A stretch of DNA of 64,000 nucleotides from Ruminococcus flavefaciens (GTDB taxonomy: Bacteria > Bacillota > Clostridia > Oscillospirales > Ruminococcaceae). The notes below the pieces were generated by a model, which saw nothing but the letters and a program-made list of their open reading frames with translations, had not been told where the DNA came from and made no database searches. Location of the stretch: contig JAMPAU010000002.1 of assembly GCA_023667045.1 (NCBI GenBank), positions 186,001 through 250,000 on the forward strand, written 5' to 3'. Position numbers and translations under genes: made by a program. Of this stretch, positions 1-64,000 are shown one piece after another; within the stretch, counting starts at the first letter, position 1; every line of letters starts with the position of its first letter.

Positions 1-1
1 C

Positions 2-43
2 GCTGACCAGTTATTCTGCCAGCAGTGCGGTAAGAAATTCTAA
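2..43 (+). CDS. C-terminal end of a zinc-ribbon protein (partial)
   Basis: Only the last 13 codons are in the window. They read ADQLFCQQCGKKF and then stop. The CxxC followed by GKKF is the usual end of a small zinc-ribbon domain, found at the termini of many Firmicute proteins. The rest of the protein lies upstream, so its function cannot be judged. Confidence 0.55.
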   Translation, partial: ADQLFCQQCGKKF

Positions 44-52
44 TCTAAAAAT

Positions 53-84
53 ACTGTCGGGTTGACAAATCCGGCAGTTTTTTT
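53..84 (+). terminator. Rho-independent terminator
   Basis: ACTGTCGG and CCGGCAGT form an 8-bp stem with one G-U pair and a 10-base loop, followed by seven T. It ends the transcript of the zinc-ribbon gene and isolates the acyl-CoA synthetase gene. Confidence 0.85.
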
Positions 85-94
85 GTTTTGGGTA

Positions 95-123
95 TTTACT
101 TTTTAATGATTTTGTGGTAAAAT
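95..123 (+). promoter_or_regulatory. Putative sigma-A promoter of the acyl-CoA synthetase gene
   Basis: TTTACT, a 17-base spacer, then TAAAAT, located about 60 bases before the start codon. The -35 box is weak. Confidence 0.45.
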
Positions 124-182
124 AACTTTATCACTTTGATACTTTTATCTATTAAAGTTACTCGGAAAGGAATTTTTTTATA

Positions 183-1817
183 ATGCCAATTACAGATTTA
201 CTTAAAAGAAATGCTGAACTCTATGGCAATGATGTTGCACTTGTTGAAGTCAACCCTACTATCACTGAGGTAAGGCGTGTGACATGGAAAGAATACGAAC
301 TTATCGAACCAAGTCCGCTCAGTCATTACAGACGTGAAATTACATGGAAAGTCTTTGACGAAAAGGCTAACCGTTTTGCAAATCTCCTCATTGAAAGAGG
401 TGTACGCAAGGGCGACAAGGTTGGCATACTCCTCATGAACTGCCTTGAATGGTTGCCGATATATTTCGGAATCCTTAAAACAGGTGCTTTGGCTGTACCG
501 CTTAACTTTCGCTATACTGCCGACGAAATAAAGTACTGTCTTGACCTCGCTGAAGTGGACGTGCTTATGTTTGGTGTGGAGTTTATCGGACGTGTTGAGG
601 AAATCGCTGAGGAAATAAGCCGTAACAGACTGCTTTTTTATGTGGGTGAGGGCTGTCCGTCTTTTGCTGAGCATTATGACAGTCTCACCGCTAACTGCCA
701 CAGTTCTGCACCCGATATTGAAATCAAGGATTCGGACTATTCCGCTATTTATTTTTCGTCCGGTACTACTGGTTTTCCGAAAGCCATTCTGCACAATCAT
801 GAAAGCCTTATGCACTCTGCAAAGGTAGAGCAGAATCATCACGGACAGACAAAAGACGACGTTTTTCTTTGTATACCGCCCCTTTACCATACCGGAGCTA
901 AAATGCACTGGTTTGGCAGTCTGTACACCGGCGGAAAGGCTGTACTCCTTAAAGGCGTAAAGCCCGATACTATTCTTAGGACAGTTTCAGAGGAAGGCTG
1001 TACTATCGTGTGGCTTTTAGTTCCTTGGGCTCAGGATATTCTTGACGCTGTGGACAGGGGAGATGTAAAGATTGATGATTACACTCTCGACCAGTGGAGA
1101 CTTATGCATATAGGCGCTCAGCCTGTACCGCCGTCGCTGATAGCCCGCTGGAAAAAGCTTTTCCCGAATCATAAGTATGATACTAACTATGGTCTCAGCG
1201 AATCCATAGGTCCGGGTTGTGTGCATCTTGGCGTTGAGAATATACACAAGGTCGGAGCTATCGGCAAGGCTGGCTATGGCTGGGAAGTAAAGATAGTTGA
1301 CGAAAACGGCACTACCGTCAAGCGTGGCGAGGTAGGCGAACTATGCGTTAAGGGAGCAGGTCTCATGACTTGCTACTACCGTGACGAAAAGGCTACCGCT
1401 GAAACTCTCCGTGACGGCTGGCTCTTTACCGGAGATATGGCACAGGAAGATGAAGACGGTTTTATTTATCTCGTTGACCGCAAGAAAGATGTTATCATCA
1501 GTGGCGGTGAAAATCTCTATCCGGTGCAGATTGAGGACTTTTTAAGAAGTCACCCTGCCGTAAAGGACGTGGCTGTTATAGGTCTGCCGGATAAGAGACT
1601 GGGCGAAATTGCAACCGCTGTCATCTCTGTCAAGTCCGGCTGTGAATGCTCAGAAGATGATATTAATGCATTCTGTCAGAAACTCCCACGCTACAAGAGA
1701 CCCCATAAGATTATATTTGCGGAAGTGCCACGTAATCCTACCGGAAAGATAGAAAAGCCGAAACTCCGTGAGACCTACTGCAAAGAAGGACTTGTTGCTT
1801 CTCAGATAAAAAGCTGA
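183..1817 (+). CDS. Acyl-CoA synthetase-like AMP-forming ligase
   Basis: 544 residues, the normal length for an adenylate-forming enzyme of the fatty-acid or aromatic acyl-CoA ligase class. Such enzymes activate a carboxylic acid with ATP and transfer it to CoA. The phosphate-binding loop FSSGTTGFPK lies at residues 191-200, the YGLSES motif at about 336-341, the ATP ribose-binding aspartate in TGDMA near 418, and the C-terminal catalytic lysine in NPTGK at 522. An AAAGGA ribosome site precedes the ATG. The N-terminus holds an imperfect duplication (VTWKEYE at about 33-39, ITWKVFDE at about 53-60) that looks like a small insertion. The gene stands alone, so the substrate cannot be inferred; benzoate, bile-acid or long-chain fatty acid ligases are all possible. 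Confidence 0.8.
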   Translation: MPITDLLKRNAELYGNDVALVEVNPTITEVRRVTWKEYELIEPSPLSHYRREITWKVFDEKANRFANLLIERGVRKGDKVGILLMNCLEWLPIYFGILKTGALAVPLNFRYTADEIKYCLDLAEVDVLMFGVEFIGRVEEIAEEISRNRLLFYVGEGCPSFAEHYDSLTANCHSSAPDIEIKDSDYSAIYFSSGTTGFPKAILHNHESLMHSAKVEQNHHGQTKDDVFLCIPPLYHTGAKMHWFGSLYTGGKAVLLKGVKPDTILRTVSEEGCTIVWLLVPWAQDILDAVDRGDVKIDDYTLDQWRLMHIGAQPVPPSLIARWKKLFPNHKYDTNYGLSESIGPGCVHLGVENIHKVGAIGKAGYGWEVKIVDENGTTVKRGEVGELCVKGAGLMTCYYRDEKATAETLRDGWLFTGDMAQEDEDGFIYLVDRKKDVIISGGENLYPVQIEDFLRSHPAVKDVAVIGLPDKRLGEIATAVISVKSGCECSEDDINAFCQKLPRYKRPHKIIFAEVPRNPTGKIEKPKLRETYCKEGLVASQIKS

Positions 1818-1818
1818 A

Positions 1819-1844
1819 TAAAAAAGACCGTCCATGACAGACGG
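1819..1844 (-). terminator. Terminator of the mazEF operon
   Basis: Read on the minus strand, CCGTC pairs with GACGG around a 7-base loop and is followed by a T-rich run. It lies just after the mazF stop codon and inside the space between two convergent genes. Confidence 0.6.
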
Positions 1845-1852
1845 CGAAAAAA

Positions 1853-2176
1853 TCAGTTTATTTCGGCTATAACAGTACCTATTACTTTTTTCAGAATATC
1901 ATCAGGGAGAGTTTCAATAAAAATATATTTCCTTGCATTTATATCCAGTGAGCGTATATGCTGACATAATATACTTCCGCTTGTCTGAGTTCTGCTGTCA
2001 AGCGGAATATGCAGGGGAAAACTGCTTTTTGTGTTGCTTATAGGGCATACAAGCACAAGATTTGTATTGTTGTTGAAAATATTGTTGCTTACAACAAGCG
2101 CCGGTCTGTAGCCAACTTGCTCATGACCTGACTGCGGGTCAAAACTGACTTTTATAATATCTCCCTGTTTTACCAT
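1853..2176 (-). CDS. mazF: MazF-type mRNA interferase toxin
   Basis: 107 residues, typical of the MazF/PemK family of ribosome-independent mRNA endonucleases. The family signature is visible: an N-terminal KQGDIIKVSFDP strand, GYRPALVVS at 22-30, and SGSILCQHIRSLD at about 66-78, which carries the active-site region. It overlaps the upstream antitoxin gene by 7 bases, the usual translational coupling of such pairs. In the established model the toxin is held inactive by the antitoxin and acts when the labile antitoxin is degraded. Cleavage specificity cannot be read from the sequence. Whether the module acts in stress response or phage defence is unknown. Confidence 0.9.
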   Translation of the reverse strand: MVKQGDIIKVSFDPQSGHEQVGYRPALVVSNNIFNNNTNLVLVCPISNTKSSFPLHIPLDSRTQTSGSILCQHIRSLDINARKYIFIETLPDDILKKVIGTVIAEIN

Positions 2177-2418
2177 ATTTCAGCTCCTTGAGGTTCTCCC
2201 CAGTCGATTTCGCCGGAGGGGATTTCGCCGTCATATTCCGAGAAAAGTTTTTCAAGGTCAATCACCGGATAATTCTGAGACTTTTTCTTAAGTATTATTG
2301 AGTTGTCCTTTACTTCGATATTCAGAACCTCGTCAACATTCCAGTTGATTTGTTCAAGAATATATTTCGGCAGACGTATGCCTTGACTGTTTCCCCATTT
2401 CTGAATTGTTGTATTCAT
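2170..2418 (-). CDS. mazE: MazE-type AbrB-fold antitoxin
   Basis: 82 residues. The N-terminal swapped-hairpin DNA-binding segment is clear (KWGNSQGIRLPK at 7-18), followed by an acidic C-terminal tail (about residues 50-82) of the kind that wraps around MazF. The gene overlaps mazF and is the first gene of the pair. MazE proteins, alone or with MazF, repress their own promoter; the promoter upstream here overlaps an inverted repeat. The ribosome site is AAAGGAG. Confidence 0.9.
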   Translation of the reverse strand: MNTTIQKWGNSQGIRLPKYILEQINWNVDEVLNIEVKDNSIILKKKSQNYPVIDLEKLFSEYDGEIPSGEIDWGEPQGAEIW

Positions 2419-2440
2419 GTTAACAGCTCCTTTCAGTTTG

Positions 2441-2479
2441 GTATATACATAGTATACACTTTTTGAGGGGGTTTGTCAA
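2441..2479 (-). promoter_or_regulatory. mazEF promoter with overlapping inverted repeat
   Basis: On the minus strand TTGACA (2474-2479), a 17-base spacer and TATACT (2451-2456) make a near-consensus sigma-A promoter. GTATA, seven bases, then TATAC (2441-2457) form an inverted repeat over and just downstream of the -10 box, a plausible autoregulatory operator for MazE. Confidence 0.7.
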
Positions 2480-2513
2480 TAGCATAATAAAATTTTATCA
2501 GAGAGGTGATATA

Positions 2514-3200
2514 ATGAATGAGCAGGAATTTCTTGATATTCAGAACTCCCTCAGAGAAAAGATAAATCTGACGGATAGTTTTGATGTGAATGATATTAAA
2601 ACCGTAGCCGGAGTTGATTTGGCTTACTGGGAGAATGACGGACAGGAATATGCCGTCTGCTGTATAGTAGTTATCGACTATAAAACTCATGAGGTACTTG
2701 AAAAGCAACAATACAGCGGTAAAATAGAAGTGCCGTATATTGCAGGATTTCTTGCTTTCCGTGAACTGCCTCTTATACTGGAAACAGTCAAAAAGCTTGA
2801 AATATCGCCGGATTTGTTTATGTTTGACGGCAACGGCACTCTCCACCCTCGCAATATGGGCATTGCTACCCATGCGTCCTTTTATCTGAATAAGGCTACT
2901 ATAGGCGTGGCAAAAAGTTACTACCGCATACAGAAAGGTCTTGACTATACTGAACCCGATACAAAGGCAGGAAGTTTCACTGATATAGTATATGACGGTC
3001 AGACGTACGGCAGAGTACTCCGCACCCATGACGGCGTTAAGCCTGTTTTTGTCTCTGCCGGAAACTTCATATCCCTTGATACCGCAACCGACATAGCCAT
3101 GTGCCTTACCGGAAAAGAAAGTCATATCCCCATACCGACAAGGCTCGCCGACCTCGAAACCCATACGGCAAGAAATCAATTAAGAATTAAGAATGCATAA
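2514..3200 (+). CDS. nfi: Endonuclease V (deoxyinosine 3' endonuclease)
   Basis: 228 residues. Endonuclease V nicks DNA or RNA near deaminated adenine (inosine) to start repair. Diagnostic motifs are GVDLAY with Asp35, PYIAGFLAFRE at 74-84 with the metal-binding Glu, FDGNGTLHPRNMGIATH with Asp105, and GVAKSYY. The ATG at 2514 is chosen over an upstream in-frame ATG at 2463 because it has a ribosome site (GAGAGGTGA) and because the region in front is occupied by the divergent mazE promoter. The last residues, LRIKNA, and the stop codon are encoded by an AT-rich intergenic repeat, so the C-terminus may have been rewritten by repeat insertion. Confidence 0.9.
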   Translation: MNEQEFLDIQNSLREKINLTDSFDVNDIKTVAGVDLAYWENDGQEYAVCCIVVIDYKTHEVLEKQQYSGKIEVPYIAGFLAFRELPLILETVKKLEISPDLFMFDGNGTLHPRNMGIATHASFYLNKATIGVAKSYYRIQKGLDYTEPDTKAGSFTDIVYDGQTYGRVLRTHDGVKPVFVSAGNFISLDTATDIAMCLTGKESHIPIPTRLADLETHTARNQLRIKNA

Positions 3201-3375
3201 TTATGAATTTATTGGAATTTCACTTGATTTAAGTATCAGTTAAGAAAGTGTGGTGCTTAAATATTTATCCACTACACTCAAATAGTGGTAATTCATAATC
3301 AAGAATTAAGAATGCGTAATTATTTTAATTATTAATTCAGCATTATGCATTATGAATTAATTACGCATTATAAAG
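3178..3375. repeat. AT-rich palindromic intergenic repeat
   Basis: Several copies of the word AATTAAGAATGC or its complement occur between nfi and the thioesterase gene. AATGCGTAATTA at 3311-3322 is exactly complementary to TAATTACGCATT at 3358-3369, giving a long hairpin. Similar words recur at about 34080-34155 and 35353-35390, so this is a dispersed family. No gene lies in this gap. Confidence 0.75.
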
Positions 3376-3391
3376 AAAAGAGGATTTTTTT

Positions 3392-3826
3392 ATGAACAGA
3401 ATCTATCCTTATGAAAGAAAGGTTTATTATTATGAGACCGACAAAATGGGCATAGTCCACCACTCAAACTATATAAGAATTTTTGAGGAATCAAGAATGC
3501 ATTTTCTACAACAGGCTGGTATGCCCTATGAAAAAATAGAAGAAGCGGGTCTTTTAGTGCCTATTCTTTCTGTAAAGTGTTTCTACAGAAAACCGCTTAC
3601 CTTTGACGAGCCTTTCGCCGTTTATCCGGAGATAACAAAATTCAACGGCGTAATGCTCAATATTGATTACAAGATATTCAGCCGTAAAACTGGTGAACTA
3701 TGCATAACAGGCAACTCATCGCAGGGCTTTACTGACAGAAATCTCAAACCTATACGCACAAAGCTGAAATATCCGGAGATATACAATGCTATCGCAACAT
3801 ATCTAAACTATAAAATCACAGACTGA
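3392..3826 (+). CDS. YbgC/4HBT-family acyl-CoA thioesterase
   Basis: 144 residues, a single hotdog domain. The family motif, in which an Asp starts the long helix, is present as TDKMGIVHHSNYIRIFEESR (16-35). Relatives hydrolyse acyl-CoA thioesters, often short or branched chains, and some act on acyl-ACP. The gene has its own short transcription unit between the repeat and the DtxR-type regulator. It could work with the acyl-CoA synthetase 1.6 kb upstream, but they are separated by genes on the other strand. The substrate is not predictable. Confidence 0.8.
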   Translation: MNRIYPYERKVYYYETDKMGIVHHSNYIRIFEESRMHFLQQAGMPYEKIEEAGLLVPILSVKCFYRKPLTFDEPFAVYPEITKFNGVMLNIDYKIFSRKTGELCITGNSSQGFTDRNLKPIRTKLKYPEIYNAIATYLNYKITD

Positions 3827-3844
3827 AAAATTTTCCGTTTTATG

Positions 3845-3873
3845 TTGTATTTTCCGGCAGAATGTGGTATAAT
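3845..3873 (+). promoter_or_regulatory. Sigma-A promoter of the dtxR-murL-murD unit
   Basis: TTGTAT, 17-base spacer, TATAAT, about 30 bases before the DtxR-type gene. No clear metal-box palindrome was seen over it. Confidence 0.6.
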
Positions 3874-3905
3874 ATTCTTTATAAAAACAGAAAGGAGCAA
3901 GCAGA

Positions 3906-4289
3906 ATGGCAATTACTGAAGCAGTTGAAAATTACCTCGAAACTATACTTATCCTATCCAAAAAACAGCCGGATGTCCACGCTATTGATATATGCTCATA
4001 TCTTGGCTACTCACGCCCGACAGTTTCGATAGTCCTCAAAAAAATGAAAGAGGGCGGTCTTGTTGTGGTTGACAAGGACAATCACATAACCCTCACTGAA
4101 AAGGGCAGAGACGTTGCAGAGCATATATACGACCGTCATAATATTCTGTCAGAATTTTTTATGATACTCGGCGTTTCGCACGATAATGCCGTTGAAGATG
4201 CCTGTAAGATTGAACACGATTTATCAGACGAAACATACTCCCTGCTGAAAGCACATTACTTTGAACTTCTCAGCAAAAAATCTGAATGA
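3906..4289 (+). CDS. DtxR/MntR-family metal-dependent repressor
   Basis: 127 residues: an N-terminal winged helix (to about 70) and the helical metal-binding and dimerisation domain, without the SH3-like third domain of DtxR. By alignment with known members the probable metal ligands are Glu12, His78, Cys100, Glu103 and His104. Cys100 in DACKIEH corresponds to the cysteine of iron regulators such as DtxR/IdeR; the manganese regulator MntR has Glu there. This suggests iron rather than manganese as co-repressor, which is an inference. The next gene starts 16 bases downstream, so the regulator and the cell-wall genes may be co-transcribed. Confidence 0.8.
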   Translation: MAITEAVENYLETILILSKKQPDVHAIDICSYLGYSRPTVSIVLKKMKEGGLVVVDKDNHITLTEKGRDVAEHIYDRHNILSEFFMILGVSHDNAVEDACKIEHDLSDETYSLLKAHYFELLSKKSE

Positions 4290-4305
4290 CTTTCCGGAGG
4301 ATATA

Positions 4306-5679
4306 ATGAACAGATACGAAACTTTCAGAAAAAAATATCCGTTATTCATATACAGGTCTTACAGTATAGCCGAAACTGAAAATACTGTTGACGTAAGCTA
4401 TGAGTTTTCAGTACCGGAGCTTGCTAATTTCAGACCGTCATGGAGTTTTCCTAAGCCGGAAAATATTACAGTATCGGGCGATATGACTTTTGAGAGACTT
4501 GTCTTCTCTCTCGGCATGGCTGAGGCAGTAAGCTACTGGAAAGCCGTATGCTCTCCGGAAATGCATATAGAATGCAGTGAACTCTCTCCGGAGCAGGTAC
4601 AGTGGTGGAAAAAACTTTATTTTTCTGGTCTTGGCGAGTTTTTCTATGTAAATGAAATAAATGCTGACTTTGATGACTTTATCACCATAAAAGCCGGCGG
4701 TGCTTTTTCCGGCAGTATTGCAGAAAGACCGGAGCTTTTGGGTTGTCTTGTGGCAGTAGGCGGTGGAAAGGATTCTGCACTCACCCTTGAAACCCTCACG
4801 TCAGCAGGCATGAAATGTATGTGCTACGGCATAAATAAAAGATGTTCAATTACGGCGACTGTCACAACAGCCGGACTTCCGGAAACCGCCCTCATTACTG
4901 CCCGTCGTAATTTCGACCGCTCTTTAGTGGAATACAATAAAAAGGGATTCCTCAACGGTCATACGCCTTTTTCTTCAGTGGTGGCATTTTCGGCTGAGAT
5001 AACCGCTTATCTGCACAGACTTAAATATATTGTCCTGTCAAATGAATCAAGTGCAAATGAAAGTACAGTAATCGGTCAGAACGTCAACCACCAGTATTCA
5101 AAGAGCTTTGAGTTTGAAAAGGACTTCCACGAATATGAGGAAAAATATTTAAAGACCGGAATTTATTATTTCAGTTTTCTGCGTCCTCTCTCGGAGTTTC
5201 AGATAGCCGGAATGTTTTCCGCACACAGAAATTATCTTCCGGTATTCCGGAGCTGTAATCTCGGCAGTAAGGTCTCGCCGGATATATGGTGCGGAGAGTG
5301 TCCGAAATGTCTCTTTGTAAGTCTGATACTGTCGCCTTTTCTTACTGACAGCGAACTCGCCGGAATCTTCGGAAAGGATTTACTCAACGACGAATCAATG
5401 ACTGAATACTTTATCGAGCTTATCGGCAAATCGGCACATAAGCCCTTTGAGTGCGTGGGCAGTGTTGACGAGGTTAATTTATCAGTATCGCTTGCCATAC
5501 GCAAACGTATTGGCGGAAAATTACCTCTGCTGTTTGAATATTACGTAAAGCAAGGCTTTTATAATCCGGAAAATCTTGACGAAAAATACAATGAGTACCG
5601 GAAATACTTCAACAATGAAAATCTTCTCCCCGATAGTTTCAGGGAAATACTTTTAAATGAAATGGGGAAACTCCTTTGA
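4306..5679 (+). CDS. murL: Probable MurL: UDP-MurNAc-L-Ala-L-Glu epimerase
   Basis: 457 residues. The protein resembles MurL, the ATP-dependent enzyme described in Xanthomonas that inverts the terminal L-Glu of UDP-MurNAc-L-Ala-L-Glu to D-Glu. Visible features are a PP-loop-like nucleotide site GGGKDS at 152-157, a conserved LSNESS segment near 244-249, and a CGECPKC cluster at 329-335. The start at 4306 has a GGAGG site and skips an upstream in-frame ATG inside the previous gene. The stop overlaps the TTG start of a MurD-family ligase by four bases. MurL is known to work with a dedicated ligase, MurD2, so the pairing is the main functional argument. The family call is from memory, not a search; a related PP-loop enzyme is the alternative. 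Confidence 0.65.
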   Translation: MNRYETFRKKYPLFIYRSYSIAETENTVDVSYEFSVPELANFRPSWSFPKPENITVSGDMTFERLVFSLGMAEAVSYWKAVCSPEMHIECSELSPEQVQWWKKLYFSGLGEFFYVNEINADFDDFITIKAGGAFSGSIAERPELLGCLVAVGGGKDSALTLETLTSAGMKCMCYGINKRCSITATVTTAGLPETALITARRNFDRSLVEYNKKGFLNGHTPFSSVVAFSAEITAYLHRLKYIVLSNESSANESTVIGQNVNHQYSKSFEFEKDFHEYEEKYLKTGIYYFSFLRPLSEFQIAGMFSAHRNYLPVFRSCNLGSKVSPDIWCGECPKCLFVSLILSPFLTDSELAGIFGKDLLNDESMTEYFIELIGKSAHKPFECVGSVDEVNLSVSLAIRKRIGGKLPLLFEYYVKQGFYNPENLDEKYNEYRKYFNNENLLPDSFREILLNEMGKLL

Positions 5680-7034
5680 ATAAATTCACGGAATACCTTA
5701 AAAGATATACTGAAAACAAGTCCGTCTGCATACTCGGTTACGGACGTGAGGGAAAGTCAACCTATAGGCTGATTGAAAAATACTGCACCCCAAAATCAGT
5801 TGCCATTGCAGACCTCAACCCACTGGCTGATACGCCGGAAAACGTAAATATTATTACTGGTGAAAATTATCAGAAGTCGCTTGATGATTTCGATATGGTT
5901 TTCAAGTCGCCGGGAATAGTCCTTGAAAAAAAGCCCTCTGAACTTAAATGTCAGATTACGTCGGAAACACAGGTTTTTTTTGAGGTCTACAGGGAGCAGA
6001 TTATAGGAATTACCGGTACTAAGGGCAAAAGTACTGTGTCATCTCTGATATACCATATTCTGAAAGAATCCGGTAAAGATACGTACCTTGTCGGAAATAT
6101 AGGTGTGCCTGTCTTTGATATTGCAGAGGACGTTAAAGAAGATACTATTATAGTATGCGAACTCTCTTGTCATCAGCTTGAATATATGACCGTCTCGCCA
6201 GAAACAGCGGTTTTTCTCAATCTCTATGAGGAACACCTTGACCATTACGGCACTATGGAAAACTACTACAATGCCAAGAAAAATATCTATCTCCACCAGA
6301 AGCAATACGACACTCTGCTGATAAACAGCGATATTTCAACAGGCTACACCCAACAGGCTTACGAGTACACAATATCCGCTGAAAATCCGGACGCTGATAT
6401 TTACGTTTACAGCGGTATAAAGGGACAAATACACATTCACGAAAACAGCGATACAGATAGTATCAATATCCCGACTGACAACATAAAACTGCTCGGCATT
6501 CATAACCACTATAATATAGCTGTCGCACACTTTATTACGGGATTCTATGTGGAAGATGAAGACATTGAAAAGGCTATCTGCACTTTCAATCCTCTTGCAC
6601 ATCGCCTTGAGTACGTAGATACTGTTGACGGTGTACGCTATTACGACGATTCTATTTCAACCGCCTGTGCTACTGCTGTCGAGGCTGTAAAGAGTGTCCC
6701 GAATGCCAAGACCATTCTTATAGGCGGTATGGACAGGGGCATTGACTATACAACTCTTGTTGATTTTCTGAATACCTGTGATATAAATATCATCTGCATG
6801 GAGACTTCCGGCAGACGTATATATGACATGATAAGAAATATGGACTTTAATAATCCGGAGCGTGTATATTACGTCCAGCACCTCGACGAAGCGGTACAGC
6901 TCGCCTATGAAATAACACCGTCCGGCACAAGCTGTGTGATGTCTCCTGCGTCGGCAAGCTATGGCATTTTCAAGAACTTTGAGGAGCGGGGAGACGTTTT
7001 CAAGCAACTTGTCTCCGGTCTTAAAAATGAATGA
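5676..7034 (+). CDS. murD2: MurD-family UDP-MurNAc-L-alanine:glutamate ligase (probable MurD2)
   Basis: 452 residues, standard MurD length. The ATP loop GTKGKST is at 114-120, the central Mur ligase domain follows, and the C-terminal domain has IGGMDRGIDY and SPASASYGIFKNFEERG, typical of MurD. Translation starts at a TTG that overlaps the murL stop. The family adds glutamate to UDP-MurNAc-L-Ala in the cytoplasm. Because it is coupled to a MurL-like gene it may use L-Glu, with MurL then making the D-isomer; that is an inference. A conventional D-Glu-adding MurD is the alternative. Confidence 0.75.
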   Translation: MNKFTEYLKRYTENKSVCILGYGREGKSTYRLIEKYCTPKSVAIADLNPLADTPENVNIITGENYQKSLDDFDMVFKSPGIVLEKKPSELKCQITSETQVFFEVYREQIIGITGTKGKSTVSSLIYHILKESGKDTYLVGNIGVPVFDIAEDVKEDTIIVCELSCHQLEYMTVSPETAVFLNLYEEHLDHYGTMENYYNAKKNIYLHQKQYDTLLINSDISTGYTQQAYEYTISAENPDADIYVYSGIKGQIHIHENSDTDSINIPTDNIKLLGIHNHYNIAVAHFITGFYVEDEDIEKAICTFNPLAHRLEYVDTVDGVRYYDDSISTACATAVEAVKSVPNAKTILIGGMDRGIDYTTLVDFLNTCDINIICMETSGRRIYDMIRNMDFNNPERVYYVQHLDEAVQLAYEITPSGTSCVMSPASASYGIFKNFEERGDVFKQLVSGLKNE

Positions 7035-7269
7035 ACTGCTTGAAAACATTGACAGACTTCACACAACTGAACTCGGAATTATGAGGATTAAAAGAAATCT
7101 GTCACTTGATTCAGAAAACGCTGTGGGGTTTTGCAGAAAAATAATTACAGACAGCAGTGCGGTTATTGAAAAGTCCAGAAAAAACTGGTACACAACCGCC
7201 CGAAACTGCCGGATAACTGTAAACTCCTACAGCTATACAATTATTACGTCTCATGAAATTATCTCTTGA
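7027..7269 (+). CDS. DUF3781-family protein
   Basis: 80 residues. The pattern NWYTTARNCRITVNSYSYTIITSH near the C-terminus and the N-terminal LLENIDRLHTTELGIMRIKRNL match what is recalled of DUF3781, a small Firmicute family of unknown role. The chosen ATG lies inside the end of murD2 (8-base overlap), so the two genes are translationally coupled. The next gene has its own promoter. No catalytic motif is evident. The C-terminal segment looks like a short beta hairpin. Confidence 0.65.
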   Translation: MNELLENIDRLHTTELGIMRIKRNLSLDSENAVGFCRKIITDSSAVIEKSRKNWYTTARNCRITVNSYSYTIITSHEIIS

Positions 7270-7294
7270 CTTTTGCCGGAAGATACTGTATAAT
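7266..7294 (+). promoter_or_regulatory. Sigma-A promoter of the membrane-protein and cyclophilin genes
   Basis: TTGACT, 17-base spacer, TATAAT, about 32 bases before the ATG at 7327. The -35 box overlaps the DUF3781 stop codon. Confidence 0.75.
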
Positions 7295-7326
7295 ATTATT
7301 GTATTCTTTCGGACAGGAGGTTTTTT

Positions 7327-7788
7327 ATGGATAAACACCGCCAGATAGCTTTTATTTCGGCTTTTATAGTGGCACTTGTTATAATGATGATTGGCAAAGC
7401 CTGCACTGACAAGGTAATGCAGAAACAAGGAAAGTCTGTCGTAAGCAGTACCTCTCAGAGTACGCCGTCTTATGACTATAATAATTACAGCTACAATAAT
7501 GACTACAGCAACAGCTATGCCAATACCCCTCAGCAGACTGAACCCCCTCAGCAGTACACTGAATCCCCTGTGGAGTACGTTACTAATATGTTCGGCGATA
7601 TTATCGGCACTGCTGAACCGGCAGTTACTGATATTCCCCTTGATTCTGCCTTGAATGCTGATATTCAGACCACTACCAAAGAACGCTCTATACTTGAACA
7701 GTATAACGAAAATAAAGCCAATAATACACCTGCTCCGGACAACAGCGGTTATACTCCGCCGTCCGAAATAAATATAACAATCCATTGA
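7327..7788 (+). CDS. Membrane-anchored low-complexity protein
   Basis: 153 residues. One hydrophobic segment at about 8-24 is followed by a Ser/Thr/Tyr/Asn/Gln/Pro-rich stretch with no obvious fold. The architecture suggests a single-pass or signal-anchored protein with a disordered extracytoplasmic tail. A cysteine at 26 follows the hydrophobic segment but the context (GKAC) is a poor lipobox. It is 17 bases upstream of the cyclophilin gene and shares its promoter. A GGAGG site precedes the ATG. No family recognised. Confidence 0.7.
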   Translation: MDKHRQIAFISAFIVALVIMMIGKACTDKVMQKQGKSVVSSTSQSTPSYDYNNYSYNNDYSNSYANTPQQTEPPQQYTESPVEYVTNMFGDIIGTAEPAVTDIPLDSALNADIQTTTKERSILEQYNENKANNTPAPDNSGYTPPSEINITIH

Positions 7789-7805
7789 TTACGGAGGTTA
7801 AAAAA

Positions 7806-8276
7806 ATGGTTACTATCGAAATGGAAAACGGAAAGAAAATAAAAATTGAACTCTATCCCGAAATCGCCCCCATTACCTGCGAAAACTTTGAAAAGCTCGT
7901 AAAGGACGGTTTTTACGACGGTCTCACATTCCACAGAGTTATATCGGGATTCATGATACAGGGCGGTTGTCCTCTCGGCAACGGTACAGGCGGTCCAGGC
8001 TGGAATATTAAAGGCGAGTTCTCCTCAAACGGCGTTAAAAACGACCTCAAGCATACAAGAGGGGTTATTTCTATGGCTCGCTCCATGATGCCAAATTCTG
8101 CCGGCTCTCAGTTCTTTATCATGCATGAAGACGCTCCTCACCTCGACGGTCAGTATGCCGCTTTCGGCAAGGTAATTGAGGGCATGGAAGTTGTTGACGA
8201 AATAGCAGAAACCGCTGTAAACTACAACGATATGCCTCTTACACCTCAGATTATGAAGAAAGTCACAATCGAATAA
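7806..8276 (+). CDS. Cyclophilin-type peptidyl-prolyl cis-trans isomerase
   Basis: 156 residues, a single cyclophilin domain. Signatures are [13 protein letters not shown] with the catalytic Arg, the [11 protein letters not shown] loop and [16 protein letters not shown]. It speeds cis-trans isomerisation of proline bonds, probably in the cytoplasm since there is no signal peptide. The ATG at 7806 is preferred because the GGAGG site lies between it and an upstream in-frame ATG at 7785. Confidence 0.93.
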
Positions 8277-8281
8277 ATCAC

Positions 8282-8311
8282 ATTGCCGGAAGATATACTT
8301 TTTCCGGCAAT
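8282..8311 (+). terminator. Intercistronic hairpin, possible weak terminator
   Basis: ATTGCCGGAA and TTCCGGCAAT are perfect 10-base arms around a 10-base loop, followed by only a short T run. It sits between the cyclophilin gene and endonuclease IV, and may attenuate or process the transcript. Confidence 0.55.
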
Positions 8312-8332
8312 ATCTTTGAAAAGGAGTTTGTT

Positions 8333-9160
8333 ATGTTATATATAGGCTGTCATCTCTCTGCCTCAAAGGGCTATACGGCTATGGGAAAACAGGCAGGGGA
8401 AATAGATGCTAATACCTTTGCATTCTTTACACGCAATCCCAGAGGAAGCTCTGTAAAAGAAATAAATCCGTCTGATATTGCAGAATATCTGAAAATTTCA
8501 AAAGGATTCGGAAAACTTGTCGCCCATGCACCTTACACAATGAATCTCTGTTCCGCCGACGAAAAGATAAGGCAATTCTCACGCAGTGCAATGGCTGACG
8601 ACCTGAAACGCATGGAGTTTACGCCGGATAATTACTATAACTTTCATCCAGGTTCGCACGTAAAGCAGGGTGCGGAAGTCGGCATTGAATTGATTTCACG
8701 TCAGCTTAATGAAGTACTCACTCCGGAGCAGTCTACTGTAGTTCTTCTTGAAACTATGGCTGGCAAAGGTTCTGAGGTCGGCAGAAACTTTTCTGAACTA
8801 AGGGCTATTATAGACCGCATTGAACTGAAAAGCAAAATAGGCGTTTGTCTCGATACCTGTCACATATGGGACAGCGGTTACGATATTGTCAATAATCTCG
8901 ACGGCGTTTTTGAGGAGTTTGACAGGGTGATAGGTCTTGACAAGCTAAAGGCTATCCACCTCAATGACAGCCTTAATCCGTGCGGTTCTCATAAGGACAG
9001 GCACGCTAAAATCGGCGAGGGTCATATAGGTGCTGACGCTCTTGTTAAATTTATAAATCGTCCCGAAGTAAAAGGACTTCCTGTTATCCTCGAAACTCCA
9101 AACGATATGGACGGCTATGCAAGAGAGATAAAGTTCCTCCGTGAAAACTACATCGATTAA
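8333..9160 (+). CDS. nfo: Endonuclease IV (AP endonuclease)
   Basis: 275 residues, normal for the family (about 280). It cleaves DNA 5' to abasic sites in base-excision repair. Metal-ligand motifs of the TIM-barrel are visible: NFHPGSH, LETMAG, CLDTCH, HLNDS with the [11 protein letters not shown] loop, and the closing ILETP. The ribosome site AAAGGAG precedes the ATG. The downstream gap to pduL is filled by a repeat element. Confidence 0.95.
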
Positions 9161-9166
9161 TCCATT

Positions 9167-9357
9167 ATGACGGATATGACGGATTGACAGCGTTTTTATA
9201 AACCTTTTCTATTTTTTTATTTTATATATATATTATATATTCTTTTATTAAAGAGTTATAAAAATAGTAAAAATCCGTCATATAAATGTCATAAAAGTCT
9301 TGGTTTTGCCGAAATATAGCCTAAAACAGATATGACGGATTTATTTTAATCCGTCAT
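9167..9357. repeat. Intergenic repeat element, copy A, with five ATGACGGAT words
   Basis: The 9-base word ATGACGGAT occurs at 9167-9175 and 9176-9184 (direct), 9273-9281 (inverted), 9332-9340 (direct) and 9349-9357 (inverted). Between them lies an AT-rich core (9218-9271) that is identical at 53 of 54 positions to the reverse strand of 35526-35579 in copy B. The segment 9288-9350 matches 10392-10452 of copy C. No coding potential is seen. Confidence 0.85.
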
Positions 9358-9388
9358 AAAAAAAGACCGTACATATTTCAGTACGGTC
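9358..9388 (-). terminator. Terminator of pduL
   Basis: On the minus strand GACCGTAC and GTACGGTC form a perfect 8-bp stem with an 8-base loop followed by seven T. It lies 15 bases after the pduL stop codon. Confidence 0.9.
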
Positions 9389-9402
9389 ATAGTTTTATAA
9401 AA

Positions 9403-9984
9403 TCAGTCAACTGTAACGATAGTTCCATAAAGCTGACGGGGTGCACCTACAGCGTTTGATTCGTCTGTGTCGATATGCATAGCACGTGCGTACTTTTCAG
9501 AAACACGGCATACAACGTCGCCGAGAACAGCACTTCTTTCTGGAGTTTCGAGCTTAACCCATACCACCTGTTTGTCTGTAACACCGAGTTCTTCAGCGTC
9601 GGCAGGAGTGAGGTGAATGTGTCTCTTTGCCACGATAACACCCTCTGAGATTTCAACTTCTCCGGCAGGTCCTATGAGCTTGCAAGCACCCGAACCGGCA
9701 ATATCTCCGGATTCCTTTACAGGTGCGGAAATGCCTATTGAGCGTGCGTCTGTTGCAGAAAGCTCTACCTGTGTTTCGGGACGGACAGGACCTAAAATTG
9801 ATACTCCGGCGAGTTCTTTCTTAGGACCTACAACAGTAACTCTTTCTTCACAGGCAAACTGTCCGGGCTGTGAGAGGTCTTTTTTCTTGGTGAGTTCATA
9901 GCCCTTTCCGAAAAGGATTTCAAGGTGTTCCTGTGTAACGTGAACGTGGCGGGCAGAAGTTTCAACGATAAATTCTTTTGACAT
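9403..9984 (-). CDS. pduL: PduL-type phosphate acyltransferase
   Basis: 193 residues, consisting of the two tandem PduL barrels. PduL interconverts acyl-CoA (propionyl- or acetyl-CoA) and acyl phosphate using a zinc site unlike that of Pta. Zinc-binding histidines are visible in ARHVHVTQ at 11-18 and KRHIHLTPADAEELG in the second half. The start at 9984 is chosen because the GGAGG site overlaps the upstream in-frame ATG. There is no N-terminal microcompartment-targeting helix and no shell or pdu genes nearby, so it probably serves as a cytosolic phosphotransacetylase. Acetate kinase is not in the window. Confidence 0.9.
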   Translation of the reverse strand: MSKEFIVETSARHVHVTQEHLEILFGKGYELTKKKDLSQPGQFACEERVTVVGPKKELAGVSILGPVRPETQVELSATDARSIGISAPVKESGDIAGSGACKLIGPAGEVEISEGVIVAKRHIHLTPADAEELGVTDKQVVWVKLETPERSAVLGDVVCRVSEKYARAMHIDTDESNAVGAPRQLYGTIVTVD

Positions 9985-10037
9985 TTTATGTACCTCCATT
10001 TGATTTTTCCGGAATGCACCGGATTACTTCAAGATAT

Positions 10038-10066
10038 ATTTTACACCTTTTTCCGCTGAACGTCAA
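10038..10066 (-). promoter_or_regulatory. Sigma-A promoter of pduL
   Basis: Minus strand TTGACG (10061-10066), 17-base spacer, TAAAAT (10038-10043), about 53 bases before the pduL start. Confidence 0.7.
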
Positions 10067-10130
10067 GGGGTAAGAGGATTTTTATGCAAAAAAATATGTT
10101 ATCACGTACAAACAAAAGAAAATAAAAAAG

Positions 10131-10204
<74 letters not shown>

Positions 10205-10213
10205 ATCATTTAT

Positions 10214-10242
10214 ATTATAGCACGTCCGGATAAAAAATGCAA
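10214..10242 (-). promoter_or_regulatory. Promoter of tRNA-Arg
   Basis: Minus strand TTGCAT, 17-base spacer, TATAAT with an upstream TG (extended -10), ending 10 bases before the mature tRNA. Confidence 0.7.
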
Positions 10243-10289
10243 TAGTTTTCTGATATATTTTATTTTTTTACTCAAAAGCGTTTTTTTGG

Positions 10290-10452
10290 GGTGTATGATA
10301 TGTACCAAAATATAAAAAACTTTATAACTTTTTACTTTCTACACGAAAGGAATTTATAATAGCTGATTATCATACACCAACTACACCTTTGTTAAAATAA
10401 ATCTGTCATATCTATTTTAGGCTATATTACAGCAAAACGGACTTTTTCATGC
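10290..10452. repeat. Intergenic repeat element, copy C (diverged)
   Basis: GGTGTATGATA at 10290-10300 is the inverse of the sequence at 10367-10378, enclosing an AT-rich core that resembles those of copies A and B. The following 60 bases (10392-10452) match the reverse strand of copy A with few changes. It occupies part of the 670-base gene-free gap between the tRNA and mscS. Confidence 0.65.
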
Positions 10453-10522
10453 AGAAAAATAATTGATATAGTTTTATAAAAAAACTTACATATATTAAAA
10501 AGCAGTCCGGCAAATAATTGAA

Positions 10523-10583
10523 AGAATATAATTTTTTATACTGATAATATATATTATAGGAATTAACGCAAGTTAATTTCTAT
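10523..10583. repeat. 60-bp direct repeat, first copy
   Basis: Its last 40 bases (10544-10583) are identical to 10701-10740. The unit contains the palindrome ATAATATATATTAT and the hairpin ATTAAC-GCAA-GTTAAT, which has a GNRA-type tetraloop. A third, partial relative lies at 57769-57816. Confidence 0.75.
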
Positions 10584-10681
10584 CAGCTATCCAACCTGCA
10601 CTTGTAACTTCTCTAAGAGATGAAAGCTTATCACTATTCGATTTTACTTACCTGCAACCATAACCAGAATATAATTGCACG

Positions 10682-10740
10682 AGAATAATTTTATATACTC
10701 ATAATATATATTATAGGAATTAACGCAAGTTAATTTCTAT
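10682..10740. repeat. 60-bp direct repeat, second copy
   Basis: Second copy of the unit at 10523-10583, about 158 bases downstream. The intervening sequence (10584-10681) shows no coding potential, and nothing else is recognised there. The mscS promoter begins 78 bases after this copy. Confidence 0.75.
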
Positions 10741-10818
10741 TTATTCTATTCTCCTTATTTCATTCTTCTGATACGGCAAGTCCATAAAATAAAACAGTCA
10801 GATATAATCCATACCGGA

Positions 10819-10846
10819 TTGACATTTTCTGTCTTTCTGTTATAAT
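10819..10846 (+). promoter_or_regulatory. Sigma-A promoter before mscS and the long downstream operon
   Basis: TTGACA, 16-base spacer, TATAAT. It is the only clear promoter upstream of a chain of 23 tightly packed genes ending at 31523. Confidence 0.75.
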
Positions 10847-10874
10847 AGTATATAGAAAAGGAAGTGAATTTTTT

Positions 10875-11792
10875 ATGGAGGAAACAATAACATCTGTCAT
10901 CACTGAAACTGCAACGTCCGAAATATCCGGCACAGTCACACAACCGGCGGTCAATGCAGTCGAGACTATACAGGAACAGGTCAGCAAGGCTTCAAGCGTA
11001 TTTTCCGGCATGGCACAGTACTTTGCCGGACTTCTTCCGTCACTTGTCACGGCTGTTGTAGTGCTGATACTTGGCATACTCATATCGAGACTTATAGCAC
11101 GGCTTTCTGCAAAGGCTCTGAAGAAATCCAGTCTTGACGGCGGTGCAAGAAGTTTTTTAGTGTCGCTTGTTAGAATACTTCTTTATGTTACAGTAATAAT
11201 CATGTCGCTGTCGGTGCTGAATGTCCCAATGTCTTCAATAATTACCATTTTCGGTGCAGCAGGACTTGCTGTCAGCTTGGCATTGCAGAACTGTCTTTCC
11301 AATCTGTGCGGAGGTTTTATTATACTTTTTTCAAAACCTTTCACGGCAGGTGACACTATTGAGCTTGACGGCACGGTCGGAAAGGTTGATGCTATAAGTA
11401 TTCTGTACACTAAGATAAAGACATTTGACGGCAAGACGGTTTTTATCCCAAACGGCAAGATTTCAGACGCTAAAATTATCAATTATACTGAAAGTCCAGA
11501 AAGACGTATTGATTTGAAATTCGATATAAGCTATTCCGCAGATTACGAAAAGGCACGGCTTATTATTCTGAATATACTCGAAAAAGACCCTTTTGTACTT
11601 GATGACCCCGCACCCGTCGTGAGAATGAGCGAACATAAGGACAGTTCCGTTGCTATTGACACACTGGTATGGGTGAAGAACGAAAATTACAATTCAGTGC
11701 GGTACAGTATCATAGAAAACGTCAAGTCAGCCTTTGACAGTGAAAATATAGAAATACCATTCAGTCAGCTTGACGTACATATTAAGGAGTAA
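10875..11792 (+). CDS. MscS-family small-conductance mechanosensitive channel
   Basis: 305 residues. A Thr/Ser-rich N-terminal stretch (to about 40) precedes transmembrane helices at about 57-75, 96-118 and a pore-lining helix near 123-145 rich in Gly and Ala (FGAAGLAVSLALQ). The cytoplasmic beta domain follows (FSKPFTAGDTIELDG, then FIPNGKI). The channel releases solutes during hypo-osmotic shock. Length and layout match MscS of E. coli (286). The gene leads the long operon; the next start lies 6 bases after its stop. Confidence 0.9.
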   Translation: MEETITSVITETATSEISGTVTQPAVNAVETIQEQVSKASSVFSGMAQYFAGLLPSLVTAVVVLILGILISRLIARLSAKALKKSSLDGGARSFLVSLVRILLYVTVIIMSLSVLNVPMSSIITIFGAAGLAVSLALQNCLSNLCGGFIILFSKPFTAGDTIELDGTVGKVDAISILYTKIKTFDGKTVFIPNGKISDAKIINYTESPERRIDLKFDISYSADYEKARLIILNILEKDPFVLDDPAPVVRMSEHKDSSVAIDTLVWVKNENYNSVRYSIIENVKSAFDSENIEIPFSQLDVHIKE

Positions 11793-11798
11793 TTTTTT

Positions 11799-12650
11799 AT
11801 GGAGACAGCCAAACACAAAAAAGTCTCAAAGGCAGGAAAGCGTTTTCGGAGATTCTGTGCGATAATTATTCTGCTGATATGCGTATGGTGGTTCAATAAC
11901 TACACGCTGAAAACCACTCATGTTGAGCTTACTTCCGGTAAACTGACAAGTCCGGTGCGGATTGCAGTGATAAGCGATACGCATTCCACGAGGCACGGAA
12001 TAAGCAACGAAACTATTCTTAGGCGTGTGAAGAAATCAGAGCCGGATATAGTTCTGATACTCGGTGATATGTATACACATAACAGTCCGGCAGATATTAT
12101 TCAGATACCAATAGACCTTACGGCAGATATAGTAGCAGAGGGTTATTCGGTGTATTTCGTTACCGGCGACCACGACACAGACCAATCATATATTGATTCA
12201 ATGGTACAGACAGGTGCAAAACTCATGAACTACAGTTCAGAGGTTATAAACATCAACGGAAACAGTATACAGCTTATCGGTATAGACAATGTATACTATT
12301 CGCCTACTTTTAATCTTCATAACGCCTTTTCGCTCTCTCCGGACTGCTACAGCATTCTCATGGCGCATATACCGAATTACGACAAGTTTTCAGATTTCGG
12401 CACTGACCTGACAATATGTGCCGATACTCACGGCGGTATGGTTCAGTTGCCTTTTCTGGGGGCTATGATAGATTCGTCAAGTATGCAGTGGTTTCCGGAA
12501 ATGCACGGACGGACAGTTTACGACAAGGGGCTTTTTGACTATCAAGGCGGTACAATGTTTATAACTTCCGGCATAGGCGTATCTCCTGCTCCTGTGAGAT
12601 TCAATAACCGTCCGGAGATAGCGGTTATAGATATAAAGCCGAATAATTAA
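11799..12650 (+). CDS. Membrane-anchored calcineurin-type metallophosphoesterase
   Basis: 283 residues. A positively charged N-terminus and one membrane segment (about 18-34) put the catalytic domain outside the membrane. The dinuclear metal motifs are ISDTHS (58-63), LGDMY (88-92), TGDHD (122-126, with Asp where the family usually has Asn), and the late AHIPN and ADTHGG. Relatives such as YkuE remove or hydrolyse phosphorylated lipids or nucleotides. The substrate here is unknown. The gene lies between mscS and a flavoprotein gene in one transcription unit. Confidence 0.85.
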   Translation: METAKHKKVSKAGKRFRRFCAIIILLICVWWFNNYTLKTTHVELTSGKLTSPVRIAVISDTHSTRHGISNETILRRVKKSEPDIVLILGDMYTHNSPADIIQIPIDLTADIVAEGYSVYFVTGDHDTDQSYIDSMVQTGAKLMNYSSEVININGNSIQLIGIDNVYYSPTFNLHNAFSLSPDCYSILMAHIPNYDKFSDFGTDLTICADTHGGMVQLPFLGAMIDSSSMQWFPEMHGRTVYDKGLFDYQGGTMFITSGIGVSPAPVRFNNRPEIAVIDIKPNN

Positions 12651-12667
12651 AGAAATAAGGTGAAATA

Positions 12668-13918
12668 ATGTATACAGATATAGCAGTAATCGGCGGTGGT
12701 GCTTCGGGGTATGCTTCGGCTATAACGTCCGCACGGCTGTCCGGTGCAGAGGTGACTATCATTGAAAGGCTTTTCCGGACAGGTAAAAAAATTACCGCTA
12801 CCGGCAACGGCAAGTGCAACCTAAGCAACAAGTCTCTCAGACCCGAAAATTATCACGGTTCAGTTGACGCTATGAAGATAATAAACAGCACTCCGGACTG
12901 GTATGAATTTTTTACAGAGGGCATGGGCGTGATGTGTGTTTCCGGAAGTGAGGGGCGAGAAGGCGGTATATATCCACGCAGTAACACCGCCACTACAGTA
13001 CTAAATGCACTTAGGCTTACCGCACAGTCTCTCGGCGTTAAGGAAGTATGCGATACCGAAATACAAGGCATATTGCAGAGGAACGGCAGATACGTTCTCA
13101 AAACAAAAGACAGTGAGATTATCTGCCGGAAAATAATAATTGCGTGTGGTGGATATGCCGGAACTTCTTTCGGTACAGACGGCTTAATGATTCGTATACT
13201 GAAAGATATGGGATATAAGACATCAAAGATATGTCCGGCTGTCGCACCTCTTAGAGTAAGTCCGGAAAACTTGAAAGGTCTTAAGGGCGTGCGTGTAAAG
13301 GGCAGAATATCGGCAGTTTCCGGCGGTAAGGTTCTGAGGACAGAATACGGCGAAATGCAGTTCAATGAAAATAATATCTCCGGCATATGCGTATTCAATC
13401 TTTCTTATCTTTTTCAGCAGTATGAGGGGAAATTAACTCTCCGTGCCGACCTTATGCCCGATATGGAAAAAGCCGACATAAAAGCATACCTTGAAAAAAT
13501 CCGGAGAATGAAAGCAGAGTACGCAATTGAAGAACTGCTTACGGGAATCTTTGTAAAGAATCTTGCTGTGTATCTCGTGAAGAAAGTTCTCCGGAGACCT
13601 CTCGACGACAAAATAAATACTCTCACAGACAGCGAAATAAAAAAGCTCGCCAGAGTGATAAAATGTCTTGAATTTGAAGTAACCGGCTGTTCGTCGTGGC
13701 AGAACGCTCAGGCAACCTGCGGTGGTATTCATGCGGAATGCATAACGGAAAATCTCGAATCAAGACTGCACAGGGGTATTTATTTCTGCGGTGAAATTCT
13801 CGATACGGTCGGCGACTGTGGCGGTTATAATCTGCAATGGGCTTGGTCGTCGGGAATATGGGCAGGCATGAAATGTGCTGAATCTCTGAAAGGCGGTAAA
13901 AATGTTAAGAATAAATAA
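12668..13918 (+). CDS. HI0933/BaiN-family FAD-dependent oxidoreductase
   Basis: 416 residues. The FAD-binding Rossmann motif GGGASG is at 9-14 and the family-specific TGNGKCNLSN at 45-54. A C-terminal GEILDTVGDCGGYNLQWAWSSG closes the FAD site. The family includes BaiN, implicated in bile-acid dehydroxylation, and many members annotated as aminoacetone oxidases without proof. It overlaps the following flavoprotein gene by 17 bases, so the two are coupled. The substrate is unknown. Confidence 0.85.
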   Translation: MYTDIAVIGGGASGYASAITSARLSGAEVTIIERLFRTGKKITATGNGKCNLSNKSLRPENYHGSVDAMKIINSTPDWYEFFTEGMGVMCVSGSEGREGGIYPRSNTATTVLNALRLTAQSLGVKEVCDTEIQGILQRNGRYVLKTKDSEIICRKIIIACGGYAGTSFGTDGLMIRILKDMGYKTSKICPAVAPLRVSPENLKGLKGVRVKGRISAVSGGKVLRTEYGEMQFNENNISGICVFNLSYLFQQYEGKLTLRADLMPDMEKADIKAYLEKIRRMKAEYAIEELLTGIFVKNLAVYLVKKVLRRPLDDKINTLTDSEIKKLARVIKCLEFEVTGCSSWQNAQATCGGIHAECITENLESRLHRGIYFCGEILDTVGDCGGYNLQWAWSSGIWAGMKCAESLKGGKNVKNK

Positions 13919-15494
13919 TATCCGTGTACCTCTGGATTTTGATTTTTCGGGACTGAAAGATTTCTGTATGGACAAATTCAGAATTTCACCCGAAAATCTG
14001 ATAAGCGTCAAGCTCTCTAAAAAATCCGTTGACGCACGCAAAAAATCAGACGTTCATTTTATAATATCGGTTGACATTGAGGCGAAAAACGAAGAACGCA
14101 TTATTAAAACGGTAAAAAATGCCGTAAAGACCGAAAAATACACATATAAAGCCGAGAAAATTTCCGGAAACTTTAAAAGACCGGTAATAGTGGGCTTTGG
14201 TCCGGCAGGAATGTTTGCAGGGTTGGTGCTTGCGATGTCCGGAGCGTGTCCGGTTATTCTGGAGCGTGGTGTGGACGTTGACACACGCTGTAAAGCTGTT
14301 GAGGAGTTTCAGTCTAGCGGAAAAATTAATCCCGAATGCAATGTGCAGTTTGGCGAGGGTGGGGCAGGGACTTTTTCTGACGGCAAACTCACTACCGGAA
14401 TAAAAGACAAGAGGATAGGCTGGATTCTTGAAAAGTTCGTTGAGTTCGGAGCTCCGGAAGAAATACTTTACATGGCAAAGGCTCATATCGGCACGGACAG
14501 GTTAAGAAATGTCGTGAAGAATCTCCGTCAGCAGATTATCAGATACGGCGGTGAAGTGCTTTTCAATGCGAAATTCTGTGATTTTAAGACAGAAAACAAC
14601 AATATATCAGAAGTCATCTATTCCGACGGCGACGGTCTCCACACAATAAAAACCGACAGCCTTATACTTGCCTGCGGACACAGTGCAAGAGATGTTTTTG
14701 AAATGCTCTATGAAAAAAATGTCGCACTCTCTCAGAAGAATTTTTCCGTCGGCGTGAGAATAGAACACAAAAGGGCTGACATCAACAGGGATATGTACGG
14801 CGACTTTGCCAGACACTCTGCCCTCAAATCTGCCGACTATAAACTTGCCGTACATCTTCCGAACGGCAGAACGCTGTATACTTTCTGTATGTGTCCGGGA
14901 GGTGAAGTCATATCGGCGGTATCAGAGGAAAAACGCCTTGCGGTGAACGGCATGAGCTGTTTTGCACGTGATGCAGAAAACTCAAACAGTGCCTTGCTTG
15001 TGGGAGTGAGTACGGCAGACTATAAAAGCCCTCATGCACTAGCAGGAATGTATTTTCAGCGTGAACTCGAAGAAAAGGCTTTTGTTGCCGGAGGTTCGGA
15101 CTATTCCGCTCCCGTTTCGCTTGTCGGGGATTTCATGGAAGGTCGGTTATCGGAAAAATTCGGCAGTGTAAAACCCTCGTATCGTCCGGCGGTGAAATTT
15201 GCACGTCCGGAAGAATATCTGCCGGATTTTGTCTGTGAAACTCTCCGTCTCGGCATAAAAGAGATGAGCAGGAAAATAAAATCTTTCGGCAGTCCGGAAG
15301 CTGTGCTTACTGGCATAGAGAGCCGGAGCAGTTCGCCGGTACGTGTGGACAGAAATGAAAATCTACAGTCTGTAAATCTCGGCGGACTTTTTCCGTGCGG
15401 AGAGGGTGCAGGTTATGCAGGAGGCATTATGTCGTCGGCAGTGGACGGCATGAAGTGTGCAGAGGCAGTATTAAAAAAAATCAAAGGAGAATGA
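13902..15494 (+). CDS. FAD-dependent dehydrogenase (uncharacterised flavoprotein)
   Basis: 530 residues. An N-terminal domain of about 90 residues, common to this group, precedes the FAD motif GFGPAG at 98-103, then QFGEGGAGTFSDGKL near 148-162 and a C-terminal GEGAGYAGGIMSSAVDG. This matches a conserved bacterial family of putative FAD dehydrogenases of unknown substrate. In this window it is paired with the BaiN-type gene. It lies three bases before a small unknown gene in the chain running towards rsmA. Confidence 0.85.
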   Translation: MLRINNIRVPLDFDFSGLKDFCMDKFRISPENLISVKLSKKSVDARKKSDVHFIISVDIEAKNEERIIKTVKNAVKTEKYTYKAEKISGNFKRPVIVGFGPAGMFAGLVLAMSGACPVILERGVDVDTRCKAVEEFQSSGKINPECNVQFGEGGAGTFSDGKLTTGIKDKRIGWILEKFVEFGAPEEILYMAKAHIGTDRLRNVVKNLRQQIIRYGGEVLFNAKFCDFKTENNNISEVIYSDGDGLHTIKTDSLILACGHSARDVFEMLYEKNVALSQKNFSVGVRIEHKRADINRDMYGDFARHSALKSADYKLAVHLPNGRTLYTFCMCPGGEVISAVSEEKRLAVNGMSCFARDAENSNSALLVGVSTADYKSPHALAGMYFQRELEEKAFVAGGSDYSAPVSLVGDFMEGRLSEKFGSVKPSYRPAVKFARPEEYLPDFVCETLRLGIKEMSRKIKSFGSPEAVLTGIESRSSSPVRVDRNENLQSVNLGGLFPCGEGAGYAGGIMSSAVDGMKCAEAVLKKIKGE

Positions 15495-15497
15495 TTT

Positions 15498-15761
15498 ATG
15501 AAAGTAAATATAACTGGCGGTGAAATGGATACTCATGAAATAGACGAGTATATAAAATACGTAAGCGGTAAGTATTCCGGCAGACAGATAAGACAGCTCG
15601 ACATCAATATTGACGGCGATTTCGTTGACCTTAAATGTCATTTTATGGATACGGATTTTCAGCACGCCTACCGATCGGCTGACTATCTCGTCAACAGCAT
15701 GGAAAAACTCAACGACGCTAAACAGGCGGAGTTTTCAGAAAAAGAACGTCACGGAATTTAA
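15498..15761 (+). CDS. Small conserved-looking protein of unknown function
   Basis: 87 residues, soluble and mixed-charge, with no signal peptide, membrane segment or cysteine. It begins MKVNITGGEMDTHEIDEY and has a predicted beta-rich middle (QLDINIDGDFVDLKCHF) followed by a charged helix. AAAGGAG precedes the ATG. The tight spacing (3 bases from the flavoprotein gene, 11 to rsmA) supports a real gene. No family recognised. Confidence 0.7.
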   Translation: MKVNITGGEMDTHEIDEYIKYVSGKYSGRQIRQLDINIDGDFVDLKCHFMDTDFQHAYRSADYLVNSMEKLNDAKQAEFSEKERHGI

Positions 15762-15772
15762 GGAGATTTTTA

Positions 15773-16630
15773 ATGAATTTAACCAATATCGGAACAATAA
15801 AAGATATAATGTCACGTCATGGTTTCAGCTTTTCAAAGGGTCTGGGACAGAACTTCATAATAAATCCGGAAATATGCCCCCGAATAGCTGAAAACGGCAA
15901 CGCAACAAAAGGTTTCGGAATACTGGAGATAGGCACAGGCATAGGCGTGCTTACCGCTGAACTCGCAAGGCGTGCCGATAAGGTGACGGCTATTGAAATT
16001 GATACAAGGCTTATGCCTGTCCTCGATGAAACGCTTTCGGAGTTTGACAATATTAAAATCATCAATCAGGACGTTATGAAAGCCGACCTGCATAGCATAA
16101 TCAGAGAGGAGTTTGACGGTCTGCGTGTGGCTGTCTGTGCCAATCTGCCTTACTATATAACTTCTCCGGTGATAATGCTATTGCTTGAAAGCCGTCTGCC
16201 GATTGAATCGGTTACGGTAATGGTGCAGAAAGAAGCCGGTCAGAGACTTTGTGCGGAAGTAGGCACAAGGGAATCCGGTGCAATCACTGTGGGAGTAAAC
16301 TATTACGGAACGGTAAAAAAGCTCTTTGATGTATCAAGGGGGAACTTCATGCCGTCGCCTAATGTTGATTCTGCTGTAATCAGAATAGACATAAACAGGC
16401 AGTACAGGCTTGAACCCGACGGAGAAAAGTTCTTTTTCAGTATTGTTAAGTCGGGATTTTCACAGAGGAGAAAAACTCTTGCTAATTCATTGTCCTCGCA
16501 AATGGGAATACCAAAAGAAAAAGTATACGGTATACTTAGGGCAAAAGGTCTTCCGGAGAGCGTACGCATAGAATCAATGAATATGGAACAGCTTATAGAT
16601 TTTTCGGAAACACTTAGAGGTGAGGTCTGA
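15773..16630 (+). CDS. rsmA: 16S rRNA dimethyladenosine transferase RsmA/KsgA
   Basis: 285 residues. It dimethylates two adjacent adenosines in helix 45 of 16S rRNA late in small-subunit assembly. Motifs are GQNFIINP at 25-32, the SAM loop EIGTGIG at 52-58 and the catalytic NLPYYIT at 124-130. The gene is only two bases from the first cobalamin gene, so corrin synthesis here seems to be transcribed with a ribosome-assembly gene. Confidence 0.96.
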   Translation: MNLTNIGTIKDIMSRHGFSFSKGLGQNFIINPEICPRIAENGNATKGFGILEIGTGIGVLTAELARRADKVTAIEIDTRLMPVLDETLSEFDNIKIINQDVMKADLHSIIREEFDGLRVAVCANLPYYITSPVIMLLLESRLPIESVTVMVQKEAGQRLCAEVGTRESGAITVGVNYYGTVKKLFDVSRGNFMPSPNVDSAVIRIDINRQYRLEPDGEKFFFSIVKSGFSQRRKTLANSLSSQMGIPKEKVYGILRAKGLPESVRIESMNMEQLIDFSETLRGEV

Positions 16631-16632
16631 AT

Positions 16633-17316
16633 ATGGGCAGACTTTATGGTGTAAGCGTGGGAGCAGGAGACCCCGAACTCATCACGATTAAGGCTGTCCG
16701 GATAATCAGAGAATGTCCGATTATAGCAGTGCCGAGAACTTCCGGCAGGTCTTTTGCATTGTCGGTAGCTGAAAAGAGCGTTGACTTGTCGGGCAAGGAA
16801 ATATTGTATATGGATTTCCCGATGAGCCGTAATAAAAAAATCCTGTCTGAAAACTATGACAGGATTTCAGAGATAATATGCGGAGAACTTCTGGAAAAAG
16901 ACGTTGCAATGCTGAGTATAGGCGATATATCGGTGTATTCGACTTTCAGCTATATTGCGGAACGTGTCAGAAGAAAAGGCTTTGAAGTGGAAAACTGTGC
17001 AGGAGTGACGAGTTTCTGTGCTGTGTCGGCACGTGCTGTGAGACCTCTTGTGTGTGAAAACGAAAAACTGCATATCATTCCGTACAGCCGTGAGAATATT
17101 TCAGACTGTGATTTTTCAGACGGTACTTACGTTATAATGAAATGCGGTAGGAATGTTCCGGAACTGCTTGATATTCTCCGTGAAAAGAATCTGTCGGACA
17201 GGGTGTACGCTGTGGAAAACTGCGGACTTCTTGACGAGCGTATTTACAGCAGTCCGGACGATATGGGCAAATGCGGATATTTTACAGTATTTATAGTAGA
17301 GGGCAGAAATGAATGA
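16633..17316 (+). CDS. cbiL: Cobalt-precorrin-2 C20-methyltransferase
   Basis: 227 residues, the usual size. It methylates C20 of cobalt-factor II / precorrin-2 with SAM, the first committed methylation of the corrin ring. The tetrapyrrole methylase signature VSVGAGDPELITIKAV is at the N-terminus, and GDISVYSTFSYI and a NCAGVTSF segment follow. It opens the cobalamin gene set and overlaps cbiD by 8 bases. Confidence 0.9.
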   Translation: MGRLYGVSVGAGDPELITIKAVRIIRECPIIAVPRTSGRSFALSVAEKSVDLSGKEILYMDFPMSRNKKILSENYDRISEIICGELLEKDVAMLSIGDISVYSTFSYIAERVRRKGFEVENCAGVTSFCAVSARAVRPLVCENEKLHIIPYSRENISDCDFSDGTYVIMKCGRNVPELLDILREKNLSDRVYAVENCGLLDERIYSSPDDMGKCGYFTVFIVEGRNE

Positions 17317-18439
17317 CATTTACATATACAGAAACGGTCAGAAAATGCGGTGCGGATATACCACCGGTTCGTGTGCTACAGGAGCGGTAAAGGCTTCTGC
17401 GGAAATGCTTTTCACCGGAAAAAAAGTAAACAGCGTCCGGATTATGACCCCGAAAGGCATAGAGATTGACCTTGAAATAAAAGACCAGAAAATAAATGAA
17501 AAAGTCTCATGCTGTGTGGTAAAAGACGGCGGTGACGACCCCGATATTACTGACGGTATAATGATTTATGCGGAAGTGTGCATGATTCCTTATGGCATTG
17601 AAATATCCGGCGGTGAGGGTGTCGGCATAGTAACAAAGGCAGGACTTGACCAGCCTGTAGGCGAATGGGCAATAAATACAGTTCCCCGTAAGATGATTAA
17701 GTCCGTACTGGAGGAGACAGCCATAAAGTATAATTATTCCGGCGGATTCCGTGCCGTGATATATGTTCCGGAGGGTCGTGTGACTGCCCTTAAGACATAT
17801 AATTCACGCATGGGCATAGAGGGCGGTATATCTATAATCGGGACTTCCGGCATAGTAGAGCCTATGAGCAGTACCGCCCTTATCGAGACTATCCGCACGG
17901 AAGCACGCATGAAATATATGTCCGGCGAAAGAAACATGGTTATTACTCTCGGTAACTACGGCGAGAGCTTTTTAAAGGACGAAATGCCTTTCCTTGCTGA
18001 AAAAAGCATAAAGTGCAGTAATTTCATAGGCGAGGCTATAGAGTACGGCATGGAACTGGGCTATAATAGCATACTGATTGTCGGGCATATCGGAAAACTT
18101 GTCAAACTGGGTGCAGGTATAATGAATACTCATTCGGGGTTTGCGGACGGTCGCATGGACGTGCTTGTTACTTGCGGTGTGCTTGCCGGAACAGATACTG
18201 AAACGCTGAAAAAAATTCCGGCGTGTGCTACAGTTGATTCGGCACTCGATATACTGAAAGAATCCGGTTTTATGTGGCGTACTATGAAGATTTTGTCCGA
18301 AAGAGCCGGATATTATCTGAACGCCAAAGTACACGGCGGAATAAAAACAGGTGCAGTGATGTTCTCATATAAGCACGGCATACTGGTGAGGACTTCCTAT
18401 ACAGACAGCATTATAAGGGAAATACATGAAAGGATATAA
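17309..18439 (+). CDS. cbiD: Cobalt-precorrin-5B C1-methyltransferase CbiD
   Basis: 376 residues. CbiD methylates C1 after removal of the C20 fragment and is a marker of the anaerobic (early cobalt insertion) route. The N-terminal RCGYTTGSCATGA and GGDDPDITDG motifs are diagnostic. It is unrelated to the other ring methylases. It sits between cbiL and cbiF, overlapping the former and 6 bases before the latter. Confidence 0.95.
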   Translation: MNDIYIYRNGQKMRCGYTTGSCATGAVKASAEMLFTGKKVNSVRIMTPKGIEIDLEIKDQKINEKVSCCVVKDGGDDPDITDGIMIYAEVCMIPYGIEISGGEGVGIVTKAGLDQPVGEWAINTVPRKMIKSVLEETAIKYNYSGGFRAVIYVPEGRVTALKTYNSRMGIEGGISIIGTSGIVEPMSSTALIETIRTEARMKYMSGERNMVITLGNYGESFLKDEMPFLAEKSIKCSNFIGEAIEYGMELGYNSILIVGHIGKLVKLGAGIMNTHSGFADGRMDVLVTCGVLAGTDTETLKKIPACATVDSALDILKESGFMWRTMKILSERAGYYLNAKVHGGIKTGAVMFSYKHGILVRTSYTDSIIREIHERI

Positions 18440-18445
18440 AAAAAC

Positions 18446-19192
18446 ATGGTAAATTTTGTTGGAGCAGGGTGCGGAGCGGTTGACCTTATAACTCTTAGGG
18501 GAAAACGTCTCATAGAGCAGGCAGACGTTATAATATATGCAGGTTCGCTTGTCAATCCGGAACTGCTTGACTTTGCACGTCCGGAATGCCAGATACACAA
18601 CAGTGCTTACATGACGCTGGAGCAGGTTATAGAAGTTATGGAGCGTGCCGAAAAGGAAAATAAAAATACCGTCCGTCTGCATACCGGCGACCCCTCGCTG
18701 TACGGAGCAATCCGTGAACAGATGGACAGGCTTTCAGCACTGGGCATACCTTATGAAGTATGTGCCGGAGTAAGTTCTTTCTGCGGAGCTGCCGCTGCCC
18801 TAAAAGCTGAATACACTCTGCCGGACGTTTCTCAGACGGTAATCATTACACGCATGGCAGGGAGAACACCTGTTCCGGAGAGCGAGAGCATTGAAAAACT
18901 CGCCTCACACCATGCGACTATGGTTATATTTCTGAGTACAGGAATGCTTGATGAACTTTCAGCAAGGCTTATTGCAGGGGGGTATAGTTCTGACACGCCG
19001 TCAGCTATAGTATATAAGGCAAGCTGGCAGGACGAAAAAGTAATGCGTTGTACTGTAGGCAGTCTTGCGGAGACGGCACGGAAAAACAACATTACTAAAA
19101 CCGCCCTCATAACTGTAGGCGACTTTCTCGGCGATGACTATTCCCTCTCAAAACTCTATGACGCATCTTTTACTACGGAGTTCAGAAAATGA
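18446..19192 (+). CDS. cbiF: Cobalt-precorrin-4 C11-methyltransferase
   Basis: 248 residues. A canonical tetrapyrrole methylase: [18 protein letters not shown] at the N-terminus, [15 protein letters not shown] for SAM binding, and the [15 protein letters not shown] loop. It methylates C11 of cobalt-precorrin-4. It overlaps cbiG by four bases, matching the metabolic order, since CbiG acts on its product. Confidence 0.94.
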
Positions 19193-20217
19193 ATATATCA
19201 ATAATTTCGCTGACAGAAAAAGGTCGTATGCTGTCGGCGAGGATAGCAGAGTTTCTTTCCGTTGAGCATGACATAAAGCGGTACTGTTTCAGTAAACATT
19301 CCGACAGCTTTTCAGAACCTTTCGACAGTATGCAGACCCTTGTGAAAGAAATTTTTCCGGAGACGGATGGCATTATATTCATATGTGCCTGTGGTATCGC
19401 CGTAAGAATGACTGCACCATGCATTGTCTCGAAAGTTTCAGACCCTGCCGTTATTGCGGTTGACGACTGTGGAAAGTTTGTCATTTCGGTGCTTTCCGGA
19501 CATATAGGCGGTGCTAACAGGCTTGCGGAGATAATTGCGGAAAATATAAAAGCTGTCCCTGTCATAACCACAGCAACCGACACAGGCAGGAAGTTTTCAC
19601 CGGATAGTTTTGCTGTTGCCAATAATATGATTATTTCAGATATGCATAAAGCTAAAAAAATAGCTTCAGCAGTACTTGACGGCGAAAAAATAGGGCTTTT
19701 ATCTGACTATGAATGCATAAATATTCCGAACGTTATTTCAGCAAAAATCACCAGATACGGCATATACATAGGTACGGAAGAAATCAGTCCTTTTCCGGTA
19801 ACTCTCCGGCTCATACCAAAAAATATTATCGTCGGCATGGGCTGTAAGCGTGGGACTTCATGCGGAACTATTTCACGGCGTATCTCTGAATGTCTTTCTT
19901 CTGCCGGAATACCGCCGGAGCGTGTGTGCGGACTGTCTACTATTGATATAAAATCAAATGAAAAAGGTCTTATTGAATACTGCACAAAAAACAAAATAAA
20001 GCCGGAGTTTTTCACAGCTAATGAACTTATGGGCATACAGGGGGATTTTACCGTGTCGGAGTTTGTACGGCAGACTGTGGGCGTTGATAATGTTTGTGAA
20101 CGCAGTGCAGTAAAGTCCGGTGGCAGACTGATTATGCGTAAAAATGCCAAAGACGGCGTAACGGTTGCACTTGCGGAAAAGGATATTGTTATTGACTTTG
20201 AAAGGAAAATATTATGA
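19189..20217 (+). CDS. cbiG: Cobalt-precorrin-5A hydrolase CbiG
   Basis: 342 residues. CbiG opens the lactone and releases the C20 unit as acetaldehyde, a step specific to the anaerobic pathway. The N-terminal region holds FICACGIAVRMTAP and the GHIGGANRLAE segment; the C-terminal domain starts near GMGCKRGTSCGTI. The gene overlaps both neighbours by four bases. Confidence 0.93.
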   Translation: MNISIISLTEKGRMLSARIAEFLSVEHDIKRYCFSKHSDSFSEPFDSMQTLVKEIFPETDGIIFICACGIAVRMTAPCIVSKVSDPAVIAVDDCGKFVISVLSGHIGGANRLAEIIAENIKAVPVITTATDTGRKFSPDSFAVANNMIISDMHKAKKIASAVLDGEKIGLLSDYECINIPNVISAKITRYGIYIGTEEISPFPVTLRLIPKNIIVGMGCKRGTSCGTISRRISECLSSAGIPPERVCGLSTIDIKSNEKGLIEYCTKNKIKPEFFTANELMGIQGDFTVSEFVRQTVGVDNVCERSAVKSGGRLIMRKNAKDGVTVALAEKDIVIDFERKIL

Positions 20218-20939
20218 AATTATATGTAGTAGGTTTCGGGGGCGGAAACCGTCAGGGCATGACCATTGAAGCGGAAACTGCCCTTGAAAAAAGTGATATT
20301 ATAGTGGGTTATACGGTCTACACTGAACTCGTCAGAGGGATTTTCCCCGATAAAGAATATATCTCGACAGGCATGACAAAAGAATCAGACCGTGTGAGAA
20401 TAGCCCTTGAAAAAGCCAGAAGTAAAGATGTTTCTATAGTGTGCAGCGGCGACAGTGGAGTTTACGGCATGGCAGGGCTTGTGCTGGAAATGTCGCCGGA
20501 CTATCTGGAAGTTGAGATAGAAATAGTAGCCGGAGTAACTGCCGGTCTCAGCGGAGGTGCAGTGCTTGGGTCTCCGCTTACACACGACTTTGCAGTGATA
20601 AGCCTTTCCGACCTGCTCACTCCTATGGAAAAAATTATAAAAAGAATCCGCTGTGCCTCTGAGGCGGACTTTACAATAGTGCTGTATAATCCGTCATCAA
20701 GGAAACGCACCGACTATCTGAAAAAAGCCTGTGATATAATGCTTGAATATAAATCTTCTGATACAGTATGCGGATATGTCCGTAATATAGCCCGTGACGG
20801 ACAGGAGAGCCATATTTTAACGCTTGGTCAGCTCCGTGAGACTGCCGTTGATATGTTCACTACTGTCTTTATAGGAAACTCCGAAACTAAGGTTATAAAC
20901 GGCAGAATGGTAACGCCGAGAGGGTACAGGAATGTCTGA
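20214..20939 (+). CDS. cbiH: Cobalt-precorrin-3B C17-methyltransferase
   Basis: 241 residues. Tetrapyrrole methylase signature VGFGGGNRQGMTIEAETAL, SAM-binding CSGDSGVYGMAGLVLE and the VAGVTAGLSGGAVLGSPL loop typical of CobJ/CbiH. It methylates C17 with ring contraction. It overlaps cbiJ by 8 bases. Confidence 0.94.
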   Translation: MKLYVVGFGGGNRQGMTIEAETALEKSDIIVGYTVYTELVRGIFPDKEYISTGMTKESDRVRIALEKARSKDVSIVCSGDSGVYGMAGLVLEMSPDYLEVEIEIVAGVTAGLSGGAVLGSPLTHDFAVISLSDLLTPMEKIIKRIRCASEADFTIVLYNPSSRKRTDYLKKACDIMLEYKSSDTVCGYVRNIARDGQESHILTLGQLRETAVDMFTTVFIGNSETKVINGRMVTPRGYRNV

Positions 20940-21672
20940 TATAATAATATTCGGGGGAACAACAGAGGGCAGACAGTTAGCGGAATACTGTGCTGAAAAC
21001 AAAATCCGTGCCGACGTATGCGTTACTACTGATTACGGTGCGGAACTTCTTCCGGCAAGTTTGTATATAAATATAATGACCGGAAAACTCGATTTACAGC
21101 AGATGTCTGAACTAATAAGCAACAGCAGATACAGTTATGTAATCGACGCAACCCACCCTTATGCTACTGAGGCAACTAAAAATATAAAGTCCGCCTGTAA
21201 CGGAGTAGGCAGATATTTAAGGCTTTTAAGGGAAAGCACTGTCAGTGCCGGAACTGTCGCACAGGATATGGACGAGATTGTGAATATTCTTAACCGCAGT
21301 GACAAAATTATTCTCAGCACTCTGGGCAGTAAGGAACTTCTGAAACTTACAGAAGTGAAAAACTTTCGTGAAAGAATATGGGTGAGAGTACTTCCGGCGG
21401 ACAATATAAAGACGTTCTGTACAGGTCTTGGATATGACGAAAATAAACTTATACTTGAAAAAGGTCCTTTTACTGTGGAGCAGAATATACATCATATAAA
21501 TATAAGCCGTGCTGAAATTATGCTTACCAAAGAAAGCGGAACTACAGGCGGTTATCCAGAAAAGGTGATTTCATGTCAGAAGTGCATGACTGATATTGTT
21601 ACTCTGAAAAGACCTGCTGAAAAAGGTTATAACATTGAAGAAATAAAAAATATAATCGGGGGAGTAAAATGA
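20932..21672 (+). CDS. cbiJ: Cobalt-precorrin-6A reductase
   Basis: 246 residues. The NAD(P)-binding start IIFGGTTEGRQLAEY and the DATHPYATEATKNI motif are diagnostic of CobK/CbiJ, which reduces the macrocycle of cobalt-precorrin-6A. A GSKELLKL segment and a C-terminal TKESGTTGGYPEKV fit the family. It overlaps the fused cbiET gene by four bases. Confidence 0.93.
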   Translation: MSDIIIFGGTTEGRQLAEYCAENKIRADVCVTTDYGAELLPASLYINIMTGKLDLQQMSELISNSRYSYVIDATHPYATEATKNIKSACNGVGRYLRLLRESTVSAGTVAQDMDEIVNILNRSDKIILSTLGSKELLKLTEVKNFRERIWVRVLPADNIKTFCTGLGYDENKLILEKGPFTVEQNIHHINISRAEIMLTKESGTTGGYPEKVISCQKCMTDIVTLKRPAEKGYNIEEIKNIIGGVK

Positions 21673-22850
21673 ATACTTGGATAGTCGGCACTGGCATGGA
21701 TGGCGTAAAAACTCTTACCTGTGAGGCTCTTGAAATTATACTTTCAGCGGACATTCTCATAGGTGCGGAGCGTATGCTTGAACCTTTTGAACACCTTGAA
21801 AAGCCTATGCTGAAAGAATATTCTACTGAAAGAATCGCTGAATGTATCAGAGAAAATCCAAAGAGTAAAATAGCTGTCCTTATGTCCGGCGACTGCGGAT
21901 TCTACAGTGGTGCTAAAAAACTTTCCGGACTGCTCGGCGATAACTGCACGATAATATGCGGAATCTCAACACCTGTCTATTTATGCTCACGAACCGGCAG
22001 ACAGTGGGAAAAAATGAAGTTTGTCAGTCTGCACGGCAGAAACGGTAATATTGCCGTGAACGTCCTGCAAAATGAACTTTGTTTCTTTCTGCTTGGTGGA
22101 AGTGTCACTCCGTCCGAAGTTTGCCGTGTGCTGTGCCGTTACGGACTGGGTGATGTTACTGTTTTGGTGGGCGAGAATCTCGGTTATGAAAACGAGCGGA
22201 TAACTTCCGGCAGAGCGGACGAATTCACGGAAATTAAAACCTCAAATCTCTGTGCCGTGATAGCCGAAAATAAAAATTATATCAGATATATTCCGTCGTG
22301 CATGGAAGACAGCAGTTTTATACGTGGGAAAGTACCAATGACAAAAGCTGAAATCCGTGCGTTAGCTGTCTCGTACCTCAACGTAAAAAAAGACGGCATA
22401 TGCTGGGATATAGGCTGTGGGACGGGTTCAGTGTCGGTTGAAATGGCTATGAGATGTCCGGACGGTATGGTTTACGGATTTGACAAAAATGACGAGGCTG
22501 TAAACCTTACTCTTGAAAATGCACGTAATTTCTCGTGCGACAATATCACGGCACACTGCTGTACTTTTCCCGATATTAAGACGGAAAACTGCAATGTTCC
22601 GGACTGTGTGTTTATAGGTGGCACTTCCGGAAAAATGCATGACATAGTGGATTATATTCTGAAAATAAATCCGTCTGCCGATATAGTTATAACCGCCGTG
22701 TCACTGGAGACCGTCAGCGAGTGTCTGAAACTTTTTGAGGCTGATATAACACAGATTGCGGTTACACGGACTAAAAAAATCGGTTCTCATACCATGCTGT
22801 CGGCTGAAAACCCTGTTTTTATAGTGAGGAGAAGAAAATGCGGAGAATAA
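21669..22850 (+). CDS. cbiET: Bifunctional cobalt-precorrin-7 C5-methyltransferase / precorrin-6B C15-methyltransferase (CbiET fusion)
   Basis: 393 residues, a fusion equivalent to CobL. The N-terminal CbiE half (to about 205) is a tetrapyrrole methylase with MSGDCGFYSGAKKL at about 72-85. The C-terminal CbiT half begins near KVPMTKAEIRAL at 221 and carries the SAM motif DIGCGTGSVS at 247-256. Together they methylate C5 and C15 and decarboxylate the C12 acetate. In some bacteria these are separate genes. Confidence 0.94.
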   Translation: MNTWIVGTGMDGVKTLTCEALEIILSADILIGAERMLEPFEHLEKPMLKEYSTERIAECIRENPKSKIAVLMSGDCGFYSGAKKLSGLLGDNCTIICGISTPVYLCSRTGRQWEKMKFVSLHGRNGNIAVNVLQNELCFFLLGGSVTPSEVCRVLCRYGLGDVTVLVGENLGYENERITSGRADEFTEIKTSNLCAVIAENKNYIRYIPSCMEDSSFIRGKVPMTKAEIRALAVSYLNVKKDGICWDIGCGTGSVSVEMAMRCPDGMVYGFDKNDEAVNLTLENARNFSCDNITAHCCTFPDIKTENCNVPDCVFIGGTSGKMHDIVDYILKINPSADIVITAVSLETVSECLKLFEADITQIAVTRTKKIGSHTMLSAENPVFIVRRRKCGE

Positions 22851-24178
22851 TAATTGCCGGAACTCACAGCGGTTGCGGTAAAACTACAGTAACCTGTGCC
22901 TTGCTGTCTGCACTGGCGGAGCGTGGGCTTAAAGTATCGTCTTTCAAGTGCGGTTGCGACTACATAGACCCGATGTTTCATGAGAAGATTATAGGCGTGG
23001 AATCGCATAATCTTGATACTTTTTTCTGCAATGATGATACTGTCCGGCATATACTCCACGAAAACGCCACAGACAGTGATATTTCAGTGATTGAGGGCGT
23101 TATGGGGTTCTATGACGGCGTGGACGGCAGAGGGTCGGCACATTCCGTATCAGAGATAACAGACAGTCCGGCGGTGCTTGTTATAGACTGCAAAGGCATG
23201 AGCGAATCTATAGGGGCAGTGGCGAGAGGTTTTCTTGATTACCGGAAAAACAATATAGCAGGAATTATTTTTAATCGTCTGCCCGAAAGGCTTATACCTC
23301 TTGCCAAAAGAATATGCCGTGAACTTAATACGGAATATTTCGGCTGTATGCCGGTTCATAAATATACTGTTGAAAGCCGTCGTCTCGGACTTGTCACGGC
23401 GGACGAAATCCCCGACATAAAGGAAAAAATACGTCTGCTCGGCGGTCTTGCTGAAAAGTACATACTCATTGACAGAATAATGGAAATCTCTGACAGAGCG
23501 TTTCCGGAGTTTGCAGGGCTGAATATAAAGAAAATCGGAAGTCCGGTAATAGCTGTGGCAAGGGACAAGGCATTCTGTTTTATCTATCGGGACAATATAG
23601 AACTGCTTGAAAAAATGGGCTGTAAGATAGAATATTTTTCGCCCATGCACGACAACGGAGTTCCCGAAAATGCCGACGGGCTTGTTTTATACGGCGGTTA
23701 TCCAGAACTGTGGGCGGAAAGTCTTTCTGAAAATATTTCCATGCTTGAATCAGTTAAGGAAACTATCAGAAAGGGCATTCCAGTAATTGCAGAGTGCGGA
23801 GGGTTTATGTATCTCCACGACTGCATGACAGACAGCGGAAAATCCTACAATATGGTCGGAGTACTCAAAGGCAACGCTTACAAAACAGACAGGCTACAGC
23901 GTTTCGGGTATATTACGCTCAGTGCGGAAAACGACAGCCTTCTTTTCAGAAAGGACAGAAAAGTTCCGGCACATGAGTTTCACTACTGGGACAGCACAGA
24001 CAACGGAAACGCCCTCACCGCTGAAAAAGCTGACGGTCGTTCATGGCAGTGCGGAGTGTGCAGTGAGACCATGTATGCAGGATTTCCGCATATATATTTT
24101 TATTCGGATATAAGCATTGCAGAGCGTTTTGTTAAAGCCTGTTTAAAATACGGAGGAAAAAATGAACAGACTGAATAG
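22838..24178 (+). CDS. cbiA: Cobyrinate a,c-diamide synthase
   Basis: 446 residues. It uses glutamine and ATP to amidate the a and c carboxylates. The dethiobiotin-synthetase-like P-loop GTHSGCGKTT is at 8-17 and the class I glutamine amidotransferase Cys320 lies in AECGGFMYL, with the C-terminal HEFHYWD for the catalytic His region. It overlaps cbiET by 13 bases and cobT by 17, each start having its own GAGG-type site. Confidence 0.95.
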   Translation: MRRIIIAGTHSGCGKTTVTCALLSALAERGLKVSSFKCGCDYIDPMFHEKIIGVESHNLDTFFCNDDTVRHILHENATDSDISVIEGVMGFYDGVDGRGSAHSVSEITDSPAVLVIDCKGMSESIGAVARGFLDYRKNNIAGIIFNRLPERLIPLAKRICRELNTEYFGCMPVHKYTVESRRLGLVTADEIPDIKEKIRLLGGLAEKYILIDRIMEISDRAFPEFAGLNIKKIGSPVIAVARDKAFCFIYRDNIELLEKMGCKIEYFSPMHDNGVPENADGLVLYGGYPELWAESLSENISMLESVKETIRKGIPVIAECGGFMYLHDCMTDSGKSYNMVGVLKGNAYKTDRLQRFGYITLSAENDSLLFRKDRKVPAHEFHYWDSTDNGNALTAEKADGRSWQCGVCSETMYAGFPHIYFYSDISIAERFVKACLKYGGKNEQTE

Positions 24179-25211
24179 TATTAAAAAGACTGACAGAATA
24201 TCGTCTGGACTTGCAAAAAAACAATGGGACAGCATTGCAAAACCTCTAGGGAGTTTCGGCGTGCTTGAAGACTTCATACAGAAAATAGCCTCAATACAGA
24301 AAACGTCTGACGTTGATATTTCAAAGAGGGCTGTTGTCGTGATGTGTGCAGATAACGGCGTGGTCTGCGAGGGCGTTACTCAGACAGGAAGCGAAGTCAC
24401 TGCCATGAGTGCTATAGCAATCGCTGAGGGACGTTCAAATATAAACGCTCTTGCTGAGACTTTCAACGCTGAGGTGGTGGCGGTTGACATAGGAATAAAT
24501 CATGACGTTATATGCGAAAGTCTCATAAACAGAAAAGTCGCATATGGTACAAAAAATATAGCTGTCGAGCAGGCTATGACTATGGCACAGGCTGAACAGG
24601 CTGTTTGTACCGGAATGGATATAGTCCGTGACCTAAAAGAAAAGGGCGTGCAGGTTATAGTTACTGGCGAGATGGGCATAGGCAACACCACTACGGCAAG
24701 TGCTGTATCGGCGGTACTGCTTGATGTTTCGGCTGAAAAAGTAACCGGACGTGGAGCAGGTCTTACTGCTGAGGGACTGCAAAGAAAGATTTCGGCGGTA
24801 AAAAAAGCAATATCGGTAAACCGTCCCGACAGAAACAATCCCCTTGACGTACTCGCTAAAGTAGGCGGTTTTGATATTGCAGGAATGACAGGGCTTTTCT
24901 TAGGGGGAGCAGTATATGGCGTTCCGGTAATAATAGACGGCGTTATTTCGGCAGTGTCGGCGGTTCTTGCCTGTAAAATAAACCCTCTATGTGCGGAGTA
25001 TATGCTTGCAAGCCATATTTCCGGCGAACCGGCAGGAATACGTCTTCTTGAATCGGTCGGACTTCACGCTGTCATAAATGCCGGATTGCGTTTGGGTGAG
25101 GGTACTGGCGGAATTATGCTTCTGCCATTGCTTGACGGTGCTTTGTCGCTGTATAGAAACGCCCACCGTTTTGACGATATGGGCATAGAAAGGTATGTGG
25201 AACTGAAATGA
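24162..25211 (+). CDS. cobT: Nicotinate-nucleotide:dimethylbenzimidazole phosphoribosyltransferase
   Basis: 349 residues. CobT makes alpha-ribazole phosphate from the lower-ligand base. Motifs are MCADNGVVCEGVTQTG, GEMGIGNTTTASAV and the catalytic glutamate in LGEGTGG at about 313. No bzaABCDE or bluB genes are present, so the lower base would have to be imported or made elsewhere. It overlaps cobU by four bases. Confidence 0.95.
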   Translation: MNRLNSIKKTDRISSGLAKKQWDSIAKPLGSFGVLEDFIQKIASIQKTSDVDISKRAVVVMCADNGVVCEGVTQTGSEVTAMSAIAIAEGRSNINALAETFNAEVVAVDIGINHDVICESLINRKVAYGTKNIAVEQAMTMAQAEQAVCTGMDIVRDLKEKGVQVIVTGEMGIGNTTTASAVSAVLLDVSAEKVTGRGAGLTAEGLQRKISAVKKAISVNRPDRNNPLDVLAKVGGFDIAGMTGLFLGGAVYGVPVIIDGVISAVSAVLACKINPLCAEYMLASHISGEPAGIRLLESVGLHAVINAGLRLGEGTGGIMLLPLLDGALSLYRNAHRFDDMGIERYVELK

Positions 25212-25726
25212 TTACTCTTATAACAGGCGGTTCAAAGTGTGGTAAGTCCTCGATTGCGGAAAGTATAATATCAAGATTTTCCGGAAAAAAATATTATATC
25301 GCCACTATGATGCCTTATGGAGCTGAGGCTCACGAGGCTATAGAACGTCACCGCAGGATACGTGCCGGAAAGGGCTTTGAGACGATAGAAAAATATACTG
25401 ATTTGGGGGATATTTTTCTGACGGACAGATGTGCGGTTTTACTGGAATGCATGGGCAATCTGTGTGCAAATGAGATGTTCGGGGAAACTGTATCAAATCC
25501 GGTTGAGAAGATAGTCCGTGATATAAAGCACCTTGAAAGTATATCTGAAATGCTTGTGATAGTAACCAACGAGGTGGGGGCGGACGGCATTTCATATTCA
25601 TGTGAAACTATGGATTACATATCATATATGGGCATGATAAACCGCCGTATTGCTGATATATCGGAAAACGTTATAGAGTGCGTATACGGCATACCCGTTG
25701 TGCTGAAAGGAGAATTATGCTTTTAA
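25208..25726 (+). CDS. cobU: Adenosylcobinamide kinase / GTP:adenosylcobinamide-phosphate guanylyltransferase
   Basis: 172 residues. The P-loop GGSKCGKS is at 7-14 and the guanylylated histidine is probably His48 in ERHRRIR. LLECMGNL and TNEVGADG follow. The enzyme phosphorylates and then GMP-caps the aminopropanol arm in nucleotide-loop assembly. It is full length, unlike the second CobU-like gene 760 bases downstream. Confidence 0.93.
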   Translation: MITLITGGSKCGKSSIAESIISRFSGKKYYIATMMPYGAEAHEAIERHRRIRAGKGFETIEKYTDLGDIFLTDRCAVLLECMGNLCANEMFGETVSNPVEKIVRDIKHLESISEMLVIVTNEVGADGISYSCETMDYISYMGMINRRIADISENVIECVYGIPVVLKGELCF

Positions 25727-26490
25727 AGTCAATGTTTTCGGCTTTTCTTATGTATTCCAGAATACCAGTACCGCAGGTTGAGTGGAAAGAGGAAAACCGC
25801 AGATACTCGCTGTGTTTTTTTTCGCTGATAGGTGTGGTAATAGGTGGACTTTTTCTGTTATGGCGTTTTTTCTGCCTGAAAACCGGAGCAGACGGACTTC
25901 TCACCGGAGCAGGTTCAGTTGTGATACCTGTTCTTGTTACCGGTGGAATACATATAGACGGATTCTGTGATGTCACTGACGCTAAATCCTCATACGGCGA
26001 TATGGAAAAAAGACTTTCCATTATGAAAGATTCTCACGTTGGGGCTTTTGCCGTGATAAACCTGTGCGTTTATTTTATCATGCAGACGGCACTTTTTTCA
26101 CAGATTGATAACTGGAAAACTTCATTTATTGTCGCTGTGGGATTCGTGCTGTCGAGGTCTCTTAGCGGACTGACAGCGGTTACTTTCAAAACGGCAAAGA
26201 AGACAGGCAGTCTGCAAAGTTTCACTGAGCCTGCACACCAGAAAATAACCATAACAGTACTATGCGTTACCGCTGTGCTGTGCTGTGCCGGAATGATTTA
26301 CATAGATTATCTTTCTGGTATTCTGTGTGCTGTAACAGCAGTGTGCATGGTGGTTTACTATAAAAACTTTTCATATAAAACATTCGGCGGAATTACCGGC
26401 GACCTGTCGGGGTGGTTTTTGCAGATGTGCGAAATATCACTGCTTGCCTGTGCGGTATTCTGCGAACTTTTAGGGGGTCTGATAAAATGA
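25717..26490 (+). CDS. cobS: Adenosylcobinamide-GDP ribazoletransferase (cobalamin synthase)
   Basis: 257 residues, a polytopic membrane enzyme joining the corrin ring to alpha-ribazole. GGIHIDGFCDVTDA with its acidic metal site and the later GDLSGW motif are characteristic. The start at 25717 has an AAAGGAG site and overlaps the end of cobU; an in-frame ATG at 25678 inside cobU has none. Several hydrophobic helices follow. Confidence 0.93.
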   Translation: MLLKSMFSAFLMYSRIPVPQVEWKEENRRYSLCFFSLIGVVIGGLFLLWRFFCLKTGADGLLTGAGSVVIPVLVTGGIHIDGFCDVTDAKSSYGDMEKRLSIMKDSHVGAFAVINLCVYFIMQTALFSQIDNWKTSFIVAVGFVLSRSLSGLTAVTFKTAKKTGSLQSFTEPAHQKITITVLCVTAVLCCAGMIYIDYLSGILCAVTAVCMVVYYKNFSYKTFGGITGDLSGWFLQMCEISLLACAVFCELLGGLIK

Positions 26491-26876
26491 TAATGATAAC
26501 AGGCGGTGCTTATTCCGGAAAAAATAAATTTGTACATGAAAGACTTTCTGTTCCGGAAAATCTGACAAAAGACGGCAGATACTGCACTTTTGGCGAAATA
26601 TTTACCGCCGTATGTGTGAATAACTATCATATTCTTGTAAAACGTCTTATTTCTGAAAATATTGAACCAATCGGATTTACTGAAAAGCTATGCATGGAAA
26701 ATAATAATATTATAATCATCATGGACGAAATAGGCTGTGGGATAGTTCCGGTTGAAAAAGGCGAAAGAAAATGGCGTGAGATGTGCGGAAAATGCGGTTG
26801 TATCATAGCGGAAAATTCAGAAACAGTCGTGCGTATGGCGTGCGGAATCGGTAAGGCTATAAAGGGGAAAATATGA
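26487..26876 (+). CDS. Short CobU-like P-loop protein lacking the guanylylation histidine
   Basis: 129 residues. The P-loop GGAYSGKNK (6-14) and DEIGCGIVP (80-88) match the N-terminal and middle parts of CobU, but the RHRxxR segment with the guanylylated histidine is missing and the protein is about 45 residues short. It starts with an ATGA overlap at the cobS stop and has a GGGGG site, so it looks like a maintained gene. It may supply kinase activity only, or serve another nucleotide-loop step. It is clearly distinct from the full CobU upstream. Confidence 0.75.
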   Translation: MIMITGGAYSGKNKFVHERLSVPENLTKDGRYCTFGEIFTAVCVNNYHILVKRLISENIEPIGFTEKLCMENNNIIIIMDEIGCGIVPVEKGERKWREMCGKCGCIIAENSETVVRMACGIGKAIKGKI

Positions 26877-27430
26877 TTATTAATTTTATAAGGCACGGAA
26901 AAACAGCAGGAAACACGGAAAAGCGTTACATAGGCAGAACCGACGAGCCTTTGTGTCCGGACGGCATAGCGGAACTGAAAAGGCATAACTATCCACCGTG
27001 CGATGTAGTTGTTGCAAGCCCCATGAAACGCTGTATTCAGACGGCTGAAATAATATATTCTGATAAGAATATTGCAGTATATGATGACTTGCGTGAATGC
27101 GATTTCGGAATCTTTGAAGGTAAAAATTACCATGAACTTTCCGGCAGTCCGGAGTATCAGAAATGGATTGAATCAAACGGCACGGCGACTTTTCCGGACG
27201 GCGAAAACCCTTTTGATTTCCGTAAAAGATGTGTTTCGGCTTTTCTGACAGCAGTTGAAAGTTTCAGCAATGAGAATATTTCATTTGTCGTGCATGGCGG
27301 TACGGTTATGTCGGTAATGGAGAGATTAGCCGTACCAAAGAGAGACTATTATGATTATCAGATAAAAAACGGTCGTGGCTTTGTCGCCGAATATGCCAAC
27401 GGAAAAATAACTATACTGGAGGAGATATGA
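26873..27430 (+). CDS. cobC: Histidine-phosphatase-family alpha-ribazole phosphatase
   Basis: 185 residues. The phosphoglycerate-mutase-like RHGKT motif with catalytic His8 is at 7-11, followed by ASPMKRCIQTAEII and VHGGTVMSVME carrying the second histidine. Within this operon the expected substrate is alpha-ribazole phosphate or adenosylcobalamin phosphate. The gene overlaps both neighbours by four bases. Confidence 0.88.
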   Translation: MIINFIRHGKTAGNTEKRYIGRTDEPLCPDGIAELKRHNYPPCDVVVASPMKRCIQTAEIIYSDKNIAVYDDLRECDFGIFEGKNYHELSGSPEYQKWIESNGTATFPDGENPFDFRKRCVSAFLTAVESFSNENISFVVHGGTVMSVMERLAVPKRDYYDYQIKNGRGFVAEYANGKITILEEI

Positions 27431-28398
27431 AATATATTGTTTTAGTTTTGCCGATTGTTGCCGGATTTGTCATTGACTGCATACTGGGCGACCCTTATAG
27501 TCTTCCGCACCCGATACGTGCGATAGGTACGTTAATATCAAACATGGAAAAATTTATAAGAAAAAATTTTCCGAAGAGGTTGCGTTTTGGCGGAGTGATT
27601 CTTTCATTGAATGTTATAATACTGTCGGTTTGTGTACCGCTTGTGATTCTTGTGCTGTGCTATAGTATAAATACTTTATTGGGAATAACAGCAGAGAGTA
27701 TAATGTGCTACTATATGATAGCACCTAAATGTCTTAAAAAGGAAAGTATGAAAGTATATTATGCCTTTGAATCCGGCGATACTGAAAAGGCACGGCAGGC
27801 GGTTTCAATGATTGTGGGACGTGACACAGCAGTGCTTGACGAGACAGGAATAATAAAAGCCACTGTCGAGACTGTAGCCGAGAATACTTCCGACGGCGTA
27901 ACCGCTCCGCTTATGTATATGTCGCTGTTCGGGGCAGTAGGGGGATTTTTCTATAAGGCTGTAAATACTATGGATTCGATGATAGGATATAAAAACGAAA
28001 AATACGCTGATATAGGACGTTTTTCAGCAAGGCTTGACGACGTTCTGAACTTTATACCGTCACGGCTTACAGCGGTAGTGATGATTGTTTCGGCATACGT
28101 CATGGGGCTTGACGGAAAAAACGCCTTCCGTATATGGAAACGTGACCGCCGTAATCATGAAAGTCCAAACTCTGCACAGACTGAATCCGTATGTGCTGGA
28201 GCTTTAGGTGTACAGCTTGCCGGAGACGCTTATTATTTCGGTGAACTCCACAAAAAGCAGTTTATAGGAGACAGCACACGCAGTATCGAAAATGAAGATA
28301 TACGCCGTGTCAATACTCTGATGTATGTTACGTCTGTTGTGGTGCTTGTCTTTGGGACTGCATTAAGAGCGGTAGTCTGGGGGCTGATTCTGAAATGA
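27427..28398 (+). CDS. cbiB: Adenosylcobinamide-phosphate synthase CbiB
   Basis: 323 residues, an integral membrane protein. It joins adenosylcobyrate to aminopropanol phosphate. LGDPYSLPHPIRAIG near the N-terminus and AENTSDGVTAPLMY in the middle are family hallmarks; four to five hydrophobic segments are visible. It overlaps the cobD-like gene, which makes its aminopropanol-phosphate partner. Confidence 0.95.
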   Translation: MKYIVLVLPIVAGFVIDCILGDPYSLPHPIRAIGTLISNMEKFIRKNFPKRLRFGGVILSLNVIILSVCVPLVILVLCYSINTLLGITAESIMCYYMIAPKCLKKESMKVYYAFESGDTEKARQAVSMIVGRDTAVLDETGIIKATVETVAENTSDGVTAPLMYMSLFGAVGGFFYKAVNTMDSMIGYKNEKYADIGRFSARLDDVLNFIPSRLTAVVMIVSAYVMGLDGKNAFRIWKRDRRNHESPNSAQTESVCAGALGVQLAGDAYYFGELHKKQFIGDSTRSIENEDIRRVNTLMYVTSVVVLVFGTALRAVVWGLILK

Positions 28399-29429
28399 TT
28401 GATGTGCACGGCGGAAACATTTACAAACACAAAGGCTTTATTGATTTTTCAGCTAACATAAATCCTCTAGGTATGCCGGAAAGCGTACGGCAGGCGGTTA
28501 TTGAATCGGCTGACCTGTGGGAAAAATACCCCGACCCTTACTGTACTGAACTTACAGAAAAACTTTCTGTTCATGAAAAAATTTCAGATTTTAACATAGT
28601 ATGCGGAAACGGTGCTGACGACCTCATATGCAGAATCATAACGGCTTTTAGACCTCTGAGGGCATTGGTGTGCTGTCCGTCTTTCAGTGAGTATGCAAGG
28701 TTGTTAAAAGAAAACGGCTGTGATGTTTCTGAGTATCTTCTGAAAGAAAAAAATGATTTTGCGGTTATGCCGGATTTTGTTGATTATATAAAAAACGATA
28801 CAGATATTGTTTTTCTGTGCAGTCCGAATAATCCGACCGGAAAAACAGTCTGTCCGGAAGTGCTGAAGAAGACAGCAGAAAAATGTCTGAAAAACAACAC
28901 GTTGCTTGTCTGTGATGAGTGCTTTATGGACTTTGCGGAAGACAGCAGTAAAAAGACCTCACGGAATTTCTTGAATGAAAACATGGTTATTCTAAAAGCC
29001 TTTACAAAGATTTATGCTATGGCAGGTCTTAGACTTGGGTATGGGATTTTCGGCAGTATGGAGCTTGCCGGAAAAGTCCGCAGTGCCGGACAGTACTGGA
29101 GCGTTTCCGTACCGGCACAGGTAGCAGGAATTACAGCACTCGACGAAAAAGACTATATTATAAAAACAATTGACTATATAAAAAAAGAGCGTGATTTTCT
29201 TGTCGGCGCACTCTCTCGACTGGGCTTTAAGGTATTTGAGCCGGAGGCAAATTTTATTTTTTTCAAGAGCAGTCTGCCAGTTGACAGGCTTCTGGAAAAC
29301 GAAAAAATCCTTATACGCAACTGTGCAAATTACAGCGGTCTTGACGGTAGTTTTTTCCGGATTGCCGTGCGTACTCATCAAGAAAATGTCATGCTTGTTT
29401 CAGCACTTAGGAGGATTATAAATGGCTAA
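28395..29429 (+). CDS. cobD: CobD-like L-threonine-O-3-phosphate decarboxylase (PLP)
   Basis: 344 residues, a fold-type I PLP enzyme close to histidinol-phosphate aminotransferases. SANINPLGMP at the N-terminus, CSPNNPTGK, and the PLP lysine in KAFTKIYAMAGLRLGYG are visible. Position between cbiB and cbiP makes CobD the best reading: it makes (R)-1-aminopropan-2-ol phosphate. A threonine kinase (PduX) is not in the window. Confidence 0.88.
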   Translation: MIDVHGGNIYKHKGFIDFSANINPLGMPESVRQAVIESADLWEKYPDPYCTELTEKLSVHEKISDFNIVCGNGADDLICRIITAFRPLRALVCCPSFSEYARLLKENGCDVSEYLLKEKNDFAVMPDFVDYIKNDTDIVFLCSPNNPTGKTVCPEVLKKTAEKCLKNNTLLVCDECFMDFAEDSSKKTSRNFLNENMVILKAFTKIYAMAGLRLGYGIFGSMELAGKVRSAGQYWSVSVPAQVAGITALDEKDYIIKTIDYIKKERDFLVGALSRLGFKVFEPEANFIFFKSSLPVDRLLENEKILIRNCANYSGLDGSFFRIAVRTHQENVMLVSALRRIING

Positions 29430-30888
29430 AGCTATAATGATTCAAGGTACAATGTCCAACTCCGGAAAAAGTTTCATTACTGCCGGACTTTGCAGGATAT
29501 TCAGACAGGACGGCTACTCATGTGTGCCTTTCAAGTCTCAGAATATGGCTCTCAATTCTTATATAACCGCTGACGGCAGTGAAATGGGCAGGGCACAGGC
29601 TATGCAGGCAGAATCAGCAAAAATTGAGCCGTCGGCACTCATGAATCCTATTCTGCTTAAACCTACTACTGATACGGGTTCGCAGGTGATAGTAAACGGA
29701 AAACCTGTCGGCAATATGACGGCAAGGGAGTATTTCCGGCGGAAAAAAGACTTTCTACCGGATATTCTGAGGGCATACAATGAACTCTCTGAAAAGCACG
29801 ATATAATAGTTATAGAAGGGGCAGGAAGTCCGGTAGAGCTGAATCTTAAGAAAGACGATATTGTAAATATGGGTATGGCAGAAATGGTAAAGTCTCCGGT
29901 TGTGCTTGTCGGCGATATAGACAGGGGCGGGATTTTTGCACAGCTTGTCGGTACTCTAAGTCTGCTTGAATCCCATGAGCTTGATATGGTAAAAGGTCTT
30001 ATAGTTAATAAGTTCAGAGGGGACAGGACTTTATTCAACAGCGGTGTGGATATTCTCCGTCAGCGTGCCAATAAGCAGGTACTCGGTGTAGTGCCGTATA
30101 TTCACTGTGATATTGAGGACGAGGACAGTCTGGCAGAAAGGCTCGAAAACAGGAGCAGGGGGCTTGTCAATATCGCTGTAGTAAAACTGCCTAAGATGTC
30201 GAATTTCACTGACTTTGATGTTTTTTCACAGTATGACGGTGTTGGTGTTCAGTATGTCACAAAATACACAGACCTTGAAAATGCTGATTTTATAATAATT
30301 CCCGGTACTAAAAGTACGATTTCAGATATGAAGTGGCTAAGGGAAAGCGGTATGGAAGCCATGATTAAAAAATGTGCGGACAGAGGCGTGGCGGTTTTCG
30401 GGATATGCGGTGGCTATCAGATTTTAGGAGAGAATATTTCTGACCCGTCCGGAGCTGAAAACGGCGGTGATATTGACGGCATGGGTCTGCTTGACTGCCG
30501 GACGGTCTTCAGCAATGAAAAGAAACAGTCACAGGTATGCGGAAAGTTTCTTGAAACAGAGGGATTTTTTGAGTGTCTGAAAGGTGCGGAGTTCGACGGC
30601 TATGAAATCCATATGGGCAGAACTGAAAACAACGGAAAAAAACTTACATCTGTAGGCGGTTCTTATAGAGGAAATGTATACGGCTGTTATGTTCACGGAA
30701 TATTTGACGGTGAAGTTTCGGAAAGAATCGTGAAAAGGCTCTTTGCTGAAAAGGGAATGACATACTCCGGAAACGTTACAGACCGCCGGAAATATAAGGA
30801 AAAGCAGTTTGACATTTTAGCAGACGGCATAAGAAACAGCATAAACATGGATATGCTTTACAGAATAATTGAAAACGGAGTGAAATAA
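29422..30888 (+). CDS. cbiP: Cobyric acid synthase
   Basis: 488 residues. It amidates the b, d, e and g carboxylates of adenosylcobyrinate diamide. The N-terminal GTMSNSGKS nucleotide loop (residues 9-17) and the glutamine amidotransferase cysteine in FGICGGYQILG are clear; GYEIHMGRTE and the late CYVHGIFDG supply the rest of the site. It overlaps cobD by 8 bases. Confidence 0.96.
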   Translation: MAKAIMIQGTMSNSGKSFITAGLCRIFRQDGYSCVPFKSQNMALNSYITADGSEMGRAQAMQAESAKIEPSALMNPILLKPTTDTGSQVIVNGKPVGNMTAREYFRRKKDFLPDILRAYNELSEKHDIIVIEGAGSPVELNLKKDDIVNMGMAEMVKSPVVLVGDIDRGGIFAQLVGTLSLLESHELDMVKGLIVNKFRGDRTLFNSGVDILRQRANKQVLGVVPYIHCDIEDEDSLAERLENRSRGLVNIAVVKLPKMSNFTDFDVFSQYDGVGVQYVTKYTDLENADFIIIPGTKSTISDMKWLRESGMEAMIKKCADRGVAVFGICGGYQILGENISDPSGAENGGDIDGMGLLDCRTVFSNEKKQSQVCGKFLETEGFFECLKGAEFDGYEIHMGRTENNGKKLTSVGGSYRGNVYGCYVHGIFDGEVSERIVKRLFAEKGMTYSGNVTDRRKYKEKQFDILADGIRNSINMDMLYRIIENGVK

Positions 30889-30890
30889 TT

Positions 30891-31523
30891 TTGAATCTTG
30901 AATATGTACTTCCAAATGAAATCGAAAAGAGAAGTTTTGAGATAATTGAGCAGGAACTGGGAGACCGTAAAATCCCCGACGATATAAAGCCGATAGTCAT
31001 GAGGGCTATTCACACAACAGCTGATTTTGACTATTATGATAATATGTGCTTTTCAGAAAATGTAGTCCCTCATGCTATGGAAGTTCTGAAAAAGGGTGCT
31101 GTGATAGTCACTGATACGAATATGGCAAAGTCCGGAATAAACAAAAAGGCACTTGAAAGTCTCGGCTGTGAGGCCGTTTGTTTTATGGCAGATGAGGACG
31201 TGGCAGAACAGGCTAAACTTTCCGGCATGACAAGGGCTTCTGTATCTGTGGATAAGGCATCACGGCTTGAAAGACCTGTGATATATGCTGTCGGCAACGC
31301 TCCCACTGCTCTTATCCGGCTGTGCGAACACATAAAAAACAAGACTTTTATTCCGGAGCTTGTAATAGGCGTGCCGGTAGGTTTTGTAAATGTTGTGCAG
31401 TCCAAAGAGATGATAATGCAGAGCGGTGTGCCTTATATCGTGGCAAGAGGAAGAAAAGGTGGCAGTAATGTTTCTGCCTCAATATGTAATGCTTTGTTAT
31501 ACATGACTAAAAATGCACTGTAA
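30891..31523 (+). CDS. cbiC: Cobalt-precorrin-8 methylmutase
   Basis: 210 residues. CbiC moves the C11 methyl to C12, giving cobyrinate. The catalytic histidine is His41 in AIHTTADFDYYD and the VTDTNMAKSGI loop is family-typical. The reading starts at a TTG two bases after the cbiP stop, with CGGAG upstream. It is the last gene of the unit; the riboswitch transcript begins after it. Confidence 0.94.
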   Translation: MNLEYVLPNEIEKRSFEIIEQELGDRKIPDDIKPIVMRAIHTTADFDYYDNMCFSENVVPHAMEVLKKGAVIVTDTNMAKSGINKKALESLGCEAVCFMADEDVAEQAKLSGMTRASVSVDKASRLERPVIYAVGNAPTALIRLCEHIKNKTFIPELVIGVPVGFVNVVQSKEMIMQSGVPYIVARGRKGGSNVSASICNALLYMTKNAL

Positions 31524-31566
31524 AGTTGAGACGAATCGGACGTTTGTATTAAAGTTGCAAAAAAGC

Positions 31567-31595
31567 TTGCAATCCGACATGAAAAGTGCTATAAT
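31567..31595 (+). promoter_or_regulatory. Sigma-A promoter of the riboswitch-controlled uptake operon
   Basis: TTGCAA, 17-base spacer, TATAAT. It lies 44 bases after the cbiC stop, so the uptake genes have their own start. Confidence 0.75.
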
Positions 31596-31600
31596 ACAGA

Positions 31601-31614
31601 TTGTAACGTTACAA
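31601..31614. promoter_or_regulatory. Perfect 14-bp palindrome at the transcription start
   Basis: TTGTAACGTTACAA is exactly self-complementary, has a central CG, and begins 5 bases after the -10 box. The position suits a repressor operator. LacI-family operators often have a central CG, but no regulator gene is linked. Confidence 0.5.
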
Positions 31615-31624
31615 ATTTAATAAA

Positions 31625-31825
31625 GTAATCCGGTGCTTGTGTCCGACGTGAGCGGAGCATGAGGTAAAAGGGAAACAGGTGTGAATCCTGTGCGAACTCG
31701 TCACTGTAAGCATGGAGTATACGGCTTTTCTGCTGTGAAAGGCAGGTCACTGATAATATCGGGAAGGCTCGCCGTATATGCTGAAATGCAAGTCAGGAAA
31801 CCTGCCGGACTGCTGGTACGGAAAA
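31625..31825 (+). ncRNA. Cobalamin (B12) riboswitch aptamer
   Basis: The conserved B12 box is present as AGTCAGGAAACCTGCC (31791-31806). Upstream are GGTGCTTGTG near 31632, GGGAAACAGGTGTGAATCCTG split over 31670-31690 and the CACTGTAA segment near 31702, all in the right order for an AdoCbl riboswitch. It controls the chelatase and transport genes downstream, not the biosynthetic operon upstream. An open frame running through this RNA is ignored. Confidence 0.93.
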
Positions 31826-31903
31826 TATTTTTATTTTCAAATCACGAGGTATTGATTGTACTGTTCAGAAGACTATGCTTTTCAGCGTGGTCTGCTTTGC
31901 AAT

Positions 31904-31936
31904 GCTTTCTGCCGTGTGCAGAGGGCTTTTCTTTTA
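31904..31936 (+). terminator. Riboswitch expression-platform terminator
   Basis: GCTTTCTGC and GCAGAGGGC form a 9-bp stem with two G-U pairs and loop CGTGT, followed by TTTTCTTTT. TCTGC at 31891-31895 could pair instead with GCAGA, offering an anti-terminator. This implies control by transcription termination when cobalamin is bound. Confidence 0.75.
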
Positions 31937-31986
31937 GCAACAATATAATTCTTTGCCTTTTTGTATAACAGAAAGGACGATTATCT

Positions 31987-33090
31987 ATGAAAAAATTAAC
32001 TTTTATCCTGTGTCTTGCTATGGCAGGTACACTTTTTACAGCTTGCGGAGAGAGTGAAGAAAGCTCTGTAAGTTCTGCTACAGAATCTTCTGTTTCTGAA
32101 ACTCAGGCTGAAACTGAAGAAGAAACTACTGAAGAATCTGAACCGGAAACTACTGCTGAAACTACTGAAGAATCTGAAACAGAGCCGGAAACTTCCGAAG
32201 AATCAGAAGAAGAAGAAGAACCGGAAGAAGACGTTGACGACGAGGAAAACTATGATACCGGCGACGCTTCCCTTGATAATGTAAGAAATCAAGACGAAAT
32301 CGGCGACAATGAACTGCTTGTTATCAGTTTCGGTACAAGTTTCAATGACAGCAGACGTTTGACAATCGGTGCTATTGAAGATTCTCTTGAAAATGCTTTT
32401 CCGGATTACTCCGTCAGACGTGGCTTTACCGCTAACATCATCATTGACCATGTTCAGAGACGTGACGGCATACTTATTGACGACGTAAAGGCTTCACTTG
32501 ACAGAGCTATCGAAAATGAAGTAAAGACACTTGTCATTCAGCCGACCCACCTTATGAACGGTCTCGAATACAACGACGTTGTGGACGAGGTGGCACAGTA
32601 TTCAGACGCTTTTGAAAAGGTAGTCTTTGGTGAACCTCTCCTTACAAGCGACGATGATTTCAAGCGTGTAGAGCAGGCAATTGTTGACTGGACTGCTGAT
32701 TATGATGACGGCAAGACCGCTATATGCTTTATGGGTCACGGCACTGAGGCAGAGTCAAATGAAGTTTATCAGAAAATGCAGGATTTACTTACTGCCGACG
32801 GCTATGAAAATTATTTCGTAGGCACTGTTGAGGCTGAACCGTCTCTCGATACTATACTTGAAATGGTAAAAGCCGGTGAGTATGAGAGAGTTGTTCTTGA
32901 GCCGCTCATGGTAGTTTGCGGTGACCATGCAAACAACGACATGGCAGGCGATGAAGAAGATTCATGGAAATCGGTTTTTGAGGCAGAGGGCTATGAAGTT
33001 GAATGCCTGTTAAGAGGTCTCGGCGAAAATGAAGCCATTAGGCAGATTTATGTGGACCATGCACAAAAGGCTATAGATTTACTTGAATAA
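31987..33090 (+). CDS. cbiK: CbiK-type sirohydrochlorin cobaltochelatase as a surface lipoprotein
   Basis: 367 residues. A lipoprotein signal ends in LFTAC (Cys20), then a Glu/Ser/Thr-rich linker to about 95, then a full CbiK chelatase domain. The metal and catalytic residues appear intact: His188 in QPTHLMNG, the glutamates of VEAEPS near 282-284, and His314 in CGDHANNDMAG. CbiK normally inserts cobalt into sirohydrochlorin. A periplasmic form (CbiKp) is known from Desulfovibrio. An outward-facing lipoprotein cannot reach cytoplasmic sirohydrochlorin, so a surface role in cobalt or tetrapyrrole capture, feeding the ABC importer encoded next, is likely. It is the first gene behind the riboswitch. 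Confidence 0.85.
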   Translation: MKKLTFILCLAMAGTLFTACGESEESSVSSATESSVSETQAETEEETTEESEPETTAETTEESETEPETSEESEEEEEPEEDVDDEENYDTGDASLDNVRNQDEIGDNELLVISFGTSFNDSRRLTIGAIEDSLENAFPDYSVRRGFTANIIIDHVQRRDGILIDDVKASLDRAIENEVKTLVIQPTHLMNGLEYNDVVDEVAQYSDAFEKVVFGEPLLTSDDDFKRVEQAIVDWTADYDDGKTAICFMGHGTEAESNEVYQKMQDLLTADGYENYFVGTVEAEPSLDTILEMVKAGEYERVVLEPLMVVCGDHANNDMAGDEEDSWKSVFEAEGYEVECLLRGLGENEAIRQIYVDHAQKAIDLLE

Positions 33091-33150
33091 TAACGTACGG
33101 CAGAGGGAATTTTTTATCTCTCTGCCTGTTTTTAGAAAAGAGGATATTTT

Positions 33151-34068
33151 ATGAAAAAATTATTATGTATGCTTTTATTAATGACCGCTCTTGTATCTTG
33201 CGGTGAAAGTGACAACAGTTCGTCGGAATCTTCAGAGCAGGAAAGTTCAGCAGTTGTGACGGAAACAACTGAAACATCAGAAACGACAGAAGAAAGTACC
33301 GCTGAGGAAAGCAAGGCTGATTCACAGGACGGCACTGTAGTACCTGTTGAGGTGGTTGAAGACGGCATGGTACCTGTCTATGCCGACCAGCTCAAAGACG
33401 GCGTTTATCAGATTGAGGTAAGTTCAAGTTCTTCGATGTTCAATATAGATGAGTGTGAACTTACTGTACAGGACGGCGAGATGTCCGCTGTAATGACCAT
33501 GAGCGGAACAGGCTACAGATATATCTTCATGGGGACTGGCGAACAGGCAGAATCCGCTGACGAAAGCGAGTATATACCTTTTGAGGAGACAGACGGTGTG
33601 CATAAATACATAGTACCTGTTGAGGCTCTCGATATGGGCATAGACTGCACGGCTTTCAGCGACAGGAAAGAAAAATGGTATGACCGTACTATACTTTTCC
33701 GTGCCGATTCTCTGCCTGTTGAGGCTTTTTCAGAGAGTACTATGCCCGAACTCGCAGACGGTGAATACACTGTTGACGTAACTCTTGAGGGCGGTTCTGG
33801 CAGAGCAAGCATTAACTCTCCGGCAAAGATTACTGTTGCGGACGGAAATATTACCGTTGAAATAATATGGAACAGCAATAACTATGACTATATGATAGTT
33901 GACAGTGAAAAATATCTCCCTGTCTCAACTGAGGAGTTTTCAGTGTTTGAGATTCCTGTGCTTGTCTTTGACAGAAATATGGCTGTTTCAGCGGATACTA
34001 CCGCTATGAGTACTCCCCATGAAATAGACTATACGCTTTATTTTGATTCTTCAACAATAGCAGAATAA
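33151..34068 (+). CDS. Two-domain surface lipoprotein of unknown ligand
   Basis: 305 residues. The signal ends in ALVSC (Cys17) and is followed by an acidic Ser/Thr/Glu-rich linker to about 60. Two related beta-rich domains follow, about 83-190 (DGVYQIEV to ILFRADSL) and 203-300 (DGEYTVDV to YTLYFDS), each opening with DG-x-Y and ending in a similar strand. The repeat architecture recalls surface haem- or metallophore-binding modules, but the NEAT YxxxY signature is not seen. It lies between the CbiK lipoprotein and the binding protein of the importer under the same riboswitch, so a corrinoid- or cobalt-binding role is inferred. Confidence 0.75.
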   Translation: MKKLLCMLLLMTALVSCGESDNSSSESSEQESSAVVTETTETSETTEESTAEESKADSQDGTVVPVEVVEDGMVPVYADQLKDGVYQIEVSSSSSMFNIDECELTVQDGEMSAVMTMSGTGYRYIFMGTGEQAESADESEYIPFEETDGVHKYIVPVEALDMGIDCTAFSDRKEKWYDRTILFRADSLPVEAFSESTMPELADGEYTVDVTLEGGSGRASINSPAKITVADGNITVEIIWNSNNYDYMIVDSEKYLPVSTEEFSVFEIPVLVFDRNMAVSADTTAMSTPHEIDYTLYFDSSTIAE

Positions 34069-34077
34069 TATGAAAAA

Positions 34078-34156
34078 TAATTAAGAATGCAGAATTAAGA
34101 ATTATAAATTATAAATTATGCATTAATTATGCATTCAGCATTATAAATTATGCATT
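34078..34156. repeat. AT-rich palindromic intergenic repeat, second locus
   Basis: Alternating words AATTAAGAATGC, AATTATAAATTATGC and TATGCATTAATTATGCATT of the same family as at 3178-3375. It fills the gap between the lipoprotein and binding-protein genes. Confidence 0.7.
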
Positions 34157-34188
34157 TGATTGAACTTGCACCCGAAAGGAGCGGTGAT

Positions 34189-35346
34189 ATGATACGGACG
34201 GCGTTTTTTAGAATTAGGAAGACTTATACATTTATTTTTCCGGTTATTTTTTCAGTAGCCTTGTTTTCGTGCGGACAGGAAAAGACAGCCGGAGAAACAG
34301 AACATTCCGGAAAAAAACTTGACCTTGAATATGCGGAGCAGTTTTCTGTATACTGCAATGACGACGGAAGCTATGAAATATATATAGCCGACGGACAGAA
34401 ATTTCTTCTTCTGCCGGAAGATGTCCCCGAACCCGAAACAACCGATATAACCATACTGCACCAGCCTGTCGAGAATATCTATGCAGGGGCTTCATCAGCA
34501 GTAGACCTCTTTGACGGCATAGGCGTGCTTGACGAGGTGAAAATGACTTCCACAAAATCGGCAGACTGGAGACTTCCGGCAGTAGAAAATGCCATAGAAA
34601 AAGGCAGTATGCTTTATGTCGGCAAGTATAATGCCCCCGACTATGAAACGATACTCTCTGAAGACTGCGGTCTTGCACTTGAATCAACAATGATTTATCA
34701 TAGTCCGGAAACAAAAGAACAGCTTGAAAGTCTTGGTATACCGGTTATGGTTGAGAGGTCAAGCTATGAAACTCACCCTCTCGGTCGTCTGGAATGGATA
34801 AAGCTGTACGGACTTCTTACCGGAAAGGAAAAAGAAGCGGAAGATTTTTTCAGCGAAAAAATGAAAATCTTTGATGAGGTCTCGTCAGAAAGCAATATCC
34901 CCGACGGCGAAAGGCAGACGGTTGCTTTTTTCTATATTACCTCAAACGGCTATGCAAATGTCCGCAAGACAGGCGACTATATCTCAAAGATGATAGAACT
35001 TGCCGGAGGAAAATATATCTTCACGGCACAGGACCTCAATGCAGACGAAAATGCTCTTTCTACTATGAATATGGAAATCGAAACTTTTTATGAAAAAGCC
35101 CGTGAGGCTGACTGCATAATATACAACAGCACCATTGACGGCGAACTCGAAAACCTCTCTCAGCTTATTGAAAAAAATGAACTGCTGAAAGATTTCAAGG
35201 CAGTCAAAAACAACAATGTATGGTGTACTGGCAAGAATATGTTTCAGCAGACAACCGGTATGTGCGATATGATACATGATATTCATATGGTCGTAACCGG
35301 AAAGACAAATGGCGATGACCTTGAATTTCTGAAAAGGCTGGAATGA
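34189..35346 (+). CDS. btuF: BtuF/FecB-type ABC transporter substrate-binding lipoprotein
   Basis: 385 residues from the ATG at 34189, chosen for its AAAGGAG site; an in-frame ATG at 34150 lies in the repeat. The signal ends in ALFSC (Cys28). The body is a class III binding protein with two lobes joined by a long helix: ENIYAGASSAVDLFDG, then GRLEWIKLYGLLTGKE, and a DCIIYNSTIDG segment. Next to BtuC- and BtuD-type genes and under a B12 riboswitch, its ligand is probably a corrinoid. Siderophore or haem binding is the alternative. Confidence 0.85.
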   Translation: MIRTAFFRIRKTYTFIFPVIFSVALFSCGQEKTAGETEHSGKKLDLEYAEQFSVYCNDDGSYEIYIADGQKFLLLPEDVPEPETTDITILHQPVENIYAGASSAVDLFDGIGVLDEVKMTSTKSADWRLPAVENAIEKGSMLYVGKYNAPDYETILSEDCGLALESTMIYHSPETKEQLESLGIPVMVERSSYETHPLGRLEWIKLYGLLTGKEKEAEDFFSEKMKIFDEVSSESNIPDGERQTVAFFYITSNGYANVRKTGDYISKMIELAGGKYIFTAQDLNADENALSTMNMEIETFYEKAREADCIIYNSTIDGELENLSQLIEKNELLKDFKAVKNNNVWCTGKNMFQQTTGMCDMIHDIHMVVTGKTNGDDLEFLKRLE

Positions 35347-35349
35347 TGA

Positions 35350-35397
35350 CAGCGGTAATTCATAATTAAAAATTAAGAATGCAGAATTATAAATTAA
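35350..35397. repeat. AT-rich palindromic intergenic repeat, third locus
   Basis: GGTAATTCATAATTAAAAATTAAGAATGC-type sequence of the same family as at 3178 and 34078, directly after the btuF stop codon and before repeat element B. Confidence 0.65.
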
Positions 35398-35438
35398 TCA
35401 AGATATTTGCCTAATAATATTTCAAACGGCTGAAAAAA

Positions 35439-35698
35439 GGTGACCCATAAAAAATTATAGGTCATCTATACTTTTGGCTGTATATCGGCAAAAACAGCAC
35501 TTCTGGTGACGAAAGATGACCTATATTTACTATTTTTATAACTCTCTAATAAAAGAATATATAATATATATATAAAATAGAAAAATAAAAAAGGTTTTGA
35601 AAAAACGGATTTATAGGTCACCTAAAAACAAAAAAAGACTGCTTTGTAGCTATATTTGGCAAAAAATCAAGATGACCCATAAATAATTATAGGTCACC
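35439..35698. repeat. Intergenic repeat element, copy B, with GGTGACC/ATAGGTCA words
   Basis: The word is present as GGTGACCCATAA (35439), TTATAGGTCATC (35455), GGTGAC (35505), GATGACCTATA (35515), TTATAGGTCACC (35611), GATGACCCATAA (35671) and TTATAGGTCACC (35687). The core 35526-35579 matches copy A (reverse strand, 9218-9271) at 53 of 54 positions. It separates btuF from btuC by nearly 400 bases in an otherwise compact operon. No coding potential. Confidence 0.85.
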
Positions 35699-35739
35699 CG
35701 AAAGAAGTGCCGGCAATTATGCATTTATAAGGGGGAAAT

Positions 35740-36750
35740 ATGAACAGAAAAATACGTTATACGGCAGGATTTATTATTCTTGCGGTCGGAATGGCTGTGC
35801 TTTTTTTTGTCGGTCTTGTCTATGGGAGCGTTGAGTTTTCTTTCAGTGAAATTATTGATATACTCTCCGGAAACGGCGATACTACAGGGCATAATATAAT
35901 ATTCCGGATAAGACTGCCCAGAGTGCTTGCCTCGCTGATACTGGGCGGTGCTTTGTCGGTGTCGGGATTTCTTTTGCAGACTTTCTTCAATAATCCCATT
36001 GCAGGACCTTTTATACTTGGTATATCTTCCGGTGCTAAACTTGCTTCTGCAATCGTGATGATTTTCTTTCTGAGCAGGGGAATAGTACTTGATTCTGTTT
36101 CGCTTGTCGTGTCGGCTTTTGCCGGAGCAATGACGGCTACCGGATTTATACTGGCTGTTTCGGGCAGAGTGAAGAATATGTCCGCACTGGTGGTGAGCGG
36201 TGTAATGATAGGCTACATATGTTCGGCAGTGACCGATATTATGGTGACTTTTGCAGACGATTCAAATATAGTCAATCTGCATAACTGGTCTATGGGTACT
36301 TTTTCCGGCACTGACTGGAACGACATAAAGGTTATTGCCGTTATAGTATCGGTAACGCTCGTATGTGCCTTTCTGCTGTCAAAACCCATGAATGCCTATC
36401 AGCTCGGCGAGGGCTATGCCGTGAATATGGGAGTGAATGTAAAGCTTTTCCGTGCTGAACTCATATTACTTTCCAGTGTTCTTTCAGCGTGCGTGACGGC
36501 TTTTGCAGGACCTGTTTCATTTGTCGGTATAGCTGTTCCGCACCTTGTAAAAAGCCTTTTCGGTACTGCCAAGCCTTTAGTTATAATTCCTGCCTCTTTC
36601 ATGGGCGGAGCGGTTTTCTGTCTGCTGTGCGACCTCATAGCAAGGACTTTGTTTTCACCTGTCGAATTAAGCATAAGCTCCGTGACGGCGGTATTCGGTG
36701 TGCCGGTAGTGATGTGGATAATGCTTTCAAAGAATAAGAGGGGAGCATAA
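35740..36750 (+). CDS. btuC: BtuC/FecCD-type ABC permease
   Basis: 336 residues with about ten hydrophobic helices, the FecCD family pattern. RLPRVLASLILGGALSVSG near 62-80 and GPVSFVGIAVPHLVK near 260-274 are typical conserved loops, the latter contacting the ATPase. It would form the membrane channel of the importer with the btuF and btuD products. The ATPase gene starts one base after its stop. Confidence 0.92.
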   Translation: MNRKIRYTAGFIILAVGMAVLFFVGLVYGSVEFSFSEIIDILSGNGDTTGHNIIFRIRLPRVLASLILGGALSVSGFLLQTFFNNPIAGPFILGISSGAKLASAIVMIFFLSRGIVLDSVSLVVSAFAGAMTATGFILAVSGRVKNMSALVVSGVMIGYICSAVTDIMVTFADDSNIVNLHNWSMGTFSGTDWNDIKVIAVIVSVTLVCAFLLSKPMNAYQLGEGYAVNMGVNVKLFRAELILLSSVLSACVTAFAGPVSFVGIAVPHLVKSLFGTAKPLVIIPASFMGGAVFCLLCDLIARTLFSPVELSISSVTAVFGVPVVMWIMLSKNKRGA

Positions 36751-36751
36751 T

Positions 36752-37843
36752 ATGGGAGTATTGAGTACTGAAAAACTCTCGGTAGGGTACGGCAGAAAAA
36801 TAATAGTAGAGGGCGTTGACTTTGAGCTGAAACGTGGCGAAATACTTACTCTGATAGGTGCTAACGGCTGTGGGAAGTCTACCATACTTAAAAGCATACT
36901 GTCTCAGCTTGAGGTGATTTCGGGGGAAATATACATAGACGGAAAAAGTCTTGGCGAGATGAAAAGAATTGAAACGGCTGAAAAAATTTCCGCTGTGATG
37001 ACCGAAAGAATAACCCCCGAACTCATGACCTGCGGTGACGTTGTTGAATCGGGTCGCTATCCGTATACCAATAGACTGGGGATTCTCTCGGCAGAAGATA
37101 AAAAAAAAGTCCGTGAGGCTATGGAGCTTGTCGGGGTGGAAAGTCTGTCATATATGCCTTTCGGTCAGATAAGCGACGGACAGCGACAGCGTGTTATGCT
37201 TGCACGTGCCATATGTCAGGATACGGATATACTCGTGCTTGATGAGCCTACTTCTTTTCTTGATATACACCATAAGCTTGAACTGCTGAATATACTGAAA
37301 AGGCTTGTCCGTGAGAGGAATCTTGCCGTTATAATGTCGCTTCATGAGCTTGACCTTGCACAGAAAGTTTCTGACAGAATCATATGCATAAATGACGGCA
37401 GGGCAGACCGCATAGGCACTCCGGAAGAAATTTTTTCCGGCGAATATATAAGCCGTCTCTATAATATAAAATCTGAAAGCTTTGATTATTCGTACTGTTC
37501 GGCTGAACTCGAAAGACCACAGGGCAGGGCGGAAGTCTTTGTGATAGGCGGAAGTGCTGAAATCTACCGGAGACTGCAAAGAAAAGATATTCCTTTTGTT
37601 ACCGGAGTTATACATGAGAATGACATCTGTTATCCTGTTGCTAAAGCTCTGGCGACTGAAATAATCACTGAAAAAGCCTTTGAGCCGATAAGCAACACAT
37701 CTCTTGAAAAAGCCCTTGAAATCATGAAAAAATGCACCTCTGTAATAAATGTCTGCAAAGTATACGGCACTATGAATCATGGCAACACTGTGCTGGCAGA
37801 AACGGCTGAAAAACTGGGTATTCTTTCAATGCATAATGTTTGA
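36752..37843 (+). CDS. btuD: BtuD/FecE-type ABC ATPase with C-terminal extension
   Basis: 363 residues, about 110 longer than usual. Walker A GANGCGKST is at 36-44, the signature is ISDGQRQR in place of LSGGQ, and Walker B is LVLDEPTSFLDI. After about residue 250 a second domain begins (FVIGGSAEIYRRLQRKDIPFV, split here for length) with Rossmann-like spacing and a conserved-looking TGVIHENDICY. The extension could sense nucleotide or ligand and modulate transport. The gene ends the operon at a strong terminator. Confidence 0.9.
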   Translation: MGVLSTEKLSVGYGRKIIVEGVDFELKRGEILTLIGANGCGKSTILKSILSQLEVISGEIYIDGKSLGEMKRIETAEKISAVMTERITPELMTCGDVVESGRYPYTNRLGILSAEDKKKVREAMELVGVESLSYMPFGQISDGQRQRVMLARAICQDTDILVLDEPTSFLDIHHKLELLNILKRLVRERNLAVIMSLHELDLAQKVSDRIICINDGRADRIGTPEEIFSGEYISRLYNIKSESFDYSYCSAELERPQGRAEVFVIGGSAEIYRRLQRKDIPFVTGVIHENDICYPVAKALATEIITEKAFEPISNTSLEKALEIMKKCTSVINVCKVYGTMNHGNTVLAETAEKLGILSMHNV

Positions 37844-37851
37844 AATTTCAT

Positions 37852-37883
37852 GCGGAGGGTTCAGCATAAGCCCTCCGCTTTTT
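37852..37883 (+). terminator. Terminator of the cbiK-btuFCD operon
   Basis: GCGGAGGG and CCCTCCGC form a perfect 8-bp stem with an 11-base loop, followed by five T. Confidence 0.9.
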
Positions 37884-38343
37884 AGTATTCAGAAATTTTT
37901 TTCGGCATATATATTTTAAGGGCAAAATAAAATTCTCTCGCACCGTTGCACGAACGCATATTTATTCTTATTTTCTTTTTGTCGGTTTTTATGATTAAAA
38001 AAGTCGTTCTGCCGTCTGACTTTTTGTAAATTTTTCTTATCTCGCCGAAATTTATTGTCCGGAATTTAAAGAAGTTCCTGTACTGTATCTGACGATTATT
38101 CATATCGTACTTCACGCTGAAACGGAAACAGAACACCATAAAAACAAGCCACGGCAGAAATAATGGCAACAATATAAAATATATCAGAAAAAATTCAGTC
38201 CCTAATTTTTTTATATTTATGAGGTACAGTATGACAGGGTACAGCAGTACCATTAGTACGGCGTACTTGTCCGCACCATATTTTACAGTTCCGGCACTTT
38301 TATATGGAATAGTCTTTTTATTTTTCTTTTTGTGTTTAGACAT
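37882..38343 (-). CDS. Two-helix membrane protein with PH-like C-terminal domain
   Basis: 153 residues. A basic N-terminus (KHKKKNKK) leads to two hydrophobic helices at about 28-43 and 52-73, then a beta-rich soluble domain (about 74-150: FRFSVKYDMNNRQIQYRNFF and GEIRKIYKK). This layout resembles bacterial PH-domain (YcxB/YdbT-like) membrane proteins. The soluble part is similar to the product of the frameshifted gene at 38845-39209, so the two are paralogues. Function unknown. Confidence 0.65.
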   Translation of the reverse strand: MSKHKKKNKKTIPYKSAGTVKYGADKYAVLMVLLYPVILYLINIKKLGTEFFLIYFILLPLFLPWLVFMVFCFRFSVKYDMNNRQIQYRNFFKFRTINFGEIRKIYKKSDGRTTFLIIKTDKKKIRINMRSCNGAREFYFALKIYMPKKISEY

Positions 38344-38349
38344 AGTTAT

Positions 38350-38684
38350 TCAGTAGCTCCCTTGTTTCATTGTGAAGTCATCGTTTGAGATTTCAAGCAT
38401 TTCAAGACCGTCAGAAGAAAACCGGATATAATATATTTCGTCGATACTCTCACAAATTCCAGTAAATACAACCATGTCTCCGGTTACTGCGGTATTTGCA
38501 GGCGGTCTGCTGATGGTTATTGATTTTCTGTCGGTATCTGTGAAAGCGAGTTCGATATTATAAGACCTGTCAATGACTGGCATACTGTCGCTTTTCCATA
38601 CGCCCTTTATACTGCCTGTCAGCGTACTGCCTAAGACATAAATGACATTTTTTCAGTCTGTACGTGTTTTATGGTAAATAGCAT
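38350..38684 (-). pseudogene. Small unknown gene, apparently frameshifted at an A6 run
   Basis: An ATG at 38684 has a good AGGAG site, but its frame stops after 17 codons. A one-base slip in the run of six A (minus strand, 38648-38653) joins it to a long frame reading KNVIYVLGSTLTGSIKGVWK and continuing to the stop at 38350. Alternatively the long frame extended further upstream and is broken by a TGA just before that run. The intact part (77 codons from 38583) contains DRKSITISRPP and GDMVVFTGICESIDEI. A sequencing error is possible. Confidence 0.55.
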
Positions 38685-38714
38685 ATTTTATGCTCCTTTT
38701 GTCAAAAGAATTTT

Positions 38715-38838
38715 TCATATTGCCGTCAGCAGACTGTCGCCGTCAGATATGTTTATTTCTCCGGTATTGGACATACTGTAACAGTAACTGAAAACGTATT
38801 CAAATCATTTGCCGTCATCTGAATAAGTGTCACCATTT
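38715..38838 (-). pseudogene. Remnant of a coding sequence between two damaged genes
   Basis: One minus-strand frame reads TYSDDGK, a TGA, then FEYVFSYCYSMSNTGEI and ISDGDSLLTAI before a stop. The amino-acid composition looks protein-like but there is no start and no intact frame. It is most simply a decayed gene fragment, possibly the upstream part of the 38350-38684 gene. Confidence 0.4.
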
Positions 38839-38844
38839 TATATT

Positions 38845-39209
38845 CTATCTCTTATTTACATACTGAGGACAGCAAGTTATAAGAAAGTTGCGGAAATCAT
38901 TCATATTTTCACAGTCAGACGGAACAAATATCTTACTGTGAGTTATTTGTATAACTAAAATATTTCCATAGTAAGAATATCTATAAAACCGGTATGAAAT
39001 TATATCCTCAAGATTAATTTTTTCAGTCCGAAAAAAAGTTTGTTGTAATGTGTTGTATTTTTCATTGCTGTCATATATTATTCTAAACCGGAATATATAA
39101 AGTCCAGTATTACAGCAATAAAAAAGAATGTTACAGCAACGGAAAATATAACAGTTATCAGAACAGACGCACATTTTGCCGGACGGCTATATTCTACAAT
39201 TCCGGACAT
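38845..39209 (-). pseudogene. Paralogue of the 37882-38343 membrane protein, frameshifted at a T6 run
   Basis: An ATG at 39209 with a GAGGA site opens a frame encoding MSGIVEYSRPAKCA and a hydrophobic helix (VLITVIFSVAVTFFF) that then stops. The frame one base back continues FRFRIIYDSNEKYN to DFRNFLI and ends at 38845; this part aligns with FRFSVKYDMNNRQ to EFYFAL of the neighbour. Adding one T to the run of six (plus-strand A run 39120-39125) would restore a single protein of about 120 residues. Confidence 0.6.
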
Positions 39210-39233
39210 ATGTTATTCCTCATATAAAATAAA

Positions 39234-39257
39234 GGGACGGACAAAAATATCCGTCCC
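39234..39257 (-). terminator. Terminator of glyA
   Basis: GGGACGG and CCGTCCC form a 7-bp stem around a 10-base loop; on the minus strand a T-rich run follows. Confidence 0.8.
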
Positions 39258-39270
39258 ATAATATTATGAA

Positions 39271-40527
39271 TTACTTGTAAAGCGGGAACTTTTCGCAGAT
39301 AGCGTTTACGCCTGCACGGATTTCGTCAGCCTTGTTTTCAAAGTCTGTAGCACAGAGGTAGATGTACTCAGCGATTTTTTCCATTTCCTCAACGCCTAAA
39401 CCTCTTGTTGTAACTGCTGGTGTACCGATTCTGATACCGCTTGTTACAAAAGGCTTTTCGGGGTCATTATGGATAGCGTTCTTGTTTACGGTGATGTAAA
39501 CTTCATCGAGACGGTGTTCAAGTTCCTTGCCTGTGATATTGAAAGGTCTTAAATCAACGAGCATGAGGTGATTGTCAGTACCGCCGGAAACGAGATTGAA
39601 ACCTCTCTTTAAAAGTCCCTCAGAGAGAGCTTTAGCATTTTCAACTATTCTTCTCTGATAATCCTTGAACTCCGGTTTAAGAGCCTCGCCGAAACATACA
39701 GCCTTAGCTGCTATAGTATGCATGAGAGGACCGCCCTGTGTGCCGGGGAATATAGCAGAATTGATTTTCTTTGCGAGAGCCTCGTCGTTTGTAAGGATAA
39801 GACCGCCACGTGGACCTCTTAAAGTCTTGTGGGTGGTTGTAGTTGTGATGTCTGCATACGGTACAGGAGACTCATGAACGCCAGCGGCAACAAGTCCTGC
39901 AATGTGTGCCATATCAACCATAAAGAGAGCGTCAACGGACTTAGCGATTTCTGAAAGTCTCTTGAAGTCGATAGCTCTCGGATAAGCACTTGCACCTGCC
40001 ACTATAAGCTTAGGTCTGTGTTCTTCAGCGAGTTTCTGGACTGTATCATAGTTGATAGTTTCTGTCTCGTCGTCAAGACCATAAGAAACGAAATTAAAGT
40101 ACTTGCCGGAGAGATTTACAGGTGAGCCGTGTGTAAGGTGTCCGCCGTCTGCAAGGCTCATGCCAAGAACAGTATCACCGGGCTTAAGTACTGCAAAATA
40201 AGCAGCAGTGTTAGCCTGTGCACCTGAATGTGCCTGTACGTTTGCGAACTTAGCACCAAAAAGCTCCTTAGCACGTTCAATAGCGATATTTTCAACTACG
40301 TCAACGCACTGGCAACCGCCGTAATAACGCTTGCCGGAATAGCCCTCAGCGTATTTGTTTGTGAGGACAGAACCCATAGCAGCCATTACAGCAGGGGAAA
40401 CGATATTCTCGCTTGCGATGAGTTCGAGGTTTCTCTGCTGACGTGCAAGCTCCTGTGCCATAGCCTCGCCGACTTCGCTGTCATATTCTGACACAAAGCC
40501 GATTGAATCCATTAAATCATTGTACAT
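39271..40527 (-). CDS. glyA: Serine hydroxymethyltransferase
   Basis: 418 residues. A PLP enzyme converting serine and tetrahydrofolate to glycine and methylene-tetrahydrofolate. [24 protein letters not shown] and the PLP lysine in [14 protein letters not shown] are diagnostic. The ATG at 40527 is preferred to an upstream GTG at 40539 because the AAGGAG site directly abuts that GTG. The gene appears monocistronic with its own terminator. Confidence 0.96.
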
Positions 40528-40628
40528 TGGAAAAAACACTCCTTAATTTTAGTATTACGAATATAATTATACAACAGTTCCGGAATAATTTCAATAGGAA
40601 AACAGAAAAAATTTTCCATAAAAATTTT

Positions 40629-41471
40629 TTATGCCAGAGACGGCACTATTTCTTCCCATACAGGATTGCCAGAAGTTGAGGCTTCCGCATAGTACATAAG
40701 TATAAAAGTACTGTCCTGAGCGTCAATCCGTCCGTCCTGATTAATGTCGCATATTTTCTGCTTGTCTTCATCAAGGTCAAGCTCACCGCCTGTGGAGAGC
40801 TTCGCATATGTTAAGAGTACAAAACTTGCGTCCACTGCGTCAACAATGCCGTCTTCATTTGTGTCGCCGAGTTTATCAAAGAGAGTTATGTCATATGTAA
40901 AAATAGGCTTGTCATCTCCGGCAGGGATAACATTTACTGTAGCCTGTTTTTCTTCCTTGAAAAGTTCTTCAAGGTTTTTTTCGGTATAGCAACTGTTTAT
41001 TATGTTTTCTGTCTGAGTATTTACATAATAATTGCCGTTTTCGTCAGTGACAGGTGTCTGTATTTCAAGGGTAATCAGCACTGAAAGACCGTCGAGGTTT
41101 ATATCACCCAGTGCTGAGTAGTATTCTGTTTTTCGGGGAGTACCCTCAACGGAAATGGCAGCTTTTTTATACAGAGCCTGTACAGTCGTGTCAGAATCTA
41201 TGTATTCGGGAGTAGCACTCCACATAGAGAAAGCCTGTTCCGTGTATAAATCAATATGCGAATGAAGCGACGAGGTATCAATCTGAGTATAGTCGATTTT
41301 TTCGCCGGCTTTTACTTCAATTGTCTGCATGACTTCACCCTCAAAGTCAAGAAAAGTCATTGTATACGTCGGGGTATCTTCCGGCGGAGATGATTCTTCT
41401 TCCGCAAATGAATTTAATGGCGAGAGAGCCATAGCAAGTGCAGTAAGGGACAGAATTATATTTTTTTTCAT
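40629..41471 (-). CDS. Secreted dockerin-containing protein
   Basis: 280 residues. A signal peptide ends near SFAEE (about 23). Residues 37-103 resemble an InlB-type beta-grasp repeat (TMTFLDFEGEV to TTVQALYKKA). A type I dockerin follows at 202-265 with two calcium loops, GDTNEDGIVDAVDAS and CDINQDGRIDAQDS, each followed by a hydrophobic helix and the TYA or YYA plus ST pattern seen in Ruminococcus dockerins. Dockerins bind cohesins on scaffoldins, so the protein is probably delivered to a surface complex (cellulosome or amylosome). No catalytic domain is present. It starts 4 bases after the upstream membrane peptide gene. Confidence 0.85.
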   Translation of the reverse strand: MKKNIILSLTALAMALSPLNSFAEEESSPPEDTPTYTMTFLDFEGEVMQTIEVKAGEKIDYTQIDTSSLHSHIDLYTEQAFSMWSATPEYIDSDTTVQALYKKAAISVEGTPRKTEYYSALGDINLDGLSVLITLEIQTPVTDENGNYYVNTQTENIINSCYTEKNLEELFKEEKQATVNVIPAGDDKPIFTYDITLFDKLGDTNEDGIVDAVDASFVLLTYAKLSTGGELDLDEDKQKICDINQDGRIDAQDSTFILMYYAEASTSGNPVWEEIVPSLA

Positions 41472-41475
41472 ATTT

Positions 41476-41640
41476 TTATCCTTTCTTTTCGGGGTTATCG
41501 TTATCATGGGATTCTGATTTTCCGGCTGATTTTTTCCGTCGTATTTTGTAGGTAATCAGTGCAGAACTTATAAAAGCCACAGTGAAAAGTACAATAACAA
41601 TAATCAGAACCAGCGTATTGTTGTTATCTGAGATTTCCAT
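41476..41640 (-). CDS. Single-pass membrane peptide upstream of the dockerin gene
   Basis: 54 residues from the ATG at 41640, which has an AAAGGAG site; an ATG 24 bases further up overlaps that site. A short acidic/Asn N-terminus, one hydrophobic helix at about 9-30 and a basic then acidic C-terminal tail are visible. It is 4 bases from the dockerin gene, implying joint expression. Function unknown; a membrane adaptor for the secreted partner is one idea. Confidence 0.7.
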   Translation of the reverse strand: MEISDNNNTLVLIIVIVLFTVAFISSALITYKIRRKKSAGKSESHDNDNPEKKG

Positions 41641-41753
41641 AAAAATATCTCCTTTCTTAGACATTATAGCATATTTTTCTTTAATTGTCTATACTTTAAT
41701 CGGAATATGCCGGAAACGGTCGGCACAGCTTTTGAAATCTTTCCAAAAACGTG

Positions 41754-41782
41754 TTGACAATAAAAAAAGCATATGATATAAT
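41754..41782 (+). promoter_or_regulatory. Consensus sigma-A promoter of the aro operon
   Basis: TTGACA, exactly 17 bases, TATAAT. The predicted start near 41789 leaves a leader of about 115 bases before aroB. Confidence 0.9.
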
Positions 41783-41810
41783 ATAAAAAAACAGGTAAAA
41801 TTTTTCATCA

Positions 41811-41888
41811 TTTGGTCTGTGCATAAGCATGGGGAATTTATACATTAAATCTGACCACTGCTTAGTGTGAACCAAAGCAGTTTTTTTT
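41811..41888 (+). ncRNA. Structured leader with terminator and competing stems before aroB
   Basis: A terminator stem ACTGCTT (41857-41863) with AAGCAGT (41875-41881) is followed by eight T. An upstream stem TGGTC (41813-41817) with GACCA (41853-41857) encloses two small hairpins, TGC/GCA and ATTTA/TAAAT. TTTGGT (41811-41816) can instead pair with ACCAAA (41871-41876) in the terminator loop and 3' arm, giving a mutually exclusive fold. This is the architecture of an attenuator or riboswitch. No T-box or recognised aptamer consensus was found, and the small reading frame inside (41829-41870) has no ribosome site and only one Tyr. Confidence 0.65.
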
Positions 41889-41904
41889 ATTTTCGGAGGT
41901 AGTC

Positions 41905-42945
41905 ATGAAAAAAATAAGTATAAAAACAAGCTGTCCTTATGAAGTACTCATTAAGAGGGGCAGTATAAAAAAGTGCGGAGAGTATATTTCATCTGTCACA
42001 AAATCAAGAAAAACAGCTATTATTACCGATGATATTGTAGGCGGTCTTTATGCTGATACAGTTGTAAAGTCTCTTGAAGAAAAAGGCTTTGAGTGTTCTG
42101 TTTTTACGTTTCCGAACGGCGAACAGTCAAAGAATCTTTCTGTTTTAGGTCAGATATTTGATTTTCTTTGCGAAACAGGCATAACAAGAACGGATATTCT
42201 TATTGCACTCGGCGGTGGTGTTGTCGGAGATATAACAGGTCTTGCAGCGGCTACATACCTTAGGGGAGTTGATTTTGTTCAGATACCTACCACCCTGCTT
42301 GCACAGGTCGATTCCTCTGTGGGCGGTAAGACAGCCATAGATATAGCCGGCGGAAAAAATCTTGTCGGGGCTTTTAAACAGCCTGTCCTCGTAATATGCG
42401 ACAGCGACACCCTTAAAACCCTCACACCCGAAAACCTTTCATGCGGTATGGCTGAGGTTATCAAGTACGGCATGATTAGAGACGAAAAACTCTTTGAACT
42501 CGTCGAGAGCCACGAACTCGGAAACGTTGACGAGATAATGGACGAAATAGTTTATACCTGCATTGATATAAAACGTGACGTGGTGGAGCATGATGAGTTT
42601 GACAGGGGCGAGAGAATGATTCTCAATTTCGGACATACTCTCGGTCACGCAATAGAGGGCTGGCACGGCTACAAAGACTATACTCACGGTATGGGAGTAT
42701 CTGCCGGAATGTGTCTCATTACGGACAAGTTCGCTCCGGAACTCTCAGAGAGACTGAAAAAATGCGTCTCGGCGTATAATCTTCCGACAGGCACAGAAGC
42801 ACCGATAGGCGAGCTTCTGCCTTACTGCTCAAAAGACAAAAAGCGTGAATCCGGCAATATAAACTATATAGTATGCGGAACTGTCGGCAAGGCTGAAATC
42901 CGCAAGACTGCAACATCAGAGTTTGAAAGAATCATGGGTGAATGA
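41905..42945 (+). CDS. aroB: 3-dehydroquinate synthase
   Basis: 346 residues. The second enzyme of the shikimate pathway, NAD- and metal-dependent. GGGVVGD (103-109) binds NAD, LAQVDSSVGGK and the metal ligands in NFGHTLGHAIE and HGMGVSAGM are conserved. A CGGAGG site precedes the ATG. The gene heads a three-gene cluster and is preceded by a leader that can terminate transcription. Confidence 0.96.
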   Translation: MKKISIKTSCPYEVLIKRGSIKKCGEYISSVTKSRKTAIITDDIVGGLYADTVVKSLEEKGFECSVFTFPNGEQSKNLSVLGQIFDFLCETGITRTDILIALGGGVVGDITGLAAATYLRGVDFVQIPTTLLAQVDSSVGGKTAIDIAGGKNLVGAFKQPVLVICDSDTLKTLTPENLSCGMAEVIKYGMIRDEKLFELVESHELGNVDEIMDEIVYTCIDIKRDVVEHDEFDRGERMILNFGHTLGHAIEGWHGYKDYTHGMGVSAGMCLITDKFAPELSERLKKCVSAYNLPTGTEAPIGELLPYCSKDKKRESGNINYIVCGTVGKAEIRKTATSEFERIMGE

Positions 42946-44165
42946 ATATGGATATAAAAATTACTCCGCAAAAACTGAAAGGTCATGTTGAAATTCCGTC
43001 CTCAAAGAGCGTTGCACACCGTATGCTTATATGTGCCTCTCTTGCCGGAGACTCTGAAGTAAACGGTATAAGCTTTTCAAAGGATATTGACGCTACTATT
43101 AAGGCAATGAGTGCTTTAGGGTCTGTTATTTATTCCAACGAAAACAGCGTTGATGTTCCGGAAAGAATTACTCTGCCGGAAAAAGCCGTTATTGACTGCA
43201 ATGAAAGCGGGTCTACTCTCCGGTTTATAATACCTGTTGCCAGTGCCTTAGGTGTGGAGACTGAATTTCACGGCAGGGGGAGACTTCCGCAGAGACCGAT
43301 AGATATATATATAAGAGAACTCGGAAAACACGGCGTGACCTTTGATTACAACAACACTATGCCCTTTACTGTCTCCGGACAGCTTACAAGCGGTATCTAT
43401 GAAATAGAGGGAAACGTCTCATCACAGTTTATTACCGGACTTCTTTTTGCACTGCCCATGCTTGACGGCGATTCGGAAATAGTGCTTACTTCACATCTTG
43501 AATCACGTCCGTATGTGAATATAACCATTGATGTACTGAAAAAGTTTGGCGTGACCGTTGACGAAACTGAAAAAGGTTTTTACATAAAGGGCAATCAGAA
43601 ATATAAGTCATACAGCGGAAAGGTCGAGGGGGATTTTTCACAGGGGGCTTTCTTCTATGTCGCAAACGCTCTCGGCTCGTCCGTATCTCTCGGCAACCTT
43701 AATCCCGAAAGCGTACAGGGTGACAAGAAAATCCTTGACATAATAAGTCAGATTGAATACGACGGTTTTTTCAAGGCTGACTGCTCTGATATTCCGGACT
43801 TAGTGCCGATACTTGCCGTGCTTGCTTCTTTCGGTGAAAAAGAATCAGTAATCTATAATGCTGAACGTCTTAAAATCAAGGAGAGCAACCGCCTTGAATC
43901 CACTGCCTCGCTTATAAATAATATCGGCGGTGACGTTGAAGTTACTGACGACGGACTTATTATACGTCCTACCGGAAATATGCACGGCGGTACTATAGAC
44001 AGCTACGGCGACCACAGAATAGTTATGGCAGGAGCAATAGCAGGTACTATGACTTCCGGCGATGTAATTATAAAAGGTGCAGAGGCAGTTGAAAAATCCT
44101 ATCCGGATTTTTTTGAAGACTATAAAAATCTCGGAGGTAAAATAAATGTCATCAGTATGGAATAA
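42942..44165 (+). CDS. aroA: 3-phosphoshikimate 1-carboxyvinyltransferase (EPSP synthase)
   Basis: 407 residues, somewhat shorter than the 430 of E. coli. SSKSVAHRM near the N-terminus, NESGSTLRF, SSQFITGLLFALP and YGDHRIVMAGAIA near the end mark the two-domain EPSP synthase. It joins PEP to shikimate 3-phosphate. The start overlaps the aroB stop; a second in-frame ATG two codons on is equally possible. The end overlaps aroC by 20 bases. Confidence 0.95.
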   Translation: MNMDIKITPQKLKGHVEIPSSKSVAHRMLICASLAGDSEVNGISFSKDIDATIKAMSALGSVIYSNENSVDVPERITLPEKAVIDCNESGSTLRFIIPVASALGVETEFHGRGRLPQRPIDIYIRELGKHGVTFDYNNTMPFTVSGQLTSGIYEIEGNVSSQFITGLLFALPMLDGDSEIVLTSHLESRPYVNITIDVLKKFGVTVDETEKGFYIKGNQKYKSYSGKVEGDFSQGAFFYVANALGSSVSLGNLNPESVQGDKKILDIISQIEYDGFFKADCSDIPDLVPILAVLASFGEKESVIYNAERLKIKESNRLESTASLINNIGGDVEVTDDGLIIRPTGNMHGGTIDSYGDHRIVMAGAIAGTMTSGDVIIKGAEAVEKSYPDFFEDYKNLGGKINVISME

Positions 44166-45225
44166 CAGAATATCTGTATCTGTATTCGGCGAGGCACAGA
44201 GCAATGCTATAGGCGTAACAATAAATAATCTGCCTGCCGGAGAATACATTGACGCTAAGGCAATAAAGAAGTTTATGTTGCGTACAGGCTCTGGAAACCG
44301 CATGGAAAATATCATGCCTCATATTGTATCGGGTATTTTCAATGAACGCACTACAGGTACTCCAGTGTGTGCCTTTATACAGAATTACACACCAGAGCCG
44401 ATAGCAAGAGATGAAAATATTGACAGGCTTGCACGTTGCGGTCATGCTGACTATACAGGTGCAGTGCGTTACAGGGGATTCAATGATGTGAGAGACGGCG
44501 GTCACTTCTCTGAACGTCTCACTATACCGCTGTGCTTTGCCGGAGCATTATGCGGACAGATTCTTGAAAGACGTGGCATATATACGGGTTCGCATATTGC
44601 ACGCATACATAAAATAAACGACAATCCTTTTGATGAGGTTAATCTCAACCGTGACCACATAATAAGCATAAGGAATAAGGATTTTCCGGTTATCAGTGAC
44701 CGCAAGGGTTGGCTTATGTTGGAAGAAATTGAACGTATCCGCAAAAAAGGCGATTCGCTGGGCGGTGTGATTGAGTGTGCGTCTGTCAACGTGCCTGCCG
44801 GTATAGGCTCGCCGATTTTTGACGGTCTTGAAAATACAATCGCACAGCTTGCCTTTGGCATACCCTTTGTTACCGGTATAGAGTTCGGAGCAGGATTTAA
44901 ATCTGCAACAATGACTGGTAGTCTTTATAATGACGAATTTTATTTTGACAGTCACGGTCATGTACTTACAAAGACAAATAATCACGGCGGTATTTTAGGC
45001 GGTATATCTTCCGGAATGCCTGTTGTTTTCAGAGTGGCAGTGCGACCTAATCCCTCAGTTGCAAAGCTACAGAAAACAGTAGATATGCACAATATGACAG
45101 ACGAAACTTTTACTGCCGGAAATGATTACGAACCGTGTACGGTCGCAAGGGCTGTACCTGCTGTAGAGGCGGTGGCTAATATCGCCCTGCTTACTCACAT
45201 GATGGATTATCCAAATTTTTGTTAA
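44146..45225 (+). CDS. aroC: Chorismate synthase
   Basis: 359 residues. It converts EPSP to chorismate using reduced FMN. CGHADYTGA with the second catalytic histidine, RYRGFNDVRDGGHFSERLT and GGISSGMPVVFRVAVRP are well conserved. The N-terminal GESHG motif is changed to GEAQS at 15-19, so the histidine held to protonate FMN is Gln18 here. The enzyme may still work, but this is atypical. The CGGAGG site lies within aroA. Confidence 0.92.
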   Translation: MSSVWNNRISVSVFGEAQSNAIGVTINNLPAGEYIDAKAIKKFMLRTGSGNRMENIMPHIVSGIFNERTTGTPVCAFIQNYTPEPIARDENIDRLARCGHADYTGAVRYRGFNDVRDGGHFSERLTIPLCFAGALCGQILERRGIYTGSHIARIHKINDNPFDEVNLNRDHIISIRNKDFPVISDRKGWLMLEEIERIRKKGDSLGGVIECASVNVPAGIGSPIFDGLENTIAQLAFGIPFVTGIEFGAGFKSATMTGSLYNDEFYFDSHGHVLTKTNNHGGILGGISSGMPVVFRVAVRPNPSVAKLQKTVDMHNMTDETFTAGNDYEPCTVARAVPAVEAVANIALLTHMMDYPNFC

Positions 45226-45235
45226 GGTGATTTGA

Positions 45236-45829
45236 ATGCATGATGAAAATATCAGAAAAATGGCTGACATGGCAGATACTGAAATAAAAGACCTGCCGAC
45301 CCTAAATATACTCCTGTGCTATCTTCTTCACAGAATTGAAAAACCTGTAGAGGTGGAACAGCTTTACGAAATAGCTATGGAAACCGAAATAATAAATTAT
45401 TTCTATTATCAGGATTCTGTAAATTATCTGGTTACAAACGGACTTTTTACCATTGAAAAAAATAAAAACGGCAGAGAATGCTATGTTATTCAGCCAAAGG
45501 GTAAAGCCTGTGCGGAACAGCTTAAATCATACGCTCCTAAGTCATGCAGAGATAAAATAGTACTGGTGGCACTTAAATACTTTGCACGCCTTAAATATGA
45601 GCAGGAAGTCAAGATTGAATATATTCCGGCTGAATACGGCTGTTATATCAATATAAGATGCATTGACCCGAAATATGACCTCATGGATATGAAACTTTTC
45701 GCTCCCGACCTTGAACAAGCCAAACTCGTCGGCGAAAAGATAATGCTGAACCCTGCCGGATTTTACGGAAAAATAATAGAGCTTACACTTTCAAACGAGG
45801 AAGTTTCATACGACCTTACCGACAACTGA
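45236..45829 (+). CDS. DUF4364-family protein
   Basis: 197 residues. The N-terminal part (about 15-85) reads as a winged helix (LNILLCYLLHRIEKPVEVEQLYEIAM, split for length) and the remainder is a mixed domain with YGCYINIRCIDPKYDLMDMKLF. It fits DUF4364, a Clostridia family of presumed transcription-related role with no established function. It follows aroC by 10 bases and ends at a terminator, so it belongs to the aro unit. Confidence 0.75.
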   Translation: MHDENIRKMADMADTEIKDLPTLNILLCYLLHRIEKPVEVEQLYEIAMETEIINYFYYQDSVNYLVTNGLFTIEKNKNGRECYVIQPKGKACAEQLKSYAPKSCRDKIVLVALKYFARLKYEQEVKIEYIPAEYGCYINIRCIDPKYDLMDMKLFAPDLEQAKLVGEKIMLNPAGFYGKIIELTLSNEEVSYDLTDN

Positions 45830-45840
45830 CGGTTTCCTGA

Positions 45841-45868
45841 AAAGGACTGGCTTATGTCAGTCCTTTTT
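45841..45868. terminator. Terminator between the aro unit and yunB
   Basis: AAAGGACTG and CAGTCCTTT are perfect 9-base arms with an 8-base loop and a T run on the plus strand. yunB converges on it from the other side. Confidence 0.85.
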
Positions 45869-45872
45869 GATG

Positions 45873-46517
45873 TCAGTATTCTTTCCATGTATAAAGACAG
45901 TTTTCGGGAACTTCACCTACTATTATGCTTTCGGCAAGCAGAAACTCAAAATCCGTCTCTGTCTCAAAGCTGTACAGAGGAAGCGAGGATTTTATTTCAG
46001 CAGTTACTTCTGCCGATATTCTGTGGCAGGTCTGATTATTTCCGGCAGATGTAAAACTGCTTTTAAGCTTTACGTCTGCCTTGCGTGCCGGACATATTCT
46101 CAGCCTTATTTTAGCACCTTTTCCGGCAAGCATATAAGAGCCGGTAAGAGAGCCTATCGGGATTTCTGCATATTCTTCTGACTTTTCAAGCTCTCTGTTA
46201 ATCATCAGAGTAAGTCCGGACTGTATCTTGTTTATGTTCTGCGGTATTGCCTCAACTGCCGTCACACGTCCGGAACTGTCATACTTTACTTCTGCAAAGT
46301 CGCTGTATGTACAGGCGTTTTCTTCGAGGTATTCAGAGGCTGTTTCCTCAATTACCTTATTTGTTGTAAGCAGTGAAAAATGCTCCGCCTGCATTGAAGC
46401 AACAGGACGCACTGCCTTGTCTGTCCATACTGCAAAGACAATCAGTATTATCAGCAACAGAATGACAGCAAAAGCAAAAAATCTGTGGTTCATGGCTTTT
46501 CTTTTTTTTCGTTTCAT
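45873..46517 (-). CDS. yunB: Sporulation protein YunB
   Basis: 214 residues. A basic start and one membrane helix at about 12-30 precede an extracytoplasmic domain with a pattern recalled for YunB: AEHFSLLTTNKVIEE, VKYDSSGRVTAVEA and a PIGSLTGSYMLAGKG segment. In Bacillus YunB is made in the mother cell and needed for full sporulation. The ATG at 46517 is 5 bases from a GGAGG site. It is divergent from the GTPase-nuclease gene. Confidence 0.82.
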   Translation of the reverse strand: MKRKKRKAMNHRFFAFAVILLLIILIVFAVWTDKAVRPVASMQAEHFSLLTTNKVIEETASEYLEENACTYSDFAEVKYDSSGRVTAVEAIPQNINKIQSGLTLMINRELEKSEEYAEIPIGSLTGSYMLAGKGAKIRLRICPARKADVKLKSSFTSAGNNQTCHRISAEVTAEIKSSLPLYSFETETDFEFLLAESIIVGEVPENCLYTWKEY

Positions 46518-46635
46518 AGTCACCTCCGGTATAATTTTTTATATTATATTCCTGTCGGGACAGTTGGGTGACAGATACGGTTAATGAAAGCCAAAGAAGA
46601 CTATTTATATTAAAAATAAAGAAAAGAGGTGTTTT

Positions 46636-49200
46636 ATGAAAAAAATAACAATCGGGATAACCGCACACGTCGATTCGGGCAAGACTACTCTCTCTGAGGC
46701 TATGCTGTGCAAAACCGGAGCAATACGTACTTTCGGGCGTGTGGATAACGGCAGTTCTTCACTTGACACAAATCCTACAGAGCGTGACAGAGGTATAACT
46801 ATTTTTTCACATCAGGCAGACTTCACGGCAGGAAATACTCACTTTTTTCTTGCCGATACTCCCGGTCACGTGGATTTTTCGGCAGAGGCTGAAAGGACTA
46901 TGCGTATACTTGACTATGCCGTGCTTGTAATAAGCGGTACTGACGGCGTACAAAGCCATACTTCTGCACTGTGGAAACTTCTTCAGAAATATAATATTCC
47001 GGTATTTATATTTGTAAATAAAATGGATTTGACAGGTGCGGACAGACAGGCGGTTTTTGAAAATATCCATAAACGTCTTTCTGAAAACTGCGTTGATTTT
47101 TCCGGAACAGATGACGAGATACAGGAAAATTCTGCCGTGTGCAGTGATTCTCTTATGGAAAAGTATTTGAATGACGGCGTACTTTCTGACGACAATATTA
47201 TTTCCGGCATTTCTGAAAGAAAAATTTTTCCGTGCTGTTTTGGTTCTGCCTTGCGTATGAAAGGCGTTGACAGTTTTCTTGAAATCCTCGACCGTTTCAC
47301 AAGAGAACCAATAAGACAGGAAACTTTCGGGGCAAAGGTGTATAAGATTTCATACGACAGCAGGGGAAACCGTCTCGCACATATGAAGATAACAGGCGGT
47401 ATGCTGAAAGTACGTGACGAACTGGAATATATAAATTCGGACGGCGAGAGGATTTCGGCAAAGGCAAGCGGAATAAGGTTTTATTCCGGCGAAAAGTTCC
47501 GCACGGCAGATTATGCGGAATCCGGCGATGTGTGTGCTGTTACTGGTCTTGCCGGTACGTATGCAGGGCAGGGAATAGGCTGTGAAAAGGATTCGGGAAG
47601 AATGTTTCTTGAGCCTGTCATGACGTACAGCGTTGGTTTTCCGGCAGAAATGAATGTAAGTGAAGTTCTGAAGAATATGCGTATTCTTGAAGACGAAGAC
47701 CCGCAGTTGCATATTGTCTGGAATGAGCAGAACAGGGAGATTTCCGTACAGCTTATGGGCGTTATACAGCTTGAAGTACTCACACAGATTATATATCAGA
47801 GGTTCGGCTATAGTGTTACTTTCGGCGACGGTGCAGTAACCTACAGGGAGACTATAAAAAATACAGTCGAGGGTGTAGGACACTATGAGCCTTTACGGCA
47901 TTATGCAGAAGTACATCTGATTCTTGAACCGCTCGAACGTGGTAGCGGTTTGAAATTTGAAACGTCATGCAGTGAGGATATTCTTGACCGCAACTGGCAG
48001 AGGCTTGTCCTCACGCATCTTGAAGAAAAAACTCACTGCGGAGTGCTTACCGGTTCGCCTGTAACGGATATGAAGATAACTCTTGCTTCCGGTAAGGCAC
48101 ACCTAAAACACACAGAGGGCGGTGACTTCCGGCAGGCAACTTACAGGGCGGTAAGACAGGGTCTCAGAAGTGCGGAAAGTATTCTGCTTGAACCGTATTA
48201 TAATTATGAGCTTGAAGTACCGTCTGTCTGTACCGGACGTGCAATATCTGATTTACAGCGTATGTCTGCTGATTTCGGACAGCCGGAAACAATGGGTGAT
48301 ATGTCCGTTATAAGAGGCACTGCACCTGTATCTGAACTCAACGGCTATCAGTCGGAAGTTATCAGTTATACGCACGGAAAAGGTCGTCTGATATGTACGG
48401 CAGGAGACTACCGTGAATGTCACAATCCGGAAGAAGTTATAGCCAATATTAATTACGACTGCGACAGCGATATTGAAAACAGTGCCGATTCTGTATTCTG
48501 TACGCACGGAGCAGGTTATATTGTAAAATGGAATGAAGTGCCGGAGCATATGCATCTGCCGTCATGCCTTGCGGAAAAGTCAGAAGTCCATGAGGCTTAC
48601 AGGGAAAATGCAAGGCGTTTTATAAGAGAGGCGGTTTCTGATGAGGAACTTATGGAAATCTTTGAACGCACGTACGGTAAACTTAACCGTGAGCCACGTC
48701 AAGCTTTCAAGAAGACAAAAGCTGTAGCCATATCTCATAAGAGTTCAGAAAACTATAACTATGACGGAAAAGAGTATCTGCTTGTTGACGGCTACAATAT
48801 AATTTTTTCATGGGAAGAATTAAAAAAGCTGGCAGAGGATAACCTTGATTCTGCACGCTCCGAACTTATAAATATGATGTGCAATTATCAAGGTTTCACA
48901 GGGTATGAGATTATTCTTGTTTTTGACGCATACAAGGTAAAGGGAAAGCACCGTGACGTTGAGAGATACTGCAATATAAACATTGTATATACAAAGGAAT
49001 CTGAAACTGCCGATACGTATATTGAAAAAGTCTCGCATGAACTCTCAAAGAATCATCGTGTAAAAGTTGCGACTTCCGACGGTCTCGAACAGATTATTAT
49101 TCTCGGAAATGGTGCAATGAGAATCTCGGCAAGGGAATTTTATGACCAGTATAAAAACGCCGACAAGGCAATAAGAGATTTTATAGACAGCATGAAGTGA
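46636..49200 (+). CDS. TetM/EF-G-like ribosomal GTPase fused to a Rae1/YacP-type NYN nuclease
   Basis: 854 residues. Residues 1-650 follow a ribosomal-protection protein: G1 AHVDSGKTT at 10-18, DTPGHVDF, NKMD, then domains II-V. The tip of domain IV, YSPVST in TetM, is replaced by a HTEGGDFR segment, so tetracycline protection is doubtful. After a linker (about 660-710) comes a full YacP/Rae1 NYN domain from YLLVDGYN (714-721), with acidic residues at Asp718, Asp764 (VFDAY), Asp793 (ADTYIEK) and Asp815 (TSDG). Rae1 of Bacillus cleaves mRNA in the ribosomal A site. The fusion would bring a GTPase that occupies the A site together with an A-site nuclease, suggesting a role in ribosome rescue or mRNA quality control. 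Its own ribosome site (AAAGAGG) and 113-base upstream gap suggest separate expression. Confidence 0.88.
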   Translation: MKKITIGITAHVDSGKTTLSEAMLCKTGAIRTFGRVDNGSSSLDTNPTERDRGITIFSHQADFTAGNTHFFLADTPGHVDFSAEAERTMRILDYAVLVISGTDGVQSHTSALWKLLQKYNIPVFIFVNKMDLTGADRQAVFENIHKRLSENCVDFSGTDDEIQENSAVCSDSLMEKYLNDGVLSDDNIISGISERKIFPCCFGSALRMKGVDSFLEILDRFTREPIRQETFGAKVYKISYDSRGNRLAHMKITGGMLKVRDELEYINSDGERISAKASGIRFYSGEKFRTADYAESGDVCAVTGLAGTYAGQGIGCEKDSGRMFLEPVMTYSVGFPAEMNVSEVLKNMRILEDEDPQLHIVWNEQNREISVQLMGVIQLEVLTQIIYQRFGYSVTFGDGAVTYRETIKNTVEGVGHYEPLRHYAEVHLILEPLERGSGLKFETSCSEDILDRNWQRLVLTHLEEKTHCGVLTGSPVTDMKITLASGKAHLKHTEGGDFRQATYRAVRQGLRSAESILLEPYYNYELEVPSVCTGRAISDLQRMSADFGQPETMGDMSVIRGTAPVSELNGYQSEVISYTHGKGRLICTAGDYRECHNPEEVIANINYDCDSDIENSADSVFCTHGAGYIVKWNEVPEHMHLPSCLAEKSEVHEAYRENARRFIREAVSDEELMEIFERTYGKLNREPRQAFKKTKAVAISHKSSENYNYDGKEYLLVDGYNIIFSWEELKKLAEDNLDSARSELINMMCNYQGFTGYEIILVFDAYKVKGKHRDVERYCNINIVYTKESETADTYIEKVSHELSKNHRVKVATSDGLEQIIILGNGAMRISAREFYDQYKNADKAIRDFIDSMK

Positions 49201-49344
49201 TTTATTATATTCCGGCATATTATGACATAATATTACATAAAGACCTTATATAACAGTATATCATTCTACTGATTATGATATTTTTCACTCTCTGACAGTG
49301 ATATAATATTATTCATATCCAAAAAAATCAGAGGGTGATATAGT

Positions 49345-51576
49345 TTGAAAAAGAATAAAAAAATTCATAAAAACAGTGCGGTCGGCACACTGTGGACTTT
49401 TATAACGGCACTGGGAGCAGGTTTTCTTCTTTCCGGTACTGATATGGCTGGCGTTGCATCATTTGCAGATATTTCAATTGCCGGAGCGTTAGCACTGCCA
49501 GCTTCTACTGCTGTGCTTACCGGAAGTCTTCTGCATTGTATAATCAGCCAAAGTGTAGGCAAGAATATAGTCAAAATAACGGCTATGGTTATAATCATTA
49601 TTGCTAAGATGTTCTGTGAGCCGAGACACAGTCCAAAGGCAAACGGCTTTATCACAACGGCAGGGGTATTTGTTGCCGGAACAGCAGTATCGGCACTTAT
49701 CGGCGAAATACCATATAAGCTTATATTTTATATGTTCTATGGGGGACTTGCCGGATTTACTGCTTATTCAGTAGCTTTTATAATATCCGGTCTGAAAAAG
49801 CGTTTTGTTCTGGATTTTTCTACATCTACCGGCTGTGCGTATGCGGTTGTGTATACTATTCTTACAGCTTCATTGTGTTCTGTAAATATTCCATATATAA
49901 ATATAGGTCTTATTTTCGGGATAACAGTTACACTTTTCGGGGCTTACTACTACTGCCACACAGGCGGGGTTATGTGCGGTGCTTTAACAGTATGCGGAGC
50001 TTTTCTTTCTTCCGTGCAGTGCGGTATGACTGTTGTGCTTCTTCCTGCTTCTGCTTTGCTTACTGGTTATCTTAACAAACAGAAAAATACTACTGCTTCT
50101 CTTTGCTTTGTCGGAATAAACTTCACACTCATGGTACTTACCGGAATCACTGAAAACAGCATTTACAGCATGATTGACATGATATGCAGTGCTGTATTAT
50201 TTCTTGTAATATCTCCGGCATATTCTGACAAGTGGTTTACTACTGGAAACGATAACGTTTCAGCACTCCCCGAAATAATCAGTGCAAGAATGAGTTTTCT
50301 TGCTGACACTGTACATACCGTGCGTACTGAATCTGAAAAAATATCAGAAATGCTTTCAAGGAAAAGGGAAAGAAATATATCAGCGGAAGATGTAGTCAAC
50401 GCTGTATGTACATACTGCCCCCGAAAGTCTTACTGCTGGAAAAATAATTACAACAGCACAAAGTCCGGATTTATGAAACTTTCTTCAATGACGGAATTTT
50501 CTGATGAGACTTTTCCCTATGAAATAAGCGAATGCATATATAAAAGCGGTCTGATTGAATTTTACAGGAAAATGTCAGCCGAAAAAGCTAAAGAACGCAT
50601 AGTATCGCTTAGGCATTCGGAAAATATGACACTGCTCTCCGAACAGATGAAAACCCTTGAGGAAATTATAAATTCGGCAGGCGAAAGAATAGACGTTAGG
50701 TTTTCTGCACCGGTGAGCAAAATGGTTAAAAACAAGCTGAATAAATTCGGTTTTTTTCCGTCAGAGGTTATAGCCTATTATGATGAAAGAAATCATCTGC
50801 ACACGGAAATATATTTCAGCAGAAGAAACTCTCCGGAAAACTTTACAAGAATATGCGACCTTGTTTCCGACGAACTCAGAATACCCCTCGACAGCGTACA
50901 GCCTGTCAGCTCCGGAAAACAAGTGCGTATTAGGCTTTTTGAACGCCCTAAATATAAGCTTGATGTGTATTCTACTTCTGTCTGTGCTGAAGATTCAGAA
51001 AACGGCGATACTTCAGCGGTTTTCGGGGACGGTACGGGCTGTTCTTATGTGATTCTTTCCGACGGTATGGGAAGCGGAAAAAATGCCGCTGTTGAATCGA
51101 GAATGGTTGTTCAGATGTTTAAGAGACTTATCTGTAGCGGTATTGAATATCCTTCGGCGGTAAAGCTTATAAATTCGGTAATGATGACCAAGTCACCCGA
51201 TGAGACTTTTGCAACCCTTGACGTTGCACGCATTGACCTTGAAACCTGCGGTCTTACTGTGATAAAGTCCGGTGCTACAGCTACTCTTATACGGCACAGA
51301 GGAAATGTCATGAAAATAATATCGCCTACGTTTCCGATAGGAATATACAGCAAGTCGGAAATCTTTTCATGCCAGTGTGATTTTGATGAGAATGATATAA
51401 TCATTATGTTTTCAGACGGCATAAGTGAAAATGAATATCGTTTTATAAAGGAATTGCTTTTAAGTTCTGATGACCTTAAAAAAATAGTCGATGAAATATG
51501 TGCAAAGGCAGATGTTTTTAATCCTACTCTGCACAGCGACGATATAACCGTTATCGGAATACGTGTGACAAGGTGA
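49345..51576 (+). CDS. spoIIE: Stage II sporulation protein E (SpoIIE phosphatase)
   Basis: 743 residues. About ten membrane helices (to 300), a central regulatory segment with an unusual cysteine pair (TYCPRKSYC at about 353-361), and a C-terminal PP2C phosphatase domain: GDGTGCSYVILSDGMGSG, KSGATATLIR and MFSDGISENE. SpoIIE dephosphorylates SpoIIAA to switch on sigma F in the forespore. Translation starts at a TTG behind GAGGGTGA. A TATAAT at 49302-49307 lacks a clear -35 box, and no obvious Spo0A box was found. Confidence 0.93.
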   Translation: MKKNKKIHKNSAVGTLWTFITALGAGFLLSGTDMAGVASFADISIAGALALPASTAVLTGSLLHCIISQSVGKNIVKITAMVIIIIAKMFCEPRHSPKANGFITTAGVFVAGTAVSALIGEIPYKLIFYMFYGGLAGFTAYSVAFIISGLKKRFVLDFSTSTGCAYAVVYTILTASLCSVNIPYINIGLIFGITVTLFGAYYYCHTGGVMCGALTVCGAFLSSVQCGMTVVLLPASALLTGYLNKQKNTTASLCFVGINFTLMVLTGITENSIYSMIDMICSAVLFLVISPAYSDKWFTTGNDNVSALPEIISARMSFLADTVHTVRTESEKISEMLSRKRERNISAEDVVNAVCTYCPRKSYCWKNNYNSTKSGFMKLSSMTEFSDETFPYEISECIYKSGLIEFYRKMSAEKAKERIVSLRHSENMTLLSEQMKTLEEIINSAGERIDVRFSAPVSKMVKNKLNKFGFFPSEVIAYYDERNHLHTEIYFSRRNSPENFTRICDLVSDELRIPLDSVQPVSSGKQVRIRLFERPKYKLDVYSTSVCAEDSENGDTSAVFGDGTGCSYVILSDGMGSGKNAAVESRMVVQMFKRLICSGIEYPSAVKLINSVMMTKSPDETFATLDVARIDLETCGLTVIKSGATATLIRHRGNVMKIISPTFPIGIYSKSEIFSCQCDFDENDIIIMFSDGISENEYRFIKELLLSSDDLKKIVDEICAKADVFNPTLHSDDITVIGIRVTR

Positions 51577-51721
51577 TTTTATAACATCTGAATAGATAAT
51601 CAAGTGTGCATTTTAACAAGTCTTTTGTAAATAATTTTGGATTTTTTTAGCATTATTCACAAATTATTCTTGATAAAAATTGGCATATTGCTGAAATTTT
51701 TACCTGTTTTATAAAAAGGTC

Positions 51722-51750
51722 TTGAATAATTCTTGTATTTCTGTTAAAAT
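51722..51750 (+). promoter_or_regulatory. Sigma-A promoter of the glycogen operon
   Basis: TTGAAT, 17-base spacer, TAAAAT, about 24 bases before the glgB start. No further promoter is seen before the later glg genes. Confidence 0.6.
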
Positions 51751-51774
51751 GTATATAGCAAAGGAGGCTAAATT

Positions 51775-53805
51775 ATGTCAGTTAACAATACTAATCTTAA
51801 CGATTTTCCGCTTTATCTGTTTTATCAGGGAAAGAACTATGAGGCCTATAAATTCTTCGGGGTTCATTCTCGAAAGAAAGGTCGCTCACACATTTTCACT
51901 TTCAGGGTTTGGGCTCCTAATGCTGTAAGTGTTTCGGTTGTGGGAGATTTTAACAACTGGGACAGAAGCAAAAATCCGATGACGCTTATTGCAGACGGTG
52001 TGTGGGAGACTGAAATTACTAAGCTAAAGCAGTTTGATGTATATAAGTACAGCATCAGAACTAAAGACGGCAGAACTATACTCAAGTCAGACCCTTATGC
52101 AACACACTTTGAAACCCGCCCCGATACCGCTTCAAAAATCTATGAAAGCAGTTATCAGTGGAATGACAGTGCTTGGTTTGAGCAGAAACGCAGTAAGAAT
52201 ATCTATAAAAGTCCGGTAAATGTGTATGAGGTACATCTCGGTTCTTGGAAAGTAAAAAAACAGGATACTTTCATGGACTATATTTCATTCGCAAGTGAAA
52301 TTATTCCGTACCTTAAAAAAATGTCGTATACTCATGTAGAGTTTATGCCTTTGACTGAATATCCATATGACGGCTCTTGGGGCTATCAGGTTACCGGATA
52401 TTTCGCACCTACTTCACGTTACGGAACCCCCGACGATTTCAGAAAGATGATTGATATGTTCCATGAGGCAGGCATAGGCGTTATTCTTGACTGGGTACCG
52501 GCACACTTCCCGAAAGACGCTCACGGTCTGTATGAGTTTGACGGCACTTGCTGTTATGAATATACCGATGAACGCAAAAAAGAACACAAGGCATGGGGTA
52601 CAAGAGTTTTTGACTACGGCAAGCAGGAGGTATGCTCTTTTCTGATTTCAAGTGCAAACTACTGGTTCAATGAATTTCATGTTGACGGTCTCCGTGTTGA
52701 CGCTGTGGCTTCAATGCTTTATCTTGACTATGACAGGCGTGACGGCGAATGGACAGCAAATATTAACGGCGGTAAGGAAAACCTTGAGGCTGTACAGTTC
52801 TTTAAGAATCTCAATCAGGCTGTTTTTGCAAATCACCCCGACGCTCTTATGATTGCTGAGGAGTCAACCGCATGGCCTATGGTTACAAAGCCTACAAATA
52901 TGGGCGGTCTCGGATTCAATTTCAAGTGGAATATGGGCTGGATGAATGATATGCTCCAGTATATGTCGCTTGACCCGCTTTTCCGTTCATATAATCATGA
53001 TAAGCTTACATTCTCGTTCTATTATGCTTTTTCTGAAAACTATGTACTTCCGATTTCGCATGATGAAGTAGTTTACGGTAAATGCTCAATGTTTAATAAA
53101 ATGCCCGGCGAGCGTGAACAGAAATTCGCTTCATACCGTGCGTTTCTTGCGTACATGATGGCACACCCCGGAAAAAAACTTCTTTTTATGGGGCAGGAAT
53201 TTGCACAGGAAAACGAATGGAATTATCAGTCTCAGCTTGACTGGAATTTAATGAAGCAGTCTCCGGAACACAAGACAATGCTGAAATATTCTGAAAAGCT
53301 TAATAAATTCTATGCTGAAAATACACCTTTGTGGCAGAATGATGATTCATGGAATGGTTTCAGCTGGATTTCAAATGACGACAACAAACAAAGTATAATT
53401 GCTTTCCGCCGTATTGATGACAACGGCGAGGAGATTATTATAGTCTGCAATTTCGTTCCGGTCGGAAGACAGGATTATAAGATAGGCGTTCCCAAAAAAG
53501 GAAGATACAAGCTCATTTTCAATACGGACGCTGAGGAGTTCGGCGGTTCTGGAGTAACTGAAAAATCATTCAAGACAGGAAAAACCGCTATGCACGGCTT
53601 TGATCAGAGCATTTCAATGACACTTGCTCCGCTGTCTGTAATATATCTTAAATACGCTCCGGTAAAGAAAAGAACTCCGAAATCAACGGAAGAAACAACC
53701 GCAGATACTTCCGCAAAAAAGAAACAGTCGGTAAAGTCCGGCGATGATGTTTCTGAAAAGCCTAAAACCTCAGCAAAGTCAAAACGCTCTGCTAAGGCTG
53801 AATAA
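51775..53805 (+). CDS. glgB: 1,4-alpha-glucan branching enzyme
   Basis: 676 residues. An N-terminal CBM48 domain (RVWAPNAVSVSVVGDFNNW) leads into a GH13 barrel with GSWGYQVTGYFAPTSRYGT, the nucleophile Asp in DGLRVDAVASML, the acid Glu in IAEESTAW and ISHDEVVYGK. It makes alpha-1,6 branches. After about 630 comes a 46-residue tail rich in Lys, Ser and Thr (KKRTPKSTEE to KSKRSAKAE) that the family lacks. It is the first of four glycogen genes. Confidence 0.96.
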   Translation: MSVNNTNLNDFPLYLFYQGKNYEAYKFFGVHSRKKGRSHIFTFRVWAPNAVSVSVVGDFNNWDRSKNPMTLIADGVWETEITKLKQFDVYKYSIRTKDGRTILKSDPYATHFETRPDTASKIYESSYQWNDSAWFEQKRSKNIYKSPVNVYEVHLGSWKVKKQDTFMDYISFASEIIPYLKKMSYTHVEFMPLTEYPYDGSWGYQVTGYFAPTSRYGTPDDFRKMIDMFHEAGIGVILDWVPAHFPKDAHGLYEFDGTCCYEYTDERKKEHKAWGTRVFDYGKQEVCSFLISSANYWFNEFHVDGLRVDAVASMLYLDYDRRDGEWTANINGGKENLEAVQFFKNLNQAVFANHPDALMIAEESTAWPMVTKPTNMGGLGFNFKWNMGWMNDMLQYMSLDPLFRSYNHDKLTFSFYYAFSENYVLPISHDEVVYGKCSMFNKMPGEREQKFASYRAFLAYMMAHPGKKLLFMGQEFAQENEWNYQSQLDWNLMKQSPEHKTMLKYSEKLNKFYAENTPLWQNDDSWNGFSWISNDDNKQSIIAFRRIDDNGEEIIIVCNFVPVGRQDYKIGVPKKGRYKLIFNTDAEEFGGSGVTEKSFKTGKTAMHGFDQSISMTLAPLSVIYLKYAPVKKRTPKSTEETTADTSAKKKQSVKSGDDVSEKPKTSAKSKRSAKAE

Positions 53806-53875
53806 ATTGCTGTAATTATTTCAGTAACAGTCCGGCGTATACGGGCTGAATGAAAATACTTTTAGGAGGAATTAT

Positions 53876-55102
53876 ATGTATACAAAGAAAAAATGCGTTG
53901 CAATGTTGCTTGCCGGCGGTCAGGGCAGTAGACTTTATGCACTTACTAAAAACGTCGCTAAGCCGGCTGTTCCTTACGGCGGAAAATACCGTCTGATTGA
54001 CTTTCCGCTTTCAAACTGCACAAACTCCGGTATAGATACTGTAGGCGTGCTTACACAGTACCAGCCTCTTGTACTCAATGAATACATCGGCAACGGTCAG
54101 CCTTGGGATTTGGACAAAATGAACGGCGGTGTCCATGTTCTTCCGCCTTACGAGACACAAGCAGGTGCTTCATGGTATGAGGGTACAGCTAATGCTATCT
54201 ATCAGAATATCCGCTTTATTGAGCGTTACAATCCGGAATACGTTGTTGTTCTCGGCGGTGACCACATCTACAAAATGGATTACTCCAAAATGGTTGATTT
54301 TCATATCGCAAACAACGCCGACTGCACTATTTCTGTTATTGATGTTCCGAGAGCTGAGGCTTCACGTTTTGGCATTATGATTTGTGACGAAAACAGAAAA
54401 GTTGTTGACTTCGTTGAAAAGCCGAAAGAGCCTAAGTCAACTCTCGCTTCAATGGGTATCTATGTATTCAGTTGGGATAAGCTGAAAAAATATCTCATTG
54501 AAAACGAAAACGACGCTAACGCTAAACGTGAACGTGGTGAGGCATGGTCTAAGGATTTTGGCAAGGATATTATTACTTCTATGCTCCGTGACGAACAGAG
54601 ACTTTTTGCTTATGAGTTTGAGGGCTACTGGAAAGACGTTGGAACTCTTGACTCTCTCTGGGAAGCAAATATGGACTTACTCAGCCCGAGTGTTCCGCTT
54701 GACCTCTATGACCCGAGCTGGAAAATCTATTCAAGAAATAATTATATGCCTCCTCAGTATGTCGGCGATAACGCTAACATAGAAAACTCTATGATTGATG
54801 AGGGTAGCAATATCGACGGTACTGTTGACTTCTCAATAGTATTCTCGGGTGTTACCGTTGAAAAGGACGCATCTGTAAAGTACAGTATAGTTATGCCGGG
54901 TGCTGTGATAAAATCCGGTGCTGTAGTTGAGTACGCTATTGTCGGCAGTGACAGCGTTATAGAGAGCGGTTCTCACATCGGCTTAGACCCTGCACAAGTT
55001 GAAAACCGTGACGACTGGGGTATTGCCGTTGTTGGTCACAATGTAACCGTTTCAGAGGGCAAAACAGTTGCACCGAAAGAAATTATCGGCGAAAACATCT
55101 AA
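53876..55102 (+). CDS. glgC: Glucose-1-phosphate adenylyltransferase, catalytic subunit
   Basis: 408 residues. ADP-glucose pyrophosphorylase: the N-terminal [14 protein letters not shown] nucleotide loop, [21 protein letters not shown] and FVEKPKEP are intact, followed by a left-handed beta helix. It commits glucose-1-phosphate to glycogen. A GGAGG site precedes the ATG. It is adjacent to glgD, the partner subunit in Firmicutes. Confidence 0.97.
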
Positions 55103-55118
55103 CCGGAGGATTTTTACT

Positions 55119-56240
55119 ATGAGTGTTAATTATAATGTTTTAGGACTTATCTTTGCAAGTATGCATGATTCCTATGTGAGCGAACTTACCAAGCAGAGAA
55201 CAATGGGTTCAATACCATTCGGCGGTCGCTATCGTCTGATAGATTTTCCGCTTTCCAATATGGTTAACTCCGGCGTGTATGAAGTCGGCGTTATCACAAA
55301 GTCAAATTACGGCTCACTTCTCGACCATCTCGGTTCTGGTCGTGACTGGGATTTGTCACGTAAAAAAGGCGGTCTGCATCTTCTTCCGCCGTACAGCCAG
55401 ACAGGCGGTATCTATAAGGGCAGACTTGACGCTTTAAGCAATATATGGAGCTTTGTAGAGCATTCAAAGGCTAAGTATGTTATTCTTGCCAACTGTGATG
55501 TTGTAACTACAATAGACTTTACACCAGTTCTTAAACAGCACACTGAAACAGGTGCTGACATTACCCTTATTTACAGCAGAGGTCTTTATGACAGCGAAAA
55601 GAACAGCTGTGCAACAATCCTTGATTTCAATGACGAAAACTGTCTGAGCGACGTTCTCGTTGACCCTCAGATGTCCGGCGAGTGCAATATGTGGCTCGAT
55701 ATGCTTATCATAAGCAAGGAGTTTTTAAAGAAAATTGTCTTTGAAGCATCAAGCCGTAACCAGTACAGCTTTACTCGTGAAATTCTTCAGGGTAAAATGA
55801 ACGAATACAAGATAATGGGTTATGAACACAAGGACTTCTTCACAAGGATTGACAGCGTTCAGAACTATTATTCTGCTAATAAAATGCTCCTCGATTCAGA
55901 AAAGAGAAACGCTCTCTTTAAAAAGAGTATGCCTGTTTATACTAAAATCGGTGATAATGGTCCTGTAAAATACGGTCTTGAATCAAATATCAAAAACTCC
56001 CTCATCGCAGACGGCTGTATAATTGAGGGTACTGTTGAAAACTCTATCCTTTTCAGAGGCGTAAAGGTAGGAAAGGGTACTGTAGTTAAAAATTCAGTAA
56101 TTCTCCAGAGTACTAAAATAGGCGAAAACTGTAGCATTTCTTCCGTAATTACAGACAAGAGTGTTGAAATAAGCGACGATAAGGTTTTAACCGGTTCTGA
56201 AACTTATCCCCTCTATATAGGTAAAAACGGCAAAATCTGA
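55119..56240 (+). CDS. glgD: GlgD, non-catalytic ADP-glucose pyrophosphorylase subunit
   Basis: 373 residues. Same fold as GlgC, but the N-terminal GGxGSR loop is absent (NVLGLIFASMHDSYVSEL) and the catalytic GDHIYK is replaced by NCDVVT. This is typical of GlgD, which modulates GlgC in Firmicutes. The ATG at 55119 has a GGAGG site; an ATG at 55068 lies inside glgC. It is 14 bases upstream of glgA. Confidence 0.94.
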   Translation: MSVNYNVLGLIFASMHDSYVSELTKQRTMGSIPFGGRYRLIDFPLSNMVNSGVYEVGVITKSNYGSLLDHLGSGRDWDLSRKKGGLHLLPPYSQTGGIYKGRLDALSNIWSFVEHSKAKYVILANCDVVTTIDFTPVLKQHTETGADITLIYSRGLYDSEKNSCATILDFNDENCLSDVLVDPQMSGECNMWLDMLIISKEFLKKIVFEASSRNQYSFTREILQGKMNEYKIMGYEHKDFFTRIDSVQNYYSANKMLLDSEKRNALFKKSMPVYTKIGDNGPVKYGLESNIKNSLIADGCIIEGTVENSILFRGVKVGKGTVVKNSVILQSTKIGENCSISSVITDKSVEISDDKVLTGSETYPLYIGKNGKI

Positions 56241-56254
56241 CGGGGTGGCTCTCT

Positions 56255-57673
56255 ATGAATATACTTTTTGCTGCCAGCGAGGCTGTACCATTTGCAGCCT
56301 CCGGCGGTCTTGCAGATGTAGTAGGTTCGCTTCCTAAAGCCATTAACGCAAAAGGTCATAAGTGCAGTGTAGTAATGCCTCTTTACAGTGCCATAAGCAA
56401 GGAATTACGCTCTGAAATGATTTTTGTCAATAATATAACGGTTGATGTTTCATGGCGTAAGCAGTACTGTGGTATATTTAAGTCTACTGCAAACGGCGTT
56501 GATTACTACTTCATTGACAATGAATATTATTTTTCACGTGACGGTCTGTACGGTTTTTATGACGACTGCGAAAGGTTCGTTTTTTTCGACCGTGCCGTGC
56601 TTGAAATGCTCCGTTACATAGACTTTAAGCCGGATATTATTCACTGTCACGACTGGCAGACCGCTCTTATACCTGTTTATTACAATATATATTATAAGTA
56701 TCAGCAGGGTTTTGACGGCATTAAAACTGTTTTTACAGTCCATAATATCGAGTATCAGGGACGTTATGGGCGTGAGGTACTCGGCGAGCTGATGGGCATT
56801 CCACAGTACAATATAAATCTCCTCGAATATGACGGCTACATAAATATGATGAAAGGTGCTTTTGAAACCGCTGATTACATTACTACTGTAAGCCCGAGTT
56901 ATGCGTGGGAAATCCTTGACCCTTGGTATGCTCATTCTCTCGACAGAATACTTGTCACAAAACAGTATAAGCTGAAAGGCATTCTTAACGGCATAGACTA
57001 TGATTTATATAACCCTCAGAATGACAATGCGATTGCCGGAAGTTTTTCTGCTGATGACATTTCTGGAAAAGCTGTCTGCAAAAAGGCTTTGTTGTCTGAA
57101 CTCGGTCTTGCTGATGGCGACGAGGCTGTTATCGGTATAGTTACGAGATTCGTGAACCATAAGGGTATCGACCTTATACGGTGCGTTCTGGAGGAAATCG
57201 TCGGAATGGGTATCAAATTTGCTATTCTCGGAAGTGGCGAAAAAATATATGAGGACTTTTTCCGTGAGATGTCCGCACGCTATCCCGATAGAGTTTCCGT
57301 AACGCTGGGTTTTGTGCCGGAACTTTCACACAAAATTTATGCCGGTGCTGATATGTTCCTTATGCCCTCTCAAAGTGAGCCGTGCGGTCTTGCACAGATG
57401 ATTTCGATGAGATATGGCACTGTTCCTATAGTTCGTGAAACAGGCGGTCTGCGTGATTCTGTCCATGATAACGGCGGTGTAAATGGCAACGGCTTTACTT
57501 TTAAAACCTACAACGCCAATGATATGCTTGACGCTGTGAAACGTGCAAAACATGACTATGATGATAAAAATATTTGGCATTCTCTCATGAAACGTGCGAT
57601 GAATTGCAATTATAGTTGGTCGGCTTCGGCTGAAATTTATGTTAATCTTTATAATAATATTGTTGCAGAATAA
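56255..57673 (+). CDS. glgA: Glycogen synthase
   Basis: 472 residues, GT5 family. The N-terminal ADP-glucose site is present as ASGGLADVVGSLPKA, with HCHDWQTALIPVY in the first domain and MPSQSEPCGLAQMISMRYGT and GGLRDSV in the second. It extends alpha-1,4 chains from ADP-glucose made by GlgC/GlgD; GlgB then branches them. A terminator follows. Confidence 0.97.
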   Translation: MNILFAASEAVPFAASGGLADVVGSLPKAINAKGHKCSVVMPLYSAISKELRSEMIFVNNITVDVSWRKQYCGIFKSTANGVDYYFIDNEYYFSRDGLYGFYDDCERFVFFDRAVLEMLRYIDFKPDIIHCHDWQTALIPVYYNIYYKYQQGFDGIKTVFTVHNIEYQGRYGREVLGELMGIPQYNINLLEYDGYINMMKGAFETADYITTVSPSYAWEILDPWYAHSLDRILVTKQYKLKGILNGIDYDLYNPQNDNAIAGSFSADDISGKAVCKKALLSELGLADGDEAVIGIVTRFVNHKGIDLIRCVLEEIVGMGIKFAILGSGEKIYEDFFREMSARYPDRVSVTLGFVPELSHKIYAGADMFLMPSQSEPCGLAQMISMRYGTVPIVRETGGLRDSVHDNGGVNGNGFTFKTYNANDMLDAVKRAKHDYDDKNIWHSLMKRAMNCNYSWSASAEIYVNLYNNIVAE

Positions 57674-57678
57674 AATTT

Positions 57679-57709
57679 TACCGTCGGTTTTTATCGGCGG
57701 TATTTTTTT
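57679..57709 (+). terminator. Terminator of the glycogen operon
   Basis: TACCGTCG and CGGCGGTA form an 8-bp stem with one G-U pair and an 8-base loop, followed by seven T. Confidence 0.9.
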
Positions 57710-57768
57710 ATCTAAATTTTTATTAAAAGTTATATTGTTATCAGAATGCTTTATGAAAGTTTAGTTGC

Positions 57769-57816
57769 CAGAATAAAATTTAGGATTTTATAAACTCATA
57801 ATATATATTATACGAA
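57769..57816. repeat. Partial relative of the 10523/10682 repeat
   Basis: AGAATAAAATTT, then TATAAACTC and ATAATATATATTATA match the first part of the 60-bp unit at 10682; the GCAA hairpin half is missing. It lies in the 298-base gap between glgA and the next gene, where nothing else but a terminator and a promoter is seen. Confidence 0.5.
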
Positions 57817-57921
57817 CCCATGTATAAAAAATATCAAAAAATAAAACAACAAAAAGAATACAAAAACACTAATAACTGCCACATCGACACGCTACAAACA
57901 AAAACAACAATTTACACCCAT

Positions 57922-57949
57922 TTGATTTTATAAAAAACTATGCTATAAT
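57922..57949 (+). promoter_or_regulatory. Promoter of the small DUF6514-like gene
   Basis: TTGATT, 16-base spacer, TATAAT with a TG two bases before it (extended -10). Confidence 0.6.
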
Positions 57950-57971
57950 ACTTCAGAAGGGAAGTGAAATA

Positions 57972-58250
57972 ATGTTTACCAAAAAGATACCTGTTACTGA
58001 TAAAACTATATACATGGAAATTTACGGACAGAACAAAACGGCATACAGAGTTACCGTCGGACGTATAGGGGATATTGTTACTTATGGCATAGAAACACAA
58101 GATTATAACTCCGGAGAAGTTGAAGCGATTTCTGACTTTTCAAGAAACATTGAGGACGCTGTTTGTTTTGTGGAAATGCTTATTAAAAATAAAGTTTCTC
58201 CAAAGTATGTCTACATAAAGGCTCTCGACTATCTCCGCCGGACTATCTGA
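57972..58250 (+). CDS. Small protein resembling DUF6514
   Basis: 92 residues. VTYGIETQDYNSGEVEAISDFSRNIEDAV (given in part: VTYGIE and ISDFSRNIEDAV) and the C-terminal PKYVYIKALDYLRRT recall DUF6514, a Clostridia family of unknown function. The first half looks like a four-stranded sheet and the second like two helices. GAAGTGA precedes the ATG. It has its own promoter and no obvious partner. Confidence 0.6.
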   Translation: MFTKKIPVTDKTIYMEIYGQNKTAYRVTVGRIGDIVTYGIETQDYNSGEVEAISDFSRNIEDAVCFVEMLIKNKVSPKYVYIKALDYLRRTI

Positions 58251-58269
58251 ATTTTTTTTGAAAAAGGTA

Positions 58270-58298
58270 TGGACAAATTTTCTTTTTTGTGGTAGAAT
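58270..58298 (+). promoter_or_regulatory. Sigma-A promoter of the YdbC-type gene
   Basis: TGGACA, 17-base spacer, TAGAAT, 32 bases before the ATG. Confidence 0.6.
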
Positions 58299-58329
58299 AT
58301 AATTCAGAAATTATGAAAGGAAGTTTTTT

Positions 58330-58563
58330 ATGGCAGAACTGAAATTTGAAATTACTGAAAAAATCGGCGTGCTTTCCGAAAACGCAAAAGGTTGGACAAA
58401 GGAAATCAACCTTGTAAGTTGGAACGAACATGACCCGAAATATGATATTCGTGAGTGGTCTCCCGACCATTCGAGAATGGGCAAAGGTGTTACTCTGACA
58501 GCCGACGAACTGGCAACTCTCAAGGAAGTTTTGGCGGAAATCGACCTCGATTCTTTCGACTGA
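58330..58563 (+). CDS. YdbC/PC4-like single-strand nucleic acid-binding protein
   Basis: 77 residues. FEITEKIGVLSENAKGWTKE, WNEHDPKYDIREWSPDH and the C-terminal helix LTADELATLKEVL (motifs given in part) fit the bacterial PC4-like fold of YdbC proteins, which bind single-stranded DNA or RNA as dimers. Likely roles are in transcription or repair; none is established. It is monocistronic with a clear terminator. Confidence 0.82.
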   Translation: MAELKFEITEKIGVLSENAKGWTKEINLVSWNEHDPKYDIREWSPDHSRMGKGVTLTADELATLKEVLAEIDLDSFD

Positions 58564-58568
58564 TAAAA

Positions 58569-58604
58569 AACAGCACGGATTATAAAAGTCTGTGCTGTTT
58601 TTCT
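58569..58604 (+). terminator. Terminator of the YdbC-type gene
   Basis: AACAGCAC and GTGCTGTT pair perfectly; a T run follows. Confidence 0.88.
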
Positions 58605-58625
58605 TTATCAGATAATATTTATAGA

Positions 58626-58663
58626 AAAACCTCCCATAGCAGAAACTACAGGAGGAGTTTTTT
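58626..58663 (-). terminator. Terminator of hom
   Basis: CCTCC (58630-58634) pairs with GGAGG (58651-58655) around a 16-base loop. On the minus strand a T run follows, next to the hom stop codon. The plus strand also carries T after the hairpin. Confidence 0.6.
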
Positions 58664-58664
58664 A

Positions 58665-59870
58665 TTAGTCAAGAACCGGAATTACTGCCAGTGCTTTTAT
58701 TTCTTCAGCGATGTTCTTAGCTTGAGCAAATGTAAGAACTTCGTCAGTAATAAATGCATATTCACTGCCGTTGTCGTGTACATCGTAAGTATCGCTGATT
58801 CCTGTAGACGGAGTGTTTTCAGCAGGTGTACGGAAGTACCAGTGAGCCTTGAAATTATCGGGTGTATCAATGAATGAATCGTCATCGGAAGATTCCCATG
58901 ACTGTGAGAATACTGTAACATTATGCTTAACAGATTCAATAACGTCACCAAGCACGGCACTTGCAGTAGGGAGTTTTCCTGCACCTCTGCCGTAAAACAT
59001 TGTCTGGTCAATGCCGTCGCCGTAAACAAGAACAGCATTGAAAACGTCGCTTACTCCGGAAATTATATTGCTGAAAGGCACAAGCATAGGCATAACAACC
59101 GGTAAAATCTTTCCGTTTTCGTTTTTGGTAACTGAGGCGATAAGCTTCATTGAATAACCAAGCATATCTGCTGAGGAAACATCACAGAGCTGAACGTCTG
59201 AAATGCCCTTTGTGAAAACACTATCCGGATAAACGTGCTTGCCGAAAACAAGCGATGAGATAATACATATCTTACGGCAAGCGTCATGACCCTCAATATC
59301 TGCTGTGGGGTCTTTTTCAGCATAGCCGAGTTTCTGAGCGAGGGCGAGAGCCTCATCAAACGGCATATTGTCGTTGTACATTTTTGTAAGGATAAAGTTT
59401 GTAGTGCCGTTAAGAATGCCGGAAACTTTAGTTATATCGTTAGCGGCGAGACAACGGTGAAGCGGTCTGATTATCGGAATAGCACCGCCAACGCTTGCCT
59501 CAAAGAAGAAGTTACAGTTATGTTCCTTTGCTGTTTTAAGGAGAATGTCGCCTTTTTTAGCAACAAGTTCCTTATTTGATGTAGAAACGCTTTTGCCTTT
59601 TTCAAGGAGTTTTTTTGTAAAAGTGAAAGCAGGTTCAACACCGCCCATGCATTCAGCAACTGATGTTACTTCGTCGTCATTGAGAATATCGTCAAAATTC
59701 TTTGTGAATTTTTCTTTATACGGCGAATCGGGGAAATCTCTTAAATCAAGTATGTACTTGATGTCCATTTCAGTGCCGGCGTGTTTTTCAATGCTGTTTT
59801 TGTTTTTGTAGAAAAGTTCCACAACGCCAGAACCTACAACGCCATGACCTAAAACTGCAAATTTTTTCAT
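58665..59870 (-). CDS. hom: Homoserine dehydrogenase
   Basis: 401 residues from the ATG at 59870, which has a CCGGAGG site. It reduces aspartate semialdehyde to homoserine for threonine and methionine. The NAD(P) loop GHGVVGSG (8-15), SNKELVA, the catalytic GGAIPIIRPL and the GILNGTTNFIL and EKDPTADIEGHDACRK motifs are present. A short ACT-like C-terminal region (about 330-401) may bind threonine. The ACT-domain gene 25 bases upstream is in the same unit. Confidence 0.95.
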   Translation of the reverse strand: MKKFAVLGHGVVGSGVVELFYKNKNSIEKHAGTEMDIKYILDLRDFPDSPYKEKFTKNFDDILNDDEVTSVAECMGGVEPAFTFTKKLLEKGKSVSTSNKELVAKKGDILLKTAKEHNCNFFFEASVGGAIPIIRPLHRCLAANDITKVSGILNGTTNFILTKMYNDNMPFDEALALAQKLGYAEKDPTADIEGHDACRKICIISSLVFGKHVYPDSVFTKGISDVQLCDVSSADMLGYSMKLIASVTKNENGKILPVVMPMLVPFSNIISGVSDVFNAVLVYGDGIDQTMFYGRGAGKLPTASAVLGDVIESVKHNVTVFSQSWESSDDDSFIDTPDNFKAHWYFRTPAENTPSTGISDTYDVHDNGSEYAFITDEVLTFAQAKNIAEEIKALAVIPVLD

Positions 59871-59895
59871 AATAATACCTCCGGATTTTTTATTT

Positions 59896-60336
59896 TTACT
59901 CGGCAGAAAGTATGCGTACTTCAAGAACGCCGTCGAGTTCATTTATAGAATTAAGCCCCTCAAGCTCATTATCTTCACCGTCAGTGAGACGCAGGGAAAT
60001 ATTTACTGCTGCTGCACCATCAACTGGAATACTCTGATTGACGGTAAGGATATTAGCTTTAAGACTATGAAGAAAAGCAAGTGCATTAGAAAGAACTCCG
60101 GGACTGTCGTTAAGCAGAAGATACATATTTACGATTTTGCGGTTAAAAAGTTCTTCATACGAAAAAACGGAATCTTTATATTTGTAGTATGCACTGCGGG
60201 ATATGCCGACACGCTTACAGGCAGAAGCAAGGCTTTTTTCGTCTTTGCAGACAATAAGCTTTTTCACTTCAAGGACTTTAGTGAAAACCTCCGGCAGAAT
60301 ATCAGAATCGGCAACAATAAGCTGTGATTTTTTCAT
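59896..60336 (-). CDS. UPF0735-type ACT-domain protein (PheB-like)
   Basis: 146 residues. An N-terminal helical, HTH-like part (SLASACKRVGISRSAYYKYKD in shortened form, about 34-54) precedes a single ACT domain (about 70-145: NMYLLLNDSPGVLSNALAFL). Relatives are named PheB next to pheA in Bacillus, with no firm function. Co-location with hom suggests an amino-acid-responsive regulator of homoserine synthesis, which is an inference. Confidence 0.82.
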   Translation of the reverse strand: MKKSQLIVADSDILPEVFTKVLEVKKLIVCKDEKSLASACKRVGISRSAYYKYKDSVFSYEELFNRKIVNMYLLLNDSPGVLSNALAFLHSLKANILTVNQSIPVDGAAAVNISLRLTDGEDNELEGLNSINELDGVLEVRILSAE

Positions 60337-60412
60337 GAGAATACACCTCTGGAAAACGTTCTGAGCTGTGTGAATCGTCCGTCAGCGGTGAACAACTGTA
60401 CACTGCTTATTA

Positions 60413-60441
60413 ACTATAACATTTTTTTCAGAATTTGTCAA
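60413..60441 (-). promoter_or_regulatory. Sigma-A promoter of the ACT-protein and hom genes
   Basis: Minus strand TTGACA (60436-60441), 17-base spacer, TATAGT (60413-60418). It leaves an untranslated leader of about 70 bases. Confidence 0.75.
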
Positions 60442-60537
60442 GAGGTATTTTGCAAATATATATATAAATCACATATATTTTTCCGGCATGGAATATGACT
60501 ATATATCATAAAATATGAAAAAATTTTCCGTGCGGTG

Positions 60538-60566
60538 TTGCAAAGGGCGGAATAATGTAGTATAAT
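60538..60566 (+). promoter_or_regulatory. Sigma-A promoter of asnB
   Basis: TTGCAA, 17-base spacer, TATAAT, 56 bases before the asnB start. Confidence 0.75.
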
Positions 60567-60622
60567 ATTTAAGGCAGGAATTTTTTTCTGCTGTAAAATT
60601 ATAGTATTGTGAGTTGAAATAT

Positions 60623-62494
60623 ATGTGCGGAATTGTAGGGTTTACTAACGATATTGACAATTCAAACACTGTCCTTGAAAAGATGATGGACAGAATCAGA
60701 CACAGAGGACCTGACGCAGAGGGAAAATATATTGATGAGGGCATAGCTTTAGGTCATCGCCGTCTCAGTATCATTGACGTAACTTCACAGGGCGACCAGC
60801 CTATTTTTAATGAAGACAGGTCTATGGTTATCGTATTCAACGGCGAGATTTATAACTATTCTGAAATCCGCTCTGAACTTGTCGAGGCTGGTCATAAGTT
60901 CAGAACAAACACAGACACAGAGGTTATTATACACGGTTATGAACAGTACGGCGAAAAACTTCTTGACAGGCTCAGAGGAATGTTTTCATTCGTAATATGG
61001 GACAAAAATAAAAAGGAGCTTTTCGGTGCAAGAGACTTTTTCGGCATAAAGCCTTTATATTATGCGGTAATGGGAAAAACTTTCATGTTCGGCTCTGAGA
61101 TAAAAAGTTTTCTCGAACACCCGAACTTTAAAAAGGAACTCAATGCGGACGTTCTTGAAAATTATCTTACTTTTCAGTATTCGCCGACCAATGAGACTTT
61201 TTTCAAGAATGTATATAAACTTCCGCCTGCTCATTATTTTGTTTTGCGTTCCGGCAAATTTGAGGCTCATCGCTACTGGGACGTACATTTCAATGAGGAC
61301 AATACCCCGAATCTTGACGAATGGGTGGATAAAATATCAGATACATTTCATGATTCTGTCGAGGCTCACAAAATTGCCGACGTTGAAGTAGGTTCTTTTC
61401 TTTCAAGCGGTGTGGATTCAAGCTATGTAGCGTCTGTTGCAGACGTTGACAAGACTTTTACTGTTGGTTTCGGAAATGACGAAAAATACAATGAAATCGG
61501 CTGGGCTAAAAACTTCTCAAAAGCTATCGGCAAGGAAAATACAAGCAAGGTGATTACTCCGGAAGAATACTGGGGAAATCTTGCAAAGATTCAGTACCAC
61601 ATGGACGAACCACTCGCCGACCCGTCAGCAGTTGCACTGTACTTTGTGTGCAATATAGCTTCTGAAAAACTTAAAGTAGTTTTATCCGGAGAGGGTGCAG
61701 ACGAAATATTCGGCGGTTACAACGTATACAGCGACCCCGACGGCACTCTTTATGATAGACTGCCGAGAGCAGTGAAAAGAACCGTTGCGGACATAGCTGA
61801 AAAACTTCCGGCTAAAAGGGGAGTGAACTTCTTTGTACGCAAGGGCAGAGACGTTGAAGAAAGATTTATAGGCAACGCTTATATGTTTACTTCTGAGGAC
61901 AGAAAAAAACTCCTCAAAATAAAAACTAAAGCTCCCGAACCGTCCGAAATCACAGCTAAATTCTATAAGCGTGTAAAAGGCAAGGACGATGTAACCAAAA
62001 TGCAGTACCTTGACCTGCATATGTGGATGTCTGGCGATATACTCCTAAAAGCCGACAAGATGAGCATGGCTAACTCCCTTGAATTACGTGTGCCTTTTCT
62101 TGACAAGGAAATTATGAGCCTTGCCGAAAAAATACCTACACGGTTCAGAGTTACGCACGACAAGGGAACAGACGAAACAAAATATATCACCAAGTATGCT
62201 ATGAGGCTCTCCGCTAAAAAAGACACTCCGCCACAAACCGCAAGCACATCAGCAAAAAAGAAACTCGGTTTTCCAGTGCCTATACGTGTATGGCTAAAAG
62301 AAGAAAAATACTATAATATAGTTAAAAGTGCTTTTGAAAGTGCAGACGCTGAAAAGTTCTTCAACAGAGAACCCCTAATTAAACTGCTCGACGACCACAG
62401 AGACGGAAAAGCCGACAACAGCCGTAAAATATGGACTGTTTTCATTTTCCTTGTGTGGTATGATGTTTATTTCAACAAAAACGGAGAATATTAA
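60623..62494 (+). CDS. asnB: Asparagine synthase (glutamine-hydrolysing)
   Basis: 623 residues. The class II amidotransferase needs an N-terminal cysteine, so the ATG at 60623 (MCGIVGF) is the start and the TTG three codons earlier is not. RHRGPDAEGKY, FNGEIYNYSE and NTDTEVI belong to the glutaminase half; SSGVDSSYVA is the PP-loop of the synthetase half, with LSGEGADEIFGGY and SLELRVPFLD. It makes asparagine from aspartate, ATP and glutamine. It may share a transcript with pyrB, 26 bases downstream. Confidence 0.95.
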   Translation: MCGIVGFTNDIDNSNTVLEKMMDRIRHRGPDAEGKYIDEGIALGHRRLSIIDVTSQGDQPIFNEDRSMVIVFNGEIYNYSEIRSELVEAGHKFRTNTDTEVIIHGYEQYGEKLLDRLRGMFSFVIWDKNKKELFGARDFFGIKPLYYAVMGKTFMFGSEIKSFLEHPNFKKELNADVLENYLTFQYSPTNETFFKNVYKLPPAHYFVLRSGKFEAHRYWDVHFNEDNTPNLDEWVDKISDTFHDSVEAHKIADVEVGSFLSSGVDSSYVASVADVDKTFTVGFGNDEKYNEIGWAKNFSKAIGKENTSKVITPEEYWGNLAKIQYHMDEPLADPSAVALYFVCNIASEKLKVVLSGEGADEIFGGYNVYSDPDGTLYDRLPRAVKRTVADIAEKLPAKRGVNFFVRKGRDVEERFIGNAYMFTSEDRKKLLKIKTKAPEPSEITAKFYKRVKGKDDVTKMQYLDLHMWMSGDILLKADKMSMANSLELRVPFLDKEIMSLAEKIPTRFRVTHDKGTDETKYITKYAMRLSAKKDTPPQTASTSAKKKLGFPVPIRVWLKEEKYYNIVKSAFESADAEKFFNREPLIKLLDDHRDGKADNSRKIWTVFIFLVWYDVYFNKNGEY

Positions 62495-62520
62495 AATACA
62501 AAATCGGAGGTAAAAATTAT

Positions 62521-63597
62521 ATGGCACATCAGCATCTTATCGACCTAAGCGACTACCCTGTTTCATGGTGGAAAAAGGTTGTAGAACTCGGCGAAAAAAT
62601 AAAAAACAATCCGGCAGAATACGCCCACGAGTGCGACGGCAAAATTATGGCTACTCTTTTCTATGAGCCGTCAACCCGTACACAGATGTCTTTTCAGACC
62701 GCTATGATACGTCTCGGCGGTCAGATAATAGGCTTTGACAATCCTGCTAACTCGTCCGTATCAAAGGGCGAAACAATCAAGGACACTACAAAGATAGTCA
62801 GCAGTTATGCAGACATTCTTGTAATCCGTCACCCCATAGCCGGAGCTTCAAAGGCTGCTGCACTTACTGCCGACTGTTCAGTAATCAATGCCGGAGACGG
62901 CGGACATCTTCACCCCACACAGACCCTTACCGACCTACTCACCTTGAAAATTGAAAAGAAAAAACTGTCCGGTCTCACTATAGGTATGTGCGGTGACTTA
63001 ATAAACGGTCGTACTGTGCATTCTCTCTGCAAAGCCCTTAGTATGTTTGAGAATAATAAGTTTATATTCATCTCTACGCCGGAATTACGTATGCCGGCTT
63101 ACATAAAAGACATCATCAAGGCTAACGGAAGTACTTTCGAGGAAGTCGACACCCTCGAAGAAGCTATAGACAAACTTGATGTTCTTTATATGACACGCAT
63201 TCAGCAGGAACGTTTCGCAAGCGAAGAAGAATATTTAGCTCAGAAAAATACTTACGTCCTTGACCGCAGAAAAATGCAACTTGCTAAAAAAGACATGATT
63301 GTACTGCACCCGTTGCCGAGAGTAGACGAGATAACAGTTGACGTTGACGAGGACAGCCGTGCTATGTACTTCACACAAGCTAAATACGGCGTGTTTGCAC
63401 GTATGGCACTTATACTTACCATACTAAGTGAAGACAAGTCCACACAGCTTTTAAAGGGCAAAATCTACAACTCTGTAAAATGTGACAACCCACGTTGCAT
63501 AACAAACCATGAACACTATTTACCTAAGAGTTTCCGTTCAAGCGGTGATGAAACACTCCTTGAATGCGAGTTCTGCGACGAGAGAAAACTTATATAA
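62521..63597 (+). CDS. pyrB: Aspartate carbamoyltransferase with fused PyrI-type zinc domain
   Basis: 358 residues. The catalytic chain (to about 310) has the carbamoyl-phosphate loop STRTQ at 51-55, GDGGHLHPTQTLTDL near 125-139 and HPLPR at 263-267. It is followed by about 45 residues with Cys321-x4-Cys326 and Cys349-x2-Cys352, matching the zinc domain of the separate regulatory chain PyrI but without PyrI's nucleotide-binding domain. The enzyme starts pyrimidine synthesis. The fused zinc module may hold catalytic trimers together without allosteric control. Confidence 0.93.
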   Translation: MAHQHLIDLSDYPVSWWKKVVELGEKIKNNPAEYAHECDGKIMATLFYEPSTRTQMSFQTAMIRLGGQIIGFDNPANSSVSKGETIKDTTKIVSSYADILVIRHPIAGASKAAALTADCSVINAGDGGHLHPTQTLTDLLTLKIEKKKLSGLTIGMCGDLINGRTVHSLCKALSMFENNKFIFISTPELRMPAYIKDIIKANGSTFEEVDTLEEAIDKLDVLYMTRIQQERFASEEEYLAQKNTYVLDRRKMQLAKKDMIVLHPLPRVDEITVDVDEDSRAMYFTQAKYGVFARMALILTILSEDKSTQLLKGKIYNSVKCDNPRCITNHEHYLPKSFRSSGDETLLECEFCDERKLI

Positions 63598-63605
63598 ATA
63601 AAACA

Positions 63606-63646
63606 AACCTGCTCCCTTATGTATTAGTTACACGGAGCAGGTTTTT
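63606..63646. terminator. Bidirectional terminator
   Basis: AACCTGCTCC and GGAGCAGGTT are perfect 10-base arms; T runs follow on both strands. It separates pyrB from the convergent leucine-rich-repeat gene. Confidence 0.9.
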
Positions 63647-63647
63647 A

Positions 63648-64000
63648 TTATTCGTATATGATATTGACATAAGGGGAGTTATATGTGCTTATATTTTCCG
63701 GAGTTCCGGAATGTACCGGAAGATATACCGCCATTAAATTCGGGTTATTGGCAACATATAGGTTTTCAAGGTATGAATTGACGTGGATTTCCCTTAGTGA
63801 ACTATCTGTTACTTCAAGGCTTCTGAGACTTTTGAACTTTTCAAGGTTAAGGACTGTTTCATTTTGTATTCCGGTAAGTTCTAATTTTGTAAGAGTAGCC
63901 GAAATATCCTGCAAACCGTCAAGGCTTTCAATTACAGGGTCAGGCTCAATCTCTGACGAAATACATAATTCCTTAAGGTTTTTCAGTCCGGAAAAGTCTT
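63648..64000 (-). CDS. C-terminal part of a leucine-rich-repeat protein (partial)
   Basis: The frame is open to the end of the window, so at least 117 codons belong to the gene and its start lies beyond. It holds leucine-rich repeats of about 20-22 residues (FSGLKNLKELCI, FKSLRSLEVTD, SYLENLYVANNPNL). Such repeats in Ruminococcus occur mostly in secreted or surface proteins, sometimes with dockerins, but no signal or dockerin is visible in this part. Confidence 0.75.
   Translation of the reverse strand, partial: DFSGLKNLKELCISSEIEPDPVIESLDGLQDISATLTKLELTGIQNETVLNLEKFKSLRSLEVTDSSLREIHVNSYLENLYVANNPNLMAVYLPVHSGTPENISTYNSPYVNIIYE

Follow-up and report, generated by a model that had tools for sequence, protein, structure and literature searches.

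A clostridial TetM-like GTPase fused to a Rae1-type nuclease probably does the work of Rae1 rather than conferring tetracycline resistance

What does a translational GTPase that resembles a tetracycline resistance protein do when it carries a nuclease at its C-terminus? The window, a stretch of 64,000 nucleotides of Ruminococcus flavefaciens DNA, contains one open frame with an ATG start that encodes 854 residues, in which a GTPase is followed by a linker and an NYN domain. Rae1 (YacP) is described in a review as attacking A-site mRNA in Bacillus subtilis ribosomes (PMC12320835), and the ribosomal A site is also reported to be entered by TetM-like proteins (PMC8161019). The combination has been seen before: Atkinson and colleagues described in 2015 a YacP-like NYN plus Tet architecture in ten clostridial species and suggested RNase-based antibiotic resistance (PMC4342817). 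No other paper on the fusion was found in our literature searches, judged mostly from listings. The Clostridiales proteins described there have the same two-part architecture but are filed as Tet with a possible resistance role, whereas here the GTPase forms a separate clade and the fusion excludes and displaces free rae1. What is new is the evidence that the fusion replaced Rae1, the architecture itself having been published (PMC4342817). The features of the gene are as follows.

46636..49200, + strand: whole gene, GTPase-linker-NYN fusion, 854 residues (open frame, Pfam)
46645..47298, + strand: G domain, residues 4-221 (Pfam GTP_EFTU), with Walker/G1 HVDSGKTT, switch II DTPGHVDF including H78, and NKMD
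47332..47559, + strand: domain II, residues 233-308 (Pfam EF-G_D2, 22.2 bits, below the cut-off of 27)
47611..47826, + strand: domain III, residues 326-397 (Pfam EFG_III)
47833..48174, + strand: domain IV, residues 400-513 (Pfam EFG_IV)
48091..48132, + strand: domain IV tip loop G486-R499, GKAHLKHTEGGDFR (alignment to TetM and EF-G, fused rows)
48184..48426, + strand: domain V, residues 517-597 (Pfam EFG_C)
48427..48570, + strand: C-terminal extension, residues 598-645, containing DSVFCTHGAGYIVKW and common to unfused relatives
48571..48771, + strand: linker, residues 646-712 (alignment of fused rows)
48640..48678, + strand: conserved linker stretch DEELMEIFERTYG, residues 669-681 (alignment of fused rows)
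48778..49185, + strand: NYN_YacP nuclease domain, residues 715-850 (Pfam, YacP structure alignment)
48787..48789, + strand: catalytic-type acid D718 (alignment)
48925..48927, + strand: catalytic-type acid D764 (alignment)
49012..49014, + strand: catalytic-type acid D793 (alignment)
49078..49080, + strand: catalytic-type acid D815 (alignment)

The first-pass annotation had read the frame as an EF-G/TetM-fold GTPase joined to a YacP/Rae1-type NYN domain with four acidic residues in place, and the Pfam domains bear this out. All the domains of the EF-G fold, from G to V, are found, domain II under its Pfam cut-off, and the NYN_YacP match is strong (E 4.2e-50, 170.4 bits against a cut-off of 24.6). 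Among solved chains the closest are TetM (3j9y, over residues 1-587) and EF-G; the C-terminus is closest to B. subtilis YacP (5mq8/5mq9). All 20 fusion loci fetched from other genomes have the same full-length architecture at 48-60% identity, so the gene is not an assembly accident. In the G domain H78, N128, K129 and D131 are invariant in the 39 fused rows, and the P-loop residues are present in 38, the remaining row being cut at its N-terminus; overall the key residues are invariant or found in 37-39 of the 39. The four acids D718, D764, D793 and D815 are invariant in fused (39/39) and free (34/34) NYN rows. Pairwise dN/dS is 0.04-0.07 for the GTPase half in four fused pairs; for the NYN core eight fused pairs were compared, and the seven that were not saturated give 0.01-0.16. 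Both halves thus retain their active-site residues and, judged by sequence, look active.

The nuclease half aligns to the structures of B. subtilis Rae1/YacP over residues 714-846 (E 1.5e-26 to 5.6e-28) with the same acids. In contrast to the fusion, the B. subtilis protein is free, of the 170-residue class, encoded in an rlmB-rae1-sigH operon and ends in an FEKWRR tail; the fusion has neither the tail nor the operon. A C-terminal motif L/F-E/D-x-x-R-R/K, which we defined after inspection of the tails, occurs in 32 of 35 free Rae1 rows (34 different genes, one counted twice; both exceptions are near-matches) and in none of 40 fused rows. In the alignment, the first tail arginine is present in 34/34 free rows and 2/39 fused rows. 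The second arginine of FEKWRR is R166 of B. subtilis, and rae1 R166P is reported among alleles that suppress an efp mutant as loss of the gene does (PMC6613710). We also examined the region after the core for relaxed selection; its dN/dS is erratic in fused and free pairs alike. The simplest reading of these tails, we infer, is that the tail would help free Rae1 to find the ribosome and that the GTPase would make it superfluous.

Between the two halves, residues 597-713 match no Pfam family. Unfused relatives mostly end near residue 640-660. The spacing from H640 to the NYN domain is 68-89 residues in 34 of 39 fused rows (whole range 68-202), and E671 and I675 are each conserved in 37/39 and T679 in 36/39 rows.

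Members of the family are annotated by NCBI as ‘TetM/TetW/TetO/TetS family’, and the fusion shares with TetM and TetO domains I-V, the GTPase motifs, the DFR after the tip loop and identity with TetM in the 30% range. It differs from them in the tip loop, the clade, the C-terminal extension and the added nuclease. Scores against family models fall short on both sides: the protein reaches 414.3 bits with NCBIfam tet_protect, below the cut-off of 775, and 294.9 bits with the EF-G model TIGR00484, below 659.4, although it has the fold of EF-G. No protein in the window’s genome scores above the tet_protect cut-off; the genome carries other EF-G-like genes.

The tip of domain IV had been described at first as a replacement of the TetM loop YSPVST by HTEGGDFR. 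This was a misreading, as a gapless HMMER alignment of the fusion (GKAHLKHTEGGDFR), TetM (GLYYSPVSTPADFR) and EF-G (GSYHEVDSSEMAFK) pairs YSPVST with HLKHTE. In the same alignment the DFR that follows is common to the fusion and TetM, and H489 to the fusion and EF-G. K491, H492, T493, D497 and F498 are found in 39/39 fused rows and H489 in 38/39; the H489 column holds His in 5/5 EF-G-side rows and Tyr or Phe in Tet rows. The tip proline (Pro509 of TetM, P in 4/4 Tet rows) is absent, its place being taken by K491 in every fused row. A triple S508A P509A V510A TetM is reported to be active (PMC4750697), so TetM tolerates loop changes and the changed loop alone does not disprove tetracycline protection. 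Even so, sequence comparison makes protection by the fusion unlikely. As a DNA motif the tip matches 141 of 391 genomes of the class, with zero matches in a reversed control, and 6 of 289 genomes of a phylum sample outside it; an exact match is missing in 11 of the 129 fused genomes. The tip is thus a sharp, though incomplete, marker of the family.

If the fusion does the work of Rae1, does it exclude the free gene? NYN_YacP matches are present in 249 of the 391 class genomes. Taking open frames of >700 aa as fused and of <=220 aa as free, we count a fused NYN domain in 129 genomes and a free one in 109; a single genome (G330) has both, against 36.0 expected under independence, an expectation that ignores shared ancestry. 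Twelve genomes with NYN frames of 221-700 aa fall outside this count; eight of them have the tip motif, and some of the frames are contig ends. In G136, G201 and G242 second NYN matches (E ~5e-4) lie below the cut-off and were not counted; counting them would give four genomes with both. The free count includes G248 (E 7e-4) as well as G224, whose frame is probably a fusion truncated where its contig ends. Families f25, f26, f30 and f53, and also genera g34 and g39, each contain both fused and free states. In the window’s genome, which is 99.99% complete, the fusion is the sole NYN_YacP match. The check proposed with the initial reading, whether genomes with the fusion lack a free rae1/yacP, therefore came out in its favour.

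Several unusual gene forms were seen in this survey. G133 (61% complete) has two different fusion genes (L179, L180), and in the one-contig genome G221 the fusion gene (L194) is in two pieces, with frames of 285 and 540 aa. Longer NYN_YacP proteins with extra N-terminal parts occur in Collinsella and G332, with 231 and 330 aa (L197 5486-6181 and L198 4669-5661).

The site that free rae1 usually occupies is informative in this respect. We fetched 14 free-gene loci together with their flanks; in 13 of them rae1 adjoins sigH, typically after rlmB. We inspected the fetched rlmB region of 37 fused genomes, picked from the 129 and not a random sample of them, and rae1 was beside rlmB in none of them. 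In 23 of the 37, rlmB and sigH are neighbours with no rae1 between them and a gap of 583-591 bases or less, two of the gaps containing short frames (63 and 79 aa). The other 14, including the window’s genome, have rlmB and sigH apart, so the former rae1 site is not assessable there. Searching the 23 gaps by tblastn with intact free Rae1 queries, with an intact positive control as the sole control, we found rae1 remnants at E<=0.01 in five (G025, 6e-20 and 1e-16; G112, 2e-7; G086, 1e-6; G348, 5e-5; and G199, marginal at 0.002). The fusion carrier G025 has a long decayed remnant in more than one frame, between the end of rlmB (6601) and the start of sigH (7185) on L208. Within genus g39, G059 has mrnC-rlmB-rae1-sigH and no fusion, while a rae1 gene is missing from this site in six congeners with the fusion. 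Such a pattern is what functional replacement of rae1 would look like in genome sequence.

Trees of the two halves bear on how the fusion arose. In a tree of 72 NYN rows, from which three rows were left out and whose bootstrap had not fully settled, 38 fused rows and the free gene of G243 split from the other 33 free rows with a branch support of 100/98. The G243 gene (L189 5787-6308) lies outside the rlmB-sigH locus, in a genome that also carries an unfused GTPase (L174). Being away from the rae1 locus and grouping with fused NYN domains, it may be an NYN domain freed again. Such a fission stays tentative, since by an AU test a clade of fused rows alone is also compatible with the data (p 0.387). 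For the GTPase half, a tree of 65 rows (a quick method with SH-aLRT only, many rows of odd composition, with L059, L166 and L178 left out) places TetM, O, W and B(P) in one clade (100) and the proteins with the KHT-GGDFR tip in a separate one (99). The GTPase clade is thus placed by sequence beside TetM/O/W/B(P) and not within it. A Paenibacillus row sorted beforehand with EF-G groups next to the Tet rows. Of the unfused rows, fourteen branch outside the fused clade and four within it (two Bifidobacterium, Collinsella and Ligilactobacillus salivarius), and the four nested GTPases look as if they had dropped the NYN domain.

Thirteen genomes of the class have an unfused GTPase of this clade; six have a free NYN gene and seven have no NYN match, as have two Bifidobacterium genomes with an unfused GTPase. 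The presence of the GTPase in genomes without any NYN gene argues against a role confined to delivery and implies an independent function, perhaps in rescue or recycling. We considered and rejected a partnership of the GTPase with Rae1 before the fusion, since those seven genomes indicate that Rae1 is not required.

The genomic context offers no partner. Around the fusion gene, Pfam identifies aroA, aroC, a DUF4364 protein, yunB (divergent), spoIIE and glgB, and clustering of 567 neighbouring proteins at 55 loci (37 fused, 18 unfused) gave a top family in 9 loci and a next one in 4. A conserved operon partner was rejected, as no neighbour family occurs in more than 9 of the 55. Between the divergent starts at 46523 and 46636 are 112 bases, and a single promoter-like site (46584-46611, 9 of 12) lies close to the gene. 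An attenuator or leader was rejected because this upstream region has no terminator-like site on the + strand and no Rfam match, and a defence system because PADLOC gave no match. Elsewhere in the window are a cobalamin riboswitch (31614-31823, + strand; Rfam RF00174, 94 bits) and a tRNA gene (10131-10204, - strand; Rfam RF00005).

Some copies lie on replicons of other kinds. Fused copies are present on a 518-kb Monoglobus replicon and an Agathobacter plasmid, and full-length fusions occur on two faecal phage scaffolds (L219, L220; MT835563, MT835514), which are unverified and may be bacterial. The L. salivarius megaplasmid pMP118 carries, next to an rpsN copy, an unfused GTPase (L213 3986-5920) that bears a tetracycline resistance annotation and whose tip is ASNVHTVGGDFR.

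Taken together, the conserved acids, the mutual exclusion of fused and free genes and the loss of rae1 with remnants favour a Rae1-type role over one in resistance, and the fusion probably does Rae1’s job rather than conferring tetracycline resistance. The initial interpretation of the locus stands on these points; its pairing of the tip loops does not, and the self-contained stalled-ribosome factor that it proposed is a hypothesis. We favour, with somewhat better than even confidence, the view that the protein is a Rae1 endoribonuclease that has moved to the C-terminal end of a ribosome-dependent GTPase, is targeted by that GTPase and cuts mRNA on stalled ribosomes. The GTPase half would dock at the factor site when the A site of a ribosome is open or slow, and so assume the targeting formerly given by the Rae1 tail. 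TetM-like domain IV and Rae1 need the same site, which makes their simultaneous action sterically doubtful and favours sequential use: on GTP hydrolysis domain IV would vacate the A site, after which the NYN domain, tethered by a linker of ~70 residues, would cut the A-site mRNA and leave the ribosome rescuable. For the history we suggest, tentatively and at a little under even chances, that a TetM-like GTPase acquired Rae1 in a single event, that the nuclease then lost its tail and that the fused form displaced free rae1 repeatedly across Clostridia, access to the A site now being timed by the GTPase.

Other arrangements of the same parts deserve weighing. The GTPase might be a recycling or rescue factor that splits or resets stalled ribosomes first, after which the attached Rae1 clears the mRNA; the unfused GTPase that exists without NYN in seven of 13 class genomes fits this order of events, as do the retained G-domain residues and the EF-G-type H489, and of the alternatives we consider this the least improbable, though unlikely. 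Less probable again is the proposal of Atkinson and colleagues, a ribosomal protection protein against tetracycline or another antibiotic whose RNase aids resistance. The TetM fold, the NCBI annotation, the shared DFR and the reported tolerance of TetM to loop changes (PMC4750697) speak for it; the shortfall against tet_protect, the clade separate from TetM/O/W/B(P), the missing tip proline and the lack of a widely recurring neighbour family speak against it, and it would leave the displacement of rae1 unexplained. We give slightly less credence still to a fusion of convenience, in which the activities are independent, the GTPase does not target the nuclease and the tail was lost as a side effect of tethering the C-terminus. 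The variable linker length and the apparently freed NYN gene of G243 would fit such a protein, but the tail motif is lost in 40/40 fusions, free Rae1 is replaced near-exclusively, and most linkers keep to a narrow range of lengths with a conserved stretch.

The GTPase-targeted Rae1 that we prefer bears on the route by which nucleases get to mRNA in stalled ribosomes and on what targets Rae1, and a natural fusion that replaces the free protein opens the targeting step to experiment, by way of either the tail or the GTPase. Annotation is affected too: the fusion is common in gut Clostridia, with genes in about one third of the sampled genomes of the class, and these genes often carry the label of tetracycline resistance. 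If this reading is true, a widespread stalled-ribosome mRNA-cleavage factor under GTPase control would have been hidden beneath that label.
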